DNA from: Dyella psychrodurans
GTDB taxonomy: Bacteria; Pseudomonadota; Gammaproteobacteria; Xanthomonadales; Rhodanobacteraceae
Direction: 5' to 3'
NCBI RefSeq assembly: GCF_003363265.1
Contig: NZ_QRBF01000001.1
Span: 1,210,451-1,274,450 of the forward strand
Length of the DNA: 64,000 nt
Positions 1 to 64,000 of the stretch are shown here, in pieces. The number at the start of each line of letters is the position of its first letter. The stretch's first letter is position 1. The notes beneath the pieces are model-generated. The model was not told the DNA's origin. It saw only the letters and a list, made by a program, of their open reading frames with translations, and searched no databases. A program made the position numbers and the translations under genes.

Positions 1-87
1 ATGGAATTGCCCGGCGGCATCGAACGCATCCGGGCGGCCGAGGATATTCTCGGCCGGCTGGGTGCACGCAAAGTGGCCGCGGCTTGA
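1..87 (+). CDS. C-terminal end of an unidentified protein (partial)
   Basis: An open frame runs from the first base of the window to a TGA at 85-87 and encodes 28 residues ending in ...RLGARKVAAA. The ATG at position 1 is probably an internal methionine of a gene starting upstream of the window, because no ribosome binding site can be seen. The fragment is too short to assign to a family. It converges on egtD, leaving a 16-bp gap. Codon use is GC3-rich like the neighbours, which supports real coding, but this is inference. Confidence 0.4.
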   Translation: MELPGGIERIRAAEDILGRLGARKVAAA

Positions 88-103
88 AGGCGCGCGAACA
101 GGC

Positions 104-1081
104 CTAGTTCGCGCCGCTTCGCGTCAGGTATTGCAGGCTGAACAAGCCTTCGGGATCCGTCCACACATGCTGGACGGCAAGTCCGGCGATCGCAGCCAAC
201 GCAGCGAAATCCTCAAGCGAGTATTTGCAGCTGTATTCCACCAGCATCGCTTCGTCTTCGCGAAACAACACCTGCAATCTCCCCACGCGCACGCGTTGTT
301 CGCGCTCGCTGACGATATGCGTTTCGATGCGTCCGGCCATCGCGTTGTAGCGCGCACGATGGCGGAACGCGCCGAGCTCGAAATTGCAGCCCAGTTCGCG
401 ATTCAATCGCGCGAGCATGTTGAGCGTGAATGCCTCGGTGATGCCGGCGCGATCGTTGTAAGCGGCCTCGATGATGGCGCGATCCTTCTTCAGATCCGCG
501 CCGACAAGAATGCCGCCGTTGTCGCCCATTTCACCGCGCATCTTGCGCAGCAGCTGTGCCGCTTCGCGTTCGTCGAAATTGCCGATGGTGGAGCCCGGAA
601 AATAAATCACCGTGCGGCGCGGTGCGCGCGGCGGCACGGGCAGCCGCAACGGCCGCGTGAAATCCACGGAAAGCTGTTGAATGGGCAGCTCCGGGAAGTA
701 TTGCGCCATGCGCTCGCCGCTGAGCCGCAACGCTTCCGAGGCAAGTTCCACGGGCACCCAGGCCACCGGCGCTTCGAGACGTTCCAGCAACAGTCGCGTC
801 TTGATCGCATGCCCGCTTCCATATTCGACCAGACGCGCGTCCGGCCCCAGTACATCGGCGATATCGCCGGCGTGTTCTTTCAACAACGCGATCTCGGCAC
901 GCGTGAGGTAATACTCGGGCTGTTCGCAGATCTGCTCGAACAACGCGGAGCCTTGATCGTCGTAGAACAGCCAGGATGGCAATCGCTTGGGCTGCGAACG
1001 CAAACCGCGCTGAACAACCTGAAGCAAGGCGTTATCGGGCGGACGTTGTTCGTCCCGCACGAGATAGGCTTGTACGCTCAT
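104..1081 (-). CDS. egtD: L-histidine N-alpha-methyltransferase EgtD
   Basis: SAM-dependent enzyme that trimethylates histidine to hercynine, the first step of ergothioneine synthesis; cytoplasmic. The 325-aa protein has the usual length of the family. It shows the conserved N-terminal LPSWLFYDDQGSALFEQI block (about 34-51), a SAM-binding glycine motif EYGSG at 86-90, the family signature FPGSTIGNF at 161-169, and a C-terminal substrate-binding region ending in LFSLQYL. The ATG overlaps the stop of egtB by 4 bp (ATGA), so the two are translationally coupled in one operon. Identity is well supported by these motifs and by the partner gene. Confidence 0.95.
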   Translation of the reverse strand: MSVQAYLVRDEQRPPDNALLQVVQRGLRSQPKRLPSWLFYDDQGSALFEQICEQPEYYLTRAEIALLKEHAGDIADVLGPDARLVEYGSGHAIKTRLLLERLEAPVAWVPVELASEALRLSGERMAQYFPELPIQQLSVDFTRPLRLPVPPRAPRRTVIYFPGSTIGNFDEREAAQLLRKMRGEMGDNGGILVGADLKKDRAIIEAAYNDRAGITEAFTLNMLARLNRELGCNFELGAFRHRARYNAMAGRIETHIVSEREQRVRVGRLQVLFREDEAMLVEYSCKYSLEDFAALAAIAGLAVQHVWTDPEGLFSLQYLTRSGAN

Positions 1082-2334
1082 CGGTCCTTTCCCAATCGGA
1101 TGCCCGCAAACTGCCAGCGGGCATGGGGCGGAAAAAAGTTGCGGTAGCTGGTGCGAATGTGGTCATGCGGTGTTGCGCAGGAACCACCGCGCAATACCCA
1201 TTGGCCGTTCATGAATTTGCCGTTGTACTCGCCCAGCGCACCGGGCAAGGGTTTGAAGCCCGGATAGTTCACGTAGGGCGAAGCGGTCCATTCCCACACG
1301 TCGCCATACATTTGCTGCAGGCCTTCACCGTGCGCTGGGGCGATGGGATGAAAATGATGTGCTTCCTGGAAATTGCCCTTCACGGGCAGATCCGCCGCGG
1401 CGTCTTCCCATTCGGCTTCGGTAGGCAAACGCGCGCCTGCCCAGCGTGCGAACGCGTCGGCTTCGAAATAGCTGATGTGGCATACCGGCGCCTGCGGGTC
1501 CAGCTCGCGAATGCCGGCGAGCGTGAATTCGCTGGACAGATCCTCTTGCCAGTACAGCGGTCGTTGCCAACCTTCGCGCTGTACGGTCGCCCAACCATCG
1601 GAAAGCCATAGGCTGGCTTCGCGATAACCGCCTTCGCGCACGAATGCCAGGTATTCGCTGTTGGTAACCAGGCGGTTGGCCAGCAAATGGGCCGTCAACC
1701 AAGTGCGATGCCGCGGCGTTTCATTGTCATAGGCAAAGCCGCTGCCGTCGCGATGGCCTATCTCAACCGGACCTTCGCGGCCTGGTAGAAAATGCAAGGG
1801 CGAGGATTTGCTCCCGCTCGCGGGTGCGGTTGTATCTCTGTAGACAGGACGCAACGGATTGGACCAGAACGCATGCTTGAGATCGGTAAGCAACAATTCC
1901 TGATGCTGCTGCTCGTGCTGCAGGCCCAATTCGATGCGGTCGGCAAGCGCCGCATCGAGGCCGCGTGCGATGAGTTCGCCGACCGCTTCATCGATACGCG
2001 AACGGTAATCGCGCACTTCTTCCAGCGCCGGGCGCGACAGCAAGCCGCGTTGAGGACGCGCATGCATCGGCCCTACCGATTCATAGTACGAATTGAACAG
2101 GTAATGCCATGCGGGATGGGGCGATCGATAGGCGGGGTCGTACCCCAGCACGAACTGTTCGAAGAACCACGTCGTGTGCGCCAGATGCCATTTGCCGGGA
2201 CTGGCGTCGGGCATAGATTGAACCATGAGGTCCTCGGCACCGAGCCCGGCGCACAGCGCAAGCGTCTGCCGGCGAATGCGCATGAAACGCGCGATGCCAT
2301 CCTCAGTATGTACGGCGAATGTGGAAGCAGTCAT
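1078..2334 (-). CDS. egtB: Ergothioneine biosynthesis sulfoxide synthase EgtB
   Basis: Non-haem iron enzyme that joins hercynine to a cysteine-containing thiol with O2, making the sulfoxide intermediate of ergothioneine. The 418-aa protein has an N-terminal DinB-like domain carrying the iron ligand pattern HX3HXE (H140, H144, E146), with a further histidine in KWHLAHTTWF (H53), and a C-terminal formylglycine-generating-enzyme-like domain (RLPTEAEWE; GGSCATPHDHIRTSYRNFF; FAGIRLGKD at the end). It lies first in the egtB-egtD operon. No egtA, egtC or egtE is seen in the window, so the later C-S lyase step must be encoded elsewhere or be carried out by another lyase. Confidence 0.94.
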   Translation of the reverse strand: MTASTFAVHTEDGIARFMRIRRQTLALCAGLGAEDLMVQSMPDASPGKWHLAHTTWFFEQFVLGYDPAYRSPHPAWHYLFNSYYESVGPMHARPQRGLLSRPALEEVRDYRSRIDEAVGELIARGLDAALADRIELGLQHEQQHQELLLTDLKHAFWSNPLRPVYRDTTAPASGSKSSPLHFLPGREGPVEIGHRDGSGFAYDNETPRHRTWLTAHLLANRLVTNSEYLAFVREGGYREASLWLSDGWATVQREGWQRPLYWQEDLSSEFTLAGIRELDPQAPVCHISYFEADAFARWAGARLPTEAEWEDAAADLPVKGNFQEAHHFHPIAPAHGEGLQQMYGDVWEWTASPYVNYPGFKPLPGALGEYNGKFMNGQWVLRGGSCATPHDHIRTSYRNFFPPHARWQFAGIRLGKDR

Positions 2335-2519
2335 GACACAGGGGAAATCTGGGCGGACTTGCTGCGATACACCTTGTGGAGGGCGAACCAGCGCACGATC
2401 ATACTCCTCACCATGCCGGAAGTATTGTTCACATTGTGTGATATAGGCATGGCAGGAATATGGCCGCAGCGATACGCTAGGCGATCATTGCGCATCAATA
2501 CAGCATTGAGGTGACCGTC

Positions 2520-2990
2520 ATGAAACCCGTCATTTCTGTACTGCTGGCTTTTGCTCTTGCATCAGGCATCGGACCGGTGCTCGCACAATCGCAACCCGCA
2601 CCGCCGCAATCCGCGCCTGTTGCAAGAAACATATTGCCTTTCAGGGACTGCATTCGTACCGACCAGATCAACGAATGGCATATCGTAGACACGAAGACCG
2701 TCATCGTGCGCACCGGTCCTTACCAGCGTTACCTGGTGAATCTACAGGCGGATTGCCAGTGGCTGGGCGTGGGCTATCCAAGCATATCCTTCATCCCGAA
2801 CAACTCCGAAAAGGCGATGGGTTATCGCATTTGTGGTCAGGTAGGCGAAAAGGTTCGCAATAGAATTCAGCCGCCTTGCGGCATTCAGTCGGTCAGCCTG
2901 ATCAGCGAAGCCCAGTTCAACAGTTACCGCGCGCAGGCCAAGTACCACAGCGTCAGGACACAGCAGCCAGCCAATAACCAGAAGCCTTGA
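2520..2990 (+). CDS. Secreted hypothetical protein, DUF6491-like
   Basis: A 156-aa protein of unknown function with a clear Sec signal peptide (MKPVISVLLAFALASG..., cleavage likely after VLA, before Q). The mature part contains four cysteines (in RDCIRTD, ADCQW, YRICGQ, PPCGIQ), which could form two disulfides in the periplasm. The pattern CIRTDQINEWHIVDTKTVIV resembles the small DUF6491 family of xanthomonads; this match is from memory. I chose the ATG at 2520 over an in-frame GTG at 2511, because GAGGTGA lies at the right distance before the ATG and overlaps the GTG. A strong bidirectional terminator follows. Confidence 0.7.
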   Translation: MKPVISVLLAFALASGIGPVLAQSQPAPPQSAPVARNILPFRDCIRTDQINEWHIVDTKTVIVRTGPYQRYLVNLQADCQWLGVGYPSISFIPNNSEKAMGYRICGQVGEKVRNRIQPPCGIQSVSLISEAQFNSYRAQAKYHSVRTQQPANNQKP

Positions 2991-3010
2991 GCTGAAGGTC
3001 ACACAGAAAA

Positions 3011-3038
3011 AGAACCCGGCGATGCCGGGCTCTTTTTT
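3011..3038. terminator. Bidirectional rho-independent terminator
   Basis: A stem CCCGGC (3015-3020) / GCCGGG (3024-3029) with loop GAT is followed by a T-run (3033-3038) and preceded by an A-rich run (3006-3014). It can therefore end transcripts from both the secreted-protein gene on the plus strand and the convergent glycine-rich gene on the minus strand. Confidence 0.85.
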
Positions 3039-3055
3039 CGCTTGGATCACTACGA

Positions 3056-3451
3056 TCAGTAACCGGTGGCCGGGCCGATGTAGCGGGTCTGGTACGGATC
3101 GGACGTCACCACCGTGGTCACTACCGGCGGCGGTGCTGCCTGATAGACCACCGTGCCAGGGGCGTAGACGACGGCCGGCGGCGGTGCTGCGTAGTACACG
3201 GGCGGACCTGCAACAGCCCCGGCTACGACACCGGCCACCACGCCACCCACGATGGCGCCGGCAATCCAACGGCCGCCGCTCCAGTAGCCGCCACGGTAGC
3301 AGCAGCCACCGCGATAACCGTAACCGCCATGATAACCACCGTGCCAACCACCACCGCCCCACGGATGGGCGGAAGCCCCAACCGGCAAAGCCACAGCCGC
3401 GGCCAGAGCCAGGCCGATTGCAACGAACTTGCCGACATTACGTTTGGACAT
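3056..3451 (-). CDS. Secreted glycine/tyrosine-rich protein with glycine-zipper segment
   Basis: A 131-aa protein of unknown function. It has a Sec signal peptide (residues 1-28, cleavage after ASA), a Gly/His/Tyr-rich stretch with two adjacent cysteines (GGWHGGYHGGYGYRGGCCY, about 34-52), a glycine-zipper-like hydrophobic run (AGAIVGGVVAGVVAGAVAG, about 65-83) and a Pro/Val/Tyr-rich tail. Such glycine-zipper runs insert into or associate with outer membranes. The composition suggests a surface or envelope-stress protein, but no function can be assigned. It shares a terminator with the convergent secreted-protein gene. Confidence 0.75.
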   Translation of the reverse strand: MSKRNVGKFVAIGLALAAAVALPVGASAHPWGGGGWHGGYHGGYGYRGGCCYRGGYWSGGRWIAGAIVGGVVAGVVAGAVAGPPVYYAAPPPAVVYAPGTVVYQAAPPPVVTTVVTSDPYQTRYIGPATGY

Positions 3452-3515
3452 GACACACCTCCGTCAAGATGGGTCCAATGGTCGGCCTCGGGGGCTTAAT
3501 CGGTACTGAAGGTTT

Positions 3516-5702
3516 TCATTTCTTTACGCGCGCATTTTCCCACGGATTTACCTGCCCCTCAGCCGGACGCAACCGCAGCAGCCAACAGTCGTGGATGTTG
3601 GCGCGGCGCGAGAAATCGAACGGGATGCTTCCAGCCCCCCAGTTCTCGATCGTGAGGCGTTCTTCAAGTGCCGCGCTGTCGAGTGTGAAGCGGCGGAAGT
3701 TGTTGGAGAACACGATGACGCCATCGCTGGTGAGGCGATCCGCGCAGGCAAGCAGCAGCGCGACGTGATCGCGCTGCACGTCGAAATCGTCCGCGCGTTT
3801 GGAGTTGGAGAACGTCGGCGGATCGACATAAATCAAGCCGAAGTGCTCGCGCGCATGCTTCAGGAAACTTGTGGCATCCGATTGCACCAGCCGATGTTTT
3901 GCCCCGGAAAATCCGTTCAGCGCAAGATTGCGCGATGCCCACTCGAGGTAGGTCGCTGAAAGATCCACGCTGGTGGTATCGCGGGCTTGACCGGCCGCGG
4001 CGTAAACGCTCGCCGTGGCGGTGTACGCGAACAGATTGAGAACCCGGCGCCCCGCAGCCAGCTCGCGCAATTTCGCGCGAACGAGGCGATGGTCGAGGAA
4101 CAGGCCGGTGTCCAGGTAATCGTAGAGATTGACCTGAAACCTCAGCCCACCCTCCTCCACTTCGATGAACTCGCCACGCTGGTCGAATTGACCGTATTTG
4201 GAACCGCCTTTGCCGCGCTCGCGCGTCTTCAGTGCGATGCGTGCGCGTGGCGTTTCGAAAACCTCGCCGGCGACACGGGCGATTTCACGCATGCGCGTGC
4301 GGGATACTTCGACAGGCACGTCCGCCGGCGCGCGGTACTCCTGAATGTGCAGATGGGTGGTGCCGGCGATGTCTTGGTATACGTCGATGGCAGCCGCGTA
4401 TTCGGGAAGATCCTGGTCGTAGGCGCGCCACGCATGAATGCCCTCGCGCTCCAGCCGCTTGCGCAGATGACGGACGTTTTTCTCCAGCCGGTTTTTCAGC
4501 ATTTGCGCGCCGGCTGACAAGGGCGCCTTTTCGCGCGGCGTCTCATCGCGCGGATGCAGTTCGAAAGTCAGCAACACGGTTTCGAGTGCGCCGTTGTACA
4601 GCGTGTACTTCTTGTCGGCACGCAGCGTGGTGGCGCGTCCCAACTCCGCGTCTCCCGCAAGGATGGCGGCGCGCCAGCCGGTAAAGCGATCGCGCAGGGT
4701 TTCGCCCAGCATGCGATAGAGCTTGGGCATGCTTTCGCGTTCCCCAAGCCGTTCGCCGTAAGGCGGGTTGGTGATGACCAGCCCCTGGGTGACGCCCGGC
4801 GGAGGCGCCACATGCTGCGCATCGTGACGATCCAGCGTGAAGAACCCTGCCACACCCGCTTCCTGCGCGTTGCGCTTGGCCGTCTGCACCATGCGCGGGT
4901 CCGTATCGGAACCGAAGAAGCAGGTGCGCAGCGCAGGCAGCCCGGCTTCCGCGCGCTTGCGCGCTTCGTCGAGCAAGCTTTTCCACAACGGAATGTCATG
5001 CTGCTTCCAGCCGAGGAAGCCGTAATACGAACGACGCAAGCCCGGCGCGACGTCGGCCACCATCAACGCGGCTTCGATCAACAGCGTGCCCGAGCCGCAC
5101 ATCGGATCGAGCAGCGCGCCGCCCTGCGCATAGATCGCCGGCCAACCCGCGCGCAGCAGCATGGCGGCGGCCAGGTTTTCCTTCAGCGGCGCCTCGCCTT
5201 GCTGTTCGCGCCAGCCACGCCGATGCAATGGCGCACCGGCCAGGTCGATGGACAGCGTGGCGCGATCGCGCCGCAGGCGCAGGTTGATGCGGACGTCCGG
5301 CTCTTCGGTATCCACGGCCGGACGCTCCTGCCCGCGCTGGCGGAACTGATCGACGACCGCGTCTTTCACGCGCTGCGCGAGAAACTGGCTGTGCGCCATG
5401 TTGCTTTGCGTGGTGTTGGCGTCCACCGCCAGCGTGGCATGCAGTGCGAGGTGTTCGGACCAGTCGATGGCCTGCACGCCTGCGTAGAGCGCCTCATCGG
5501 AAGCGGCATCGAATTCGGCGATGGGCAACAGTACGCGGCTGGCAAGGCGCGACCACAGACAAGCGCGATAGGCCGTTTCAAGGCTGCCGGAAAAACGCAC
5601 GCCGGCCAGCGCCTCGTGCACGTCGGTGCCGCCCAGGGCCATCAGTTCGTCGCGCAGCAGGTATTCGAGCCCCTTGGGGCATGTTGCAAAGAAGTGATTC
5701 AA
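3516..5702 (-). CDS. rlmL: Bifunctional 23S rRNA methyltransferase RlmKL
   Basis: Fused enzyme that makes N2-methylguanine at 2445 (RlmL half) and N7-methylguanine at 2069 (RlmK half) of 23S rRNA. The 728-aa length matches the fused family. An N-terminal THUMP-type RNA-binding region (about 45-155) is followed by the first Rossmann methyltransferase with DPMCGSGT (199-206) and the base-flipping motif TNPPYG (311-316). A second methyltransferase follows with NLFAYTATASV (556-566) and DPPTFSN (627-633). Its ATG overlaps the stop of the upstream alpha/beta hydrolase gene by 4 bp. Confidence 0.96.
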   Translation of the reverse strand: MNHFFATCPKGLEYLLRDELMALGGTDVHEALAGVRFSGSLETAYRACLWSRLASRVLLPIAEFDAASDEALYAGVQAIDWSEHLALHATLAVDANTTQSNMAHSQFLAQRVKDAVVDQFRQRGQERPAVDTEEPDVRINLRLRRDRATLSIDLAGAPLHRRGWREQQGEAPLKENLAAAMLLRAGWPAIYAQGGALLDPMCGSGTLLIEAALMVADVAPGLRRSYYGFLGWKQHDIPLWKSLLDEARKRAEAGLPALRTCFFGSDTDPRMVQTAKRNAQEAGVAGFFTLDRHDAQHVAPPPGVTQGLVITNPPYGERLGERESMPKLYRMLGETLRDRFTGWRAAILAGDAELGRATTLRADKKYTLYNGALETVLLTFELHPRDETPREKAPLSAGAQMLKNRLEKNVRHLRKRLEREGIHAWRAYDQDLPEYAAAIDVYQDIAGTTHLHIQEYRAPADVPVEVSRTRMREIARVAGEVFETPRARIALKTRERGKGGSKYGQFDQRGEFIEVEEGGLRFQVNLYDYLDTGLFLDHRLVRAKLRELAAGRRVLNLFAYTATASVYAAAGQARDTTSVDLSATYLEWASRNLALNGFSGAKHRLVQSDATSFLKHAREHFGLIYVDPPTFSNSKRADDFDVQRDHVALLLACADRLTSDGVIVFSNNFRRFTLDSAALEERLTIENWGAGSIPFDFSRRANIHDCWLLRLRPAEGQVNPWENARVKK

Positions 5703-6226
5703 GCGCGTGTCGCCAGCTGTTCCAGGAAGAAGCCGAACTGTCGGCCGATGGCATCGACATGTGCGGCAAGACGGTGATCATCGTCCACCACGAGCAACGG
5801 AAGCTGACGGCGACCGGCAAACTCGTAGATGTCGTCGAGCGGGCAGACGTCGTCCTGCCATCCGTGGATGAGCAAGGTGGGGACGTCCAGCCGCACATCG
5901 AACGTGAAATCGCTGCCGGGAATCAAGGCGGGCGTGGCAAGCAGGAACAGACCGGCCACGGGCAGCTCCAACGAAGCCAGGCCGGAAACGAAGGCGCCCA
6001 TGCTCGACCCCACCAGTACCGGCTGCGCGTCGCATGCGGCAATGCGCTGGTGCAGGCGCGCGATGCGCGGCGCTACGGAACCCGCATGACCCAGCGCGTC
6101 GTCTTCGCGGTAGTCCGGACGTTCGGTGCTCCACCCCATCGACTCGGCGATCTTCGCCAGCGCGCTGACCTTGGTGGCATCCGGACCGGAATCGGAACCA
6201 TGGGAAAGTATGATGTGTCCGGGCAT
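5699..6226 (-). CDS. Small alpha/beta hydrolase
   Basis: A 175-aa putative serine hydrolase, substrate unknown. It starts MPGHIILSHGSDSGPDATK, carries the nucleophile elbow GSSMG in VLVGSSMGAF, and has a later IHGWQDDVCPL acid segment and a DDDHRL histidine segment that would complete a Ser-Asp-His triad. The size fits compact RBBP9/YqiA-like hydrolases. I chose the ATG at 6226 rather than in-frame starts up to 6277, because GGAG lies 7 nt upstream and the extra residues are not hydrolase-like. It overlaps rlmKL by 4 bp, so the two are co-translated; a functional link to rRNA methylation is not evident. Confidence 0.85.
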   Translation of the reverse strand: MPGHIILSHGSDSGPDATKVSALAKIAESMGWSTERPDYREDDALGHAGSVAPRIARLHQRIAACDAQPVLVGSSMGAFVSGLASLELPVAGLFLLATPALIPGSDFTFDVRLDVPTLLIHGWQDDVCPLDDIYEFAGRRQLPLLVVDDDHRLAAHVDAIGRQFGFFLEQLATRA

Positions 6227-6291
6227 GGCGATCTCCGTCGAGGGGCCCAACAGGACGCGCATGATAGCCCTGCTCATGCGAGACTGCCGTC

Positions 6292-6858
6292 ATGCCGATG
6301 CTCACTATTCATGACCAGCCGCTTCCCTACGTGGCAAAACTGCCCGAGCGGCCAGTCAGTTCCGTGACATGGGTGGTCATTCATTGCACCGAGCTGCCCG
6401 ATCTGGCAACCGCACGCGAATACGGCGAGAAGGTGCTGTATGAAAGCGGCACCGGCAACAGCGGCCACTATTACATCGACCGCGACGGCACGGTCTATCG
6501 CTACGTTCCAGGCAATCGCGTCGCCAATCACGTGCGCGGCCACAACCCGCAGTCGATCGGTATCGAACTGGTCAACCGGGGACGCTATCCGAACTGGTTC
6601 GACTCGCACCGTCAAACCATGACCGAGCCCTACACCGCGGCACAGATCGCTTCGCTGCGCGCCCTGCTTGCGCAATTGCGCTCCGAATACCCCAACCTGC
6701 ACGAGATCGCCGGCCACGAGGATCTGGACCTGGCCCGGGTGCCGGCCAGCGACGATCCCCACAAGGAAGTCCCCCGCAAACTGGACCCCGGACCGCTGTT
6801 CCCATGGGACGAGGTACTTGCCGGCAGCGGTCTGGCGCGTATTGGCGCGAGTCCGTAG
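6292..6858 (+). CDS. N-acetylmuramoyl-L-alanine amidase, AmpD/amidase_2 family
   Basis: Zinc amidase that cleaves between MurNAc and the stem peptide of peptidoglycan or its recycled fragments. The 188-aa protein is a single amidase_2 domain. Likely zinc ligands are H31 (VVIHCTE), H142 (IAGHEDLDLARV) and D165 (RKLDPGPLFPW), and the GHYYIDRDGTVYRYV and SIGIELVN blocks are typical. No signal peptide is visible, which favours a cytoplasmic, AmpD-like recycling role (1,6-anhydro-muropeptides), but an AmiD-like role cannot be excluded. Start is the ATG at 6292 (an alternative ATG lies at 6298). Confidence 0.88.
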   Translation: MPMLTIHDQPLPYVAKLPERPVSSVTWVVIHCTELPDLATAREYGEKVLYESGTGNSGHYYIDRDGTVYRYVPGNRVANHVRGHNPQSIGIELVNRGRYPNWFDSHRQTMTEPYTAAQIASLRALLAQLRSEYPNLHEIAGHEDLDLARVPASDDPHKEVPRKLDPGPLFPWDEVLAGSGLARIGASP

Positions 6859-6919
6859 TCCACCAGTATCGGCCTCACCCTATAATCGCGAACCTCCTTA
6901 CGCCACCTGGGCTATCGGC

Positions 6920-7786
6920 ATGCCGGAAACACACGTCAGCGAACTGGTCGAGCTGTTGGAGCTCGAGCGGCTGGAAGACAATCTTTTCCGCGGGCAGAGC
7001 CGGGATATCGGCACGCGTTTCGTGTTCGGCGGGCAGGTGCTGGGCCAGGCCCTGGCGGCGGCGCAGCAGACGGTCGATTCCTCGCGCGAGGCGCATTCGC
7101 TGCACGCGTATTTCCTGCGGGCCGGCGATATCGATGCCCCCATCGTGTACAGCGTCGAACGCGCGCGCGACGGCGGTACGTTTTCCTCGCGCCGCGTGGT
7201 GGCCATCCAGCACGGCCAGCCCATTCTCAACGGATCGATTTCGTTTCAGGTTCCCGAGAAAGGCGTCGAACATCAGTCCAGCATGCCGGAAGTGCCTGCG
7301 CCCGAGGACCTGGAGCCGATGCACCGGGTACCGCGCGAGGAGTTGGCGCGTCTCCCGGTAAAACTGCAGCGCTGGCTGGGTAGCGACGGCCCGTTCGAAT
7401 TCCGCCAGGTGTGGCCGCGCGATGAACTTCATCCGGCCAAGCGCCCGCCGATCCAGCACATCTGGTTCCGCCTCACCGCGCCGGTGAATGGCTCGGCCGG
7501 GTTGCATCGCGCCTTGCTGGCGTATGCCTCCGATTTCCACCTGATCGGCACGGCGACGCTGCCGCACGGCATTTCCTACGTCACCCACAACATCCAGATG
7601 GCCAGCCTCGACCATGCGCTGTGGTTCCATCGTCCGTTCCGGGTCGACGAATGGCTGCTTTATTCCTTCGACAGCCCCACGGCGCAGGGCGCGCGCGGAC
7701 TGGCACGCGGACAGATCTTCAGCCGCGACGGGCGACTGGTGGCCTCGACGGCGCAGGAAGGGTTAATCCGGCTGCGTGGCGATTGA
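6920..7786 (+). CDS. tesB: Acyl-CoA thioesterase II TesB
   Basis: Hydrolyses acyl-CoA of medium to long chain to free acid and CoA; cytoplasmic double-hotdog protein. The 288-aa length matches TesB. The catalytic residues align one position later than in E. coli (known there as D204, T228, Q278): D205 in AYASDFHLIG, S229 in QMASLDHAL and Q279 in TAQEG. The first hotdog carries RFVFGGQVLGQALAAA. The frame stays open upstream, but the ATG at 6920 is the start that gives the family N-terminus. Confidence 0.95.
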   Translation: MPETHVSELVELLELERLEDNLFRGQSRDIGTRFVFGGQVLGQALAAAQQTVDSSREAHSLHAYFLRAGDIDAPIVYSVERARDGGTFSSRRVVAIQHGQPILNGSISFQVPEKGVEHQSSMPEVPAPEDLEPMHRVPREELARLPVKLQRWLGSDGPFEFRQVWPRDELHPAKRPPIQHIWFRLTAPVNGSAGLHRALLAYASDFHLIGTATLPHGISYVTHNIQMASLDHALWFHRPFRVDEWLLYSFDSPTAQGARGLARGQIFSRDGRLVASTAQEGLIRLRGD

Positions 7787-7800
7787 CTTAAACTGTCCTT

Positions 7801-8199
7801 ATGCGACTGCTCTATACGTCACCCCGTCAGGAAAACATCGACCGCGTTGTCGCCTACATGGCCGAGAACGGGGTGGAAACGACGATCACCAACCGTTCCA
7901 ACTGGAACCGTCCGAGCTACCAGCGTTTCAGCTACCAGCAACGCAGCGAAAGCCGCGACAGCTGGCCCCAGGTCTGGATCACCCGCGCGGACGACTACAC
8001 CAGGGCTCGCGAGTTGCTGCGCCAGCTCGGCATCGACCCGACGGTCCGCCACGCCGAGGAGCTGAACATCGCGCGCAATCCGGAGGCCTCCCTCTACGTC
8101 CGCCGCGAACACACGGTGGCCCGGGCGCGGCGCATCACGTTGCTGGCCATCCTGGGCGTGTTCATGGTGCTCGGGCTCCACTACCTGCACGTGCTGTAA
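7801..8199 (+). CDS. DUF2007-like protein with C-terminal membrane anchor
   Basis: A 132-aa protein of unknown function. The N-terminal part (MRLLYTSPRQENIDRVVAYMAENGV..., then ITRADDYTRARELLRQLG) has the alternating pattern of DUF2007 'putative signal transducing' domains. A single hydrophobic helix (about 110-130, ITLLAILGVFMVLGLHYLHVL) near the C-terminus should anchor it in the inner membrane with the soluble domain inside. Xanthomonads carry similar small proteins. It begins 14 bp after the tesB stop and probably shares its transcript. Confidence 0.72.
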   Translation: MRLLYTSPRQENIDRVVAYMAENGVETTITNRSNWNRPSYQRFSYQQRSESRDSWPQVWITRADDYTRARELLRQLGIDPTVRHAEELNIARNPEASLYVRREHTVARARRITLLAILGVFMVLGLHYLHVL

Positions 8200-8256
8200 G
8201 AGCCTGCAAAATCTAACGCTTGCCACGGCAGCCGGCGGCGGTCATAGAATCGCCCC

Positions 8257-8967
8257 ATGCGCTCCGATCACGTCCGCCTGTTCCAGACCTTGCCGCACAG
8301 TTGCGGCTATTTTGCTGGGCGCACGGCGCAAAACCTGGTGATCGACCCCGCGGCGCCCCAGCTGGACCGGCTGTACGGGGCGGCTCTGGATCACGGCTTC
8401 CGCCGCGCTGGCGGGCATCTCTACTTTCCGCACTGCCCCAGTTGCCATGCCTGTACGCCGTGCCGCATCGACGTGGCCAACTTCAAGCCGGATCGCTCGC
8501 AGCGCCGCTGCCTGAAGCAAAACGCCGACCTCACCGTGACCGAGCGCATGGCCGGCTACAACAGCGAACGCCACGCGCTCTACTCGCGCTATCTGCGCAC
8601 CCGCCACCCAGGCGGCGGCATGGATGAAGCCGAGGCCAGCGACTTCCGACGCTTTCTCACGGCGCCGTGGAGCCCCACGCTGTTTCTCGAGATGTATCTG
8701 AACGACCGTCTGCTCGGCGTCGCCGTGACCGACGTGTGCGCAACGGGCATTTCGGCCGTCTATACGTTTTACGATCCCGACGAACAGCAGCGCGGCCTGG
8801 GCACCTTCGCGATCCTGCAGCAAGTGGAGATGGCGAGGCGCAACGGCATACCGTGGGTCTATCTCGGCTTCTGGATCGACGGCCATCCGAAGATGGACTA
8901 CAAGCGCCGATTCCAGCCGTTGCAAGTGCGCACAGTGGAAGGCTGGACTGCGCTCAAGCGCCGCTGA
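8257..8967 (+). CDS. bpt: Aspartate/glutamate leucyltransferase Bpt
   Basis: Transfers leucine from Leu-tRNA to proteins with N-terminal Asp or Glu, marking them for the ClpS/ClpAP N-end-rule pathway. The 236-aa protein has the family's cysteine motif near the N-terminus (CPSCHACTPCRIDV, about 63-76) after the C-G-Y-F block (SCGYFAGRTAQNLVIDP). It also has the GNAT-like C-terminal half with AVYTFYDPDEQQRGLG, WVYLGFWIDGHPKMDYK and the final RFQPLQ. It converges on the FMN glutamate-synthase-like gene with only 5 bp between the stops. Confidence 0.95.
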   Translation: MRSDHVRLFQTLPHSCGYFAGRTAQNLVIDPAAPQLDRLYGAALDHGFRRAGGHLYFPHCPSCHACTPCRIDVANFKPDRSQRRCLKQNADLTVTERMAGYNSERHALYSRYLRTRHPGGGMDEAEASDFRRFLTAPWSPTLFLEMYLNDRLLGVAVTDVCATGISAVYTFYDPDEQQRGLGTFAILQQVEMARRNGIPWVYLGFWIDGHPKMDYKRRFQPLQVRTVEGWTALKRR

Positions 8968-8972
8968 TCAGT

Positions 8973-10508
8973 TCACGAACGTCCTGCCGTTGCCGGCACC
9001 TTGCTCGCGGCACCTTGCGGATAGGGAAACAGCTTGATCAGCGGCACGGAGATGCCGTCATCGCCGACGACGCGACAATGCGTGCGATCGAGTTCGCGCG
9101 GATCGTCCACACCGCAGCTGTGCGCGATGATGCCCACTTCGTGCATCACGTTCTTTGCGTAGTTCGCGACACGCACGCTCTTGTCCGTCACCACCAATCC
9201 GCGTTGCAGCCGCGGGTTCTGCGTGGTGATGCCGGTGGGACAGGTGTTGCGGTTGCATTGCAACGACTGGATGCATCCCAGCGCCAGCATGAATCCGCGC
9301 GCGGAATTGACGAAATCCGCGCCCATGGAAAGCGCCCAGGCCACGTCGTACGCCGTAATGCACTTGCCTGAGCAGATGACCTTGATGCGGTCGCGCAGGC
9401 CTTTCTCGATCAGCGTGTTCACCAGCGCAGGCAACGCTTCATGCAGCGGCAGGCCGACGCCTTCCATCAGTGTCTGCGGCGCCGCACCCGTGCCGCCTTC
9501 GGAACCATCGACGATGATGAAATCCGGCGCGCTTTCGATGCCGCGCTTATGGACCTCGTCGCACAACTCCTCGATCCACTCCAAGCCGCCGAACACGGCC
9601 TTGAAGCCGGTCGGTTTACCGGTGAGATCGCGGATGTGTTTGATCGCATCCATCAGTTGCGGCACGTTGGCGATATCCAGGTGCCGGTTCGGACTCTGCG
9701 AATCCTGGCCCACCGGAATACCGCGAATCGCCGCGATTTCCGGCGTCACCTTCGCCGCCGGCAACAAGCCGCCCATGCCCGGCTTCGCACCCTGGCCAAG
9801 CTTGATACTGACCATCCTCACCTGCTTGTGCGCGCAGATGGCCAGCAACTTCTGATCGTCCAGCTTGCCATCGGGCGTGCGGACGCCGTATTTCGCCGTA
9901 CCGATCTCGAACACGATGTCACAACCGCCTTCCAGGTGATACGGCGCGAGGCCGCCCTCGCCCGTATCCATCCAGATGCCTGCCTTGGCCGCGCCGATGG
10001 AAAGCGCACGCACCGCCGGCGCGGAAAGCGCGCCGAAGCTCATCGCGGAGATGTTGAAGAACGCGGCGTGGTCATAGGGCTCTCGCGCATACGGCCCCAT
10101 GCGCACGGGCTTGGGTTTGACGTGATGATCGCCCAGGGCCGGAAACGCCGCATTGACGAAAAACGGCACGCCCTCTCCGCGCAGATCGCGCGTGGAGCCG
10201 AAAGCGTTGGTGTTTTCCGTATTCTTCGCCGCGCGATAGACCCACATGCGTTCGGCGCGGTTGAACGGCAATTCTTCGCGATCGCTGGAGAAAAGATACT
10301 GACGGAAAAATTCGCCCAGGTGCAGGAAGAAGTAACGGAAATGCCCGATCACCGGATAGTTGCGCAGCACCGAATTGTGCGTCTGGTTGCGGTCGACCAC
10401 CCAGACCACCAGCACCACCAGAATCGCGATGACCAGCAGCAGCACGAATAGCAGCGCAAAGGTTTCCACCAGCACCACCAACCAATGCGAAAAGCCCGTC
10501 GATTCCAT
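8973..10508 (-). CDS. Membrane-anchored FMN-binding glutamate synthase family protein
   Basis: A 511-aa protein homologous to the synthase (FMN) domain of GltB but lacking the glutamine amidotransferase domain. An N-terminal hydrophobic segment (about 10-36, LVVLVETFALLFVLLLVIAI) anchors it in the membrane. Conserved blocks include TGEGGLAPYH, SIKLGQGAKPGMGGLLP, the glycine-rich IVDGSEGGTGAAP and the iron-sulfur cysteine region QSLQCNRNTCPTGI. Substrate and partner are unknown; stand-alone proteins of this kind are annotated only as 'glutamate synthase-like'. A reaction on glutamate is not proven. Confidence 0.88.
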   Translation of the reverse strand: MESTGFSHWLVVLVETFALLFVLLLVIAILVVLVVWVVDRNQTHNSVLRNYPVIGHFRYFFLHLGEFFRQYLFSSDREELPFNRAERMWVYRAAKNTENTNAFGSTRDLRGEGVPFFVNAAFPALGDHHVKPKPVRMGPYAREPYDHAAFFNISAMSFGALSAPAVRALSIGAAKAGIWMDTGEGGLAPYHLEGGCDIVFEIGTAKYGVRTPDGKLDDQKLLAICAHKQVRMVSIKLGQGAKPGMGGLLPAAKVTPEIAAIRGIPVGQDSQSPNRHLDIANVPQLMDAIKHIRDLTGKPTGFKAVFGGLEWIEELCDEVHKRGIESAPDFIIVDGSEGGTGAAPQTLMEGVGLPLHEALPALVNTLIEKGLRDRIKVICSGKCITAYDVAWALSMGADFVNSARGFMLALGCIQSLQCNRNTCPTGITTQNPRLQRGLVVTDKSVRVANYAKNVMHEVGIIAHSCGVDDPRELDRTHCRVVGDDGISVPLIKLFPYPQGAASKVPATAGRS

Positions 10509-10575
10509 AACCGCTCCCCGTTCAGCGACCGCTGTAGTGATCTAGCCGTGCGCACACCGCAGGCACCTTCGGATT

Positions 10576-11757
10576 CTACAACTCCGTGCGAATGGCTTTC
10601 GCGGCGCGAATCGCCTTCGCCTTGGCTGCCTCGATATCCGTATCGCGCGCCAGCGTGACAGCCATGCGACGACGCCCTTTCACTTCGGGTTTGCCGAAGA
10701 TGCGCAATTGCGTATCGGGCTCGACCAGCGCATCGGCGACGCCGTGATAGCGCGGCGCACGTCCCTCGCCTTCCACCAGCACGGCACAGGACGCGGACGG
10801 ACCGCTCTGGCGGATCACCGGGATCGGCAGGCCGAGAATGGCGCGCGCGTGTAGCGCAAATTCGGACAGGTCTTGCGAAATCAGCGTGACCAGCCCGGTG
10901 TCGTGCGGACGCGGACTGACCTCGGAGAAAACGACGTCGTCGCCCTTGACGAAAAATTCGACGCCAAAAACGCCCCATCCGCCCAGGGCGGTGGTGATCG
11001 CCTCCGCCTGACGTTGCGCCTGGGCCAAGGCCGCGGAACTCATCGGTTGCGGCTGCCAGGATTCGCGATAGTCCCCGTCTTCCTGACGGTGTCCGATCGG
11101 CGCGCAGAACTGGGTGCCGTCCTTGTGCCTGACGGTGAGCAACGTGATTTCGTAATCGAACGGCACGAATCCTTCGACGATTACGCGGCCCTTGCCCGCA
11201 CGCCCGCCGGACTGGGCATAGTCCCACGCCTCCTGGACCTCGGACGCATCGCGCACGATGCTCTGACCCTTACCCGACGAACTCATCACCGGCTTGATCA
11301 CAAAGGGGTAGCCGATGGCGGCGATCGCAGCGCGATACTCCGGCTCCGTCTCGCAGAAACGATAGGGCGAGGTGGGCAGTCCCAGTTCCTCGGCAGCGAG
11401 CCTGCGGATGCCTTCGCGGTCCATCGTCAGCCACGCGGCGCGGGCGGTCGGGATCACACGCAGGCCTTCTTTTTCCAGCTCCACCAGCGTGGGCGTATGA
11501 ATGGCCTCGATTTCGGGAACCACCAGATCGGGCCGTTCCTGGGCGATCACGTTGCGCAGCGCGGTGCCATCCAGCATGTCGATCACATGGCTGCGGTGCG
11601 CCACCTGCATGGCGGGCGCGTCGGCATAGCGGTCGACGGCGATGACCTCCACGGCGTATCGCTGCAACTCGATGGCAACCTCTTTGCCCAGTTCGCCCGA
11701 TCCGAGCAAAAGCACCTTCAAGGCATGGTCGGAATGGGGCGTGCCGAACGGCTTCAT
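10576..11757 (-). CDS. purT: Formate-dependent phosphoribosylglycinamide formyltransferase PurT
   Basis: ATP-grasp enzyme that formylates GAR with formate and ATP in purine synthesis, the folate-independent alternative to PurN. The 393-aa protein has the nucleotide-binding [17 protein letters not shown], the [18 protein letters not shown]-grasp loop, [20 protein letters not shown] with metal-binding acidic residues, and [10 protein letters not shown] chose the ATG at 11757 ([19 protein letters not shown]) over an in-frame ATG at 11781, because GGAGA lies 5 nt upstream of the former and it gives the family length. Confidence 0.96.
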
Positions 11758-11835
11758 CGAGGTCTCCGGTAAAAGCCCCATTCTACCCCTGGGCTTTGAT
11801 GTTCACGATTCGACTGCAAAGACACGGTGCACGCA

Positions 11836-12222
11836 TTACTGAATCGATTGGCTTTTCGCATGCAACGCCAACCCCAGCGCAATCCAGCCCACGATAAAGG
11901 CCACTCCACCAAAAGGAGTGGCAAGGCCGATCGTGCGATATCCGCCCAGAGCCAGCGCGTAAAGGCTGCCGCTGAACAGTACGATGCCAAGCCCGAAAGC
12001 GAGCGAAGCGATGCGAGCCGCTTTTTGTCGCCCGCAAAGCACCGCCAACCCAAGCGCCAGTGCATGCCAGAAATGGTATTCAACGGCGGTGTGCCACAAC
12101 TCGTAATGGGCAGCGTCAAGCGTGCCGCGTAAACCGTGCGCGCCGAAAGCGCCCAGCAGCACGGCGCTGGCACCTGCGAGACCCGCTAGCAAACCATCGC
12201 GATGACGGACAAGTTGTCGCAC
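11836..12222 (-). CDS. DUF423 small membrane protein
   Basis: A 128-aa membrane protein of the DUF423 (YgdD-like) family, function unknown. It has four hydrophobic segments and the family signature GAFGAHGLRG near the N-terminus, followed by YHFWHALALGL and a final helix ending near LALHAKSQSIQ. I chose the GTG at 12222 because GGAAGG lies 6 nt upstream and the resulting length is typical. In-frame ATGs at 12252 and 12390 would add residues unlike the family. It is divergent from the SCO gene, with a short shared promoter region. Confidence 0.85.
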   Translation of the reverse strand: MRQLVRHRDGLLAGLAGASAVLLGAFGAHGLRGTLDAAHYELWHTAVEYHFWHALALGLAVLCGRQKAARIASLAFGLGIVLFSGSLYALALGGYRTIGLATPFGGVAFIVGWIALGLALHAKSQSIQ

Positions 12223-12303
12223 GAAAACCCTTCCTTCGCCTGAGAAAACCATGGATCGCCACGTGTGGCGTATGCTCGCAGGATCGACCACCGGGATTCT
12301 TGC

Positions 12304-12921
12304 ATGAAGCTGTTGCGTCTCGCCCGCCTGATTTGTCTTTTGACGATATTGCTTGCAAGCCTGTCGATGAGTGCCTGCCATCAGGATCAACCGCCACCGT
12401 GGCAGCTATCGGATATCTCAGGTCACATGCCCGACCTGTCCTTCCAGCTGACCGACGATCAGGGCAAGACCGTCACCGCTGCCGACTATCGCGGCAAGGT
12501 TACCCTGTTGTACTTCGGCTACACGCATTGTCCCGACGTATGTCCATTGACGCTGGCGCATCTGCATGTGGTGATGCAACAGCTGGGCAAGCTTTCCGAT
12601 GGCGTGCGCATTCTTTTCGTAAGCGTCGATCCGACGCGCGATACGCCAGCGGTGCTGCACGGCTACGTCAGTGCGTTCGATCCACATGCCGTAGGGCTTA
12701 CCGGCTCGCCTTCCGATGTCGAGGCGCTGACCAAACGCTATCGCGCCGCCTTCACCCGCGAGCCCGGCAAAGCCGATGGCAGCTACGATGTCAGCCATAG
12801 TTCGGGCATCTATATCTTCGATGGCAACGGCAAGGCGCGGTTACTGGCCACGCCCGCCGATACGCAAGACAAGCTGGTGCACGATCTGCATCTGCTGCTC
12901 AGCCCCGGAGACACGACGTGA
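12304..12921 (+). CDS. SCO-family copper metallochaperone lipoprotein
   Basis: Thioredoxin-fold copper protein (SCO1/SenC/PrrC family) that helps deliver copper to the Cu-A centre of cytochrome c oxidase. The 205-aa protein begins with a lipoprotein-type signal (LASLSMSAC, acylated C25). The copper ligands are visible as CPDVC (C76, C80) and H165 in YDVSHSSG, with FVSVDPTRDTP between them. Its stop overlaps the start of the PCuAC gene, a standard pairing for Cu-A assembly. Confidence 0.93.
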   Translation: MKLLRLARLICLLTILLASLSMSACHQDQPPPWQLSDISGHMPDLSFQLTDDQGKTVTAADYRGKVTLLYFGYTHCPDVCPLTLAHLHVVMQQLGKLSDGVRILFVSVDPTRDTPAVLHGYVSAFDPHAVGLTGSPSDVEALTKRYRAAFTREPGKADGSYDVSHSSGIYIFDGNGKARLLATPADTQDKLVHDLHLLLSPGDTT

Positions 12922-13373
12922 TGCTATGTCGCCTGCTTTTTTTGCTGGCATCGGGCGTGATGCTTGCGGGTCGCGCACAGGCCGCGGAAGCCGATCACGT
13001 CACGGCAAGCCACGCATGGATTCGCCTGCTGCCGGGCGAACTGCCCGCCAGCGGCTACGTTGCCTTGCGAAATAATGGCGTATCGAACGCCGTATTGGTC
13101 GGAGCACATAGCAAGGCCTACGCGTCGGTAATGCTTCATCAAAGCACGCAGGACGCCGGCGGCATGGATCGGATGACCACGGTGAGCCGCCTCGCCATTC
13201 CGGCACAGGGCGAGGTATCGCTGGCCCCGGCGAGTTACCATCTGATGCTCGAGCAAGCAGCCAGTCCGCCCAAAGTGGGTGACACTATCGACATCACCCT
13301 CGACTTCGCCGACGGCAGCCACTTGCCCGTAGCGTTTCTTGTTCGTCCCGCCAACGCAGCCGATGCGAACTGA
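12921..13373 (+). CDS. Periplasmic copper chaperone PCuA(C)
   Basis: Cu(I)-binding periplasmic chaperone of the PCuAC/DUF461 family that works with SCO in building the Cu-A site. The 150-aa protein has a signal peptide (cleavage near AQA/AE, residue 22). The family copper motif is present as H73, M85, H107 and M109: the M-X21-H-X-M spacing is exact, and the residue after the first His is Gln rather than Met. The ATG at 12921 overlaps the preceding TGA by one base; a GTG at 12918 is an alternative. Confidence 0.9.
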   Translation: MLCRLLFLLASGVMLAGRAQAAEADHVTASHAWIRLLPGELPASGYVALRNNGVSNAVLVGAHSKAYASVMLHQSTQDAGGMDRMTTVSRLAIPAQGEVSLAPASYHLMLEQAASPPKVGDTIDITLDFADGSHLPVAFLVRPANAADAN

Positions 13374-13396
13374 GCCGCCATTCATACAAGTCTTCC

Positions 13397-14167
13397 ATGC
13401 GCGTCTATGCCGTCTCTGACCTGCACCTGGACTACGCCTCCAATCGTGAGTGGCTGGAGCAGTTGTCCCGGCGCGAATACCAACACGATGCGCTGATACT
13501 CGCGGGCGACATCTCGGACAAGCTCGCTCTGCTTGCGGAAGGGTTCAAGGCGCTGAAAGATCGCTTCTCGGCGGTCCTGTACGTACCCGGGAATCACGAT
13601 CTATGGGTGTCGCGCGATGGCATGCGCGACTCCATCGAGAAATTCGAGGCAGTGCGCGACGTCGCCATCCGGCATGACGTTCACGTCGATCCTTATCGTC
13701 ACGGCGATCTCGCCATCGCTCCGCTGCTTGGGTGGTACGACTATTCCTTCGGCGAACCCGACGATTTTCTCAAGGGCGCATGGGTGGACTATCGTGCCTG
13801 CCGCTGGCCGGAAGGTTATGACGATGCGGCAGTGACGCGGTTCTTCACGGACCAAAATCCAGTCGCGCCATCGTCAGCGATCGACGGTGCGAGCAAGATC
13901 ATTACCTTTTCGCATTTTCTGCCACGCATCGATCTCATGCCCGAACGCATCCCGACCCGGCATCGCAAGATCTATCCCGTACTGGGCTCCACCATCCTGG
14001 AAACGCAGCTCAGGCAATTGGGCTCAAGCATGCACGTGTACGGACACAGTCACGTGAATCGACAGCTTACGCTCGATGGCGTCACTTACATCAACAATGC
14101 CTTTGGCTATCCGTCGGAAGCCCATTTCACCGGCCGCCGCCTGCTGCACATTCACACTGAACCTTAG
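13397..14167 (+). CDS. Metallophosphoesterase, calcineurin-like
   Basis: A 256-aa predicted metal-dependent phosphoesterase, substrate unknown. It carries the classical dimetal motifs in order: DLH at 8-10 (SDLHLDYA), GDISD (about 37-41), GNHDLW (about 65-70), a later TFSHFLPR histidine and the C-terminal GHSH (VYGHSHVNRQ). It has no signal peptide, so it is cytoplasmic. It starts 23 bp after the PCuAC stop and may be co-transcribed with it; it converges on the CtaG-family gene 7 bp away. Confidence 0.88.
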   Translation: MRVYAVSDLHLDYASNREWLEQLSRREYQHDALILAGDISDKLALLAEGFKALKDRFSAVLYVPGNHDLWVSRDGMRDSIEKFEAVRDVAIRHDVHVDPYRHGDLAIAPLLGWYDYSFGEPDDFLKGAWVDYRACRWPEGYDDAAVTRFFTDQNPVAPSSAIDGASKIITFSHFLPRIDLMPERIPTRHRKIYPVLGSTILETQLRQLGSSMHVYGHSHVNRQLTLDGVTYINNAFGYPSEAHFTGRRLLHIHTEP

Positions 14168-14174
14168 AGACTTT

Positions 14175-15071
14175 TCAACCGTGACTGCCTGCAGACGCAG
14201 CGCTCACCTGCGACTGAGCAGCACGCGACTGGCGCCGGATACGGCCGCTGCGCGAAAGACGCAGCCATTGCCGCATCGCCAGCAGGCCACCGATGGTCTC
14301 GATCGTCGCCGCCGGTACCCAGATGATGATGCCGCCGATCAATTGCCCGGTGAAAACGTTGAAGTCGAAGGCACGGCCGCAAATCTCGAAAATCGGGTAG
14401 AGATCGCTCTTGGAGAAGGTGATGATGGCGCCGGCGAGGATCTGCGGTGTCATGGTGATGCCGGGCGAAAGCACACGCAAACCCGGGATCATGCGCCCTG
14501 GCGGACGCGGCCGGTGATCGAGCACCAGCCACCAGTAGACGAAGCCGCTCACGATCATCGACCAGTTCATGAAGCGATAGACGCGCCAGTCCAGCATCGC
14601 CATCGTCTGCATGGAAGGGATCAGCCAGATCAGGATGAAGGCCACGAACAGGATCGTTGCAATCGCAGGATTGAGCAGTACCGCACTCACCAGGCGCCAT
14701 GGCCACGTCCGCAACGCGGGGCGAAGCATGTGCACGCGCCAGCTCAACGGCATGCCCGCGCGCAAAACCGACCCCGGATAGGAAGCCATGATCACCAGCG
14801 GTGCGATGTGATGCAGCAGCAATTGCTGGATGCGGTGCATGAAGAATTCATGCTCGGCATAGAAATCGAAATACGTGTGAAGCGTCAGATAGACGATCGT
14901 CATGCCTGACCAGAACGCCAAGCGGCGCCCGCCGCTCACCGGCAACTTGCGGCTCCCACGCCAATACAGCACACACACGGCCAGGAATGTCCCGAGGAAG
15001 ACCCACGAGAATTCCCAGGGAATGATCCATTTCAACAAGACGGCGATCATCGACCCGATCCACATCACCAT
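14175..15071 (-). CDS. CtaG/caa3-type cytochrome c oxidase assembly family membrane protein
   Basis: A 298-aa polytopic membrane protein of the Caa3_CtaG family, which is linked to copper handling and cytochrome oxidase maturation. About seven hydrophobic helices are visible, with conserved histidines in the first half (EHEFFMHRIQQLLLHHIAPLV's MHRIQQLLLHH stretch) and in VLDHRPRPPGRM. The C-terminus is a basic cytoplasmic tail. The location next to SCO and PCuAC supports a role in oxidase copper assembly, although it is on the opposite strand. Confidence 0.85.
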   Translation of the reverse strand: MVMWIGSMIAVLLKWIIPWEFSWVFLGTFLAVCVLYWRGSRKLPVSGGRRLAFWSGMTIVYLTLHTYFDFYAEHEFFMHRIQQLLLHHIAPLVIMASYPGSVLRAGMPLSWRVHMLRPALRTWPWRLVSAVLLNPAIATILFVAFILIWLIPSMQTMAMLDWRVYRFMNWSMIVSGFVYWWLVLDHRPRPPGRMIPGLRVLSPGITMTPQILAGAIITFSKSDLYPIFEICGRAFDFNVFTGQLIGGIIIWVPAATIETIGGLLAMRQWLRLSRSGRIRRQSRAAQSQVSAASAGSHG

Positions 15072-15144
15072 GTAGCGGCAACGACCCAGCTTAAATCACG
15101 GCAACTTTTACCCGGCAGGATGCGCTTGCGGCATATTGCCACCT

Positions 15145-17070
15145 TCATGTGCGCTGGCGCCGGTTGCGCCGCGTGCGACGCCAGCCATACAGCAAGCCGA
15201 TCGCCGTAATCAGCATGGGCAGCAGCACGATGTTGATCATCTTCAGCTGCATGCCCAGCGCATCGATTTCGGCATTCAACTGGTGCTGCACATCGCGCAA
15301 TTCCTTGCTGATTTCCAGCTCGCGCTTCAGGAATTGCTCGATCTCGTGCTTCTGCTCGGTGCTGGTCGAGTCATCGCGCGCCCCCTTGGCCGGCTGCAAC
15401 TCGTCCAGTCGCTGCTTGGTGTCGGCCAGTTCGCTTTCCAGTTCCTGTTCCTTCTGCAGGAATTTTCGGTCGGCAGCGCGTTTCAGTGCGAGCACATGGC
15501 TGAAGGGACGCTGTGAGCTGGAACGGCCGCGAATGGAAAGCAGTGCCGACGAACCGCTGAGGTTGTCCACCAGATTGGTGATGAAATCGCCATTGTTCGC
15601 AAGCGCGCTCAACATCGGCTGCCCCAGGAGGAAGGTCTGCGTCTCCACCCAAAGGCGGTCGGTCAGCAGATCCGTATCGGCAACCAGAATGATCTCGGCA
15701 TTGGTCGCCGATTCCGCCAGATGTCCAGGCTTCTTGGCGAGTTCGGGGAATGCGCTGACAAAGGGACCGCGCAGGCGCGCCGCGATCACGTAGTTCTGCC
15801 CTTGCGGCTGATAGCCCTGCAGCAGGCTGGTGGGGTTGTTGCTCGCTTCGATCACACGCTGCGTAGGAACGACTTCGGCATCGGCGCTACTTTGCACCAG
15901 CGGAATCAATCGCGTGGTGGCGTTGGGCAGAAGATCGAAGTGCCCTGCCGAGGAAACGTAGATGCGCTGCAGGCTGGAGGTCACGACGTCGTCGCGATTG
16001 AGCTCCTGCGCGCCCAGGCCCAGCATCGCCGGATGGGCCAGATTCGCGCCCGCCAGTTCGATCTGCAGCGCGCGTCCGCGATCGAGTACGACCTGATCCG
16101 GACTGTAAGAAACGCCCCAATCGGCAAACAAACGCGGCAGGTTGGAGCTGTGGTTATTGGTGGCGCTTGTCGCATCGTCGACGAACGGAGTGGGATCGGA
16201 TTCCGCCAGCGGATCCACGAAGACCACCAGATGCCCACCTTCAAGCACGTATTGATCCAGCGCATATTGCGCATCGTTTGGCAGATTCTTGGGATGGATC
16301 AGCAGCACGACCTGGATGCTCTTGTCGATCTGCTTGAGTTTGTCCGGACTCAACGTCTCCACATCGAAAAGCTGCTGCAGCTGTCGCATGACCGTCCATG
16401 GCTGTGCGCCTTGCGGAGGGTCTCCCATCACCGGGAGGCTGCTGATGACGCCGATGCGCGGCCTCTGCGGTTCGCTCAGCTGATACAGCAACTTGGCGAT
16501 GTCGTACTCAAGGAACGTTTCACGGCCTGGATCGAAAAAAGGAATGGCCAGGCTGCGGTCGGTCGATTTTCCATCGATGTCGTCCGGCAGGTCGGCGGCC
16601 ACATCCGAGGGATTGTCCGCACCGGTTTGTCGCGTGGCACCGACGAGACCGAAGAAGATGCGCTCCCCGTTGGTGCCGCCGCTGATCGGCGTGAGGCCAT
16701 TGCCCTCGGCACTCGCTTCATCGTCGGAGTAAGGCACCGGATCGACCACTTGCAAGCGGATGCGCCCATGAGAACGCGCCACCATCTCTTGCAGCATCTC
16801 GTTGACGCGCTGCTCGTAACTGCGCAGTTGCGGCAAATCGCGTGTCGCGTGCTGGGAAAAGTACAGCGTGAGCCATAGCGGGCGGCGCGCGCTGTCGATG
16901 ATCTGCTGCGTACCTGTCGAGAGCGTGTAGAGATGGTCTTGCGTGAGGTCGAACCGCTCGGGCTCGAGCCACCGGCTGGTGACCAGCGCAAGGGTGCAAT
17001 ACGACACGATCAACGCGATCAACGCACTGAACAGGAGGGTACGCCGGCGGAATAATGGGCGCGGTATCAC
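15145..17070 (-). CDS. GldG-family ABC system auxiliary protein
   Basis: A 641-aa membrane-anchored protein of the GldG / 'ABC-type uncharacterized transport system' family. It has one N-terminal helix (about 11-33), a large periplasmic region, and, after a coiled-coil-prone stretch (QKEQELESELADTKQRLDEL and following, about 535-600), a single C-terminal helix (INIVLLPMLITAIGLLYGW) and a basic tail. The start is a GTG directly abutting the permease stop (TGAGTG), so it is translated from the same message. In Bacteroidetes GldG serves gliding; in proteobacteria the substrate is unknown. Confidence 0.88.
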   Translation of the reverse strand: MIPRPLFRRRTLLFSALIALIVSYCTLALVTSRWLEPERFDLTQDHLYTLSTGTQQIIDSARRPLWLTLYFSQHATRDLPQLRSYEQRVNEMLQEMVARSHGRIRLQVVDPVPYSDDEASAEGNGLTPISGGTNGERIFFGLVGATRQTGADNPSDVAADLPDDIDGKSTDRSLAIPFFDPGRETFLEYDIAKLLYQLSEPQRPRIGVISSLPVMGDPPQGAQPWTVMRQLQQLFDVETLSPDKLKQIDKSIQVVLLIHPKNLPNDAQYALDQYVLEGGHLVVFVDPLAESDPTPFVDDATSATNNHSSNLPRLFADWGVSYSPDQVVLDRGRALQIELAGANLAHPAMLGLGAQELNRDDVVTSSLQRIYVSSAGHFDLLPNATTRLIPLVQSSADAEVVPTQRVIEASNNPTSLLQGYQPQGQNYVIAARLRGPFVSAFPELAKKPGHLAESATNAEIILVADTDLLTDRLWVETQTFLLGQPMLSALANNGDFITNLVDNLSGSSALLSIRGRSSSQRPFSHVLALKRAADRKFLQKEQELESELADTKQRLDELQPAKGARDDSTSTEQKHEIEQFLKRELEISKELRDVQHQLNAEIDALGMQLKMINIVLLPMLITAIGLLYGWRRTRRNRRQRT

Positions 17071-17805
17071 TCAATGACTCCGCTTCATATCGAGCACCAA
17101 TACGCCAGCCGTCAGCCACGCAGCGATGGTGAGCACGAAATACAAAAGATCGCGCACATCCAGCACACCGCGCGCGATCGCCTCGTAGTGACGCACCATG
17201 GACAGATGCGCCACGGCATTCACCAGTCTGCGAGGCAGCGCGCCCTGGAAGAAATCCAGCACCTGCGACTGGCCGACGAGAATCAACAACACGCACACGA
17301 CGGCCGTGAGAATGAAAGCCACCACCTGGCTGCTCGTCAGCGTGGACAGGCATGCGCCGATGGCAAGAAACGCACCGGCCATCAACCAACTGCCGATGTA
17401 GCCTGCGACGATGATGCCGTTGTCCGGCGATCCAAGGTAATTGACCGTGATCCAGATCGGAAACGTCAGCAACAACGCCAGCCCCACGAAAAACCACGCG
17501 GCCAGGAACTTGCCGAGCATCGCCTGCCACAGCGTCGCTGGCAGGGTCATCAGTAGTTCCAGCGTTCCGCCTTTCGCCTCTTCGGCCCACAAGCGCATCG
17601 ACACTGCCGGCACCAGAATGAGATAAAGCCAGGGGTGCATGACAAAGAACGGTTGAAGATCGGCGATGCCCCGATCGTAGAAGTCGCCTGCGTAGAACGT
17701 CAGGATGCCCGACAGCACCAGGAAGATCACCAGAAACACATACGCAACCGGCGTGACGAAATAACTGCGCAGTTCGCGACGCATGATGGCCATCGTGGGA
17801 CTCAT
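17071..17805 (-). CDS. ABC transporter permease, GldF/ABC-2 type
   Basis: A 244-aa integral membrane permease with six predicted helices, pairing with the upstream ATPase and downstream GldG-like protein. It begins MSPTMAIMRRELRSYFVTPVA, the typical amphipathic interface helix of ABC-2 permeases, and includes RLWAEEAKGGTLELLMTLP, the conserved cytoplasmic loop. The ATG at 17805 overlaps the ATPase stop by 4 bp (ATGA). The open frame extends further upstream but overlaps the ATPase gene there and is not coding. Confidence 0.9.
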   Translation of the reverse strand: MSPTMAIMRRELRSYFVTPVAYVFLVIFLVLSGILTFYAGDFYDRGIADLQPFFVMHPWLYLILVPAVSMRLWAEEAKGGTLELLMTLPATLWQAMLGKFLAAWFFVGLALLLTFPIWITVNYLGSPDNGIIVAGYIGSWLMAGAFLAIGACLSTLTSSQVVAFILTAVVCVLLILVGQSQVLDFFQGALPRRLVNAVAHLSMVRHYEAIARGVLDVRDLLYFVLTIAAWLTAGVLVLDMKRSH

Positions 17806-18740
17806 GGCTGTGTCTCCACGTCGGCGCCAAGCGTTATCTGGCGGAACACCTCGTCCAGGCGCCCGCGCTCGAGTTGAATTTCCGAGACTTCCAGGCCTTG
17901 CTGGCGAAGCAGCGTTTCCACCGGCTCCAAGATCCGCTCGCCGGGTTTGGGAAATACCGTGATGCGGCCATCCAGCGGATCCACTTCGATACCGGCGACT
18001 TGCGGCAGGCGTCCGAGCATTTCCTGCGAGATGGCACTGCCTGCGGCGCTGAACGACACGGCGCCGTGGTACCGCGAACGCGCTTCGAGCTCCGCCGGCG
18101 TCGCATCCGCGCGCAGCCGTCCGCCGGCGATGATCACGACGCGGTTGCACAACGCATGCACTTCCTCGAGCAGATGCGTGGAAATCAGAATGGTGCGCTC
18201 GCGGGCCATCGCGTCGATCAACTGACGGACCGTGTGCTTCTGATTGGGGTCGAGGCCGTCGGTGGGCTCGTCCAGCATCAGCACCGGCGGATCGTGCACG
18301 ATGGCCTGCGCAAGACCGACGCGTCGGCGCAAGCCCTTGGACAGCGTGTCGACGCTGACATTCAACGCTTCTTCCAGTTGCAGGCGACCCACGACTTCAT
18401 CAAAGCGACGGCGCCCCACATCGGAGCGCAATCCGCGCATGCGCATGACGAAGATCAGGAATTCGCGCACGGTCATCTCACCATAGCTGGGCGCGCCTTC
18501 CGGCAAATAGCCGAGCGCGCGCTTGGCTTTCAGCGGCTCCTTGATCACATCGTGACCGCATACGCGCGCCGTACCCGCAGTGGGAGCGAGAAAGCCGGCG
18601 ATCATGCGCATCGCCGTGGTCTTGCCGGCGCCGTTGGGACCCAACAGGCCCAGCACCTGTCCCGGCTCGGCGTAGATGCTCAGCGCATCCACGGCGGTCA
18701 AATGGCCATAGCGCTTCGTGAGCTTGTCAGTCTCGATCAT
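17802..18740 (-). CDS. ABC transporter ATP-binding protein, GldA-like
   Basis: A 312-aa ATPase, first gene of the three-gene Gld-type ABC operon. It has Walker A GPNGAGKTT (34-42), signature LSKGLRRRVGLAQA, Walker B with VLMLDEPTDGLDP and an H-loop ISTHLLEEV. A C-terminal extension of about 80 residues (RYHGAVSFSAAGS...) is usual for ABC-2 ATPases of this branch. Start chosen at the ATG at 18740 (MIETDKLTKRYGHLTAVDAL). Confidence 0.93.
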   Translation of the reverse strand: MIETDKLTKRYGHLTAVDALSIYAEPGQVLGLLGPNGAGKTTAMRMIAGFLAPTAGTARVCGHDVIKEPLKAKRALGYLPEGAPSYGEMTVREFLIFVMRMRGLRSDVGRRRFDEVVGRLQLEEALNVSVDTLSKGLRRRVGLAQAIVHDPPVLMLDEPTDGLDPNQKHTVRQLIDAMARERTILISTHLLEEVHALCNRVVIIAGGRLRADATPAELEARSRYHGAVSFSAAGSAISQEMLGRLPQVAGIEVDPLDGRITVFPKPGERILEPVETLLRQQGLEVSEIQLERGRLDEVFRQITLGADVETQP

Positions 18741-18825
18741 GTCCGGTCGCAAAAGGAACTGTCGTGCAATGTACCGCAAGCACCGCGCAAAGTTCGCTGC
18801 GCATGGCGAGACCCGAATCCGGAAA

Positions 18826-18856
18826 CAAAAAAGCCCTCCCGGAAGGGAGGGCTTTT
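18826..18856 (-). terminator. Rho-independent terminator after the SRPBCC gene
   Basis: A 12-bp perfect stem, AAAAGCCCTCCC (18829-18840) with GGGAGGGCTTTT (18845-18856) and loop GGAA. On the minus strand it ends in a U-run (A-run 18826-18832 on the plus strand). It sits 20 bp past the SRPBCC stop and upstream of the ABC operon, separating the two minus-strand units. Confidence 0.88.
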
Positions 18857-18875
18857 GAAAGCGACAAGCGGGTGC

Positions 18876-20249
18876 TTACTGGCCGCTGGCTGGAGCCGCA
18901 GCGGTGCTGGCAGGAGCCGGCGCCGTGCCGCTCGAAGCAGGCTGAGCGCTCATCACGCCAGGCTGCTTGACGCCGGCGATCTGCTCCGGCGTCTGCTGCG
19001 GCAGCGCGGCACCTTCGGCAGAATCGCTGATCGGCAGATACACGCCGTACTGCGCATAGGTCGTGATGTTGCCGCCGGCATCCTTCACTTCCGGCTGGGT
19101 CAGGATGTCGTACAGACGGTTGGTGATTTCGTCGAACTTGTAGCCGTGCGTCTGCGCGTAGGCCTTGAGCATGTCGCGGGTCTGCGGCACGCCGGCAGCG
19201 GTGCCGTTCCACGGCGCTTCCAGCGCTGCACCACCGTACGCCAGCACGCCGCGCACGTTGTTGTCGATGACCAGGCGACCGTAGCGATCCTTGCCGCCCG
19301 GCTGGTTGTTATCGGCCGCGGGTGCGGCAGCGGTGCTGCTGGAAGCCGGAGCGCCGCTGTCGTCGAGCGACGGCGGTGTCGCAGCCGCCAGCTGATAGCT
19401 CTGGCCGCCCACGGTGAGGCTGGTGGCATCGATCGGCATGCCCACATCGAAGGTGTAGGTCTCGTCACCATAGTTGGTGGTGAAGATGACGCGCGGACCG
19501 GTGATGTTCACGCCCAGTTTCTTGGCGGCGGCCTGGATCTCGCCGACCGCGGTATCGGTCGCTGCATTCAGGCCATCCAGACCGTCCTTGCGCTTCATGG
19601 ACGTGGAAACGACCAGCATAGGCGTCGGCTTCGTCTGGACGATGTACGGAGTCAGCGCGCTGTAATCGATGTTCGGCACACCCGCCAGCACGTTCTGCAG
19701 ATTGTTCATGCTGTACTGGATGAACGCGTCCGGCGCGCCGTGGATGTACATGTTGGAGTAACGGTTGAGGATGCTCATGCCGTAGCTCACGTCATACGAC
19801 CAGGTGATCTTGGTCAGCTTGCCGGTGCTGCCCTGACGCAGGAGGTCGAGGGTGAAGTGCTTGTCGTTGCCGCGCCAGTCGTTGTCGACGTTCCAGACGA
19901 TCTCGGCACTGTTGACCGTGGTATCGATCTTGTCGAATTCCGGCGTGGTGCTGGCGACGGTCAGCTTGCCCTCGCCCACTTTCGGATCCAGGCTGCTCCA
20001 GCTGATCTCCGCGCCCGGGCCATAGGCATTGCCGGACAAGGTGTACTTGGTGCTGGGATCGTACGCGCGCAGCACGCCGTAGTCGGGGAAGGTACGGAAG
20101 TTAGCCACCACGTCGTAGACCTGGCGTAGATCTTTGCCAACCGTCAACGACCGCTCAACGTGGCCGCTACCGGGCATGATGAAGCCCACAGCGACGCCAA
20201 GTACGGCGACGATGATCAGGGCAACGATGAATTCCAGGACACGCGTCAT
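18876..20249 (-). CDS. Membrane-anchored SRPBCC-domain protein with low-complexity tail
   Basis: A 457-aa protein of unknown function. One N-terminal helix (about 6-26, FIVALIIVAVLGVAVGFIM) anchors it. Residues about 30-190 resemble an SRPBCC/polyketide-cyclase fold (VERSLTVGKDLRQVYDVVAN...FPDY), a hydrophobic-ligand-binding fold. A second alpha/beta region (about 210-300) may be GyrI/SOUL-like. Low-complexity Ala/Pro/Ser segments lie at about 303-325 and at the C-terminus (SSGTAPAPASTAAAPASGQ). It is monocistronic, with its own terminator. Confidence 0.78.
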   Translation of the reverse strand: MTRVLEFIVALIIVAVLGVAVGFIMPGSGHVERSLTVGKDLRQVYDVVANFRTFPDYGVLRAYDPSTKYTLSGNAYGPGAEISWSSLDPKVGEGKLTVASTTPEFDKIDTTVNSAEIVWNVDNDWRGNDKHFTLDLLRQGSTGKLTKITWSYDVSYGMSILNRYSNMYIHGAPDAFIQYSMNNLQNVLAGVPNIDYSALTPYIVQTKPTPMLVVSTSMKRKDGLDGLNAATDTAVGEIQAAAKKLGVNITGPRVIFTTNYGDETYTFDVGMPIDATSLTVGGQSYQLAAATPPSLDDSGAPASSSTAAAPAADNNQPGGKDRYGRLVIDNNVRGVLAYGGAALEAPWNGTAAGVPQTRDMLKAYAQTHGYKFDEITNRLYDILTQPEVKDAGGNITTYAQYGVYLPISDSAEGAALPQQTPEQIAGVKQPGVMSAQPASSGTAPAPASTAAAPASGQ

Positions 20250-20472
20250 TCCAGGTTTCTCCGAGACGTCTCTCTAGTGCAGTGGAAAGCGCAGGTCGGA
20301 ACGGGTCCGCCTAGAGATGGCTTCCTTGGGGAAATCGCATCAGACGGGGGGTCGGCCGGCGCCTAAGCTGCCGATGGTACTTGCTCACGCGCAGGAACGC
20401 TACGGGCCGAACGAGCCCTTTGCCACGCTGCTGCGCAGCATTCCCGGCATCTGGCGAGCCGAACCGGAGACG

Positions 20473-21114
20473 TCAGACGATGCCCAATTCCAGCGCCTTG
20501 AGAACGGCGCGGGTACGATCGCGCACGCCGAGCTTGGAGAGAATGTTGGAAACGTGGTTTTTCACGGTCCCCTCGGCCACCTTGAGAGAATTGGCAATTT
20601 CCTTATTGCTGTAACCGCCGGACAAGAGGCGGAGGATCTCGGTTTCGCGCTCGGTAAGCGGATCGGGTTGTTCCAGGCTGGTGAACTGGTTATGGATGCG
20701 GCCGACACCCGCAAGCAGGCGCTGGGTCACCATCGGCGCGACCAGCGAGCCACCGCTCGCGACCGTGCGCACGGCTTCGACGAGTTGTTCCAGCGAGACA
20801 TCCTTCAGCAGATAACCGCGCGCTCCCGCCTTCAGGCCCTGCAGCACAAGCTGGTCGTCGTCGAAGGTGGTGAGAATGATGGTGGGGGGCAGTTCGTTGC
20901 GCGCCGAAAGCGCCTGGAGCACCTCCAGGCCGCTCATGTTCGGCATGCGCAAGTCCAGCAGCACCACATCCGGCTTGATCCGCGGAATGTCCTGCACGGC
21001 TTGCACGCCATCGGCACATTCGGCCACGACGCGGATGTCCTCGGCCAGATCGAGCAGGGAACGCACTCCTTGCCGAACCAGGTTCTGGTCGTCGACGAGA
21101 CAAACGGAAATCAT
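20473..21114 (-). CDS. NarL/LuxR-type response regulator
   Basis: A 213-aa two-component regulator. The receiver domain has acidic residues D8/D9, the phospho-acceptor D54 (VLLDLRMPN), the T of LTTFDDD and K of LLKDVS. A LuxR-type HTH follows (LTERETEILRLLSGGYSNKE, then VAEGTVKNHVSNILSKLGV). I chose the ATG at 21114 (MISVCLVDDQN) over an in-frame start at 21153, because GAGG precedes it at 8 nt and it gives the standard receiver start. Its kinase gene lies immediately upstream on the same strand (82-bp gap). Confidence 0.93.
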   Translation of the reverse strand: MISVCLVDDQNLVRQGVRSLLDLAEDIRVVAECADGVQAVQDIPRIKPDVVLLDLRMPNMSGLEVLQALSARNELPPTIILTTFDDDQLVLQGLKAGARGYLLKDVSLEQLVEAVRTVASGGSLVAPMVTQRLLAGVGRIHNQFTSLEQPDPLTERETEILRLLSGGYSNKEIANSLKVAEGTVKNHVSNILSKLGVRDRTRAVLKALELGIV

Positions 21115-21196
21115 CGTGAATCCTCGCAACGTTGGTGGTCCGTCATTGACCACATAGATACAACGGACAAAGGCGACTGGTCATTCTTGCAGGGCA

Positions 21197-22429
21197 TCAT
21201 GTCAGGCTCAACGCAGGGGGCTCGAAACGTGAAGGGGTGTGTGCCAAGACCGAAGGCTCACCCAGGGGTAGACGTAGTTGAAGTGCAAAACCCTGCCCTG
21301 CTTCGCTCTCAACCGTCACATCGCCGCCAAATTCCGCCAGTCGCTCGCGCATGCCGGACAGACCATTTCCCGGCAGGATCGTCGCGGTGCCGCGTCCATC
21401 GTCCCGCGCATTCAGGTTCAGCCGGTTTTCGTCATCGTAAGCGAAGCTCAGCCACAGGTTCCGTGCGCTGGCATGCTTGGCGGTATTGGTGATGATCTCT
21501 TGCACGCAACGCAGCAGCATCTGTGCGCGGCGGGGATCTTCCACGCTGAAACGCGGCGGCGTGGTCAGATGGACGTGCATGCTGGGCACACCATCGATAA
21601 GACTTTGCAATGCCTGAGTCAGATCGATGGCATCGTCCTGACGCAGTTCGCTGACCGCTTCGCGCACGTCCGCCAGAAGCAACCGTGCCGTGCTCTGCGC
21701 CTTGCGGACATGTACCGCCGCGGACTCATTGCTGAGGTGGCTGGCCACTTCCAGATTGAGGCTGAGCGCGGTGAGGTGATGACCGATCAGATCGTGCAGC
21801 TCGCGCGCAATGCGCATGCGTTCGGCGATGCGGGTCGATTCGGCGAGCAGCGCACGCGTGGCGCGCAATTCGGAATTGAGCCGCCGCTGGGCTTCGCGCT
21901 CTTCCGCCTGCTGGCTGGCAACCATGGAGGCCACGAAGCCGAGCATGGAAAACGCGGTGTAGATGCTCGCCTGCAATACGCCGAGCAGGGCGCTGTGCTT
22001 GAATTCGCCAAAGGTGGAGAACAGCACCGCCAGGCATAAGGTCTGAAAGACGATCCATGCCATGCCGACCCAGAACGGCACCAGCCACGGCAGCACCACC
22101 GCCACGACTACCAGCAAGATGGCCGACAATCCGCTATGGCTGTACCAGCCCACCATCAGAGCGGCCACGGTCAGCAGCAACAGGCCGAACAGTCGCGCCG
22201 CCATATTGGTGCGCGCCCCGAGATTGTTGGTGATCAATAAATAGACAATGCCGAAGATCAGGTAGAAAAGCGTGCACAGCAGCAGCGCGAAATTGGGGCT
22301 ATGCAGCAAATCCAGCCGCTCGGTCGCCCAATTGGTGAACAACGGGGTACCGTCGCACAGGTAGGCGATCAGTCCCGTGATACGCAGCAGCCGGATATGG
22401 TTGAAATTGGTCATTGGCATGACCTGCAT
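21197..22429 (-). CDS. Membrane sensor histidine kinase, HisKA_3 (DesK/NarX) type
   Basis: A 410-aa kinase with five or six N-terminal helices (about 15-175), a short coiled linker (AEEREAQRRLNSELRATRALL), and the HisKA_3 phospho-acceptor H212 in ARELHDLIGHHLTALSLN. The HATPase domain has EIITNTAKHA (N box), DDGRGT (G1) and GNGLSGMRERLAEFGG (G2). It should phosphorylate the downstream response regulator. The transmembrane sensor without a large periplasmic domain resembles DesK-like membrane-state sensors, but the signal is unknown. ATGs at 22429, 22420 and 22414 are all possible starts. Confidence 0.9.
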   Translation of the reverse strand: MQVMPMTNFNHIRLLRITGLIAYLCDGTPLFTNWATERLDLLHSPNFALLLCTLFYLIFGIVYLLITNNLGARTNMAARLFGLLLLTVAALMVGWYSHSGLSAILLVVVAVVLPWLVPFWVGMAWIVFQTLCLAVLFSTFGEFKHSALLGVLQASIYTAFSMLGFVASMVASQQAEEREAQRRLNSELRATRALLAESTRIAERMRIARELHDLIGHHLTALSLNLEVASHLSNESAAVHVRKAQSTARLLLADVREAVSELRQDDAIDLTQALQSLIDGVPSMHVHLTTPPRFSVEDPRRAQMLLRCVQEIITNTAKHASARNLWLSFAYDDENRLNLNARDDGRGTATILPGNGLSGMRERLAEFGGDVTVESEAGQGFALQLRLPLGEPSVLAHTPSRFEPPALSLT

Positions 22430-22670
22430 GATAGGCCCGCAGCCCAGCCCTGGTATGCGCGGAAAGTCACCCTCTTCATCGGGTGGAGGGAATCAAAAGC
22501 CAAGACCTCGACGCTGCGCATACGGTTGCCGCCTTGCCTCAACCCCCGGCTTTACAAAGGTTTTACATGCCGCAATACGGGATGTGCCGCCTGATGTCAC
22601 ATGCCATAATGCGCCTTGAGCTGGGCCGTCAGTCGGTCTTAACTAGCAACCCATCACTGCGGAGCAACGA

Positions 22671-23294
22671 ATGGCCCTTGCCATCCGCGACGTGCGCGAG
22701 CACGACCTGGATGCCGTACTGGCGCTCAACAATACCGCCGGTCGCTCCATTCTGGTCCTGGACGCGGCGCAGTTGCGCTACTTCTACGAGCACGCCGACT
22801 ACTTCCGCGTAGCCGAGATCGACGGCGAGTTGGCCGGATTCCTGATCGCCCTGCGTGACGGCCGCGACTACGGCAGCCCTAACTATCGCTGGTTCAGCGA
22901 ACACTACCCGTCCTTCGTCTACATCGACCGCATCGTCGTCGCCAACGCCTATCGCCGGCATGGCCTGGGGCGCATCTTCTATTGCGACGTGAACAGCTTC
23001 GCGGAGGTGCGCGTGCCCCTGCTTACCTGCGAGGTGTTTCTGGAACCGATCGACGATGTCGTGGTGCTGTTCCACGGCACCTACGGCTTCCAGGAAGTCG
23101 GCCAGCAGCGAATGGGCGAACATGGGCCGCAGGTAAGCCTGCTCGCCAAGGACCTACCCAGTTTCGCCTACGTCCGCGACACGTATCTGGAACACGGCGG
23201 CTTGCCCGACCTACCCTGGCTCGCAAGCCGCGTTCCTTATCTCACTCACAACGATTCCAAGCCGCGCCGCCTCGCCGGAGAGCGGCGCTCATGA
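22671..23294 (+). CDS. GNAT-family N-acetyltransferase
   Basis: A 207-aa protein with the GNAT fold: RDVREHDLDAVLALNN at the start, YIDRIVVANAYRRHGLGRIFY as the acetyl-CoA binding motif A (R/Q-x-x-G-x-G/A form RHGLGR), and GTYGFQEVGQQ near the C-terminus. Substrate unknown. The gene is preceded by GGAG at about 8 nt. Its TGA overlaps the minC ATG by 4 bp, so it heads the minCDE operon. Confidence 0.85.
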   Translation: MALAIRDVREHDLDAVLALNNTAGRSILVLDAAQLRYFYEHADYFRVAEIDGELAGFLIALRDGRDYGSPNYRWFSEHYPSFVYIDRIVVANAYRRHGLGRIFYCDVNSFAEVRVPLLTCEVFLEPIDDVVVLFHGTYGFQEVGQQRMGEHGPQVSLLAKDLPSFAYVRDTYLEHGGLPDLPWLASRVPYLTHNDSKPRRLAGERRS

Positions 23295-24064
23295 ATGCAA
23301 AAATGGATACAACTGAAGCTTGCGACCTTCGCTTTGGCCAGGTCGGTATTGCTTGCGTACGCGTAAAACGACCGGATGCGGCCGCCCTCTGCGAAGAACT
23401 CGAACGCCGCGTGCGCTCTGCGCCGCAGCTGTTCTCGCGCGCTGCGGTTGTGCTGGATCTCAGTCACCTGCCGAACTTGCCGGATGACGGCATCGTCGAT
23501 GCGCTGCTCGAGGCCGTACGCAGCGCCGGCATGCTGCCCGTGGGCCTGGCCTATGGCACCAGCGCCACGGAAGCACTCGCACAGCGCATGGGCTTGCCGC
23601 TGATCGCCAAGTTCCGCGCCGCTTACGAGCCGGCCGACGGCGGCAGCATCGCGCCACCCGCACCGAGCGCTACGCCTGCACCCGCGCCAGCACCGGTGCG
23701 CGAGGCGGTACTTTCCGCACCGGCGCCCGGCAGCATCCTCGGGGCACAGCATCACGATGGCGCCGTGCGTTCAGGACAGCAGATTTACGCTCGCGATCGC
23801 GACCTCGTGCTCACCGGCGCCATCGCCAACGGTGCAGAAGTCATCGCCGACGGCAGCATCCACATCTATGGCAGCCTCAAGGGCCGCGCCATGGCGGGTG
23901 CGCAGGGCGATGCGAAGGCGCGTATTTACGTCTCGGACTTTCGCGCCGAACTCGTGGCCATCGCCGGCCACTACCGCGTGTTCGAGCAGATTCCGAAAGA
24001 CCTGGAGGGTCAGTCTGTGCAATGCTGGCTCGATGGGGAAAAATTGCTGATCGCGCGTCTTTGA
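23291..24064 (+). CDS. minC: Septum site-determining protein MinC
   Basis: Inhibitor of FtsZ ring assembly away from midcell, recruited to the membrane by MinD. The 257-aa protein has the N-terminal MinC domain (FGQVGIACVRVKRPDAA..., VVLDLSHLPNLPDD), a Pro/Ala-rich linker (about 120-150) and the C-terminal beta-helix that binds MinD (RSGQQIYARDRDLVLTGAIA, GSIHIYGSLKGRAMAG). Its ATG overlaps the stop of the acetyltransferase gene by 4 bp. Confidence 0.95.
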   Translation: MNAKMDTTEACDLRFGQVGIACVRVKRPDAAALCEELERRVRSAPQLFSRAAVVLDLSHLPNLPDDGIVDALLEAVRSAGMLPVGLAYGTSATEALAQRMGLPLIAKFRAAYEPADGGSIAPPAPSATPAPAPAPVREAVLSAPAPGSILGAQHHDGAVRSGQQIYARDRDLVLTGAIANGAEVIADGSIHIYGSLKGRAMAGAQGDAKARIYVSDFRAELVAIAGHYRVFEQIPKDLEGQSVQCWLDGEKLLIARL

Positions 24065-24115
24065 AAAGACTGCGAAACAAAACGACTATTACAAGAACAC
24101 CAGCGGAGATGAGCC

Positions 24116-24931
24116 TTGAGTGCTGAGATTATCGTAGTGACGTCCGGCAAGGGTGGCGTCGGCAAGACCACCACCAGCGCATCGCTTGCCACCGGCCTCG
24201 CCATGCAAGGCAAGAAGGTGGCAGTGATCGATTTCGACGTCGGCCTGCGCAATCTCGATCTGATCATGGGCTGCGAACGCCGCGTGGTATACGACTTCGT
24301 GAACGTCATTCACGGCGAAGCCTCGATCAAGCAGGCGCTGATCAAGGACAAACGCTACGACAATCTCGCGGTACTCGCTGCCAGCCAGACGCGCGACAAA
24401 GATGCGCTGACGCAGGAAGGCGTCGAGAAAGTGCTCGAGGACCTGTCCAAGGACGACTTCGACTACATCGTCTGCGACTCGCCCGCCGGCATCGAAAAAG
24501 GTGCGCACCTGGCGATGTACTTCGCCGACCACGCCGTGGTGGTGGTCAACCCGGAAGTCTCTTCGGTGCGCGACTCGGACCGTATCCTGGGCCTGCTGGC
24601 CAGCAAGACGCGTCGCGCCGAACGCGGCGACGGTGCCGTGTCCCAGCACCTGCTGCTCACCCGCTACAACCCCGCGCGCGTCGAGCAGGGCGAAATGCTC
24701 AGCGTGAAGGACGTGGAAGACATTCTCGGCATCAACGTGGTCGGCGTGATTCCGGAATCGGAAAACGTACTCGCCGCATCCAACTCGGGTGTGCCGGTAA
24801 TCATGGACGAAAACTCGAACGCCGGGCAGGCCTATCGCGACACCGTGGCCCGCATCCTCGGCGAAACACGCCCGATGCGCTTCCTTGACGCACCGAAGAA
24901 GGGCTTCTTCCAGCGCGTATTCGGAGGTTGA
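24116..24931 (+). CDS. minD: Septum site-determining ATPase MinD
   Basis: Membrane-cycling ATPase that carries MinC to the poles and oscillates with MinE. The 271-aa protein has the deviant Walker A motif KGGVGKTT (12-19), a C-terminal amphipathic membrane-targeting helix ([11 protein letters not shown]) and [16 protein letters not shown]. The start is an unusual TTG at 24116: it gives [14 protein letters not shown], the family N-terminus, and GGAGATGAG lies just upstream. The nearby ATG at 24109 is out of frame. Confidence 0.96.
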
Positions 24932-24936
24932 TCGCG

Positions 24937-25212
24937 ATGGGTATCCTCGATTTTCTGAAGCGCAAGCCGGAACCCACCGCTGTGGTCGCCAAGGAGCGTC
25001 TGCGCATCATCGTCGCGCAGGAGCGCTCCACCCGGGGTGCGCCTGACTACCTGCCGTTGCTGCGCAACGAGTTGCTCGAGGTCATCAAGAAGTACGTGAA
25101 CGTTGACCTCGACGCGATCAACATCAACGTCGAACGCGACAGCGGGCACGAAGTGCTAGAGCTCTCCGTCGCCCTGCCCGACGGCAAGCCTGCCGGCAAC
25201 GCCGCCACCTGA
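24937..25212 (+). CDS. minE: Cell division topological specificity factor MinE
   Basis: Stimulates MinD ATPase and drives pole-to-pole oscillation. The 91-aa protein has the membrane-binding N-terminus [10 protein letters not shown], the MinD-stimulating segment [14 protein letters not shown] and the C-terminal dimer domain ([20 protein letters not shown]). The ATG at 24937 is preceded by GGAGG inside the end of minD at a suitable distance. Gene order minC-minD-minE is the usual one. Confidence 0.95.
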
Positions 25213-25229
25213 TCCTGTCTTTCCTGCCC

Positions 25230-25250
25230 CTCTCTCCCGAGGGGAGAGGG
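25230..25250. repeat. CT/AG-rich short palindrome
   Basis: CTCTCCC (25232-25238) and GGGAGAG (25242-25248) form a hairpin with loop GAG. The motif, CTCTCCCGAGGGGAGAGGG, is of the kind dispersed in many high-GC proteobacterial genomes; a related copy is present near 53122-53155. The right arm lies next to the likely ribosome binding site of the following gene. Confidence 0.55.
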
Positions 25251-25256
25251 AGCACG

Positions 25257-25736
25257 ATGACCGCTTCTATCCTGCGCATCGCCGACATCGACCGCACCGC
25301 CATCGAATCGTTGCTCGCGCACTACGGCCTGACCCTGGCGCAGGTTGCTGATGGTGCAGCCATTCCCGGCAGTTTTTGGGGCGACGAGGAGGCCGGCATC
25401 ATCGGCAACACTGTTTACGCACGCGGCGACACTCCCGTGCATTCGGTACTGCACGAAGCCGGCCATCTGATCGTGCTGCCGCAAGAGCGCCGCGCCGACG
25501 TCCACACCGACGCTACCGACTCGATCGAGGAAGAAGACGCCGTCTGCTATCTGCAGATCGTGCTGGCCGGCTCCCTTCCCGGCGTGGGCAGCGCGCGCCT
25601 GATGGAGGACATGGACGCCTGGGGCTATTCCTTCCGGCTCGGTTCCGCCCAGGCGTGGTTCGCGCACGACGCGGAAAACGCCCGTGCATGGCTGATCGCC
25701 CGCGGACTGCTTACCCAAGCCGGCGAACCGGTATAG
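25257..25736 (+). CDS. Hypothetical protein with HEAGH putative zinc motif
   Basis: A 159-aa protein with no recognised family. It contains a HExxH motif (H66-E67-A-G-H70 in SVLHEAGHLIVLP), followed by an acidic stretch (EEED, 91-94) that could supply the third ligand of a zincin-like site, and a conserved-looking C-terminal region (DMDAWGYSFRLGSAQAWF). No signal peptide or membrane segment is visible, so it is cytoplasmic. It starts 44 bp downstream of minE with GGGAG about 5 nt before the ATG, probably on the same transcript. Protease activity is inference from the motif alone. Confidence 0.75.
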   Translation: MTASILRIADIDRTAIESLLAHYGLTLAQVADGAAIPGSFWGDEEAGIIGNTVYARGDTPVHSVLHEAGHLIVLPQERRADVHTDATDSIEEEDAVCYLQIVLAGSLPGVGSARLMEDMDAWGYSFRLGSAQAWFAHDAENARAWLIARGLLTQAGEPV

Positions 25737-25768
25737 TCGCCGTCGCCCAATTCCGACCAAGACCCATC

Positions 25769-26872
25769 GTGCTGAAGAACACGCGTTACTACGACCCCAT
25801 CAACGACTTCCGGCGCCGCGTGGCGCGCCGGCTCATGCGCATGGTCTTCGGCAACCACGGGCAGCCCACCTCGGAGCCGCTGCCGGCCAAGGGGGTCTAT
25901 CGCATCCTTGTCTGCCATGTCAGCCACAGCCTCGGCAATACGCTGTTGCTGACGCCGTTGCTGTCGGAGCTGGAGAAGGTTTACCCCGCCGCGGAAATCG
26001 ACATCCTTACGCGCAGTCCGATCGCGGACGAGGTCTACGGCCGGTTCTTCAACGTGCAGCGCATCTTTCGTCTTCCTGCACATGGCGTGGGACATCCGTT
26101 TCAGTTCTGGGGCACCATGCGCCGCATGCGCAAGATTCGCTACGACCTGGCGATCGATGCCGATCCCTTGTCGCAGACGGGCCGCCTGCTGATGCTGCTG
26201 TCCAACTCGACGTATACGCTCGGCTTCAGCAGCCCGAAGAAACACGGCGAAATCACGCACGCCGTTCCATTGCCGCCGAATATCGAGAGCAAAGGCCGTC
26301 GTCCGGTCTATCTGTTGCGCAGCGCGATGGGAAACGACATCGCGGCCGATTATCCCGTTCCGGATATCCGTCTCGGCGCCGTCGAACGCGAACAAGGGCG
26401 CGCAGCACTGACCCGCTCCCTCGCTGCCGCGGGCATCGAGTCGCCCGGCCACGGCATCATCGGCATTTTCGCCAACGCCACCGGCCCCAAGTTGCTGGGC
26501 GAAGCATGGTGGACGCGTTTCATCCAGGTACTGGAAGCGCAGCACCCGGAACATCGCATCGTGGAGATTCTGCCCGCATCCGGCCAATCGATGCTCAGCT
26601 CGAAGTATCCGGCGTACTACTCCAGCGATCTGCGCAAGCTCGCCAGCGTGCTCTCCGGTTTGGCCGTCTATATCAGCGCCGACTGCGGGATCATGCATCT
26701 GGCCTGCGCCTCGGACGTACCGACGATGGGCATCTTCACCGCGACCAGCGCGTCCGAGTGGGGTCCCTACGGACCGGGCAGGCATGTCATCGCCGGCTAC
26801 GAGAAGTCGCCGGAAGACATTGCGCGGATGATCGCCGCCATGCCCGAGCTCACGACCGGAACCCGCATTTGA
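25769..26872 (+). CDS. Glycosyltransferase family 9 (heptosyltransferase-like)
   Basis: A 367-aa protein with the GT9 layout: N-terminal LVCHVSHSLGNTLLLTPLLSE (nearly the heptosyltransferase GD-x-L-L-T-P pattern), a middle IDADPLSQTG, and a C-terminal donor-binding region with VYISADCGIMHLACASDVP and GIFTATSASEWGPYGPG. Likely transfers a sugar to lipopolysaccharide core or another envelope glycan on the cytoplasmic face; acceptor unknown. The start is taken as GTG at 25769 (VLKNTRYYDPIND...). The frame is open upstream but there overlaps the previous gene. No strong ribosome binding site was seen. Confidence 0.83.
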   Translation: MLKNTRYYDPINDFRRRVARRLMRMVFGNHGQPTSEPLPAKGVYRILVCHVSHSLGNTLLLTPLLSELEKVYPAAEIDILTRSPIADEVYGRFFNVQRIFRLPAHGVGHPFQFWGTMRRMRKIRYDLAIDADPLSQTGRLLMLLSNSTYTLGFSSPKKHGEITHAVPLPPNIESKGRRPVYLLRSAMGNDIAADYPVPDIRLGAVEREQGRAALTRSLAAAGIESPGHGIIGIFANATGPKLLGEAWWTRFIQVLEAQHPEHRIVEILPASGQSMLSSKYPAYYSSDLRKLASVLSGLAVYISADCGIMHLACASDVPTMGIFTATSASEWGPYGPGRHVIAGYEKSPEDIARMIAAMPELTTGTRI

Positions 26873-26905
26873 CCTGACCCCACCGGCATCGGCTAGCATG
26901 CCGCT

Positions 26906-26975
26906 TCATGAGGGAGATGGCATGCCTCCCGCTCCCGCGCGGAGCGAACCACCGAAAGGTTGATGATGCCTGCAC
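26906..26975 (+). promoter_or_regulatory. Fluoride riboswitch (crcB motif)
   Basis: The segment has the arrangement of the crcB-type fluoride aptamer. A GGGAGATGGCATGCCTCCC helix-loop at 26912-26930 is followed by a second short hairpin (GCTCCCGCGCGGAGC, 26931-26945), a CGAACCACCG pseudoknot/loop segment, and the conserved 3' block TGATGATGCCTGC (26961-26973). It lies 75 bp upstream of crcB on the same strand. By analogy it turns on crcB when fluoride binds. The CCACCGGTTTCCGGCGG hairpin that follows (26974-26991) could be part of the expression platform. Confidence 0.9.
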
Positions 26976-27047
26976 CACCGGTTTCCGGCGGCGCGGGCGT
27001 GCCTGTTGCCGTGGAAAAGATCCATCGCAATCAGGAGACGATACAAC

Positions 27048-27434
27048 GTGAGCATGACTGGATTCCTCGCCGTCGGCCTCGGCGGCGCACTCGGTTGCTG
27101 GCTGCGCTGGATTCTCGGCGTGCTGCTCAATCCGATCTTCCCCACCGTTCCCCTGGGTACGCTCGCGGCGAACCTGAGCGGCGGCCTGATGATGGGCTGC
27201 ATGATGGGCATCTTCGAGCACTTCCAGACGCTGCCGCCCGAATTGCGGTTGCTCATCATGACCGGCTTTCTCGGCGGCCTGACGACATTTTCGACGTTCT
27301 CCGCCGAAGCCGACACCTTACTGCTGCGCGGACAATATCTGTGGTTCGGCGCGCATGTGGCCGTGCACTTGTTCGGCAGTTTGGCCATGACCATCCTGGG
27401 CATCTTCCTGACGCGCGGCCTGCTGCGCCACTGA
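27048..27434 (+). CDS. crcB: Fluoride ion exporter CrcB/Fluc
   Basis: Dimeric dual-topology fluoride channel of the inner membrane that lets toxic F- leave the cell. The 128-aa protein has four helices and the family residues: GGALGCWLR (12-20), the pore Asn in AANLSGG (N42) and the GFLGGLTTFSTFS stretch that holds the central sodium and phenylalanine box. Start taken as GTG at 27048, with AGGAGA upstream; the ATG at 27054 is an alternative. It is governed by the fluoride riboswitch upstream and followed by a DUF190 gene, a common partner. Confidence 0.95.
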   Translation: MSMTGFLAVGLGGALGCWLRWILGVLLNPIFPTVPLGTLAANLSGGLMMGCMMGIFEHFQTLPPELRLLIMTGFLGGLTTFSTFSAEADTLLLRGQYLWFGAHVAVHLFGSLAMTILGIFLTRGLLRH

Positions 27435-27452
27435 AACGGAGTCGGCAACGTC

Positions 27453-27815
27453 ATGAGTAACGAAACCTCCTTCGGCACGCATCCGGCCAATGGCGTCTTC
27501 CTGCGGTTTTATACGCACGTGCACGCCAAGCACGATGGGCTGCTCATTTCCGAATGGTTGTTGGGATTGGCCAAACGACACCAATTGGGCGGCGGCTCGG
27601 TATTCCGCGCCACGGCGGGATTCGGGCGACATGGCGTCGTGCACCACGAAGCCTTTTTCGAACTCGCGGACGACCTTCCGCAGAAAATCGAATTCCTGCT
27701 CAGCGAACAGCACGCACAAACTCTTTTACAGCTCGTCCGTGATGCTGGCGTTAACCTCGTTTATGCATGGTCGCCGGTACACTTCGGCATATTGGGCAAG
27801 GATCGACATGCATGA
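27453..27815 (+). CDS. DUF190 family protein
   Basis: A 120-aa cytoplasmic protein of the DUF190 family, a PII-like small fold often found beside or fused to crcB. Family features visible are LRFYTHVHAKHDGLLISEW at the N-terminus, the VFRATAGFG glycine block, and a LPQKIEFLL segment. The role in fluoride handling is unproven. It starts 18 bp after crcB, and its TGA overlaps the start of the cyclopropane synthase gene by 4 bp, so all three are co-transcribed. Confidence 0.88.
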   Translation: MSNETSFGTHPANGVFLRFYTHVHAKHDGLLISEWLLGLAKRHQLGGGSVFRATAGFGRHGVVHHEAFFELADDLPQKIEFLLSEQHAQTLLQLVRDAGVNLVYAWSPVHFGILGKDRHA

Positions 27816-28930
27816 GCCAGCAATCCCTGAGGCAACGCGCGGCCGAACTGCTTGAGATCGCCGGCGTGCACATCGACGGACGCGCCACGACCGACATCCG
27901 TGTCCACGACGAGCAACTTTATGCGCGCGTCTTCGCGCACGGATCGCTGGGTCTAGGCGAAGCCTACATGGACGGCTGGTGGGACGCCGAAGACCTGCCC
28001 GGCTTCTTCACCAAGATCCTGTCCACGCATCTGGACGAGCACCTCAAGACACTCGATACGCTGATCGCGCATCTGAAAGCGCGCTTCGTCAACATGCAAC
28101 GCGGCCAGCATGCGTTCGACATCGGCAAGGTGCATTACGACCTCGGCAACGATCTGTTCAAGGCCATGCTCGGCAAACGCATGATGTATTCCTGCGGTTA
28201 CTGGGCCGAGGCGACCAATCTGGATGATGCGCAGGAAGCCAAGCTCGACCTGATCTGCCGCAAACTGCGACTGAAACCCGGCATGAAGGTGCTGGACGTC
28301 GGCTGCGGCTGGGGCGAGGCGCTGAGGTTTGCGGCGGAACGCTACGGCATAAGCGGCGTCGGCATCACCGTGTCCAACGAACAGGCGGAACTCGCGCGCG
28401 AACTGTGCCGCGGCCTGCCGATCCAGATCCGCTTGCAGGACTACCGCGAACTCGACGAACCGTTCGACGCCATCATGTCCATCGGCATGTTCGAGCATGT
28501 CGGCGGAAAGAATTACCGGGAATACTTCGAGGTCGCGCGCCGCTGCCTGAAGGATGACGGCTTGTTCCTGCTCCACTGCATCGGCACCAACCAGTCGCCG
28601 GGACGGCCCGATCCCTGGATCGAAAAATACATTTTCCCCAACTCGATGATTCCTGCGGCCAGCCAGGTTGCCGCCGCGTTGGAAGGTTTGTTCGTGGTCG
28701 AAGACTGGCATAACTTCGGAACCGACTACGATCGCACGCTGATGGCCTGGCGTGCTAACGTCGATGCGGCATGGCCCGCGCTTTCGGCGCGTTACGACGA
28801 ACGTTTCCATCGCATGTGGCGTTTCTATCTGGCGGTATCGGCCGCCGTTTTCCGCAGCCGGCGCAATCAGCTCTGGCAACTTACCCTGAGTCCGCACGGC
28901 GTGCCCGGCGGCTATCGCGTTCCTCGCTGA
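27812..28930 (+). CDS. cfa: Cyclopropane-fatty-acyl-phospholipid synthase
   Basis: SAM-dependent enzyme that adds a methylene bridge to cis double bonds of membrane phospholipids, usually in stationary phase or acid stress. The 372-aa length fits CFA synthases. Conserved blocks include GLGEAYMDGWWD, HYDLGNDLFKAMLGKRMMYSCGYW, the SAM motif VLDVGCGWGE, SIGMFEHVGGKNYREYF and LLHCIG. The ATG overlaps the DUF190 stop by 4 bp, which places a membrane-lipid enzyme under read-through from the fluoride-responsive transcript. Confidence 0.95.
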   Translation: MSQQSLRQRAAELLEIAGVHIDGRATTDIRVHDEQLYARVFAHGSLGLGEAYMDGWWDAEDLPGFFTKILSTHLDEHLKTLDTLIAHLKARFVNMQRGQHAFDIGKVHYDLGNDLFKAMLGKRMMYSCGYWAEATNLDDAQEAKLDLICRKLRLKPGMKVLDVGCGWGEALRFAAERYGISGVGITVSNEQAELARELCRGLPIQIRLQDYRELDEPFDAIMSIGMFEHVGGKNYREYFEVARRCLKDDGLFLLHCIGTNQSPGRPDPWIEKYIFPNSMIPAASQVAAALEGLFVVEDWHNFGTDYDRTLMAWRANVDAAWPALSARYDERFHRMWRFYLAVSAAVFRSRRNQLWQLTLSPHGVPGGYRVPR

Positions 28931-28936
28931 GGCATC

Positions 28937-29809
28937 ATGCGCACCTATCGCCGTTTTCTCGTCGCACTGCTTCCCCTGCTTTTCCTGCTGTGCGGCAACG
29001 TGTCGGCGCATCCTGCGCTGTGGCAGATCAAGAGCGGAAACAGCACCATCTATCTCTTCGGCACCGTGCATTTGTTGCCGAACGATACCGATTGGCATTT
29101 TCCGGCGTTGAACCAGGCGCTGGCGCAAAGCCAGACGCTCTACATCGAACTCATTGACGACGATCAGGCGAACATGGCCTCGCTTGTGATGCAGTACGGC
29201 CTGGACACGGCACATCCGCTTTCCACGCAGCTGACCGAAAGCGACAACGCCGCACTGGCCCGGGCCGCGCAACTGGCCGGATTGCCCGGCGGCGCAGCGA
29301 CCTTGCAGCCCATGAAGCCATGGCTGGCCGCACTGACACTATCCGTAGCACCCCTGCTGAAAGCCGGCCTCGATCCGGCCGAAGGCGTGGACAAGCAGCT
29401 GAAGTTGCAAATGACCAACGCAGGCAAACCCGTGCACGGGCTGGAAACTGCGCAGCAGCAGATCGAGTTTCTCGCCGACCTGCCCAACTCGCTGCAACTG
29501 GCCTTTCTGCGCGATACCTTGCGCGACACCGACAAGGACGCCGCCGAACTGCGCTCCCTGGTCGACGCGTGGAAACAGGGCAATGTCGCCGCCATTGCCA
29601 AGCTCGAGAACGATGAGCTGAAAACCCAGGAACCCGCGCTCTATCAGGAACTGCTCGTCCAGCGAAATACAAACTGGGCCGCGAAGATCAAGGACATGCT
29701 CAAGCAGCCGGGCACCGTGTTCGTTGCCGTGGGCGCCGCGCACCTGGCCGGTCCGGACAGCGTGCAGGCCCAGTTGGCGAAACTGGGCATCACCGTTCAA
29801 CCGGATTGA
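28937..29809 (+). CDS. TraB/GumN-family secreted protein
   Basis: A 290-aa protein with a signal peptide (cleavage after SAHP or VSA, about residue 24). It has the two TraB/TIKI motifs, GTVHLLP (about 42-48) and VGAAHLAGPDSV near the C-terminus (with histidines that bind metal in the animal TIKI proteases). Family members in xanthomonads are called GumN. A protease or erythromycin-esterase-like activity is possible but unproven. It begins 6 bp after cfa. Confidence 0.85.
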   Translation: MRTYRRFLVALLPLLFLLCGNVSAHPALWQIKSGNSTIYLFGTVHLLPNDTDWHFPALNQALAQSQTLYIELIDDDQANMASLVMQYGLDTAHPLSTQLTESDNAALARAAQLAGLPGGAATLQPMKPWLAALTLSVAPLLKAGLDPAEGVDKQLKLQMTNAGKPVHGLETAQQQIEFLADLPNSLQLAFLRDTLRDTDKDAAELRSLVDAWKQGNVAAIAKLENDELKTQEPALYQELLVQRNTNWAAKIKDMLKQPGTVFVAVGAAHLAGPDSVQAQLAKLGITVQPD

Positions 29810-29818
29810 AGTACGCGA

Positions 29819-30280
29819 TCAGAAATGCGCCGTCACCGGCTTCGGCGACAGCGGCAGGCGCGGGATGTGGATGGTGTAGGCATCCATTTTCCCGAGATCC
29901 ACGTACGAGGCCGTCAGCGCCGTACCGTTGAAAGCGACGTCGACGCGATAAACGTGTCCTGCTTCCACGTTGTCGATCTTGAACCAGGGACGGTTGACCA
30001 GATGCGAGTTGGAGAGCGTGAGCTTGATCACGCGGGTACCCGGCAAGACGCGCACCCAGGGTGTCTTGCCGCCGTCCCAGCGGGTCCAGGTGCCCACATC
30101 GTCCACGCCCGTAATGCCGCATATGTATTGCGGCTGCTCCGCACAGGCGACGATCGCGGTATCGGACTGCGCATGATCCTTGTCCTTGTAGCCGCGGATG
30201 GGGTGCCTGCCACCCATGAGGGCGCATCCCGCGATCAGGACGCAAGCCGCCGCAACGGCCACTGAGCGTTGAAATGGCAT
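29819..30280 (-). CDS. Hypothetical lipoprotein
   Basis: A 153-aa predicted lipoprotein with lipobox LIAGC (C19) after a short signal. The mature part is beta-rich, with two cysteines in VACAEQPQYICGI, and a pattern (WVRVLPGTRVIKLTLSN) reminiscent of small PEGA-like envelope domains. No family was recognised with confidence. It converges on the TraB/GumN gene and is divergent from parC. Confidence 0.7.
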   Translation of the reverse strand: MPFQRSVAVAAACVLIAGCALMGGRHPIRGYKDKDHAQSDTAIVACAEQPQYICGITGVDDVGTWTRWDGGKTPWVRVLPGTRVIKLTLSNSHLVNRPWFKIDNVEAGHVYRVDVAFNGTALTASYVDLGKMDAYTIHIPRLPLSPKPVTAHF

Positions 30281-30389
30281 GGTTCGAGGCTACCCCACAA
30301 TGCTTGCGCTCCGGGCATTCTAGCCGAACGCGCCCGCCATCTGGCACCATCCTCCCGCCCACGGCGCCCCTGCGCCCAGATGATTACCC

Positions 30390-32630
30390 ATGAACCTGCA
30401 AGCCAATTACGAACAGATCCCGCTCAAGGAATACGCCGAGCGGGCCTATCTCGATTATTCGATGTACGTGGTGCTGGACCGTGCCCTGCCCTTCGTCGGC
30501 GACGGCCTGAAGCCGGTACAGCGCCGCATCGTCTACGCGATGAGCGAACTGGGTCTGGCTGCAAGCGCCAAGCCGAAGAAATCCGCGCGCACCGTCGGCG
30601 ACGTGATCGGCAAATTCCATCCGCACGGCGACAGCGCCTGCTACGAGGCGATGGTGCTGATGGCGCAGCCGTTCTCGTATCGCTATCCGTTGATCGACGG
30701 CCAGGGCAACTTCGGTTCGCCGGACGATCCAAAGAGCTTCGCGGCGATGCGTTACACCGAATCCAAGCTCAATCCGATCGCCGACGTATTGCTGGGCGAA
30801 CTGGGCCAGGGCACGGTGGATTTCGTGCCGAACTTCGACGGCACGCTGGAAGAACCGAGCTGGTTGCCCGCCCGTCTGCCACATGTGCTGCTCAACGGCT
30901 CGATGGGCATCGCTGTCGGCATGGCCACCGACATTCCGCCGCACAACCTGCGCGAAATCACCAGCGCCTGCATTCGCCTGCTGGACGATCCGGACGCCAC
31001 CATTGCGGATCTGTGCGAACACGTGCGCGGGCCGGATTATCCGACCGAGGCGGAAATCATCACGCCGCGTAACGAACTGATGGCGATGTATCAGACGGGC
31101 AACGGCTCCGTTCGCGCCCGCGCTGTCTACACGCACGAAGACGGCAACACCGTGATCACCGCGCTGCCGCATCAGGTGAGCCCGTCCAAGATCCTCGAGC
31201 AGATCGCCGCGCAGATGCGCGCGAAGAAACTGCCGATGCTGGAAGACCTGCGCGACGAATCCGATCACGAGAATCCCATCCGTCTCGTGCTGGTGCCGCG
31301 CTCGAACCGCGTCGACGCGGACGAGATGATGCAGCACCTCTTTGCTACCACGGATCTGGAAAAGAGCTTCCGCGTCAATCTCAACATGATCGGCCTCGAT
31401 GGCCGCCCGCAGGTGAAGGATCTCAAGCGCATCCTCACCGAATGGCTGAGCTTCCGCATCGATACGGTGACGCGTCGCCTCAGCCATCGCCTGGCCAAGG
31501 TCGAGCGCCGCCTGCATCTGTTGGAAGGTCTGCGCATCGCCTACCTCAACCTCGACGAAGTGATCCGCATCGTCCGCACCGAGGACGAACCCAAGCCGGT
31601 GCTGATGGCGCGCTTCAAGCTCAGCGAGGAGCAGACCGATTACATCCTCGAAACCAAGCTGCGCCAGCTGGCGCGCCTGGAGGAAATGAAGATCAACGCC
31701 GAGCGCGATCAGCTCGAAGAAGAGCGCGCCAAGATCAACGTGCTGCTGAAATCGCCAGCCAAGCTCAAAGGCCTGATCAAGGAAGAACTGCGCGCCGACG
31801 CCGCCAAGTACGGCGATGATCGTCGCTCGCCGCTGATACAGCGCGAAGCCGCGCAGGCGCTGGACGAAAGCGCCTTGGTCGCCAGCGAGCCGGTCACCGT
31901 GGTGTTGAGCCAGAAGGGCTGGATCCGTGCCGCGAAGGGACACGACATCGATGCCGAAGGGCTCTCGTACCGCGAAGGCGATAACCTGCTCGCCACGGTG
32001 AAAACGCGCACGACGCAGCAGGTAGCCGTGATCGACTCCACCGGCCGCAGCTACTCCACGCCCGCTCATACCCTGCCCTCCGCGCGCGGCAACGGCGAGC
32101 CGCTGACGGGTCGCTTCACGCCACCTGCCGGCGCGCGCTTCGACGCCATCACCGCCGGTGACAACGACACGCGCCTCGTGCTCGCCACCGACTTCGGCTA
32201 CGGCTTCGTGACGCGCTTCGAAGCGCTCACCGGCCGCAACAAGGCCGGCAAGCAGATCATCACCCTGAGCGACGACTCACATGTGCTTGCGCCGCAGGTA
32301 AGCGCCGATCCGGCACGCGACCGCATCGTGGTCGTCACCACCGAAGGTCACCTGCTGATGTTCTCGGTCGCCGAACTGCCGGAACTCGACAAGGGCAAGG
32401 GCAACAAGCTGATCGAGATTCCGAAAGCGAAGCTGGGCAGCGGCGAAGAACGCGTGGCAGGTGTCGCGGTAGTAACGGAAGGCAAAGGCGAAGTCACGCT
32501 GTTCGCCGGCCAGCGCAAGTTGACGCTCAAGTGGTCCGACCTGGTGGAGTACGGCGGCAACCGCGCCACACGCGGCGGCCTTCTGCCGCGCGGCCTGCGT
32601 CGCGTGGAGCGGATCGAAACGACCGGCTGA
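30390..32630 (+). CDS. parC: DNA topoisomerase IV subunit A ParC
   Basis: DNA-cleaving subunit of topoisomerase IV, which decatenates daughter chromosomes. The 746-aa length matches ParC. The catalytic tyrosine is Y122 in [10 protein letters not shown], and the quinolone-determining region reads [13 protein letters not shown] with S82 and E86, the drug-sensitive form at both hot positions. A C-terminal beta-pinwheel region follows ([57 protein letters not shown]). parE is not in the window. Confidence 0.97.
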
Positions 32631-32744
32631 CGGCTTGAAAGGAACTTCGGTGAACCGCAAGTCATCCAAGGGGCATGTGCACGGCAGGGCCCTGCCGTGC
32701 GTTAGATGCATACATCCCCGGCGTCACGCCCCACCGGAGCAACT

Positions 32745-33230
32745 ATGAACAGACGAGCCATTACCGCCCTGACTACAAGCCTGCTGGTCACCGCGGCATG
32801 GGCGCAATCGGCCAGTCAACCGTTGAACCTGAAGCTGCCACCCAACAGCAGCACAGCTTCAGCGGCGCCTGCCAAGCCGCAGCCAGCCAGCGCTTCGTCC
32901 AGCCAGCCCAATCCCAGCGCCATCACGATCAACGGCGCGCAACCCACCGCGAGCAACGCGCCCGGCGTTTATTACGGCGATCACAGCGGCGCGCGCGGTG
33001 GCGACACCGCCCAAGCGGGTGCTCCGACGTGTGACGACTCCACCTACAACAAGCCCCAGGTTCATGGCGACGTTGGCGTGGGCGTAGTCGGCGGCAGCCA
33101 TATCGGTACCGGCAGCTACCAGTCGGGGAATGTCAGCGTGGTGCAGAACACCGGCAGTTGTGACCATCCCACGGGCTCGGTGGGTATTTCGATCGGCGTA
33201 AGCAGGTTTGGCGGGTTCAACGGTCACTGA
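32745..33230 (+). CDS. Secreted hypothetical protein, Ala/Ser/Pro-rich
   Basis: A 161-aa protein of unknown function with a signal peptide (MNRRAITALTTSLLVTAAWA, cleavage after A20). A low-complexity Ala/Pro/Ser/Gln segment (about 25-65) is followed by a Gly-rich domain with cysteines in TCDDSTYNKPQVHGDVGVGV and GSCDHPTGSVGIS. The tail ends in a repeated VGISIGVSRFGG pattern. The start is the ATG at 32745, with GGAG 6 nt upstream; an in-frame ATG at 32706 is less likely. Probably periplasmic or surface exposed. Confidence 0.7.
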   Translation: MNRRAITALTTSLLVTAAWAQSASQPLNLKLPPNSSTASAAPAKPQPASASSSQPNPSAITINGAQPTASNAPGVYYGDHSGARGGDTAQAGAPTCDDSTYNKPQVHGDVGVGVVGGSHIGTGSYQSGNVSVVQNTGSCDHPTGSVGISIGVSRFGGFNGH

Positions 33231-33368
33231 GAGGGCCGTTAGCTTGAGTTAGCGGATTGCGTACTTGCGCCCTCCTGGCAGCCCTTGCACCCAGGCCGAA
33301 AGCGCATGGAAAGCCACCCCCCGCAGACTGTCGGACCATTCCGCCGTTAGTCCTGCGTTGAGCTCCCA

Positions 33369-34208
33369 GTGATCCAGAATGTTGAATTCCGCTTCGAAGG
33401 CGGCCGTTGCGGTGTCCTTCTCATTCACGGATTGACCGGCACTCCCACCGAAATGCGCCTGGTCGGCAAGGGGCTGAGCAACGCCGGCTTCAGCGTCTAC
33501 GGCATGCAGTTGGCGGGGCATTGCGGCAACGTGCAGGACTTGACCTCCACCGGCTGGAAAGACTGGTACGCGAGCGTGGAAGCCGCGGCGGAATCCTTCC
33601 GCCATGAGGTCGATCACCTGTTTGTGGCGGGCCTGTCGATGGGCGGCATCCTCGCATTGAAGCTCGCCGCCGAACGTCCCGAGTGGATCCGCGGCGTGGG
33701 TGTCTACGGCGCCACATTCCGCTACGACGGCTGGGCGATACCGTGGTACGGGCGCTTTTCCTTCATGTTGCCGCTCCTGCATCGCCTTGGTATCGGCAAG
33801 CACCGCATGGTGCATGAAAACGAACCTTACGGTTTGCGCGACGAACGCCTGCGCGCACAGATCAGCGGCTTGATGCTGGGTGGCGACAGCGCCGCGGCAG
33901 GCCTGCCCGGCAACCCGTGGCCGTCGCTGGCGGAGATGTACAACATGGCCGCCGTGGTGCGGCGCGAGTTGCCGAAGGTGACGGCGCCATGCCTGGTTGC
34001 GCATGCCACCGAGGATGACATCGCCAGCGTGGAAAATGCCTATCTCGTGGCGCGCTCGGTGTCGGGTCCGGTGGACATGCTGTTGCTGGAAGACAGCTAC
34101 CACATGATCACCATCGATCGCGAGCGTCGCACGCTGATCCATCGCTCCGCCGAATTCTTCTCCAAGGTCGCCGCCAGCTGGGCACCTAGCGCACGCGCCA
34201 TCGCCTGA
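33369..34208 (+). CDS. Alpha/beta hydrolase, carboxylesterase-like
   Basis: A 279-aa hydrolase similar to Est30-type carboxylesterases or monoacylglycerol lipases. It shows LLIHGLTGTPTEMR (oxyanion HG), the nucleophile S90 in GLSMGG, an acidic segment in ATEDDIASVENA and the catalytic histidine in EDSYHMITID. There is no signal peptide. It is followed 9 bp later by the first of two small DMT transporters, so it is probably part of the lipid-type cluster; substrate unknown. Confidence 0.86.
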   Translation: MIQNVEFRFEGGRCGVLLIHGLTGTPTEMRLVGKGLSNAGFSVYGMQLAGHCGNVQDLTSTGWKDWYASVEAAAESFRHEVDHLFVAGLSMGGILALKLAAERPEWIRGVGVYGATFRYDGWAIPWYGRFSFMLPLLHRLGIGKHRMVHENEPYGLRDERLRAQISGLMLGGDSAAAGLPGNPWPSLAEMYNMAAVVRRELPKVTAPCLVAHATEDDIASVENAYLVARSVSGPVDMLLLEDSYHMITIDRERRTLIHRSAEFFSKVAASWAPSARAIA

Positions 34209-34217
34209 GGAGAACGC

Positions 34218-34577
34218 GTGTCTCCTCTCGTCGCCACGCTGTGGCTGGTCAACGTGACGCTCGACACGGGCGGCCAGCTTGCCTTCAAGGCCGCCGCCAG
34301 CGATCCGCGTGCCGGCGACGGCCTGGCGCGCTGGCGCTACATGGCAAGCAGGCCGTGGATCTGGCTAGGCATTCTGGCCTACCTCACGCACCTGCTGTCG
34401 TGGATCGCCTTCCTTTCGCTGGTGGACTTGTCCCAGGGCGTGCTGCTGGCATCGATCAACATCGTCGCGATCATGATCGCCGGCCGCCTGTTGTTTCGCG
34501 AAAAGCTGACGCCGCTGCGTGTCGCGGGCATTCTTCTGGTGAGCGCGGGCGTGGCGATCGTGGGGATGAGCGGATGA
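34218..34577 (+). CDS. Small EamA/DMT-family membrane protein (first of a pair)
   Basis: A 119-aa protein with four predicted helices, i.e. half the size of a ten-helix EamA transporter, like SMR or ArnE/ArnF-type proteins. The start is a GTG at 34218 with GAGGAG upstream. The last helix (VAGILLVSAGVAIVGMSG) is characteristic of the DMT fold. Its TGA overlaps the ATG of a second small DMT gene by 4 bp, so the two probably form a heterodimer in the inner membrane. The cargo, perhaps a lipid-linked molecule, is unknown. Confidence 0.8.
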   Translation: MSPLVATLWLVNVTLDTGGQLAFKAAASDPRAGDGLARWRYMASRPWIWLGILAYLTHLLSWIAFLSLVDLSQGVLLASINIVAIMIAGRLLFREKLTPLRVAGILLVSAGVAIVGMSG

Positions 34578-35023
34578 ACACCTCGGTACGCACGTGGCGC
34601 TTCTATCTGTCCGGCTTTGCCTTTTTGCTGGCCTTCGATACGGTCGTGCAGCTCAGTTTCAAGTACGCCGGCGCACACGCCTTTCCGCCGGAAGCGAGTT
34701 GGGCGTGGATGGTTCGCATCTTCGGCCATCCGTGGATCTACATCGCGCTCATCGGCTACGTCGGCAACTTTTTCACCTGGATGAGTCTGCTCAAGCACGC
34801 ACCGATCGGTCCGGCTTTTGCCGCAACACACTTGGACGTGGTCACCGTGATGTTCGCCTCGGCGTGGTTGTTCCATGAAGCGCTGACGCCCACGCGGTTG
34901 CTTGGTGCCGGCATCATCGTGCTCGGCATCGTCTGCCTTGCTTTCGCCGAAAGCGGCGCGCATCCGGAACACGACGCGCCGACGGAAGCCAAGGGTGCAC
35001 TGGGCGTCGCGGCTGGCGACTGA
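34574..35023 (+). CDS. Small EamA/DMT-family membrane protein (second of a pair)
   Basis: A 149-aa protein with four predicted helices and a hydrophilic C-terminal tail (about 125-149). Conserved features are FDTVVQLSFKYAG in the first helix and a TRLLGAGIIVLGIVCLAFAE final helix. It overlaps the preceding small DMT gene by 4 bp and presumably dimerises with it, as ArnE-ArnF do. Substrate unknown. A 256-bp spacer separates it from the ACP gene. Confidence 0.8.
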   Translation: MNTSVRTWRFYLSGFAFLLAFDTVVQLSFKYAGAHAFPPEASWAWMVRIFGHPWIYIALIGYVGNFFTWMSLLKHAPIGPAFAATHLDVVTVMFASAWLFHEALTPTRLLGAGIIVLGIVCLAFAESGAHPEHDAPTEAKGALGVAAGD

Positions 35024-35279
35024 ACGAGCTGAATGCCGAGTCCACAACATACTCATCAGTTTGGTAATCGCTGCACGCGCAGGGACGGCTTCACTTCACG
35101 CATGCGCGCCGTTGCTCCACCATCGACATAAATCAATCACTTGTCAGGAAAGGCGTGACAAGGTTGGCGAAAGGCAATCTCGGGACGATGCCCGCAAGTA
35201 ACTGCGCCGGCCCGCCGTCTGGACAATTCGCAGACATTTACGTCACGCTTGTCGCGAGGATTAACCGGGGAAACGATAC

Positions 35280-35534
35280 ATGAGCAATGTGCAGCAGGAC
35301 GTTTTCGAGATCATCGCCAAGCAGGCCAAGATCGACATCGCCACGATCAAGACCGAATCCACGCTCAAGGATCTTGGTGTCGCTTCGCTGGATGCCATCG
35401 AAGTGATCTTCGACATCGAGGAACACTTCAACATCAATCTGCCCAATGAAGACACGGATTTCGATGCCGGCACCGTCGGCCATCTGATCGAAGCCGTCGA
35501 GCGGCAGCTTGCACAAAAATCAGGTAACAGTTGA
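35280..35534 (+). CDS. Stand-alone acyl carrier protein
   Basis: An 84-aa acidic ACP that carries acyl chains on phosphopantetheine. The attachment serine is S36 in DLGVASLDAIEVIFDIEE; the usual Asp before this serine is replaced by Ala (A-S-L instead of D-S-L), a common mark of specialised ACPs. It has the usual four-helix pattern. It is followed 4 bp later by a beta-ketoacyl synthase gene. It is not the housekeeping acpP, which normally sits between fabG and fabF. Confidence 0.9.
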   Translation: MSNVQQDVFEIIAKQAKIDIATIKTESTLKDLGVASLDAIEVIFDIEEHFNINLPNEDTDFDAGTVGHLIEAVERQLAQKSGNS

Positions 35535-35538
35535 TTCC

Positions 35539-36753
35539 ATGCGCCGTATTGTGATTACCGGCATGGGCGCCATCTGCGCGCTCGGCCACAACGCCACCGA
35601 CATCTGGCAGGCCATGACGGAGGGACGCAGCGGTATCGGCCCGATCGGTCATTTCGATACCAGCTCGTTGCGTACGCCTCCCATCGCTGCGGAAATCCAC
35701 GATTTCGAGCCGCGCGCCTACATCGACGAGGCGCGCCTGCCATTTCTCGATCCGCTGAGCCAATACGCGTTGGTGGCGGCAAACGAGGCTGTTCGTCAAT
35801 CCGGCCTGGCATTCAGGAACGAACGCGCATCGCGCACGGCTGTCGTGGTGGGCGTCGGTTCCGCTGGCGAAGAAACCCGCGAAGGCCTTTATCAGAAGCT
35901 CTACGGCGAACATGCCGGCCGCTTCCATCCGCTGGGGATCGTGCGCATCATGAGCAATGCGCCCGCCAGCCAGATCAGCATGGCGCACGGCATTACCGGA
36001 CCCACCTTTGTGGTGGCCAGCGCGTGCGCATCGTCCAATCACGCTATCGCGCAAGCCGCGCTGATGATCCGGGCGGGACTGGTCGACAACGCGATCGTGG
36101 GCGGTACGGAAGCGTGCATCACACTCGGCATTTTCCGCGCATGGGAGGCCATGCGCGTATTGGCGCCGGATGCCTGTCGTCCTTTCAGCATCAATCGCCG
36201 CGGACTTGTGCTGGGCGAAGGCTCGGCCATGTTCGTGCTTGAGACGCTCGAAAGCGCGCAGGCACGCGGCGCCACCATCCTCGCGGAACTCGCCGGTGTC
36301 GGCATGAGCGCGGATGCGGGCGACATCGCCGCACCCTCCGATATCGGTGCGGCAGCGGCGATGACTGCCGCCTTGCAGGACGCAGGCATGCAACCCGGCG
36401 AGTTCGATTACATCAACGCGCACGGCACGGGCACCGCCGCCAACGATTGCACGGAAACCCGTGCCATCCACAGCGTCTTCGGCGAACATGCGCGTCGACT
36501 GGCCATTTCCTCGACCAAGCCCATGCACGGTCATGCGCTGGGTGCCGGTGGGGCGCTGGAATTGGTCGCTACGCTCGGCGCGCTGCGCACCGGCATCGTG
36601 CCGCCGACCTTGAATTATCTCGGCCCCGATCCCGCGTGCGATCTCGATTACGTGCCTCACGAAGCGCGTGCCATGCCCGTGCGCGCGGCATTGAGCAATT
36701 CGTTTGCCTTCGGTGGACTCAATGCGGTGGTGGCGGTACGGCAAGCTCCGTAA
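35539..36753 (+). CDS. Beta-ketoacyl-ACP synthase (KAS I/II-like)
   Basis: A 404-aa condensing enzyme that extends an acyl chain on ACP. The catalytic triad is C163 (ASACASSNHA), H295 (NAHGTGTAAND) and H332 (KPMHGHALGAGG). Start taken as the ATG at 35539 (MRRIVITGMGAICALG); an in-frame start at 35509 overlaps the ACP gene. It is paired with the preceding dedicated ACP, and the downstream gene is an unrelated NUDIX gene on the opposite strand. Likely a specialised lipid or polyketide step rather than bulk fatty acid synthesis. Confidence 0.92.
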   Translation: MRRIVITGMGAICALGHNATDIWQAMTEGRSGIGPIGHFDTSSLRTPPIAAEIHDFEPRAYIDEARLPFLDPLSQYALVAANEAVRQSGLAFRNERASRTAVVVGVGSAGEETREGLYQKLYGEHAGRFHPLGIVRIMSNAPASQISMAHGITGPTFVVASACASSNHAIAQAALMIRAGLVDNAIVGGTEACITLGIFRAWEAMRVLAPDACRPFSINRRGLVLGEGSAMFVLETLESAQARGATILAELAGVGMSADAGDIAAPSDIGAAAAMTAALQDAGMQPGEFDYINAHGTGTAANDCTETRAIHSVFGEHARRLAISSTKPMHGHALGAGGALELVATLGALRTGIVPPTLNYLGPDPACDLDYVPHEARAMPVRAALSNSFAFGGLNAVVAVRQAP

Positions 36754-36765
36754 CCGCGCGATCGC

Positions 36766-37254
36766 TCACAATCGCGTGAACGACCACGATTGCATGCGGC
36801 CATCCTTGTACGGCATCACGCCGTGGAACGGCCGCGGATCGCCGTCGAACACCAGCGGCAGAAAGTGCCGATCGCCTTCCCACATGGGCAACCCCAAGAT
36901 GTGATCGACATCGACCCATTCCAGGGTGCCTTCGGGATTCTGCGTATAGGGTTCGCCGCTGAACGTGTCGACGATGAAGATGAAGCCGAGCCAATCCTCG
37001 CCCTGCTTGCCGAAACCCGGCCAGTTCAAGGTGCCGCGCAGGTGCATCGATTCGCACTCGATGCCGGCTTCTTCGCGGATTTCGCGGCGCATGCATTCGG
37101 CGATGTCTTCGCCGGGCTCCATCTTGCCGCCCAGGCCGTTGTACTTGCCCAGGTGCTGATCGTCAGGCCGCGCATTGCGGTGAATCATCAAGACCTTGCT
37201 GCGGTCCGGCGACAGCACATAGCCGAGCGTGGCGACGATAGGTGTGTAAGGCAT
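36766..37254 (-). CDS. NUDIX hydrolase, MutT-like
   Basis: A 162-aa hydrolase of nucleoside diphosphates linked to another moiety. The NUDIX box is complete as GGKMEPGEDIAECMRREIRE followed by EAGI (about 43-66). The remainder (GTLNWPGFGKQGEDWLGFIF, EGTLEWVDVDHILGLPMWEGD) resembles 8-oxo-dGTP / 2-hydroxy-dATP hydrolases of the MTH1/MutT group. The ATG at 37254 was chosen over a GTG at 37266; neither has a good ribosome binding site. It is convergent with the ketoacyl synthase gene. Confidence 0.9.
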   Translation of the reverse strand: MPYTPIVATLGYVLSPDRSKVLMIHRNARPDDQHLGKYNGLGGKMEPGEDIAECMRREIREEAGIECESMHLRGTLNWPGFGKQGEDWLGFIFIVDTFSGEPYTQNPEGTLEWVDVDHILGLPMWEGDRHFLPLVFDGDPRPFHGVMPYKDGRMQSWSFTRL

Positions 37255-37348
37255 GGGGCGGCGCACAAGGATGCAAAAGCTGAAGTTTAAGCCTTAAAGG
37301 CACAAATTGGTCTTGCATCGGCGACCGCTACCCGGCGACCATCATTGC

Positions 37349-38161
37349 ATGCTCCCGACCAGGCCCGCTCAACGGTTGCGTCGCAACCTGATGCCGATTC
37401 TGCTTGCCCTGCTGGGGACGGCCCTGCTGGTGGCGGGCTGCGATTATCAGGTGCACCCGATGGAAAGCCGCGAGGTGTCGTTCCAGGGCCAGGAATTCAC
37501 CGTGGTCAGCCTGGACCTGCACCGCGAATCGCTCAGCCTTCATTGGCGCAATCCGGACAACGACCAACCCTTCGGCGACATCCAGACGCTGCGCGAATGG
37601 GGCGCCGCCAACGGCAAGCGCTTGATGTTCGCCGCCAATGCGGGCATCTACGATCAGTCGTACGCGCCGCTGGGGCTGTACGTGGAGCACGGGAAGACGC
37701 TCGTGCCCTTGAACCTTTTCCACGGCAACCCGGCCGCGGGCAATTTTTCCATCCGCCCCAACGGTGTGTTTGCGATCTACGCGGACGGTCATGCCGCGGT
37801 GCGCACGAGCACGGATTTCAAGACAGACGGCAAGCCAGCGGACTGGGCCACGCAATCGGGCCCCATGCTGGTGATCGACGGACAGATCAACACACAGTTC
37901 CTCGACGATTCCAACAGCACCAAGTGGCGCAGCGGCGTCTGCGCGCACACGCCTTATCAGGTGCTATTCGTGGTGAGCGAATCGCCGGTCAATTTCCACA
38001 CGTTTGCCTCGCTGTTCCGCGACAAACTCGGCTGCCGCGATGCGCTGTATCTGGATGGCAGCATTTCGCAGTTCTACATCGACGGCACCGGCTATACGGG
38101 TGCCCCCACCTTCATGGTCAAGCCCTACGCGGGCATTTTTGCGGTGTTTGCGGACCAATGA
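37349..38161 (+). CDS. Phosphodiester glycosidase family lipoprotein (NAGPA/DUF2233)
   Basis: A 270-aa predicted lipoprotein with lipobox LLVAGC (C31 from this start) and the NAGPA-type domain: FAANAGIYDQSYAPLGLYVE, NFSIRPNGVFAIY, ATQSGPMLVIDGQINTQF and a C-terminal LYLDGSISQFY. Relatives cleave GlcNAc-1-phosphodiester bonds, so wall teichoic-like or exopolysaccharide phosphodiesters are candidates; the real substrate is unknown. An ATG at 37391 would still leave a lipoprotein signal. Its stop overlaps the following acylase ATG by 4 bp. Confidence 0.85.
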   Translation: MLPTRPAQRLRRNLMPILLALLGTALLVAGCDYQVHPMESREVSFQGQEFTVVSLDLHRESLSLHWRNPDNDQPFGDIQTLREWGAANGKRLMFAANAGIYDQSYAPLGLYVEHGKTLVPLNLFHGNPAAGNFSIRPNGVFAIYADGHAAVRTSTDFKTDGKPADWATQSGPMLVIDGQINTQFLDDSNSTKWRSGVCAHTPYQVLFVVSESPVNFHTFASLFRDKLGCRDALYLDGSISQFYIDGTGYTGAPTFMVKPYAGIFAVFADQ

Positions 38162-40572
38162 CTACGAATCGTCGCTTCGGCTGGTTTCGTGCATGCCTGA
38201 TTTTCATTGTCGTCGTTCTGATCGCTCTTTTCGCCACCGGATGGTGGCTTCTGGCCGGTAGCCGCGCCCAGCTCGACGGCGAGCAGCGCATGGCCGACCT
38301 GGGCCATCCCGTCACCATCGAACGCGATGCGCTTGGCACTGCCACGGTGACGGCGCAATCGCGCGACGACATCGATTTCGCGCTCGGCTACCTGCACGCG
38401 CAGGAGCGCTTCTTCGACATGGACCTTATGCGCCGCGTTTCGGCGGGCGAGCTGTCCGAGCTGGTCGGGCCTGCCGCGCTGGATACGGATATCCTCCATC
38501 GTCGCCATCGCCTGCGCGCCGTTGCGGAAGCTGCGTATGCCGCGATGCCCCCGGCACAGAAACATACGCTTGATCTTTACCGTGACGGCGTGAATGCGGG
38601 CCTGGCGCGTTTGCGCGTGCAGCCCTGGGAATACCTGTTGCTGGGCAGCAAGCCGCAACCCTGGCGATCCGAAGACACGCTGCTGGTGATCTCGGCCATG
38701 TACCTGGATCTCAACGGCGACGGCCTCGACAAACGCGAACTGGACATCGCGCGCATGCACGCCGTGCTGCCCGATGCACTCGCCAAATTCCTGCTCGCTC
38801 CGGATCCGAACTGGGAGGCTCCCTTGAAGGGCGACGTGTCGCAATCGCCCGTGGCTCCCGGTGCGGATGCCTACGATCTTCGTCATGTCGGCAAGCAGAC
38901 CGATGCGGAAAAAGTCGCCGCAGCATCGAGCGTGAAAGTGGATGAGGCCTTCCCCGGCAGCAACAGCTTCGCCATCGCCGGCAACCTCTCGCACACCGGA
39001 TCGGCCATGGTGGCCGACGATATGCACCTGACGCTGCGCGTGCCCGACATCTGGTTCCGCGCGCGCCTGCGTTACCCCGACGCCACGGCACCCGACGGCA
39101 AGCGCGACGTCGTCGGCGTCACGCTGCCCGGTACGCCTGCCTTGGTGGTGGGTTCAAACGGGCAGATCGCCTGGGCCTTCACCAACAGCTACGGCGACTG
39201 GCTCGATTGGGTTCGCGTGCTGCGCGACCCGCACGATTCCACTCGCTACAAGGTGCCGGAAGGTTGGGCCACGATCGAGAAGCACGAAGAGATCATCCGC
39301 ATCAAGGGCGCACCGTCGCACACGCTCGAAGTGGAGGACACGCGCTGGGGACCGATCATGGCCACCGATACCGACGGCACGCCGCTCGCCCTGGCGTGGA
39401 TTGCCGACCTGCCCCGCGCTTACAACCTCGCGCTGATGCAACTCGAGCATGCGACCAGTACATCGGCCGCTCTGGATCTCGCACCCACGCTGGGCATGCC
39501 GCCGCAGAATTTCGTCGTCGCCGACAACGCCGGCCACATAGGCTGGACCATCGCGGGCAACAGCATCCCGCTGCGCACAGGATTCGATCCGCAACGTCCC
39601 TCCGATTGGTCGCAACCGGATACAGGCTGGACCGGCTGGGCCTCTCCCTCGCAGTACCCGCGCATCGAGAACCCCACGGATGGGCGGCTGTGGACGGCCA
39701 ACAATCGCACCGTCGGTGACGATGATTTGAATCTGCTCGGCAACGGCGGACACGATCTTGGTGCACGCGCTCAGCAAATCCGGGACGACCTGCACGCGCG
39801 TGCCGACTTTGGCGCGGGCAATATGCTCGACATCCAGCTCGACGATCACGCTGTCTTTCTCACGCGATGGCAGCAGCTATTGCAGCAGACGCTGCTGGGC
39901 CCGCAGAACGGCGACCTCGACCAATTGCGCCAGCTTACGTCCAACTGGCGGAATGAAGCCGCCGTCGACAGTGTCGATTACCGGCTGGTGCATGCGTTTC
40001 GCGACGAAGTGCACAAGCTGGCGCTCACGCCATTCGACGCTCAGATCAAGCAGCGATTCCCCGATTTCGAGTGGCCCGGGCCAGGCAACCAGGAAGCGGC
40101 CGTGTGGGCGATGATTCAAACGCAACCGGCGAACCTGCTCGATCCGACCTACCACGATTGGCATGCGCTACTGCTGAAGGCTGCGCAAAATGTCGCCGAC
40201 GACCTCGGCAAGCAACCCGGTGGCCTCGCGGCACGCACCTGGGGCGAGGTCGATCACGCGCAGGTCAATCATCCGCTTTCGCGCGCCCTGCCCGGTTTCC
40301 TGGGACGTTTGCTCAACATGCCGGACGACGAATTGCCCGGCGACCACAACATGCCGCGTGTTGCCGCGCCTTCGTTCGGCGCTTCGGAACGCTTCGACGT
40401 TGCGCCGGGACACGAAGACCAAGGTATCCTCGAGATGCCGGGCGGACAAAGCGACAACCCGCTCTCGCCGTTCTACGGCGCCGGCCACGAAGATTGGGTG
40501 CATGGTCGCCCCACGCCACTCTTGCCGGGAAGCGCGCAGCACACGCTGACGCTGGAACCTGCCTCGGGTTGA
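38158..40572 (+). CDS. Membrane-anchored penicillin acylase family (Ntn) hydrolase
   Basis: An 804-aa precursor of the penicillin amidase / acyl-homoserine-lactone acylase family. An N-terminal helix (about 12-33) exports or anchors it. The alpha chain covers about 40-250, and autocleavage is expected before S268 (PGSNSFAIAG), the N-terminal nucleophile of the beta chain. Further conserved blocks are DDMHLTLRVPDIWFRA, NFVVADNAGHIGWT and WTANNRTVG. Substrates may be beta-lactams, N-acyl homoserine lactones or other N-acyl compounds; the sequence does not decide. It overlaps the glycosidase gene by 4 bp. Confidence 0.9.
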   Translation: MTTNRRFGWFRACLIFIVVVLIALFATGWWLLAGSRAQLDGEQRMADLGHPVTIERDALGTATVTAQSRDDIDFALGYLHAQERFFDMDLMRRVSAGELSELVGPAALDTDILHRRHRLRAVAEAAYAAMPPAQKHTLDLYRDGVNAGLARLRVQPWEYLLLGSKPQPWRSEDTLLVISAMYLDLNGDGLDKRELDIARMHAVLPDALAKFLLAPDPNWEAPLKGDVSQSPVAPGADAYDLRHVGKQTDAEKVAAASSVKVDEAFPGSNSFAIAGNLSHTGSAMVADDMHLTLRVPDIWFRARLRYPDATAPDGKRDVVGVTLPGTPALVVGSNGQIAWAFTNSYGDWLDWVRVLRDPHDSTRYKVPEGWATIEKHEEIIRIKGAPSHTLEVEDTRWGPIMATDTDGTPLALAWIADLPRAYNLALMQLEHATSTSAALDLAPTLGMPPQNFVVADNAGHIGWTIAGNSIPLRTGFDPQRPSDWSQPDTGWTGWASPSQYPRIENPTDGRLWTANNRTVGDDDLNLLGNGGHDLGARAQQIRDDLHARADFGAGNMLDIQLDDHAVFLTRWQQLLQQTLLGPQNGDLDQLRQLTSNWRNEAAVDSVDYRLVHAFRDEVHKLALTPFDAQIKQRFPDFEWPGPGNQEAAVWAMIQTQPANLLDPTYHDWHALLLKAAQNVADDLGKQPGGLAARTWGEVDHAQVNHPLSRALPGFLGRLLNMPDDELPGDHNMPRVAAPSFGASERFDVAPGHEDQGILEMPGGQSDNPLSPFYGAGHEDWVHGRPTPLLPGSAQHTLTLEPASG

Positions 40573-40622
40573 TTCTCTGCCATGCACGGCCGCTCCACGC
40601 GAACCGTCGTGCATGGCCGTCC

Positions 40623-41273
40623 TCAGTCGGATGAGGGTCGCGAGAAGCTCAGGTACACCAGAAACGCTTCCACCCCGAGAAAGATCGCCCAGATGACTGC
40701 TTCGCCGGCGACGCCCGCCACTTCGCGCCCGAAGCGATCGCAGACATAAAGCAGCACCAGCATGCTCTGCACCATGCCAAGCATGCCGGCCGCACGAAAA
40801 CGCGGCGCAATCTGGTAACCGATCCAGAACGCAAAGCGCGTGACGATCCACACAACGGTTGTCGCAAGCACCATGCGCATCGATCGTCCATTGGCGCAGT
40901 AACCGGCCAGCGCCAGCAAGCCGGGAATGAAAATCAGCGTCTGCTCGACGGTGTTCCGCAGGCACCGCTGAGTCACATTCATGCGCGCCGATTCCAATCC
41001 GACAAGCGGATTGATGGCCGACGTGTTCAAGCGCAAATGCGCCACCATCTCGACGCCCAATACCAGGCACAGCAATACCGCCACGCAGCAACACTTGATC
41101 GCGAACCACAGGCGATTCCATGGATCATCCATGTTGGGAATCGGCGGCGTCAGGGTGGCCACCGCAAACCACAGACCCACTGTAATCGGAGCAGCGATGG
41201 AAACGCCAAGCATGACCGTCCGCCGCTCGCTGCGAACATCCACGACACGACCGGCATCGGATTCGACGTTCAT
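40623..41273 (-). CDS. MAPEG-like integral membrane protein
   Basis: A 216-aa membrane protein with about five hydrophobic segments. The central RNTVEQTLIFIPGLLALAGY stretch is typical of MAPEG proteins (membrane-associated eicosanoid and glutathione metabolism), and an SARMNVTQRC segment precedes it. The function in bacteria is mostly unknown; glutathione transferase activity is possible. It lies downstream of dapE on the same strand (29-bp gap between its start and the dapE stop). Confidence 0.72.
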   Translation of the reverse strand: MNVESDAGRVVDVRSERRTVMLGVSIAAPITVGLWFAVATLTPPIPNMDDPWNRLWFAIKCCCVAVLLCLVLGVEMVAHLRLNTSAINPLVGLESARMNVTQRCLRNTVEQTLIFIPGLLALAGYCANGRSMRMVLATTVVWIVTRFAFWIGYQIAPRFRAAGMLGMVQSMLVLLYVCDRFGREVAGVAGEAVIWAIFLGVEAFLVYLSFSRPSSD

Positions 41274-41302
41274 GACACACCCTCACTCGAGCGTGAACGA
41301 CG

Positions 41303-42454
41303 TTACATCACCAGCATGCGCTCGCAGATCGCGCGATACAAATCCGGAAGACGTTCCAGTTCGGCCACATCCACGCACTCATCCACCTTGTGGATGGTGG
41401 CATTGACCGGACCCAGCTCGACGACCTCCGCGCCCAGTGGCGCAATGAAGCGACCATCGGACGTACCGCCTCCGGTGCTTTGTTCCGGCTCGGTGCCGCA
41501 CAAGTCGCGGCATACCGACACCACCACCTCGCGCAGATGACCGCCTGGCGGCGTCAGAAAAGATTCGCCTGAAAGATTCCACTCGATCGCGTAGTCCAGG
41601 CCATGACGAGCAAGAATCGCCTCGGCACGCCTACGTAGATCGTCCGCCGTACTCGCCGTGCTGTAGCGGAAATTGATCAACGCGGTGAGCGAGCCCGGTA
41701 TCACGTTGTTGGCGCCGGTACCGGCGTTGAGGTTGGATACCTGAAAAGACGTCGGTGGAAAATCCGCGTTGCCCTCGTCCCAGCGCTCGGCAGCCAACGC
41801 GGCGAGCGCTGGCGCAAACGCGTGGATCGGGTTGAGCGCTTTCTCAGGGTAGGCCACATGGCCTTGCACGCCACGCACGGTCAACGTGGCGGACAACGAG
41901 CCGCGACGGCCGACGCGAATCAGATCGCCGAGTTTTTCCTTGGCGGAAGGCTCACCCACGACGCACCAGTGGATACGTTCTCCGATCGAACGAAAATAGT
42001 CGGCGACGCGTCGCACGCCGTCGAGATTGGTGGGACCTTCCTCATCGCTGGTAAGCAGCAGGCCCACGCGGCCTGGGTGATCCGGATGCATCGAGACAAA
42101 ACGCTCGAGCGCCACCACCATCGCCGCCACGGAACCTTTCATATCCGCCGCGCCGCGACCGTATAGACGGCCATTTCTGACCGTCGGCTCAAATGGGGGA
42201 CTTTGCCAGGCTTCTTCCGGGCCGCTGGGCACGACATCGGTGTGGCCGAGAAAGATCAGCAATGGACCCTGCCCCGGCGCGTTGTTCGCGCCGTGCGTCG
42301 CCCAAAGATTCTCCACGTCGCCATAGCGCAGATGCTCGATGCGAAATCCCACTCGCCCCAGACGCTCGCCGATCGACGCCAGGCAGCCGGCATCTTCAGG
42401 CGTCACCGAACGTCGGCGGATCAGGTCTGTGGCGAGATCGAATACTTCGGACAT
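41303..42454 (-). CDS. dapE: Succinyl-diaminopimelate desuccinylase DapE
   Basis: Dizinc hydrolase that frees LL-diaminopimelate from its N-succinyl form in lysine and peptidoglycan synthesis. The 383-aa protein has metal ligands in [10 protein letters not shown] (H71), GRGAADMKG (D104), SDEEGP (E138/E139) and the C-terminal NATIHKVDE (histidine), plus the dimerisation segment [20 protein letters not shown]. It belongs to the same minus-strand unit as the Spx-like gene and dapD, which performs the preceding succinylation step. Confidence 0.96.
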
Positions 42455-42459
42455 GGCAG

Positions 42460-42819
42460 TCAGCGTCCAAACAATTTCTTGAAACCGTTATCGGTGAAGC
42501 CGACGCTCACCGCACCATCGGCTTGCACGACGACAGGACGGCGAATCAGCGCCGGATACTCCTTCAGCAGCAACGCCCATTCCGGATCGGAGCCCGGATT
42601 CTTGCGCTGCGGCAACAGGTTCCGCCACGTGGTGCCGGCCTTGTTGATCAGCTTCTCCCAGCCCCCGAGTTGCTGCGCCCACGTTTTGAGTGTCGCTGGC
42701 GGCACCGGATTGGCGCGGTAGTCGACGAACTCGTGCGCGATCTCGAAGCGATTGAGCCAGTTGCGCGCCTTCTTGCAGGTATCGCAATTGGGGAGCCCGT
42801 AAAGCGTGGTGACTGTCAT
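42460..42819 (-). CDS. Spx/ArsC-family protein (YffB-like)
   Basis: A 119-aa thioredoxin-fold protein related to arsenate reductase. It begins [21 protein letters not shown], with C12 and C15 forming a CDTC motif, where E. coli YffB has only one cysteine. Further family blocks are [10 protein letters not shown] and LIRRPVVV. Its function is unknown; it often sits beside dapE. The ATG overlaps the CREST-like gene stop by 4 bp, and it ends 5 bp before the dapE start. Confidence 0.9.
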
Positions 42820-43604
42820 CGATCCTGATCCGTCTTGAGTTGTTGTCGCTGCAGCATCCGCAGGATGAAATAAAACGCAGCAGCCGCAACGAGGTGCTTG
42901 ATGGTATGCCCGCTGATGATGCCGGTCGTCCACCGAAAAATCTCCAGATCGAGTTTTTCGCTGACAAACGCCACCGCGTAGCAGAGCAATGCCGGCCACA
43001 GCATACGGCGTTCCGTCCATGGCGTCGGCAACAACGCCATGGCCAGCAGGATCAGCAAAACCGCCCCGCCCTGCGCCAGCAGATAGGGCATCAGGTTGTC
43101 GCTGTATTTCCAGTACACCACGCTGCCGACGCCCAACGGCGTGAGCACGAGCAAGAGCAGATCCGATCGCAAACGCAGACGTTCGGCAAAGGTGGCCGCC
43201 ATCAAGGGCATGAACACCACGGTCATCGGCAACCGGTCCCACACCAACCGCAGGTCCGAAGGCGCCCAGTGGTAGTAAGCGGAACCGAATGCCGTGAAGA
43301 CCAGGCCAAGGAACATCAAGCCATAGGCATGCCGCGGCGCCGATTCCATGGCACGCACCGCGGGCGCGCGCATGGCCGCAAGGCCGATCAGCCCGACCAC
43401 CAGAAACATCACGTTCGATGCGACGTTTCCGTAGTTGGGGATGCCCAACCACCCGCGCGTATCTGCAAAGTCGTGATAACTCTGCGGCTGCGCAAACGGG
43501 TGCAACACGAAAGCCAGTATCAACAGCAGCGCACCCAGCGCGGCCAGTGCGTAAGCACGACCTCGCATGCGTTGGGCTGGCATTGCCATGGAGCTGTTAC
43601 TCAC
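42816..43604 (-). CDS. Ceramidase/CREST-superfamily seven-helix membrane protein
   Basis: A 262-aa protein with seven predicted helices and the histidine/aspartate pattern of CREST hydrolases: [40 protein letters not shown] (an H and D pair), and [13 protein letters not shown] near the C-terminus (two more histidines). These residues bind zinc in alkaline ceramidases and adiponectin receptors. The substrate here is unknown. The start is a GTG at 43604 that overlaps the dapD stop (GTGA); an ATG at 43589 is an alternative. It lies inside the dap gene unit. Confidence 0.82.
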
Positions 43605-44428
43605 TCGCCGCTGCGCAACAGTTCATTGATGCCGGTCTTGCTGCGGGTCTTTTCATCCACCTGCTTGACGATGATCGCCGCATAGAGACTGTGCGTGCCG
43701 TCCTTGGCCGGCAGGTTTCCCGCCACGACGACGCTGCCTGCAGGCACGCGACCATAGCTGATTTCGCCGGTGGCGCGGTTGTAGATGCGCGTCGACTGAC
43801 CGAGAAACACGCCCATGCCGATCACGCTGCCCCGCTCCACCACGACGCCTTCCACCACTTCGGAACGCGCGCCGATAAAGCAGTTGTCTTCGATGATGGT
43901 CGGATTCGCTTGCAGCGGCTCCAGCACACCACCAATGCCGACGCCGCCGGAAAGATGAACGCCCGAGCCGATCTGCGCGCACGAGCCCACCGTGGCCCAG
44001 GTATCCACCATCGTCCCGGCACCTACGTAGGCACCAATATTCACGTAGCTGGGCATCAGCACCGCATCTTTCGCCACGTGCGCGCCACGACGCACGAGTG
44101 CGCCGGGAACCACGCGCGCGCCGAGACCCTGTAGTTCTCCATCGCTGCCGTGCGCGAAACGCAAGGGCACCTTGTCGAACGCAAGCGCCGGGCCGCCGTC
44201 GACGACACGGTTCTGATTGATGCGGAAGTACAGCAGCACCGCTTTTTTCAGCCATTGATTGACCTTCCAGCCGCCGTTGCCATCCGGCTCGGCGACGCGC
44301 AACTCACCCGATTCGAGCAGTTCGATGACCTGCCCCAGCGCGGGACGCAGGTGCGTTTCGATTTCGCTCTGGCTAAGTTCGGTACGACGCTCGAAGGCAT
44401 CGTTGATCAGGCTTTCGATGGACTGCAT
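43601..44428 (-). CDS. dapD: Tetrahydrodipicolinate N-succinyltransferase DapD
   Basis: Succinyl-CoA-dependent enzyme of the lysine/diaminopimelate pathway. The 275-aa protein is a left-handed beta-helix made of hexapeptide repeats (for example [20 protein letters not shown] and [20 protein letters not shown]) with an N-terminal helical domain ([14 protein letters not shown]) and the family block [14 protein letters not shown]. It is the first gene of the dapD - CREST - yffB-like - dapE unit. Confidence 0.96.
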
Positions 44429-44510
44429 GAGAAATGGCTCGCTTTCGGATCAGTGCTGAAGATTACAACCACGCGCCCCATGGGGACGTGTATTTCGTGT
44501 CACGTGCAAC

Positions 44511-45014
44511 TTAGACGAAAGCGAGCACGATGGGCAGCAGAACACCGGCCGCCAGGATGACAGTGATCAACCCGGGTTTGCGGGAATACCGGTATGCCAT
44601 ATACAGGCCGATCAAGGTCGACACGAACAGGCCCAGCGCGACGAACGCAAAGAAGATCTTCAGCAGGATCGGGTGCCGCGCATCGTCGTGCTGGCCATCC
44701 GGCTTCACCTGCATCGGTGCGATTGGATTTGCCGCTGCATTCGGCGCAGCGACGACCGGAGGGGCCGGATGGTTATCGGCATCCGCCGGTCGCGCCTTAT
44801 GCACCGGGACGACCGCGGTCTGCTTCTTGTGCACCTGGGCCAGCGTGACCAGCCATGCCGGCGGCTTGTAATCGCTGCCACGGGTGGTTTCGTGCAGGCT
44901 GAAAACCTGCAAACCGCCGGTGAGTGCAAAGAAGAGTAAAGCCGGTGCGATGAAAACACCGACGTAAAGATGAATCTGACGTACGAGCTTGAGAAATTGA
45001 TGGGATGCGGACAT
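44511..45014 (-). CDS. PepSY-associated transmembrane helix protein
   Basis: A 167-aa membrane protein with an N-terminal helix preceded by LVRQIHLYVGVFIAPALLFF, the conserved start of PepSY_TM proteins (often iron- or thiamine-associated). It then has a Pro/Ala-rich periplasmic loop (about 65-110) and two C-terminal helices (LKIFFAFVALGLFVSTLIGL and ITVILAAGVLLPIVLAF). It is far shorter than canonical PepSY_TM proteins of about 400 residues. Function unknown. Confidence 0.8.
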   Translation of the reverse strand: MSASHQFLKLVRQIHLYVGVFIAPALLFFALTGGLQVFSLHETTRGSDYKPPAWLVTLAQVHKKQTAVVPVHKARPADADNHPAPPVVAAPNAAANPIAPMQVKPDGQHDDARHPILLKIFFAFVALGLFVSTLIGLYMAYRYSRKPGLITVILAAGVLLPIVLAFV

Positions 45015-45099
45015 GCGCGTGCGACCTTATCGGCTTGCCAAGCCGAATGGGGAAAAGGGGATTCTCAATGACAGGCCGCTGAAGCGACCCGGCGGGAAA

Positions 45100-47742
45100 T
45101 CATTCCTTGGCAGGTCCGATCCGCTCGACTAAAGCCTGCCACAGACGCTGTTGCTGTGTCTCGCCCAGCGGCGCATTGCGGCGGTCGGTCAGCTGGAAGA
45201 AGTCTTCCACCCGCTCGCCGAAGGTCGCGATGCGCGCGTCGTGCACACGCACCTCGCAGGCCATCAGGACCTGCGAGACAGCGGCCAGCAATCCTGGGCG
45301 GTCGCTGCATACCAGGGCCATCTGCGTGCGTCCGCCCGCCTGCTTGAAATCGATGCGCGGCGCCATCTGGAAGTGCTTGAGGTGACGCGACATGCTGCGG
45401 CGAGGCGGCATGATCGGCGCCGATTGCGCGAGCGCGCGCTGCAGGCGCTGATGCAGTTCTTCCGCGCGCTCCTGGCTTGCAGGCCTCTGGTTTTCCGCTT
45501 CCAGGAGCAGAAAGGTGTCCATGGCCTTGCCGTCGGGCGAACTGAGTACGCGCGCCTCCATCACGGAAAAATGCAGGCGGTCGAGCATCGCCGTGACGTT
45601 GGCGAACAGACCGTCGCGATCAGGGGCGCACACAAACAGTTCGGTACTGCCGCGCACCGACATCGGGTGCACGGCAATCAACGGAAGCTTGCCATCGGCC
45701 TTCAGGATGGCGTCCGTCTGCCAGGCGACCTGCTGCGGATGGTGCCGCAGAAAACTGAGATCGGGAAACCCCGCCCACACTTGCGCGACCACGGCTGGAT
45801 CGTGCCCTTCGGACGTCAATAGCGCCAATGCCTGTTCGCGACAATTCGCGATGCGCGCCGCGGCATCCCGCGACGGTTTGGCATCGCGGCGCAAGGCGTA
45901 GCGAGTCGCGGTATAGAGATCCGCGAGCAGGCGATCCTTCCACGCATTCCACAAACGCGGGCTGGTGCCGATGATGTCGGCGATGGTCAGCAGATAGAGT
46001 TGACCCAGCCGCTCGCGGCCGGCCACGACTTCAGCAAAACGATGCACGACATCGGGATCGGTGATGTCCTGTCGCTGCGCCGTGGTGCTCATCAGCAAGT
46101 GCCAGCGCACCAGCCACGCCACGCGCTCGGTATCGTCTTCCTGCAGGCCGAGCTTCGTGCAGAAGGCGCGCGCATCTTCCTCGCCCAGTACGGAGTGATC
46201 GCCGCCGCGACCTTTCGCAATGTCGTGAAACAGCGCAGCCAGCAACAGCACTTCCGGCTTGGGCAAGGTCGACCACGCCTCGCAAGCGAGCGGGAATTCC
46301 GCCTGTGTGGCCGGATCGGCGAAACGCGCCACATTCCGCAGCACGCGCAGCGTGTGTTCGTCCACGGTATAGACGTGAAAGAGGTCGTACTGCATGCGTC
46401 CGAATACTTGGCCGAACGCAGGCAATATCGCCGCAAGCAGGCCGTGACGATTCATGCGCCACAGCGCATCCACCGCAGGCGCGCCACGCCGCAGCAACTG
46501 TAGAAAGGAAACCAGCGCCTGCGGTTCGTCGGCGAGCGCGGTGCCATGTACGGCCGTGGCCTGATGAATGCGCCGCATGGTGTCGGCACTGAAGCCGATC
46601 AATCCCTTCTCATCCAGCCGCGCGATGAAGATATCGACCAGCGCAGCCGGGCGTCGCATGAAAAGATCCGGGTCGCGCGCAGCCAAGCGCGCACCGTAAC
46701 GGATGAATTCCGTACCGACAGGCTGAGGCGCACTCGGTGCCTCGAGCATTTCCTCGAAGCGATCGGCGATCTGGATGCCCAGGCGTTCCACGTGACTCGC
46801 CGCGCGGTAATAGCCTTGCATGAACTGTTCGACGCCGAGGTTCTTTTCGTGTTCGTCCTCGAAACCGAGTTGTGCCGCGATACCGCGCTGATAGTCGAAC
46901 AGCAGGCGCTCTTCCGCGCGCCCTGCTTCCAGATGCAACGCAAAGCGATAACGCCGCAACGTGGCTTCTGCGCGCAGCAAGGTGTCGCATTCGGCGGGAT
47001 CGAGCAGGCCTTCGCTCACCATGTCGGGAAAATCGTTCGCATGCGCGATGCGCTGTCCAAGCCAGCGCAAGGAATCGAGCGTGCGCAAACCGCCCGGGCC
47101 ATCCTTGATGTTCGGCTCCAGATTGTTGGCGGTGTCGTCGAAACGCGCGTGCCGTGCGTCGCGATCGGCTAGACGAGCGCGCAGATATTCGCGCGGCGGC
47201 CACATGCCGGGCGCGTCGATGATGTTTCGCAGGTGCGCATCAAGCGCAGGATCGCCGGCCAATCGCCGTGCGTCGAGCAAACTGGTGAACACGCTCGCAT
47301 CCGCCGCGGCCAACGTCTGGCACTGCGCGGGATCGCGCACGGCGTGTCCCACTTTCAAACCGATGTCCCACAGCGTCGCGAAGCATTGCTCCAGTGCGCG
47401 CAACCGTGCCGCATCCGATTGCTCGACCAACGCCAGCAGATCGATATCCGAATACGGAAAAAGCAGGCCGCGCCCGAAACCGCCAATGGCAAACAAGGCG
47501 GCGTGGCTGACGTCGCCCAGACATGCTGTCCACACATGCGCCACGATGCGCGTGACGGATTCGCCGCGTCGGCGAGCCAACGCCGTGGCATCGGCGCCAT
47601 CGCGAAAAGCCACCGCGATGGCGCGGTCCAGATCGCCGAGCAACTGCCGCAGCGCGCGTCGCGCCTCGCCGGATACGCCGGAGCGAGGCACTGCAACCGG
47701 CAGGCGCGGTATGGGAGGAAGAGGGATGGCGGACAAGGTCAT
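45100..47742 (-). CDS. glnD: Bifunctional uridylyltransferase/uridylyl-removing enzyme GlnD
   Basis: Nitrogen sensor that adds UMP to PII proteins when glutamine is low and removes it when glutamine is high. The 880-aa protein has the nucleotidyltransferase motif GGFGRGLLFPYSDIDLL (87-103, with D99 and D101), a PII-uridylyltransferase middle region, an HD domain with FHDIAKGRGGDHSVLG for deuridylylation, and two C-terminal ACT domains (TELFVCAPDRDGLFANVTAM; MALVCSDRPGLLAAVSQ). It is convergent with nothing nearby and precedes map in the usual order. Confidence 0.97.
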   Translation of the reverse strand: MTLSAIPLPPIPRLPVAVPRSGVSGEARRALRQLLGDLDRAIAVAFRDGADATALARRRGESVTRIVAHVWTACLGDVSHAALFAIGGFGRGLLFPYSDIDLLALVEQSDAARLRALEQCFATLWDIGLKVGHAVRDPAQCQTLAAADASVFTSLLDARRLAGDPALDAHLRNIIDAPGMWPPREYLRARLADRDARHARFDDTANNLEPNIKDGPGGLRTLDSLRWLGQRIAHANDFPDMVSEGLLDPAECDTLLRAEATLRRYRFALHLEAGRAEERLLFDYQRGIAAQLGFEDEHEKNLGVEQFMQGYYRAASHVERLGIQIADRFEEMLEAPSAPQPVGTEFIRYGARLAARDPDLFMRRPAALVDIFIARLDEKGLIGFSADTMRRIHQATAVHGTALADEPQALVSFLQLLRRGAPAVDALWRMNRHGLLAAILPAFGQVFGRMQYDLFHVYTVDEHTLRVLRNVARFADPATQAEFPLACEAWSTLPKPEVLLLAALFHDIAKGRGGDHSVLGEEDARAFCTKLGLQEDDTERVAWLVRWHLLMSTTAQRQDITDPDVVHRFAEVVAGRERLGQLYLLTIADIIGTSPRLWNAWKDRLLADLYTATRYALRRDAKPSRDAAARIANCREQALALLTSEGHDPAVVAQVWAGFPDLSFLRHHPQQVAWQTDAILKADGKLPLIAVHPMSVRGSTELFVCAPDRDGLFANVTAMLDRLHFSVMEARVLSSPDGKAMDTFLLLEAENQRPASQERAEELHQRLQRALAQSAPIMPPRRSMSRHLKHFQMAPRIDFKQAGGRTQMALVCSDRPGLLAAVSQVLMACEVRVHDARIATFGERVEDFFQLTDRRNAPLGETQQQRLWQALVERIGPAKE

Positions 47743-47828
47743 CGGTAGGAGTCTGCTACATCCGCGATCCGGAAACTTACCCTATCGTCATTGGCCCGTT
47801 GCGCTGGTCAATGACGACTTCGTGCGGA

Positions 47829-48593
47829 TTACGCATCCGGCCAGGGCGTGAGGATCTCGTAGCCATCATCCGTCACCGCAATGGTGTGCTCCCATTGCGC
47901 GGACAAGGAATGATCCTTGGTGACGACCGTCCAGCCATCGGGCAATTGCTTGGTATGCGGCTTGCCCGCGTTGACCATCGGCTCGACCGTGAACGTCATG
48001 CCCTTCTGCAGCACCACGCCCGTTCCGGGCTTGCCGTAATGCAGAACCTGCGGCTCGTCGTGGTAGACCTTGCCGATGCCGTGGCCGCAATACTCGCGCA
48101 CCACCGAAAAGCCCGCCGCCTCGGCGTGCTTCTGGATCGCATGACCGACGTCGCCCAGCGTCGCGCCGGGACGCACGGCCTCAATACCGCGCATCATGGC
48201 CTCGTGCGTGGTATCCACCAGCCGCCTGGCCAGCACGCCCGGCGTGCCGACGAAGTACATGCGGCTGGTATCGCCGTGCCAGCCGTCTTTGATCACGGTG
48301 ACGTCGAGATTGATGATGTCCCCATCCTTGAGCACCTTGCCGGGACTGGGGATGCCGTGGCAGATCACATGGTTGACCGAGGTGCACAAGGTCTTGGGGA
48401 ACCCGTGGTAGCCCACGTTGGCCGGGATCGCCTTCTGCACGTTCACGATGTGCTCGTAGGCGAGCCGGTCCAGGTCCTCGGTGGTAACGCCCGGCTTGAC
48501 GTGTTCCTTGAGCAGGGCCAGCACTTCGGCCGCCAGCTGGCCGGCGACGCGCATACCTTCAAGATCTTGGGCGGATTTGAGAGTGATGGTCAT
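47829..48593 (-). CDS. map: Methionine aminopeptidase, type I
   Basis: Removes the initiator methionine from nascent proteins. The 254-aa protein has all metal and substrate residues: H79, D97, D108, H171, H178, E204 and E235 (for example in NLDVTVIKDGWHGDTSRMY, YCGHGIGKVYHDEP, FTVEPMVNAG and AQWEHTIAV). The ATG at 48593 (MTITLKSAQDLEGM) was chosen; the frame happens to stay open far upstream across the rpsB region. It is divergent from rpsB. Confidence 0.97.
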   Translation of the reverse strand: MTITLKSAQDLEGMRVAGQLAAEVLALLKEHVKPGVTTEDLDRLAYEHIVNVQKAIPANVGYHGFPKTLCTSVNHVICHGIPSPGKVLKDGDIINLDVTVIKDGWHGDTSRMYFVGTPGVLARRLVDTTHEAMMRGIEAVRPGATLGDVGHAIQKHAEAAGFSVVREYCGHGIGKVYHDEPQVLHYGKPGTGVVLQKGMTFTVEPMVNAGKPHTKQLPDGWTVVTKDHSLSAQWEHTIAVTDDGYEILTPWPDA

Positions 48594-48638
48594 GGTTTCA
48601 CTGTGATATGGCGGCAAAGTCTCAAAAAAACCAGTGAC

Positions 48639-48668
48639 TTGCCGCGAAGTCTCGGCCCCGGCTATAAT
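48639..48668 (+). promoter_or_regulatory. Sigma-70-type promoter of rpsB
   Basis: A TTGCCG -35 hexamer (48639-48644), an 18-bp spacer and a perfect TATAAT -10 (48663-48668) lie in the 309-bp gap between the divergent map and rpsB genes. Transcription would start near 48675, giving a leader of about 225 nt before rpsB. Confidence 0.82.
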
Positions 48669-48674
48669 TTCCGG

Positions 48675-48902
48675 GTTTTGCAGACCCCATCCAGCCTCTG
48701 AGGCTCGATCGGCGCAAAGCGAAGCGGGATTGTAACCGTCTCGCGTTACAAGCCCAACCAATGCCACACACGTATCGGCACCGTCTTCGGGGTGCTGCGT
48801 TCGTCCTTCCCAAGCCTCAAGGACAGCGCGGTCGAAGCCGGGGATACGTGGAGGTCCCAACCCCCGGGCCACTAAAAAAAGGCCCACTGCAGGAGTATCA
48901 CC
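48675..48902 (+). promoter_or_regulatory. Long structured 5' leader of rpsB-tsf
   Basis: About 225 nt of untranslated leader between the promoter and the rpsB ATG. It contains several possible stems. The last is GGGCC (48866-48870) with GGCCC (48881-48885) and an A-rich loop, placed just before the ribosome binding site AGGAG (48891-48895). In gammaproteobacteria S2 protein represses its own mRNA through such a leader (established for E. coli). Equivalence here is inference. Confidence 0.55.
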
Positions 48903-49796
48903 ATGGCTCAAGTCACCATGCGCCAGATGCTGGAAGCTGGCGTGCATTTCGGTCACCAGACCCGCTACTGGAACCCGAAGATGGCCCCGTACATCTTTGG
49001 CGCCCGCGGCAAGATCCACATCATCAACCTCGAAAAGACGCTGCCGCTGTTCACCGACGCGATGAACTTCCTGTCGGCGATCGCCCAGAAGCGCGGCACC
49101 GTGCTGTTCGTCGGCACCAAGCGTTCCGCTCGCGAAGCGCTGGCCGAAGAAGCCGCACGCGCCGGCATGCCCTTCGTCACCGCCCGCTGGCTCGGCGGCA
49201 TGCTCACCAACTTCCGCACGGTGAAGCAATCCGTTGCTCGCCTGAAGGAGCTGGAAGCCGCTGAAACCGATGGCAGCTTCGAAAAGCTGGTCAAGCACGA
49301 AGTGCTGGCCCGTCGTCGCGAACGCGAGAAGCTGGAAAATTCGCTGGGCGGCATCAAGAACATGAACCGCCTGCCCGACGCGCTGTTCGTGGTCGACATC
49401 GGCCATGAAAACATCGCCGTGCAGGAAGCCAAGAAGCTCGGCATCCCCGTGATCGCCGTGGTCGACACCAACTACAACCCGGAACTGGTCGATTACGCCA
49501 TCCCGGGCAACGACGACGCCATCCGCGCGATCCAGCTGTACGCCCGCGCCGCCGCCGACTCGATCCTCGAAGGCAAGGCCGCCGCTCCGGCTGCCGCCCA
49601 GGGTGACGCCAACGAATTCGTCGAACTCGACGAAGCAGGCAACCCGGTCGCCAAGGACGAAGAGCGCCGCGCTGCGCCGCCCCGCCGCAATGCGCCCGCC
49701 AAGAAGGGTGCTCCGCGCGGTGGCGACCGTGACGATCGCCGTGGCGGTCGCGGTGGTCGCGGCGGCCGTACGCACGAGACCCCCGACGCCGAGTAA
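48903..49796 (+). CDS. rpsB: 30S ribosomal protein S2
   Basis: Small-subunit ribosomal protein. The first about 235 residues are the normal S2 fold ([55 protein letters not shown]). The total of 297 aa exceeds the usual 240-265 because of a C-terminal tail rich in Arg and Gly ([20 protein letters not shown], then repeated RGG units, ending HETPDAE). The tail is absent from E. coli S2. It is followed by tsf in the normal operon order. Confidence 0.97.
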
Positions 49797-49808
49797 GCCT
49801 TACCCGCT

Positions 49809-49832
49809 GCCGTGGCGGCCCACCGCCACGGC
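49809..49832 (+). other. GC-rich perfect hairpin in the rpsB-tsf spacer
   Basis: A 10-bp perfect stem, GCCGTGGCGG (49809-49818) with CCGCCACGGC (49823-49832) and a 4-nt loop, lies 12 bp after the rpsB stop. There is no U-run, so it is not a classical terminator. It may modulate tsf expression or stabilise the rpsB message against 3' decay (inference). Confidence 0.7.
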
Positions 49833-49858
49833 AAACCAAGATTTCCGAGGAACTCTCA

Positions 49859-50740
49859 ATGGCTGAAATTTCCGCCCAATTGGTCAAGGAACTCCGCGAG
49901 CGCTCCGGCGCTGGCATGATGGAGTGCAAGAAGGCGCTGGTCGAAAACCATGGCGACATCGAAATCGCCATGGAATGGCTGCGCAAGTCGGGCCTGGCCA
50001 AGGCCGACAAGAAGGCCGGCCGCGTGGCCGCCGAAGGCCGCATTGTCGCCGCCCAGGCCGCCGGCAATGCCGTGCTGGTCGAAGTGAACAGCGAAACCGA
50101 CTTCGTCGCCAAGGACGCCAGCTTCGTGAAGTTCAGCGACACCGTCGCCGACGTCGCGCTGAAGTCCGGCGCCAAGGACGTCGACGCACTGAAGGCCGCC
50201 GCCTACCCGGGCGCCGGTTCGGTGGAAGAGGCCGCCAAGGCACTGGTCGCCACCATCGGCGAAAACATCCAGGTGCGCCGCATGGCACGCGTGTCGAACG
50301 ACGGCGTGATCAGCAGCTACGTCCACGGCAACCGTATCGGCGTGCTGGTCGCGCTGAAGGGCGGCTCCGAGGATCTCGCCAAGGGCATCGCCATGCACGT
50401 GGCTGCCATGAACCCGGCCTACGTGCGCGCCGAAGACGTACCGGCCGACTTCCTGGCGAAGGAAAAGGAAATCGCGCTGAGCCAGATGTCGGACAAGGAA
50501 AAGGCCAAGCCGGCCGAAATCCTTGAGAAGATCATCGGCGGCAAGGTCAACAAGATCGTGTCCGAAGTCACCCTGCTCGGCCAGCCCTACGTGATGGATA
50601 CCAACACCTCCGTGGGCGACGTGCTGAAGAAGGAAGGCGCCGACGTGATCTCCGTGGTCCGCCTGGCCGTCGGCGAAGGCATCGAGAAGGTGCAGGACGA
50701 CTTCGCCGCAGAAGTGATGAAGCAGGCGGGCCTGGCGTAA
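49859..50740 (+). CDS. tsf: Elongation factor Ts
   Basis: Guanine-nucleotide exchange factor for EF-Tu. The 293-aa protein has the N-terminal UBA-like domain ([27 protein letters not shown]), the core TDFVAKD motif (about 80-86) that inserts into EF-Tu, and the repeated Tsf subdomains with [10 protein letters not shown]. It is second in the rpsB-tsf operon and is followed by a strong terminator. Confidence 0.97.
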
Positions 50741-50761
50741 TTCGCCAGTCATCCGTTTGTG

Positions 50762-50792
50762 AAAAAAGGCCACGGGAAACCGTGGCCTTTTT
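50762..50792 (+). terminator. Rho-independent terminator of the rpsB-tsf operon
   Basis: A perfect 8-bp stem GGCCACGG (50768-50775) / CCGTGGCC (50780-50787) with a GAAA tetraloop is followed by a T-run (50788-50792). The A-run at 50762-50767 means it can also serve the convergent VOC gene on the minus strand. Confidence 0.92.
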
Positions 50793-50813
50793 GTTTGCGC
50801 GGCGTGCGCGATC

Positions 50814-51236
50814 TCAGACCGATCGCAACTGCACGGTTTCAGCTTTTTTGGTGGGCTGCAGCAAATCCCAGCGATTGCCGTAGAGATCCTCGAAGACGGC
50901 TACCGTGCCATACGGTTCCTGACGCGGCTGCTCCAGAAAACGCACGCCGCGTGCGCGCATCACGTTGTAACGCGCGTAAAAGTCATCTACATGCAGAAAC
51001 AGGAAAACGCGCCCACCCGCCTGCTCGCCCACACACACGTCCTGCTCCGACGTGCTGGCCAGGGCGAGCAGCAATCGCGTCTCGCGCGCTCCTGGCGGGG
51101 ACACCAGCACCCAACGCTTGCCGCCGCCCAGCGGCGTATCTTCCACCAGCTGGAAATCCAGGCATCCCGTATAGAACGCGATCGCCTCGTCGTAGTCGCG
51201 CACCAGCAGCGAAACAGCGGCGATAGCATGCTGCAT
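50814..51236 (-). CDS. VOC-family (glyoxalase/bleomycin-resistance-like) protein
   Basis: A 140-aa protein of the vicinal oxygen chelate fold. It begins AIAAVSLLVRDYDEAIAFYT (the typical first beta-alpha unit) and has FLFLHVDDFYARYNVMRARG and the closing VAVFEDLYGNRWDLLQP metal-binding block. The actual substrate is unknown. The gene's ATG (51236) lies only 17 bp from the left arm of the composite palindrome at 51253-51519, which therefore occupies most of its promoter region. Confidence 0.87.
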   Translation of the reverse strand: MQHAIAAVSLLVRDYDEAIAFYTGCLDFQLVEDTPLGGGKRWVLVSPPGARETRLLLALASTSEQDVCVGEQAGGRVFLFLHVDDFYARYNVMRARGVRFLEQPRQEPYGTVAVFEDLYGNRWDLLQPTKKAETVQLRSV

Positions 51237-51252
51237 GACAAAAAACTCCTTC

Positions 51253-51519
51253 GAGCCTGCTTATGATCTTTACGTGGCCCGCGCCGGGATCTGTTTGCGC
51301 GCAGGGCAAGGAAGAACGAGTGAAGTGTATGTCGATACATGAGCGAGTGATGACGCGGCCATGCGGGCAAACAGACCCGGCCCGAAGGGTTGTGTCTGAG
51401 TGGCCGTTAGGCAGTAGCGCGCGGCTTGACCAGACAGCCAGTCTGGCGCTGCGCCGCGCACTACTGCCTAACGGCCACTCAGACACAACGCGGGCTACGT
51501 AAAGATCATAAGCAGGCTC
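51253..51519. repeat. Composite palindromic element (nested inverted repeats)
   Basis: The element fills most of the 384-bp gap between the VOC gene and pyrH. Outer arms 51253-51282 and 51490-51519 pair over 29 of 30 positions. Inside are two hairpins. Arm A pairs 51284-51303 with 51362-51380 (one bulge, one mismatch) and has a small inner stem at 51326-51339. Arm B pairs 51389-51425 with 51453-51489 (36 of 37) and has a small stem at 51430-51446 in its loop. Arm B ends exactly where the outer right arm begins, giving a three-way-junction layout. No gene was recognised inside. Confidence 0.85.
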
Positions 51520-51558
51520 TCGAGTGACCACGGGGTGAAGCATAGACCGTTGGCGCGC

Positions 51559-51586
51559 TGACGTTCGCGTCGGCGTCCGCTACAAT
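51559..51586 (+). promoter_or_regulatory. Probable pyrH promoter
   Basis: A -10-like TACAAT (51581-51586) with CTGACG (51559-51564) 16 bp upstream as a weak -35 precedes pyrH by 35 bp. It lies outside the composite palindrome. Confidence 0.5.
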
Positions 51587-51620
51587 GCACGCGTTTTGCG
51601 CCAAACAATCCGGAGCCTCC

Positions 51621-52343
51621 ATGAGCGACCAGCTAAAGTACCGACGCATCTTGCTCAAGCTCTCCGGTGAAGCCTTGATGGGCGAAGCCGATTACGGCAT
51701 CGATCCCAAGGTGATCGGCCGGCTGGCGAACGAGATCATCGAGATACAGCAGGCTGGCGTGCAGATCGGCGTGGTGATCGGCGGCGGCAACATCTTCCGC
51801 GGCGCCGGTCTGGCCGCTGCTGGCATGGACCGCGTCACCGGCGACCACATGGGCATGCTGGCCACGGTGATGAACGCGCTGGCGATGCAGGATGCCATCG
51901 AAAAACGCGGTGGTTTTGCCCGCGTGATGAGCGCCATCCAGATTCACGATGTGGCCGAGGACTTCATCCGTCGCCGCGCCATCCGCCATATCGAAAAAGG
52001 TCGCATTGCGCTGTTTGCCGCAGGCACCGGCAATCCGTTCTTTACCACCGATTCTGCCGCGGCACTGCGTGCGGTCGAAGTGGGCGCGGACCTGCTGCTC
52101 AAAGCCACCAAGGTCGACGGCGTGTACAGCGCCGATCCGGCCAAGCACAGCGATGCCAAACGCTTCGAGCGGCTGGATTACGACCAGGTCATCGAGCGCA
52201 AGCTCGCTGTCATGGACACCGCCGCTATCGCACTGTGCCGCGACCACGGCATGCCGCTGCGTATTTATGACATGACGGTACCCGGCAACCTGATGCGCAT
52301 CATGCGCGGCGAGCAGGTCGGTACGCTGGTCGACGCCGACTGA
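51621..52343 (+). CDS. pyrH: Uridylate kinase PyrH
   Basis: Hexameric UMP kinase of pyrimidine nucleotide synthesis. The 240-aa protein has the amino-acid-kinase blocks [40 protein letters not shown] and [16 protein letters not shown]. The ATG at 51621 ([10 protein letters not shown]) has GGAG 6 nt upstream; the in-frame ATG at 51585 overlaps the promoter. It is followed by frr, as usual. Confidence 0.97.
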
Positions 52344-52378
52344 CCTCAATCCAGGTTCTTCCCTGGCGCCATGACGAG

Positions 52379-52404
52379 GCGCCACCCACACCAGGGTGTG
52401 GCGC
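52379..52404 (+). other. Hairpin between pyrH and frr
   Basis: GCGCCAC (52379-52385) pairs with GTGGCGC (52398-52404). There is no U-run, so a terminator role is uncertain. The 170-bp gap contains a possible TATACT -10 at 52477-52482 for frr. Confidence 0.5.
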
Positions 52405-52513
52405 GAGGGGTGGATGGCAAGCAGGAGGCGGTTTCCCTGCGACTTTTCCAGCCCCAATGCGCGTCTTACGCCCTGCTATACTTATCGGCTTGCACGCCAC
52501 TGGGTGATTTCTC

Positions 52514-53071
52514 ATGCTCAACGACATCAAACACGATGCCCAGACCCGCATGGGCAAGAGCATCGATGCTCTCAAGCACGACCTGTCCCGCCTGCGCACG
52601 GGCCGCGCGAGCACGACGCTGGTGGACCACATCAAGGTGTCCTATTACGGCTCGGATACCCCGCTCAATCAGGTAGCCTCGGTTTCGCTGGCCGATGGCC
52701 GCTCGATCGTGATCACTCCGTTTGAAAAGAACATGGTCGCGCCGATCGAGAAGGCGTTGCTCGCCTCCGACATCGGCATCACGCCGACCACGGCCGGCAC
52801 GGTGATCCGCCTGAACATGCCGCCGCTGACCGAAGAACGTCGCCGCGAACTGGCCAAGCACGTATCGCACGAAGGTGAGAACGCCAAGATTGCGATTCGC
52901 AACGTGCGCCGGGACGCTTTGCAGCACGTCAAGGATCTGCTCAAGGAAAAGCAGATCACCGAAGACGAAGAGCGCAAGGCCGACGACGAAATCCAGAAAC
53001 TCACCGACCGCTTCGTGAAGGAAGTGGATACCGTCGCGAAAGCCAAGGAAGAGGAACTGATGGCCATGTAA
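52514..53071 (+). CDS. frr: Ribosome recycling factor
   Basis: Splits post-termination ribosomes with EF-G. The 185-aa protein has the family start MLNDIKHDAQTRMGKSIDAL, the RTGRAS motif (LSRLRTGRASTTLVDHI), PPLTEERRRELAKHV and the long C-terminal helix (KADDEIQKLTDRFVKEVDTV). Length and motifs are typical. Confidence 0.97.
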   Translation: MLNDIKHDAQTRMGKSIDALKHDLSRLRTGRASTTLVDHIKVSYYGSDTPLNQVASVSLADGRSIVITPFEKNMVAPIEKALLASDIGITPTTAGTVIRLNMPPLTEERRRELAKHVSHEGENAKIAIRNVRRDALQHVKDLLKEKQITEDEERKADDEIQKLTDRFVKEVDTVAKAKEEELMAM

Positions 53072-53121
53072 TGGTCATCGGGAGCCGCGCCGCAGAAACT
53101 TGCACGGCGCGGACGATTCCC

Positions 53122-53155
53122 GTTCTCCTCGGGGGAGAGGAAAAGGGTGAGGGGC
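53122..53155. repeat. CT/AG-rich short palindrome (second copy type)
   Basis: TTCTCCTCGGGGGAGAGG followed by AAAAGGGTGAGGGG lies in the 268-bp gap between frr and uppS. It resembles the dispersed motif near 25230. The rest of the gap holds no recognised gene or strong promoter. Confidence 0.5.
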
Positions 53156-53339
53156 CAATCTTGCACGATCGCAACATTCGCACAGGCCATGGCCAACCGG
53201 GCGCCATGGGATCTCGTCTCGCCGCAATCCCCTCCCCGAAGAGGCGCGAAAGCGCACGGAAGTGGCTATTTCATGACAATCACTTCTTCTGCATCCCTAC
53301 CCACGAGGAAGACGTCGCCATTACGGCTACCCTCCATCG

Positions 53340-54077
53340 ATGACCACCACTGAGCACAAACACGTACCACGCCATATCGGCATCGTGATGGACGGCAACG
53401 GCCGCTGGGCCAAGGCACGCCATCGCCCGCGCAGCTTCGGCCACAACGCCGGGCGCAAGGCTGTGCGCGAAGTCGTGGAAGGGTGTTTGCGTCAGGGTGT
53501 GGAGTCGCTCACCCTGTTTGCGTTCTCCAGTGAAAACTGGCTTCGGCCGGAAGACGAAGTCAGTGCATTGATGGATTTGTTCGTGCGTGCGCTGGACAAG
53601 GAAGTCGATGAGTTGCACAGCAACGGCGTACGCCTGCGCTTCATCGGCGAACTCGATGCCTTCGAGGAGCCGCTGCAAAAACGCATGCTTGTCGCCATGA
53701 AGCGCACCGCAAGCAACGACAAGCTGCACATGAATATCGCGGTCAACTACGGTGGCCGCTGGGACATCGTCCAGGCCGCGCGCAAGGCCGCCATTGCCGT
53801 AGCACGCGGGGACTTGCCGGTGGAGGCAATCGACGAGGCCGCCTTCAATCGCTGGACCTGCCTGTCCGAGCTACCGCCACTGGACTTGTTTATCCGCACC
53901 GGCGGCGACCGCCGGGTCAGCAACTTCCTTTTGTGGCAGCTGGCCTATGCGGAACTCTATTTCACCGATACGCTGTGGCCGGATTTCAACCAGGTCTCGC
54001 TGCAGCATGCCATTGATGACTTTGCCCGTCGTGAACGCCGCTTCGGCCGCACTGGCGATCAGGTCGCCCAGGCCTGA
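53340..54077 (+). CDS. uppS: Di-trans,poly-cis-undecaprenyl diphosphate synthase
   Basis: Makes the C55 lipid carrier for peptidoglycan and O-antigen. The 245-aa protein has the cis-prenyltransferase motif HIGIVMDGNGRWAKAR (catalytic D18), a SFGHNAGRKAVR block, LFAFSSENW, and the C-terminal LFIRTGGDRRVSNFLLWQ with LYFTDTLWPDF. It begins the envelope block and is followed 16 bp later by cdsA. Confidence 0.97.
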   Translation: MTTTEHKHVPRHIGIVMDGNGRWAKARHRPRSFGHNAGRKAVREVVEGCLRQGVESLTLFAFSSENWLRPEDEVSALMDLFVRALDKEVDELHSNGVRLRFIGELDAFEEPLQKRMLVAMKRTASNDKLHMNIAVNYGGRWDIVQAARKAAIAVARGDLPVEAIDEAAFNRWTCLSELPPLDLFIRTGGDRRVSNFLLWQLAYAELYFTDTLWPDFNQVSLQHAIDDFARRERRFGRTGDQVAQA

Positions 54078-54093
54078 CCGCTAAGGAACATTC

Positions 54094-54915
54094 ATGCTGC
54101 GCCAGCGAGTCATCACCGCCCTGCTCCTCGCTCCCTTCGCCATACTGCTCATTCTGCTGGTGCCGACGAGCGTCTTCGCATGGCTGCTTGCGGCCGCGTT
54201 CCTGGCAGCAACTTGGGAATGGTCGAGGCTAGCCGGCCTGAACAGCCATGCAACCCGCGGCGTGCTGCTTGCGGGCGCAGCGGTTCTGTTTGTCGTGCTT
54301 TGGTGGCTGCGGGCTTCGACCTGGGTGTGGCATACGCTGATCGTTGCCGGCGTTGCATGGTGGCTGCTGGTGTGCGTGTGGCTTCGTCATTTCGCATTCG
54401 CCGCAGCGCCGACATCCGAGAACCGCAATCTGAAACTGCTGGCCGGCGCGTTCGTGGTATTTCCCGCATGGGTTGCCGGATTGAGCATCCATGGCAGCGA
54501 GCCGCATGGTCATGTCTGGGCATTTCTTGCGATATTGCTGGTATGGGCCGCCGATACCGGCGCCTATTTCGCGGGTCGCTTTTTCGGCAAGCGCAAGCTT
54601 GCTCCGCAGATCAGCCCGGGCAAGACGTGGGCCGGCGTGTACGGTGCATTCGCTACCAGCGCGGTGGTTGTCATGGTCGGCGGCTGGCTGCTCGGCGTAC
54701 GCGATGTACGCCTGCTTGGATTGGCGGTTCTTTCCGTGCTGACGGTCGCCAGTTCGATCATCGGCGATCTGCTGGAAAGTCTGATGAAGCGCCACGCGAA
54801 CGTGAAAGATTCCGGCGCGCTGTTCCCTGGACACGGCGGCTTGCTGGATCGACTCGACAGCGTGTTCGCGGCGATGCCGGTATTCGCACTCGGCAAGTGG
54901 CTGCTGGGGCTCTGA
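54094..54915 (+). CDS. cdsA: Phosphatidate cytidylyltransferase
   Basis: Inner-membrane enzyme that makes CDP-diacylglycerol, precursor of all phospholipids. The 273-aa protein has about eight helices and the CDP-diglyceride synthetase signature near the end (LMKRHANVKDSGALFPGHGG, followed by LLDRLDS). Also seen is VWAADTGAYFAGRFFGKRKL, a metal/substrate segment. It sits between uppS and dxr, the common order. Confidence 0.96.
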   Translation: MLRQRVITALLLAPFAILLILLVPTSVFAWLLAAAFLAATWEWSRLAGLNSHATRGVLLAGAAVLFVVLWWLRASTWVWHTLIVAGVAWWLLVCVWLRHFAFAAAPTSENRNLKLLAGAFVVFPAWVAGLSIHGSEPHGHVWAFLAILLVWAADTGAYFAGRFFGKRKLAPQISPGKTWAGVYGAFATSAVVVMVGGWLLGVRDVRLLGLAVLSVLTVASSIIGDLLESLMKRHANVKDSGALFPGHGGLLDRLDSVFAAMPVFALGKWLLGL

Positions 54916-54925
54916 TCAGGTCGAT

Positions 54926-56101
54926 ATGGTCCGAAGCGTCGCCGTTATCGGTGCTACGGGCTCAGTCGGGGCAACCGCGCTCCAGGTCATCGGGGATCAT
55001 CCGGACCGTTTGCGCGCCGGCGTGCTCGCGGCACATCGCAGTGTCGAAGCGCTAGCCGCGCTTTGTGCGCGCCACCAGCCCGATGTCGCCATCATCGGTG
55101 ACCAGACGCTGGAAGCCTCGTTGGCACGCCGACTGGCCGCTGCCGGCGTGCGTTGCGACATTGCAAGCGGCGCTGACGCGATCACCCAAGCGACCATGTC
55201 GGACGGTTGCAATACCTTAATCGCCGCCATCGCCGGGGGCGCAGGCATAGCCTCCACGCTCGGGGCCGCGCGGGTCGGCAAACGGTTGCTGCTCGCGAAT
55301 ACGGAATCCACGGTCATCGCCGGCCCTCTGCTGGCACAGGCGCTCGGGCAGGGAGGCGGCCAGCTGATCCCCCTGAATCGCCGGCAAAACGCCATCTTCC
55401 AGTGCCTGTCCGATGACAGCCTGAACCTGAACGCGGATCGCCTAAGGCTTAGTCTGGTCGGCTCCGGAGGCGTCTTCCGCGGCCGCCACCGCTCCGATCT
55501 CATGACCGTCGGTCCGGAAGACCTCCGCATGTCGGTGGGAAATGCGAGGAAGCCGCAGGTCTTGGTCAATGCCGCCAGCTTGATGGATCTGGGACTGGAC
55601 CTTATCGAGGCGCACCATCTGTTCCGGGTGCCGCCGGATCAGCTGGAAATCCTGCTGCAACCGGAGGATCGGGTGCAGGCCGTCGTTGCGGGCGTCAGTG
55701 GCTCGGCACCCGTCCAACTCCGTGCCCTCGACGCTCATGCGGCCATTTCCTCGGCCTTGTTGTGGCCGGAGCGAGCCGACAAGGCCGGATGGCTCCCGGA
55801 GCTCTCCAGTCCCGCGGCATTGGCCTTCGAAAAGCCGGATATGGGTACGTTCCGCTGCCTGGCGCTCGCGCTCCAGGCGCTCCAGGCGGGCGGCGACGCA
55901 ACGACGATCCTGAATGCCGCCAACGACGTGGCCGTCGCGGCCTTCCTGGCCGGCGCCCTGCCGTTCCTGTCCATCGCCGACCTGATCGAGCAGGTTCTGA
56001 CGGAACTGCCGCCGCAACCTGTGGTCGATATTCAGACCCTCAGCGAACGCGACCGGACAGCCCGTGAGGCCGCCCGGCGGGTACTTCGCAACGCTTGCTG
56101 A
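54926..56101 (+). CDS. dxr: 1-deoxy-D-xylulose-5-phosphate reductoisomerase
   Basis: Second enzyme of the MEP isoprenoid pathway, feeding uppS with precursors. The 391-aa protein has the NADPH motif VIGATGSVGATALQVI, LLLANTESTVIAGPLL, the substrate/metal segments in LIPLNRRQNAIFQCL (in which the usual acidic and serine positions are altered), and VGPEDLRMSVGNARKPQ. The canonical Dxr carries D-S-E in the metal-binding PVDSEHNA-type motif; here it reads PLNRRQNA, so the metal ligands look changed (see findings). The ATG at 54926 follows cdsA by 10 bp. Confidence 0.85.
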   Translation: MVRSVAVIGATGSVGATALQVIGDHPDRLRAGVLAAHRSVEALAALCARHQPDVAIIGDQTLEASLARRLAAAGVRCDIASGADAITQATMSDGCNTLIAAIAGGAGIASTLGAARVGKRLLLANTESTVIAGPLLAQALGQGGGQLIPLNRRQNAIFQCLSDDSLNLNADRLRLSLVGSGGVFRGRHRSDLMTVGPEDLRMSVGNARKPQVLVNAASLMDLGLDLIEAHHLFRVPPDQLEILLQPEDRVQAVVAGVSGSAPVQLRALDAHAAISSALLWPERADKAGWLPELSSPAALAFEKPDMGTFRCLALALQALQAGGDATTILNAANDVAVAAFLAGALPFLSIADLIEQVLTELPPQPVVDIQTLSERDRTAREAARRVLRNAC

Positions 56102-56137
56102 TAAGCTTTGAGTTCCCTAGAGACGTACCTAGATTTG

Positions 56138-57487
56138 ATGAATCCCTTTTTCGGCTCGGTGTTCTGGTTGGCGGTCACGCTCGGCGTGCTGGTGACCTTT
56201 CACGAATTCGGACACTACTGGGTCGCACGACGCTGCGGCGTGAAGGTGTTGCGCTTTTCGATCGGCTTCGGTCGCGCGATATGGAAGCGCGTCGGCCGCG
56301 ACGGCACCGAATATCAGATCGCATCGATTCCGCTGGGCGGCTACGTCAAGATGCTCGACGTGCGCGAAGGCGACGTCGACCCCGCGCTGCTCGGCGAGGA
56401 ATTCACGCATCAATCGATCTGGAAACGCATCGCCATCGTGGCCGCGGGGCCGGGCTTCAACATCATCTTCACCATCGCGGCATTCTGGTTGATGTTCGTG
56501 ATGGGGCGCACCGACTACGCGCCTGTCGTCACCGCCGCGCCGCAGAGCATCGCCGCGCAAGCCGGCATACGAGCAGGCGATCGATTGCTCAGCGTCGGCG
56601 GTACGCCCGTCGCAACCTGGACCGACTCGTTCGAAGTCATCGCCAACGCCATGCTCGGCCGCACTCCGCTTGCCGTTACGGTACGCGGTGCGGACGGTGC
56701 GGACCGCTCGCTCGTGCTGCCGCTCAACAAGCTGCCAGCGGGAGAGGATGTCGGCCACTACATGGACAAGCTCGGCTTGTTGCCCGCGCCTGCCCTCCCG
56801 ATTGCCGCCACGGTGCAACCGGGTCAGCCGGCATCGCTCGCCGGCATGCAAGGCGGGGATCGGATCGTCAGCATCAACGGTAACACCGTCACGACTTTCG
56901 ACGATCTGGGCAAGCAGATCGCGACCGCCGCCGCACATTCACCCGCGTTATCGGTGGACGTGCGGCGCAATGGCAAGCCCATGCATTTCATCGTTACGGC
57001 GCGCATGGAATCGCTGAACGGGGAAGCCCCGCGCTGGGCCATAGGCATCGCCGCGCCGGCAGCGGAGACCGCCATCCAGCGCTACAGTCCGTTCAAGGCA
57101 TTGATCGCGTCACTTGAGCTGACCTGGCAGCGCACCACCGAAACCTTCACGATGGTCGGCAAGATGCTTACCGGCGAGGCTTCCACCGGCAATCTCACCG
57201 GCGTGATAGGCATCGCCCAGGTCGCCAATGCCGCAGCCCAGATGGGCCTGGACCGGTTCCTGGATTTCCTCGGCCTGGTCTCCCTCAGCCTGGCCATCAT
57301 CAACCTGCTCCCCATTCCGATCTTGGACGGCGGGCACCTGCTGTATTACCTTATCGAGCTGGTCAAAGGCAGCCCAGTCAGTGAGCGGACCATGATCGCG
57401 GGCCAGTACGTGGGCATCGCCTTGCTGGTCACGCTGATGGGGTTGGCTTTCTACAACGATATCCATCGCATCATCCTGCCCTCGTGA
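56138..57487 (+). CDS. rseP: RIP metalloprotease RseP
   Basis: Site-2 intramembrane protease that cleaves the anti-sigma factor RseA and signal peptide remnants. From the ATG at 56138 the protein is 449 aa. The zinc motif is HEFGH (H22-E23...H26) in the first helix, the PDZ domains lie at about 110-300 (IRAGDRLLSVGGTPV; MQGGDRIVSINGNTV) and the C-terminal NLLPIPILDGGHLLYYLIE contributes the third ligand (Asp). A TTG at 56108 would add ten residues; the ATG gives the family start. Confidence 0.95.
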   Translation: MNPFFGSVFWLAVTLGVLVTFHEFGHYWVARRCGVKVLRFSIGFGRAIWKRVGRDGTEYQIASIPLGGYVKMLDVREGDVDPALLGEEFTHQSIWKRIAIVAAGPGFNIIFTIAAFWLMFVMGRTDYAPVVTAAPQSIAAQAGIRAGDRLLSVGGTPVATWTDSFEVIANAMLGRTPLAVTVRGADGADRSLVLPLNKLPAGEDVGHYMDKLGLLPAPALPIAATVQPGQPASLAGMQGGDRIVSINGNTVTTFDDLGKQIATAAAHSPALSVDVRRNGKPMHFIVTARMESLNGEAPRWAIGIAAPAAETAIQRYSPFKALIASLELTWQRTTETFTMVGKMLTGEASTGNLTGVIGIAQVANAAAQMGLDRFLDFLGLVSLSLAIINLLPIPILDGGHLLYYLIELVKGSPVSERTMIAGQYVGIALLVTLMGLAFYNDIHRIILPS

Positions 57488-57711
57488 GACGGATGCGCGC
57501 CGCCGACAACATCATGTTGCCTGCTGGCCGCGGTTTCCTCATTGCGTGGCAACCCACCCGCAACGCGGCACCCGGTGTCCTGTCACCGGATCTGCCCAGT
57601 GCGAGTGCGCATTAAAACTTAAGGGGTCGGGGGACGTTCCGGCTTCAGAAAAAAAATACAGCGAGGCGGTCGGATAGGCCGTCCCGTCCGAATAACACAA
57701 CGGAATCGACG

Positions 57712-60144
57712 ATGAAGCGTATCGCCGCCCTGATCCTGCTTGCCTCCCTTTCAACGGGTGCATTCGCACTCGAACCATTCGTCGTTTCCGATATCCGTAT
57801 CGAAGGACTCAACCGCATTTCTGCCGGCACGGTGTTCAACTACCTGCCGATCAACAAGGGCGACCGTCTCACCAACGAGGAAGCCCAGCAAGCCATCCGC
57901 GCCCTGTACGGCACCAAGTTCTTCAGCGATGTCGAGCTCGAACGCGACGGCAACATCCTTGTGATCAAGGTGGTGGAGCGTCCGTCGATCGCCAAGCTGA
58001 CGATTCGCGGCAACAACGACATCAAGACCGACGACCTCAAGAAAGGCCTGAAGGACATCGGCCTGACCGAGGGCGAAACGTTCGACCGCCTCGCGCTGGA
58101 CCGCGTGCAGCAGGAACTGATCCGCCAGTACTACAACCGCGGCAAGTACAACGTGTCGGTCAGCCCGCACGTCACGCAGCTCGATCGCAACCGCGTCGCG
58201 ATCGACATCGAAATCCGCGAAGGCAAGGTCGCCAAGCTCAAGGAAGTGAACATCGTCGGCAACACGGCGTTCACCACCAAGGACATCGAGAAGGGCTTCG
58301 AATCCGGCACCACCAACTGGCTGTCGTGGTATTCGAAGAACGACCAGTATTCGCAAGACAAGCTGTCGGGCGACTTGAAGAAGCTGCAGTCGTATTACAT
58401 GGATCGCGGCTATGCCGACTTCAACCTGGACTCCTCGCAGGTGACCATCTCGCCTGACAAGCGCGCGATGTACATCGCCGCCGACGTTATTCAGGGCGAC
58501 ATCTACCACATCTCCGACACGCACCTGCTGGGTCAGCTGATCCTGCCGGAAGACACACTGCGCAAGCTGGTGTTCGTGCACAACGGCGATCTCTTCAACC
58601 GTCGTGCCATCGAGGCGACATCGGATTCGATCAAAGCACTGCTGGCCAACATCGGCTACGCCTTCGCCAAGGTGAATTCGGTTCCCAAGCTCGACAAGGT
58701 CAATCACACCGCGGACATCACCTGGTACATCCAGCCGGGTCCGCGCGTGTACGTGCGCCGCGTCATCTTCCAGGGCAATACCCGCACCGAAGACGACGTG
58801 CTGCGTCGTGAAATGCGTCAGCTCGAAGGTTCCTGGTATTCGCAGGCGGCCATCGATCGTTCGAAGATCCGCATGCAGCAGCTCGGCTACTTCAAGACCG
58901 TCACCATCGACAAGCAGACAGTGCCAGGCAGCGACGACGAGGTCGACCTGACAGTGAAGGTGGAAGAACAGTCCGCCGGCAGCCTCACCTTCGGCGTGGG
59001 CTATTCGCAGTACTCGGGCATCATCCTGTCGAGCTCGGTGTCGCAGAGGAACTTCCTCGGCACCGGCGATCAATTCAGTGTAAGCGCCGAACGCAGCGAC
59101 TACCTGACGCAGATCAGTGCCGGCTACTCCAACCCGTACCTGACCGACAACGGCATCGGCATCGGCTACAACGCGTCGTTCTCGCGCGCGGACTACACCG
59201 ACCTGGGCAGCCAGTACGCCAGCTACTCGAACAGCACCAAGTCGTTCTCGACCACGCTGGGCTTCCCGATCACCGACTTCGACCGCTTGAGCGGCAGCCT
59301 CGGTATTGGCAGCACCAAGATCAACACCTATGTGGGCTATACCCCGCAGGTTCTTGTCGACTACATCAATGCGCTGGGCCACAACACCATCCATACCTGG
59401 ACGGGCTCGCTCAGCTGGGTGCACGACACGCGCAACTCCTACTGGGCACCGACGCATGGTGGCCAGCTTACGGCGTCCGTAAACGTCGCGCTGCCTGGCT
59501 CCACCGTGCAGTACTGGACCTTCAACGGTGAAGCCAACCATTACTGGCCGATCGGCAAGGGCTTCGTGCTTTACCTGGATGGCAAGCTCGGTTACGGCAG
59601 CACCTACGGTAACCAGAAGTACGAGAACACGACAGCGGATACCGCCCTTGGCCCGGGTATCGGCTATAAGGCCGGGCAAACCGTTGCGTTCCCGTTCTGG
59701 ATGAACTTCTACGCCGGCGGCGTGACCGACGTCCGCGGCTTCCAGGACAACACGCTGGGTCCGCGCGCCTGTGCGGGCACCTCGGCGAACGGCGGCCCGA
59801 TCGCTGCCGCACCGAACGGTTTCTGCTCGGGCAGCACCTACTCCTATGCACAGCCGATCGGTGGTGCGTTCAAGGTATTGGGCACGGCTGAGTTGTACTT
59901 GCCGTTGCCATTCCTAAAGGACATCAACACGGCACGCGTTGCGTGGTTCGTTGACGTCGGCCAGGCCTATAACTCGATCAGCAACTTCCGCACCAGCACG
60001 CTCGACGCCTCCACGGGTGTCTCGCTGCACTGGCAAGCGCCGATCGGTCCGCTGATCATCAGCCTCGGCTTCCCGTTCCGCACGCAGCCGGGTGACAGTC
60101 AGTACGAGGAGCGCATCCAGTTCACCTTCGGCAGCCAGTTCTAA
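57712..60144 (+). CDS. bamA: Outer membrane protein assembly factor BamA
   Basis: Central pore of the BAM complex, which folds beta-barrel proteins into the outer membrane. The 810-aa protein has a signal peptide (cleavage after AFA), five POTRA domains (about 22-425; for example ISDIRIEGLNRISAGTVFNY's FVVSDIRIEGLNRISAGTVF, RVIFQGNTRTEDDVLRREM) and an Omp85 barrel ending in the required terminal aromatic (IQFTFGSQF). VRGFQDNTLGPRA is the conserved barrel-lid RGF motif. It is followed by a terminator. Confidence 0.97.
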   Translation: MKRIAALILLASLSTGAFALEPFVVSDIRIEGLNRISAGTVFNYLPINKGDRLTNEEAQQAIRALYGTKFFSDVELERDGNILVIKVVERPSIAKLTIRGNNDIKTDDLKKGLKDIGLTEGETFDRLALDRVQQELIRQYYNRGKYNVSVSPHVTQLDRNRVAIDIEIREGKVAKLKEVNIVGNTAFTTKDIEKGFESGTTNWLSWYSKNDQYSQDKLSGDLKKLQSYYMDRGYADFNLDSSQVTISPDKRAMYIAADVIQGDIYHISDTHLLGQLILPEDTLRKLVFVHNGDLFNRRAIEATSDSIKALLANIGYAFAKVNSVPKLDKVNHTADITWYIQPGPRVYVRRVIFQGNTRTEDDVLRREMRQLEGSWYSQAAIDRSKIRMQQLGYFKTVTIDKQTVPGSDDEVDLTVKVEEQSAGSLTFGVGYSQYSGIILSSSVSQRNFLGTGDQFSVSAERSDYLTQISAGYSNPYLTDNGIGIGYNASFSRADYTDLGSQYASYSNSTKSFSTTLGFPITDFDRLSGSLGIGSTKINTYVGYTPQVLVDYINALGHNTIHTWTGSLSWVHDTRNSYWAPTHGGQLTASVNVALPGSTVQYWTFNGEANHYWPIGKGFVLYLDGKLGYGSTYGNQKYENTTADTALGPGIGYKAGQTVAFPFWMNFYAGGVTDVRGFQDNTLGPRACAGTSANGGPIAAAPNGFCSGSTYSYAQPIGGAFKVLGTAELYLPLPFLKDINTARVAWFVDVGQAYNSISNFRTSTLDASTGVSLHWQAPIGPLIISLGFPFRTQPGDSQYEERIQFTFGSQF

Positions 60145-60181
60145 TTGGATCGACATTCGTTCGGTCTACAAGGAACTGCCC

Positions 60182-60213
60182 AAAGAAAGCGCGGCCATGC
60201 CGCGCTTTCTTTT
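60182..60213 (+). terminator. Rho-independent terminator after bamA
   Basis: A perfect 13-bp stem AAAGAAAGCGCGG (60182-60194) / CCGCGCTTTCTTT (60200-60212) ends in a T-run (60210-60213). It separates bamA from the lpxD-fabZ-lpxA-lpxB unit. Confidence 0.9.
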
Positions 60214-60288
60214 AGATTAGATCCGCAAAATCATGCGCGCCTCAGGGTGTTGACCCCCTACAATGCGCCACATGCCGGGGAGGCTTGC

Positions 60289-61317
60289 ATGAGCACCGTC
60301 CAATACAGCATCGCCGAACTTGCCAAGCGGTTCGCCCTTGAGTTCCAGGGCGATGGCGATCGCATCATCGACGGCGTCGGTACGTTGTCGGGCGCGGGCC
60401 CGAGCCAGCTGAGCTTTCTCGCCAACAGCAAATATGCCGCGCAGCTGTCGGCGACACGCGCAGGCGTCGTCGTGCTCGGCAAAGACGCATTGCCCAACTG
60501 CCCTACCTCGGCGCTGATCGCCCGCGATCCTTATGTGGCGTACGCGCAAATCGCGGCATTGTTCGAACGTTTGCCGGCCGCCGCGCCGGGTGTGCATCCC
60601 TCCGCCGTCATCGCGGCGGGTGCGCGCGTAAGCGCCACCGCAAGCATCGGCCCTTGCTGCGTTGTTGAAGACGGCGCCGTCATTGAAGACGGTGCCGTGC
60701 TGGGGCCGCATTGCATCATCGGCCCCGAATGCACGGTTGGAGCGCAGTCGCGACTCGTGGCCCGCGTCACGCTGGTCACTCGCGTCACGCTCGGAAAACG
60801 CGTACTGGCGCATCCCGGTGCGGTCATCGGCTCTGATGGATTCGGTCTGGCCTTCGACCGCGATCACTGGGTCAAGCTGCCGCAGCTGGGCGGAGTGCGC
60901 ATCGGCGACGATTGTGAAATCGGCGCCAATACCACCATCGACCGGGGCGCGCTGGACGACACCGTGCTGGAAGAAGACGTGCGCCTGGACAACCAGATCC
61001 AGATCGCCCATAACGTCCACGTCGGCGCGCACACCGCCATGGCGGGCTGCGCGGCCGTCGCCGGCAGTGCAAAAATCGGCCGCTACTGCATGATCGGCGG
61101 CAACGCCGGCGTGCTGGGGCATCTGGAAGTGGCCGACCGGGTTACCATTACGGCCAAGAGCCTGGTGACACATTCCATTCGGGAGGCCGGCGAGTATTCC
61201 TCCGGCGTGCCGCTACAGGAAAACCGTCAGTGGCGCCGCAATGCAGCGCGCTTCAAGCACCTGGATGAGTACGCGCGCCGACTGTCGGCGCTGGAAAAGG
61301 ATAAAAACGATGACTGA
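60289..61317 (+). CDS. lpxD: UDP-3-O-acylglucosamine N-acyltransferase LpxD
   Basis: Third step of lipid A synthesis: adds an N-linked 3-hydroxyacyl chain from ACP to UDP-3-O-acyl-GlcN. The 342-aa protein has the N-terminal uridine-binding domain (YSIAELAKRFALEFQGDG, LSFLANSKYAAQL), a hexapeptide left-handed beta-helix, and the catalytic histidine in QIAHNVHVGAHTAMAGC. The ATG at 60289 has GGAGG 5-6 nt upstream. It starts a new transcript after the bamA terminator; the usual skp gene is not present before it. Confidence 0.96.
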   Translation: MSTVQYSIAELAKRFALEFQGDGDRIIDGVGTLSGAGPSQLSFLANSKYAAQLSATRAGVVVLGKDALPNCPTSALIARDPYVAYAQIAALFERLPAAAPGVHPSAVIAAGARVSATASIGPCCVVEDGAVIEDGAVLGPHCIIGPECTVGAQSRLVARVTLVTRVTLGKRVLAHPGAVIGSDGFGLAFDRDHWVKLPQLGGVRIGDDCEIGANTTIDRGALDDTVLEEDVRLDNQIQIAHNVHVGAHTAMAGCAAVAGSAKIGRYCMIGGNAGVLGHLEVADRVTITAKSLVTHSIREAGEYSSGVPLQENRQWRRNAARFKHLDEYARRLSALEKDKNDD

Positions 61318-61783
61318 CAACACCGCTTCGATCACGCTGCCGGTGAACGTGGAGCAGATTCAACAACTGCTGCCGCACCGCTACCCCTTTCTGCTGGTCG
61401 ATCGCGTGATCGAGATCGTGCCGGATCAGAGCGTGGTGACGCTCAAGAACGTCACCATCAACGAACCGTTTTTCAACGGGCATTTCCCCGGCCATCCCGT
61501 CATGCCGGGCGTGCTGATCGTGGAAGCCATGGCCCAATCCGCCGGCTTGCTGACGCAAATCAGCGAACGCATCAAGGGCAATGCCGCAAGCGCACTCTTC
61601 TATCTGGCGAAAGTGGACAACGCGCGCTTCAGCGCGCCGGTGGTGCCGGGCGATCAGCTGCGCATGGAAGTCAAACTCAAGCGCCTCCTGCGCAGCATGG
61701 GTCTGTTCGAAGCCCGCACCCTGGTCGATGGCAAGGAAGTGGCGAGCTGCGAGCTGATGTGCGCAGCGAGGGCGGAAAAATGA
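61310..61783 (+). CDS. fabZ: 3-hydroxyacyl-ACP dehydratase FabZ
   Basis: Hotdog-fold dehydratase of fatty acid synthesis, competing with LpxA for 3-hydroxyacyl-ACP. The 157-aa protein has [14 protein letters not shown], the catalytic histidine in [20 protein letters not shown], and the closing [12 protein letters not shown]. It overlaps lpxD by 8 bp and lpxA by 4 bp, so lipid A and phospholipid synthesis are co-translated. Confidence 0.97.
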
Positions 61784-62553
61784 TCCATCCGACCGCGCAG
61801 ATCGATCCTACCGCTGTCATTGGTTCGAACGTTCGCATCGGTGCTTACACGGTGGTCGGTGCCGAGGTGCATATCGGCGATGGCACGACCATTGGTCCTC
61901 ATGTGGTGATCGAGGGCCCCACGCGCATTGGAAAGGACAACCGCATCGCCCAGTTCGCGTCGCTCGGCGGCGATCCGCAGGACATGAAATTCAACGGCGA
62001 GCGCACCGAGCTGGTGATCGGCGATCGCAACCTCATCCGCGAATTCGTCACCATCAATCGCGGCACGGGAGACGGTGGCGGCGTCACGCGCATCGGCAAC
62101 GACAACTGGCTGCTGGCCTATGTGCATGTCGCGCACGACTGCCAGATCGGCAATCACACCATCTTCTCCAACTATTCGGCGCTGGCCGGTCACGTGGAAG
62201 TGGGCGATTGGACGGTGTTCTCCGGCTATTCCGGCGCGCACCAGTTCTGCAAGATCGGCGAGCATGCCTTCATCGCCATGGGCTGCCTGCTTGGCGCCGA
62301 CGTGCCGCCGTTCCTGATGATGGCCAACGACCAGGGCGGACGCCCACGCGGCTTGAACACCACAGGCCTCAAACGTCGCGGATTTGAATCCGATCGCATC
62401 ACCGCCATCAAGCGCGCCTACCGCACGCTTTACACCTCGGGCCTGTCGCTGACCGAGGCACGCGAGCAGTTGGTCGAGCAAGCGAAAGAAAGCGAGGACG
62501 TACGCGCCATGCTCGAATTCATCGATCGAAGCGAGCGTGGCCTGGCACGTTGA
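61780..62553 (+). CDS. lpxA: UDP-GlcNAc O-acyltransferase LpxA
   Basis: First step of lipid A synthesis: transfers a 3-hydroxyacyl chain from ACP to the 3-OH of UDP-GlcNAc. The 257-aa protein is a beta-helix of hexapeptide repeats with catalytic H119 ([11 protein letters not shown]. coli H125). The hydrocarbon-ruler position that is G173 in E. coli is M167 here ([10 protein letters not shown]), which in known proteins goes with short chains near C10. The ATG overlaps the fabZ stop by 4 bp. Confidence 0.97.
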
Positions 62554-62612
62554 CAACGTGGCCGCGCCGACCAGCGCGACCATGCGCTCCACACGACGTG
62601 GGAGGTTTCGAT

Positions 62613-63851
62613 ATGCAGGCCCCTGATGTCGTCGAAAGTGACACTCCCGATGGCCAGCCGTTGATCGTGTTGCTGGCCGGCGAGGATTCCGGCGACCAAC
62701 TGGGCGGCGATCTGATCGCCGCCCTGCGCCGGCACTATCCACATGCACGCTTTGCAGGCATCGGCGGCAAGCGCATGCAGGAGCAAGGCTTCGATTCGTG
62801 GTACGACATCCACGAACTCTCGCTGTTCGGTTTCGCCGAAGTCGTCAGCCATCTGCCGCGCCTGCTCACATTGCGCAAAGCGCTGGTAGCGCGCCTTATC
62901 GCCGCAAAGCCGGTGGTCGTTGTCGGCATCGATGCGCCCGACTTCAATCTCGGCGTCGAGCGCCGTCTCAAGGCAGCGGGCATTCGCACCGTGCATTACG
63001 TCAGTCCATCGATCTGGGCGTGGCGTGAAAATCGCGCGGAAAAAATCGGGCAGAGCGCCAATCGTGTGTTGTGCCTGTTTCCGATGGAGCCGCCGATCTA
63101 TGCCAAACATGGCATCGATGCACGCTTTGTCGGTCACCCGCTGGCGGATCGCTTTCCGCTTGTCTCCGATCGCATTCCCGCAAGGCGCGCTTTGCAGCTG
63201 CCGCTGGATGTGCCCGTCCTCGCGGTGCTGCCGGGCAGCCGGCATTCGGAGCTGGAACGATTGGGTGCACCCTTCCTCGATGCAGCCAGGCGCGTCGCCG
63301 CCGCGCTGCCTGGTTTGCGCATCGTCATTCCCGCGGCCAATGCGCGTTCGCTCGCGACGCTCAAGACCATGCTCGCACGCGGCCCGCACGACGAAATGAT
63401 GCCGATCCTGCTCGATGGCCACGCGCATGAAGCCATGCTCGCTGCCGATGTCGTGCTGCTCGCGTCGGGGACCGCCACGTTGGAAGCCATGCTTGCAAAG
63501 CGTCCCATGGTTGTCGGTTATCGCGTGTCGCCGGTGAGCTATCGCATCGCGCGCATGCTCAACATGCTCAAGACAGACGTCTATGCATTGCCCAACATCC
63601 TGGCTCGCGCCTGCGGCATGGGCCCCAAGGCGATGCTGGTTCCCGAACTGATGCAAGAAAATTGCACCGCTGCAAAACTCGCGGACGCCACGCTGGCCCT
63701 GTTCCGCGACAGCGATCGGCGTGGTGCGATCGTCAACGCATTCGAGCAGCTGCACGAAATTCTGCGCGGCGAACTCCATGGCCGCGCCGGCGATCATGCC
63801 GCGGCAGCCATTGTCGAGTTGTTGAATGCATCTGCGGCAACGGCCCGATAA
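62613..63851 (+). CDS. lpxB: Lipid-A-disaccharide synthase LpxB
   Basis: GT19 glycosyltransferase that joins UDP-2,3-diacyl-GlcN and lipid X. The 412-aa protein has LLAGEDSGDQLGGDLIAAL at the start, HYVSPSIWAWRENRAEKI, VLPGSRHSELERLGAPF and the donor-site ADVVLLASGTATLEAMLAK. The ATG at 62613 has GGGAGG 7 nt upstream. The N-terminus is about 15 residues longer than in E. coli before the first strand. Confidence 0.96.
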   Translation: MQAPDVVESDTPDGQPLIVLLAGEDSGDQLGGDLIAALRRHYPHARFAGIGGKRMQEQGFDSWYDIHELSLFGFAEVVSHLPRLLTLRKALVARLIAAKPVVVVGIDAPDFNLGVERRLKAAGIRTVHYVSPSIWAWRENRAEKIGQSANRVLCLFPMEPPIYAKHGIDARFVGHPLADRFPLVSDRIPARRALQLPLDVPVLAVLPGSRHSELERLGAPFLDAARRVAAALPGLRIVIPAANARSLATLKTMLARGPHDEMMPILLDGHAHEAMLAADVVLLASGTATLEAMLAKRPMVVGYRVSPVSYRIARMLNMLKTDVYALPNILARACGMGPKAMLVPELMQENCTAAKLADATLALFRDSDRRGAIVNAFEQLHEILRGELHGRAGDHAAAAIVELLNASAATAR

Positions 63852-63863
63852 GGCAGGCGTTAC

Positions 63864-64000
63864 ATGAAGCCGAACGCCAGCCCAGCTCCTTCATCGCAGC
63901 ACCATCGTCCGAACGACATGAACGAACAAACAGGGCCGTTGATTGCGGGCGTCGACGAGGCAGGACGAGGCCCGCTGGCCGGCCCCGTCGTCGTTGCGGC
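63864..64000 (+). CDS. rnhB: Ribonuclease HII (partial, N-terminus only)
   Basis: Removes RNA from RNA-DNA hybrids and single ribonucleotides from DNA. Only the first 45 codons are in the window. From an in-frame ATG at 63918 it reads MNEQTGPLIAGVDEAGRGPL and AGPVVVA, containing the RNase HII motif GVDEAGRGPLAG with the catalytic Asp-Glu pair. The upstream ATG at 63864 adds 18 residues of low complexity. It follows lpxB by 12 bp, the standard order. Confidence 0.9.
   Translation, partial: MKPNASPAPSSQHHRPNDMNEQTGPLIAGVDEAGRGPLAGPVVVA

Follow-up and report, generated by a model that had tools for sequence, protein, structure and literature searches.

A 267-bp palindromic element lying between a divergent VOC gene and pyrH in Dyella psychrodurans is, judged from sequence comparison, very probably a non-autonomous transposable element (a MITE) of the IS5 class that would be moved in trans. 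It carries no transposase gene, has terminal inverted repeats and dispersed copies, and is matched by empty sites; furthermore, some of its end types are held in common with IS5-family insertion sequences (ISs). It is an unusual new variant of an IS5-type MITE, with a three-way junction as its cargo and stems that stay matched. We noticed no description of this element family in literature listings, a survey in which ISfinder and most subscription journals lay outside the scope.

A three-way-junction palindrome upstream of pyrH

The element occupies positions 51253 to 51519 of the window (the whole stretch of 64,000 nucleotides that was analysed). An earlier note, made from the letters alone, had described an outer inverted repeat enclosing two nearly perfect hairpins and folding as a three-way junction, and the repeat search and both minimum-free-energy folds bore out this layout. 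The outer repeat (51253-51283 and 51489-51519) is 31 nt long at 97% identity with a spacing of 205 nt, and that of arm B (51389-51425 and 51453-51489) is 37 nt long at 97% (36 of 37 paired); "nearly perfect" thus suits the outer stem and arm B but not arm A, whose repeat (51287-51307 and 51358-51378) is 21 nt long at 86% with a spacing of 50 nt. Folded as DNA, the element formed one three-way junction at -117.1 kcal/mol (shuffles -49.3, sd 3.7; z -18.5), and folded as RNA it again formed one three-way junction, at -199.4 (shuffles -100.4, sd 4.9; z -20.2). None of 200 shuffles folded equally well as DNA and none of 200 as RNA; the palindrome far exceeds chance. As had also been claimed, no transposase or recognised gene lies inside: the open reading frames of the element are short mechanical ones only, and no Rfam family was found there. 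The features are as follows.

51253..51519, no strand assigned: whole element, first-family MITE copy, 267 bp (inverted repeats, folding, dispersed copies, empty site)
51253..51283, no strand assigned: left half of the outer stem, the left terminal inverted repeat (inverted-repeat search, copy comparison)
51283..51381, no strand assigned: arm A, with a paired base and a partly paired conserved centre (inverted repeats, fold, copy comparison)
51382..51388, no strand assigned: small hairpin between arms A and B (fold; its pairs are invariant among copies)
51389..51489, minus strand: arm B, common to a second MITE family, with minus-strand wobble polarity (inverted repeats, alignment, covariance model, mismatch counts)
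51489..51519, no strand assigned: right half of the outer stem, the right terminal inverted repeat (inverted-repeat search, copy comparison)
50814..51236, minus strand: divergent VOC/glyoxalase gene, PF00903, start codon 16 bp from the element (ORF list, domain match)
51558..51586, plus strand: promoter-like site (CTGACG, 17, TACAAT) before pyrH, 38 bp beyond the element (consensus match only)
51621..52343, plus strand: pyrH, PF00696, start codon at 51621 (ORF list, domain match)

A stem enclosing two palindromic arms is also the form of the terminal repeat of a parvovirus (AAV). The element resembles it in shape only, having no replication protein or viral context.

The element is dispersed in Dyella and its family

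A BLAST search of the genome from which the window comes (4.54 Mb, 16 contigs) with the 267 bp found 10 places, the window copy included, that matched at least 228 of the 267 positions at 75 to 100% identity, together with further, weaker partial matches. Among 61 genomes, matches at E 1e-5 occurred in 30: all 16 of the genus, 13 of 21 in the rest of the family, and a single one of the 24 from beyond the family. In G016 and G053 the matches were weak, and the per-genome match numbers, in this search as in the second-family and arm B searches below, are to be read as "at least". An exact arm A motif was found in Dyella dinghuensis and D. nitratireducens. The earlier note had named a non-autonomous mobile element or dispersed repeat among its possibilities, to be checked by a search for further copies, and had held that a single copy with no compensatory changes in its arms would count against a mobile element or a conserved RNA. 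The opposite was found, with many copies and both-sided changes; dispersed copies, an empty site in relatives, and IS-type ends all favor the mobile element.

One genome, G019, carries a recent burst (L276 and L280 to L299), from whose 21 loci 18 copies with a mean identity of 98.5% were extracted, and another, G015, carries seven forms of 121 to 161 bp that have the same ends. By a crude gene caller, 49 of 73 first-family copies lay outside predicted genes, compared with 36 of 292 control positions; among the G019 copies the figure was only 6 of 18 (control, 7 of 72). The same caller placed 25 of the 49 no more than 15 bp from the 3' end of a gene and 19 no farther than that from a 5' end. 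Contig ends of the Dyella psychrodurans assembly (L015 and L011, on C11 and C5; L022 and L026, on C16 and C10) fall within element copies, and these breaks look as if they were caused by the palindromes.

Among 13 part-length matches we found no autonomous long version; judged by eye, most of them seem to be copies that lack one arm or have it truncated. Nine single ends (in G015, G000, G006, and G017) had no partner end at an IS-like spacing within 6 to 7 kb, and the same was true of four single ends of the Dyella psychrodurans genome, for two of which open reading frames were listed; the single end L192 has a partner 29 bases away and is a tiny remnant. Carriage by plasmids or phages was rejected, as blastn at E 1e-5 gave no match in 72,556 plasmid and 50,697 phage records.

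Element ends resemble those of IS5-family insertion sequences

Most copies begin with GAGCCTG, GGGCCTG, or a near variant, GAGCCTG being the conserved left-end tip of the window copy, and positions 8 to 20 diverge widely among copies while remaining paired. With the ends set at the shift that suited them best, 54 of 73 copies paired at 20 of 20 positions and 17 at 18 or 19, and the two truncated copies paired at 9 or 10.

Ends of this kind occur on IS5-family ISs: AGAGCCTGTCGTCATGAG in G003 (about 850 bp), TAGGGCGTGTTAACACTAT in G010 (820 bp), AGGGCCTGTTAACACTAC in G017 (818 bp), AGAGCCTGTTCAAAGTCTC in G078 and G031, and GGGCGTGTCATCAATTG in G021. The closest agreement was that of the G017 copy L111, whose ends are identical over 18 to 20 nt to both ends of the L246 IS and over 14 to 19 nt to those of the L248 IS. 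In G015, the ends of copy L144 agree at 89 to 94% over 17 to 20 nt with L245 and L215. By eye, 14 of the first 15 bases of the L004 end equal the G003 IS end, and the G019 copies have the IS-like end GGGCGTGTCATCAAT (15 nt). Set against six of these ISs, the core of the element matched in nothing more than short words of 9 to 13 nt. The transposases of the 820- to 850-bp ISs match NF033580 (IS5 family), one of four half-proteins falling just under the cutoff, and NF033581 (IS5 family) is matched by that of a 1.2-kb IS in L210 with ends similar to the second family.

We found no IS with the end type of the window copy itself (GAGCCTGCTTATGATC), which in its own genome occurs at element copies, small remnants, or single sites. 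The PF13340 transposase domain is present in 17 of 117 genomes of the family and not in that of Dyella psychrodurans. PF01609 is present in 9 of 14 genomes tested; Dyella psychrodurans has one match, beside end-like repeats of the second-family type, and G001, G006, G011, G014, and G028 have none, though they carry many element copies. The transposase partner may come and go. The 3.5-Mb genome G003 has 41 PF01609 matches, many of them one near-identical 850-bp IS5-family IS.

Of 83 copies, 79 entered the count of target flanks (4 were dropped). Identical 3-bp flanks of the TNA type were present in 10 and absent in 69, and 15 of the 79 lay between CTA and TAG. The G019 copies followed the latter pattern, with 17 of 18 between CTA and TAG and 1 between CTA and TAA. 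Four IS copies (L248, L258, L262, and L266) had TAA, TCA, TTA, and TAA, respectively, on both sides; a fifth, L256, had no identical 3-bp flanks.

The stems co-vary, and their pairing is restored over time

Dropping two truncated copies left 71 for the analysis of co-variation, of which 51 (at most 92% identical and within length limits) were kept. In these 51, 92.3% of cells were paired and both-sided changes had occurred at 84 of 110 pairs (shuffles 45.5, sd 2.9). The covariation score was 0.377, compared with 0.132 in shuffled controls and 0.052 to 0.067 in slid controls, relatedness being kept in the slid control and not in the shuffles. When nearest copies were compared (35 disjoint pairs), the outer 20 pairs of the stem showed 93 both-sided Watson-Crick changes and 25 one-sided changes, and the outer part of arm B showed 65 and 35. 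In the conserved interiors, changes were mostly one-sided (26 both-sided and 85 one-sided in arm A; 39 and 106 in arm B). Recent origin, which had been offered as a reason for the precision of the arms, does not account for it: copies that differ from the window copy by 10 to 25% stay paired. In the G019 burst, all 24 differences at paired sites were one-sided, while first-family pairs of at least 93% identity already had 9 both-sided and 4 one-sided changes in the outer 22 pairs. Thus, the stems regain their pairing with time, whether through arm-to-arm copying, selection, or both.

Arm-to-arm copying would not be needed if copies with unmatched ends cannot move, so that the survivors of a filter at transposition look compensated; the uniformly one-sided G019 burst is what would be expected before such a filter, or correction, had acted. 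However, the excess of both-sided changes is also present in the outer part of arm B, a region that forms no end of the element, and in L175 and L176 the whole of arm A is a different sequence and still palindromic. We regard a transposition filter alone as a possible explanation but not a favored one. There is one candidate pair of copies for both-sided change in place by descent: L129 (in G011) and L053 (in G008) occupy a common insertion point in two species and differ on both sides at 10 pairs. This pair is equivocal, since the two may be independent insertions: G009 (L320), which is closer to G011 by its flanks, is empty at this point, and the nearest relative of L129 is another copy, not L053. 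Repeated insertion, loss, and transfer are all options for the pattern at this site.

Mismatches distinguish the outer stem from arm B

Mismatches in the outer stem were equally rare in both forms (12 G-T and 10 A-C among 1,401 cells), which points to a DNA-level cause and not an RNA-level one, because selection for RNA pairing would not give equal numbers of the two. In the arm B stem, A.C outnumbered G.T on the plus strand by 205 cells to 9 and by 23 columns to 4 (P = 0.0003), which corresponds to wobble pairs on the minus strand. We rely on this count because the structure of the alignment was predicted on the opposite strand, so that its bias runs against minus-strand wobble; minus-oriented alignments, with a structure predicted on their own strand and hence a lean to G.U, gave 108 G.T and 4 A.C for the first family and 63 and 3 for the second. 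Arm A leaned in its polarity (16 columns to 5, P = 0.027), a result on which we do not rely.

This polarity in arm B would be explained either by a constraint on a minus-strand hairpin or by strand-biased deamination. The former raises the alternative that the element is a structured noncoding RNA spread by transposon ends, with a functional minus-strand arm B (which here reads in the direction of the VOC gene) and compensatory changes that come from selection on RNA pairing. Beyond the wobble count, such an RNA would be consistent with an arm B centre common to two families with different ends and with modelled matches in 20 of the order's 121 genomes. The outer stem, though, has no wobble preference, strand-biased deamination would give the same sign, and the independent A.C events are fewer than the cells, because in the 71-copy set 199 of the 254 inner arm B A.C cells sit in four conserved columns. 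Searches of Rfam 15 with L021, L276, L274, and L129 gave no match at gathering score, and no listed match to 1,301 bases around the window element reached it. Taking these points together, we consider a selected RNA unlikely. A known Rfam RNA was rejected, the sub-threshold miRNA matches lying far below gathering score and reflecting long hairpins.

A second family carries the same arm B module

A second family (for example, L016 and L019 to L023) has the same layout with different arms and with ends GGGATGCTCTGA; its query matched in 19 of 41 genomes. Its arm B aligns with first-family arm B read on the minus strand (42 sequences), and a covariance model of arm B scored 110.7 bits on the minus strand and 75.4 on the plus strand of the window arm. 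The 20 genomes of the order that the model matched comprised 10 in the family and 10 outside it, several of the latter weak; two outside the family, G210 and G171, have the full layout by eye. A longer form of this family, of about 290 bp (L208, L167, and L184), has its two arms separated by a linker that is rich in AT (near ATTTAAATTCAA).

The window copy and its empty site

The neighbors had been named as a divergent VOC gene and pyrH, and the PF00903 and PF00696 matches agree; tsf (PF00889) lies beyond pyrH. Of 37 genomes, 35 were matched by a pyrH query; 30 loci were compared for the element, which is present in one of them, that of the window. The VOC gene adjoins pyrH in 15 of the 29 loci from other genomes, and in all 14 of those 15 that were aligned the VOC-pyrH region is without the element, so that the earlier note's check for an empty site between the same flanks came out positive. 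The promoter-like sequence before pyrH is also present in the aligned relatives. The window copy is flanked by CTCCTTC and TCGAGTGACC, where a relative reads CTCCCGGCAGTGACT, and has no clear target duplication (TTC and TCG). With the VOC start codon 16 bp away on one side and the promoter-like site 38 bp away on the other, the insertion probably displaces the sequence upstream of VOC and spares pyrH. The same closeness to both speaks for a regulatory site specific to pyrH and VOC, but such a site is very improbable, as the element is missing here in 29 of the 29 other loci and present elsewhere in its own genome.

How the element might move and stay matched

Under our preferred reading, that of an IS5-type MITE, transposases from separate IS5-family ISs would recognise ends made up of the tip GAGCCTG or GGGCSTG and about ten more bases and would insert the element at short targets of the TNA or CTAG-like type. 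As cargo, the core would consist of two hairpin arms that do not come from the ISs tested. Template switching during replication may copy one arm of a palindrome onto the other, in combination with selection for two matching ends, and arm B may be further constrained as a minus-strand hairpin. Correction of quasipalindromes by template switching has been described for RNA genes as a mechanism of multi-base compensatory stem change (PMC8794818) and could supply one for the both-sided changes seen here.

Bacterial MITEs mobilised by ISs, as reviewed in PMC10969869, are small and noncoding; they fold stably, have terminal inverted repeats in common with ISs, and are bordered by short target duplications that fade. 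The present element is like them in its size, lack of coding capacity, IS-like terminal inverted repeats, and stable fold, and a minority of its copies have identical short flanks; it differs in a core that is a three-way junction not drawn from the ISs tested, in long stems that change on both sides, and in several end types around one core. The R0 and R2 repeats of Pseudomonas fluorescens, intergenic and 89 and 110 bp long, with one pair of inverted repeats that equal those of an IS in the genome (PMC2718517), are similarly dispersed, intergenic, and hairpin forming, with IS-type inverted repeats, whereas the present element has 267 bp and two enclosed arms. To IS5-family ISs themselves (NCBIfam NF033580 and NF033581) it is alike in ends and target type and unlike in its lack of a transposase gene and in a core unmatched in the six compared. 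A REP/RAYT-type element, for which a hairpin-recognising Y1 HUH transposase would supply mobility, would also be hairpin rich, dispersed, and mostly outside genes, but the ends, and the target duplications where present, fit the DDE kind and we hold this to be hardly tenable. A RAYT/REP origin was rejected with PF01797, which had no match in the Dyella psychrodurans genome and was positive as a control in 5 of 14 named genomes.

More speculatively, and with rather more doubt than conviction, arm B could be a conserved hairpin module that works as RNA of the minus strand or as single-stranded DNA and is carried by several otherwise unrelated IS5-type MITEs across the order, while the palindromes copy a changed end onto the other and so re-tailor both to a new transposase. 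If this were true, the element would be a parasite of transposases with self-copying ends.

In this family of elements, a single cargo core comes with ends of several types, similar to those of different IS5-family ISs, and the two ends change together. This makes it testable how a non-autonomous element keeps pace with changing transposases and whether co-variation of stems always means RNA function. Counting G-T against A-C mismatches strand by strand offers an easy means of discriminating the copying of DNA palindromes from selection on RNA.
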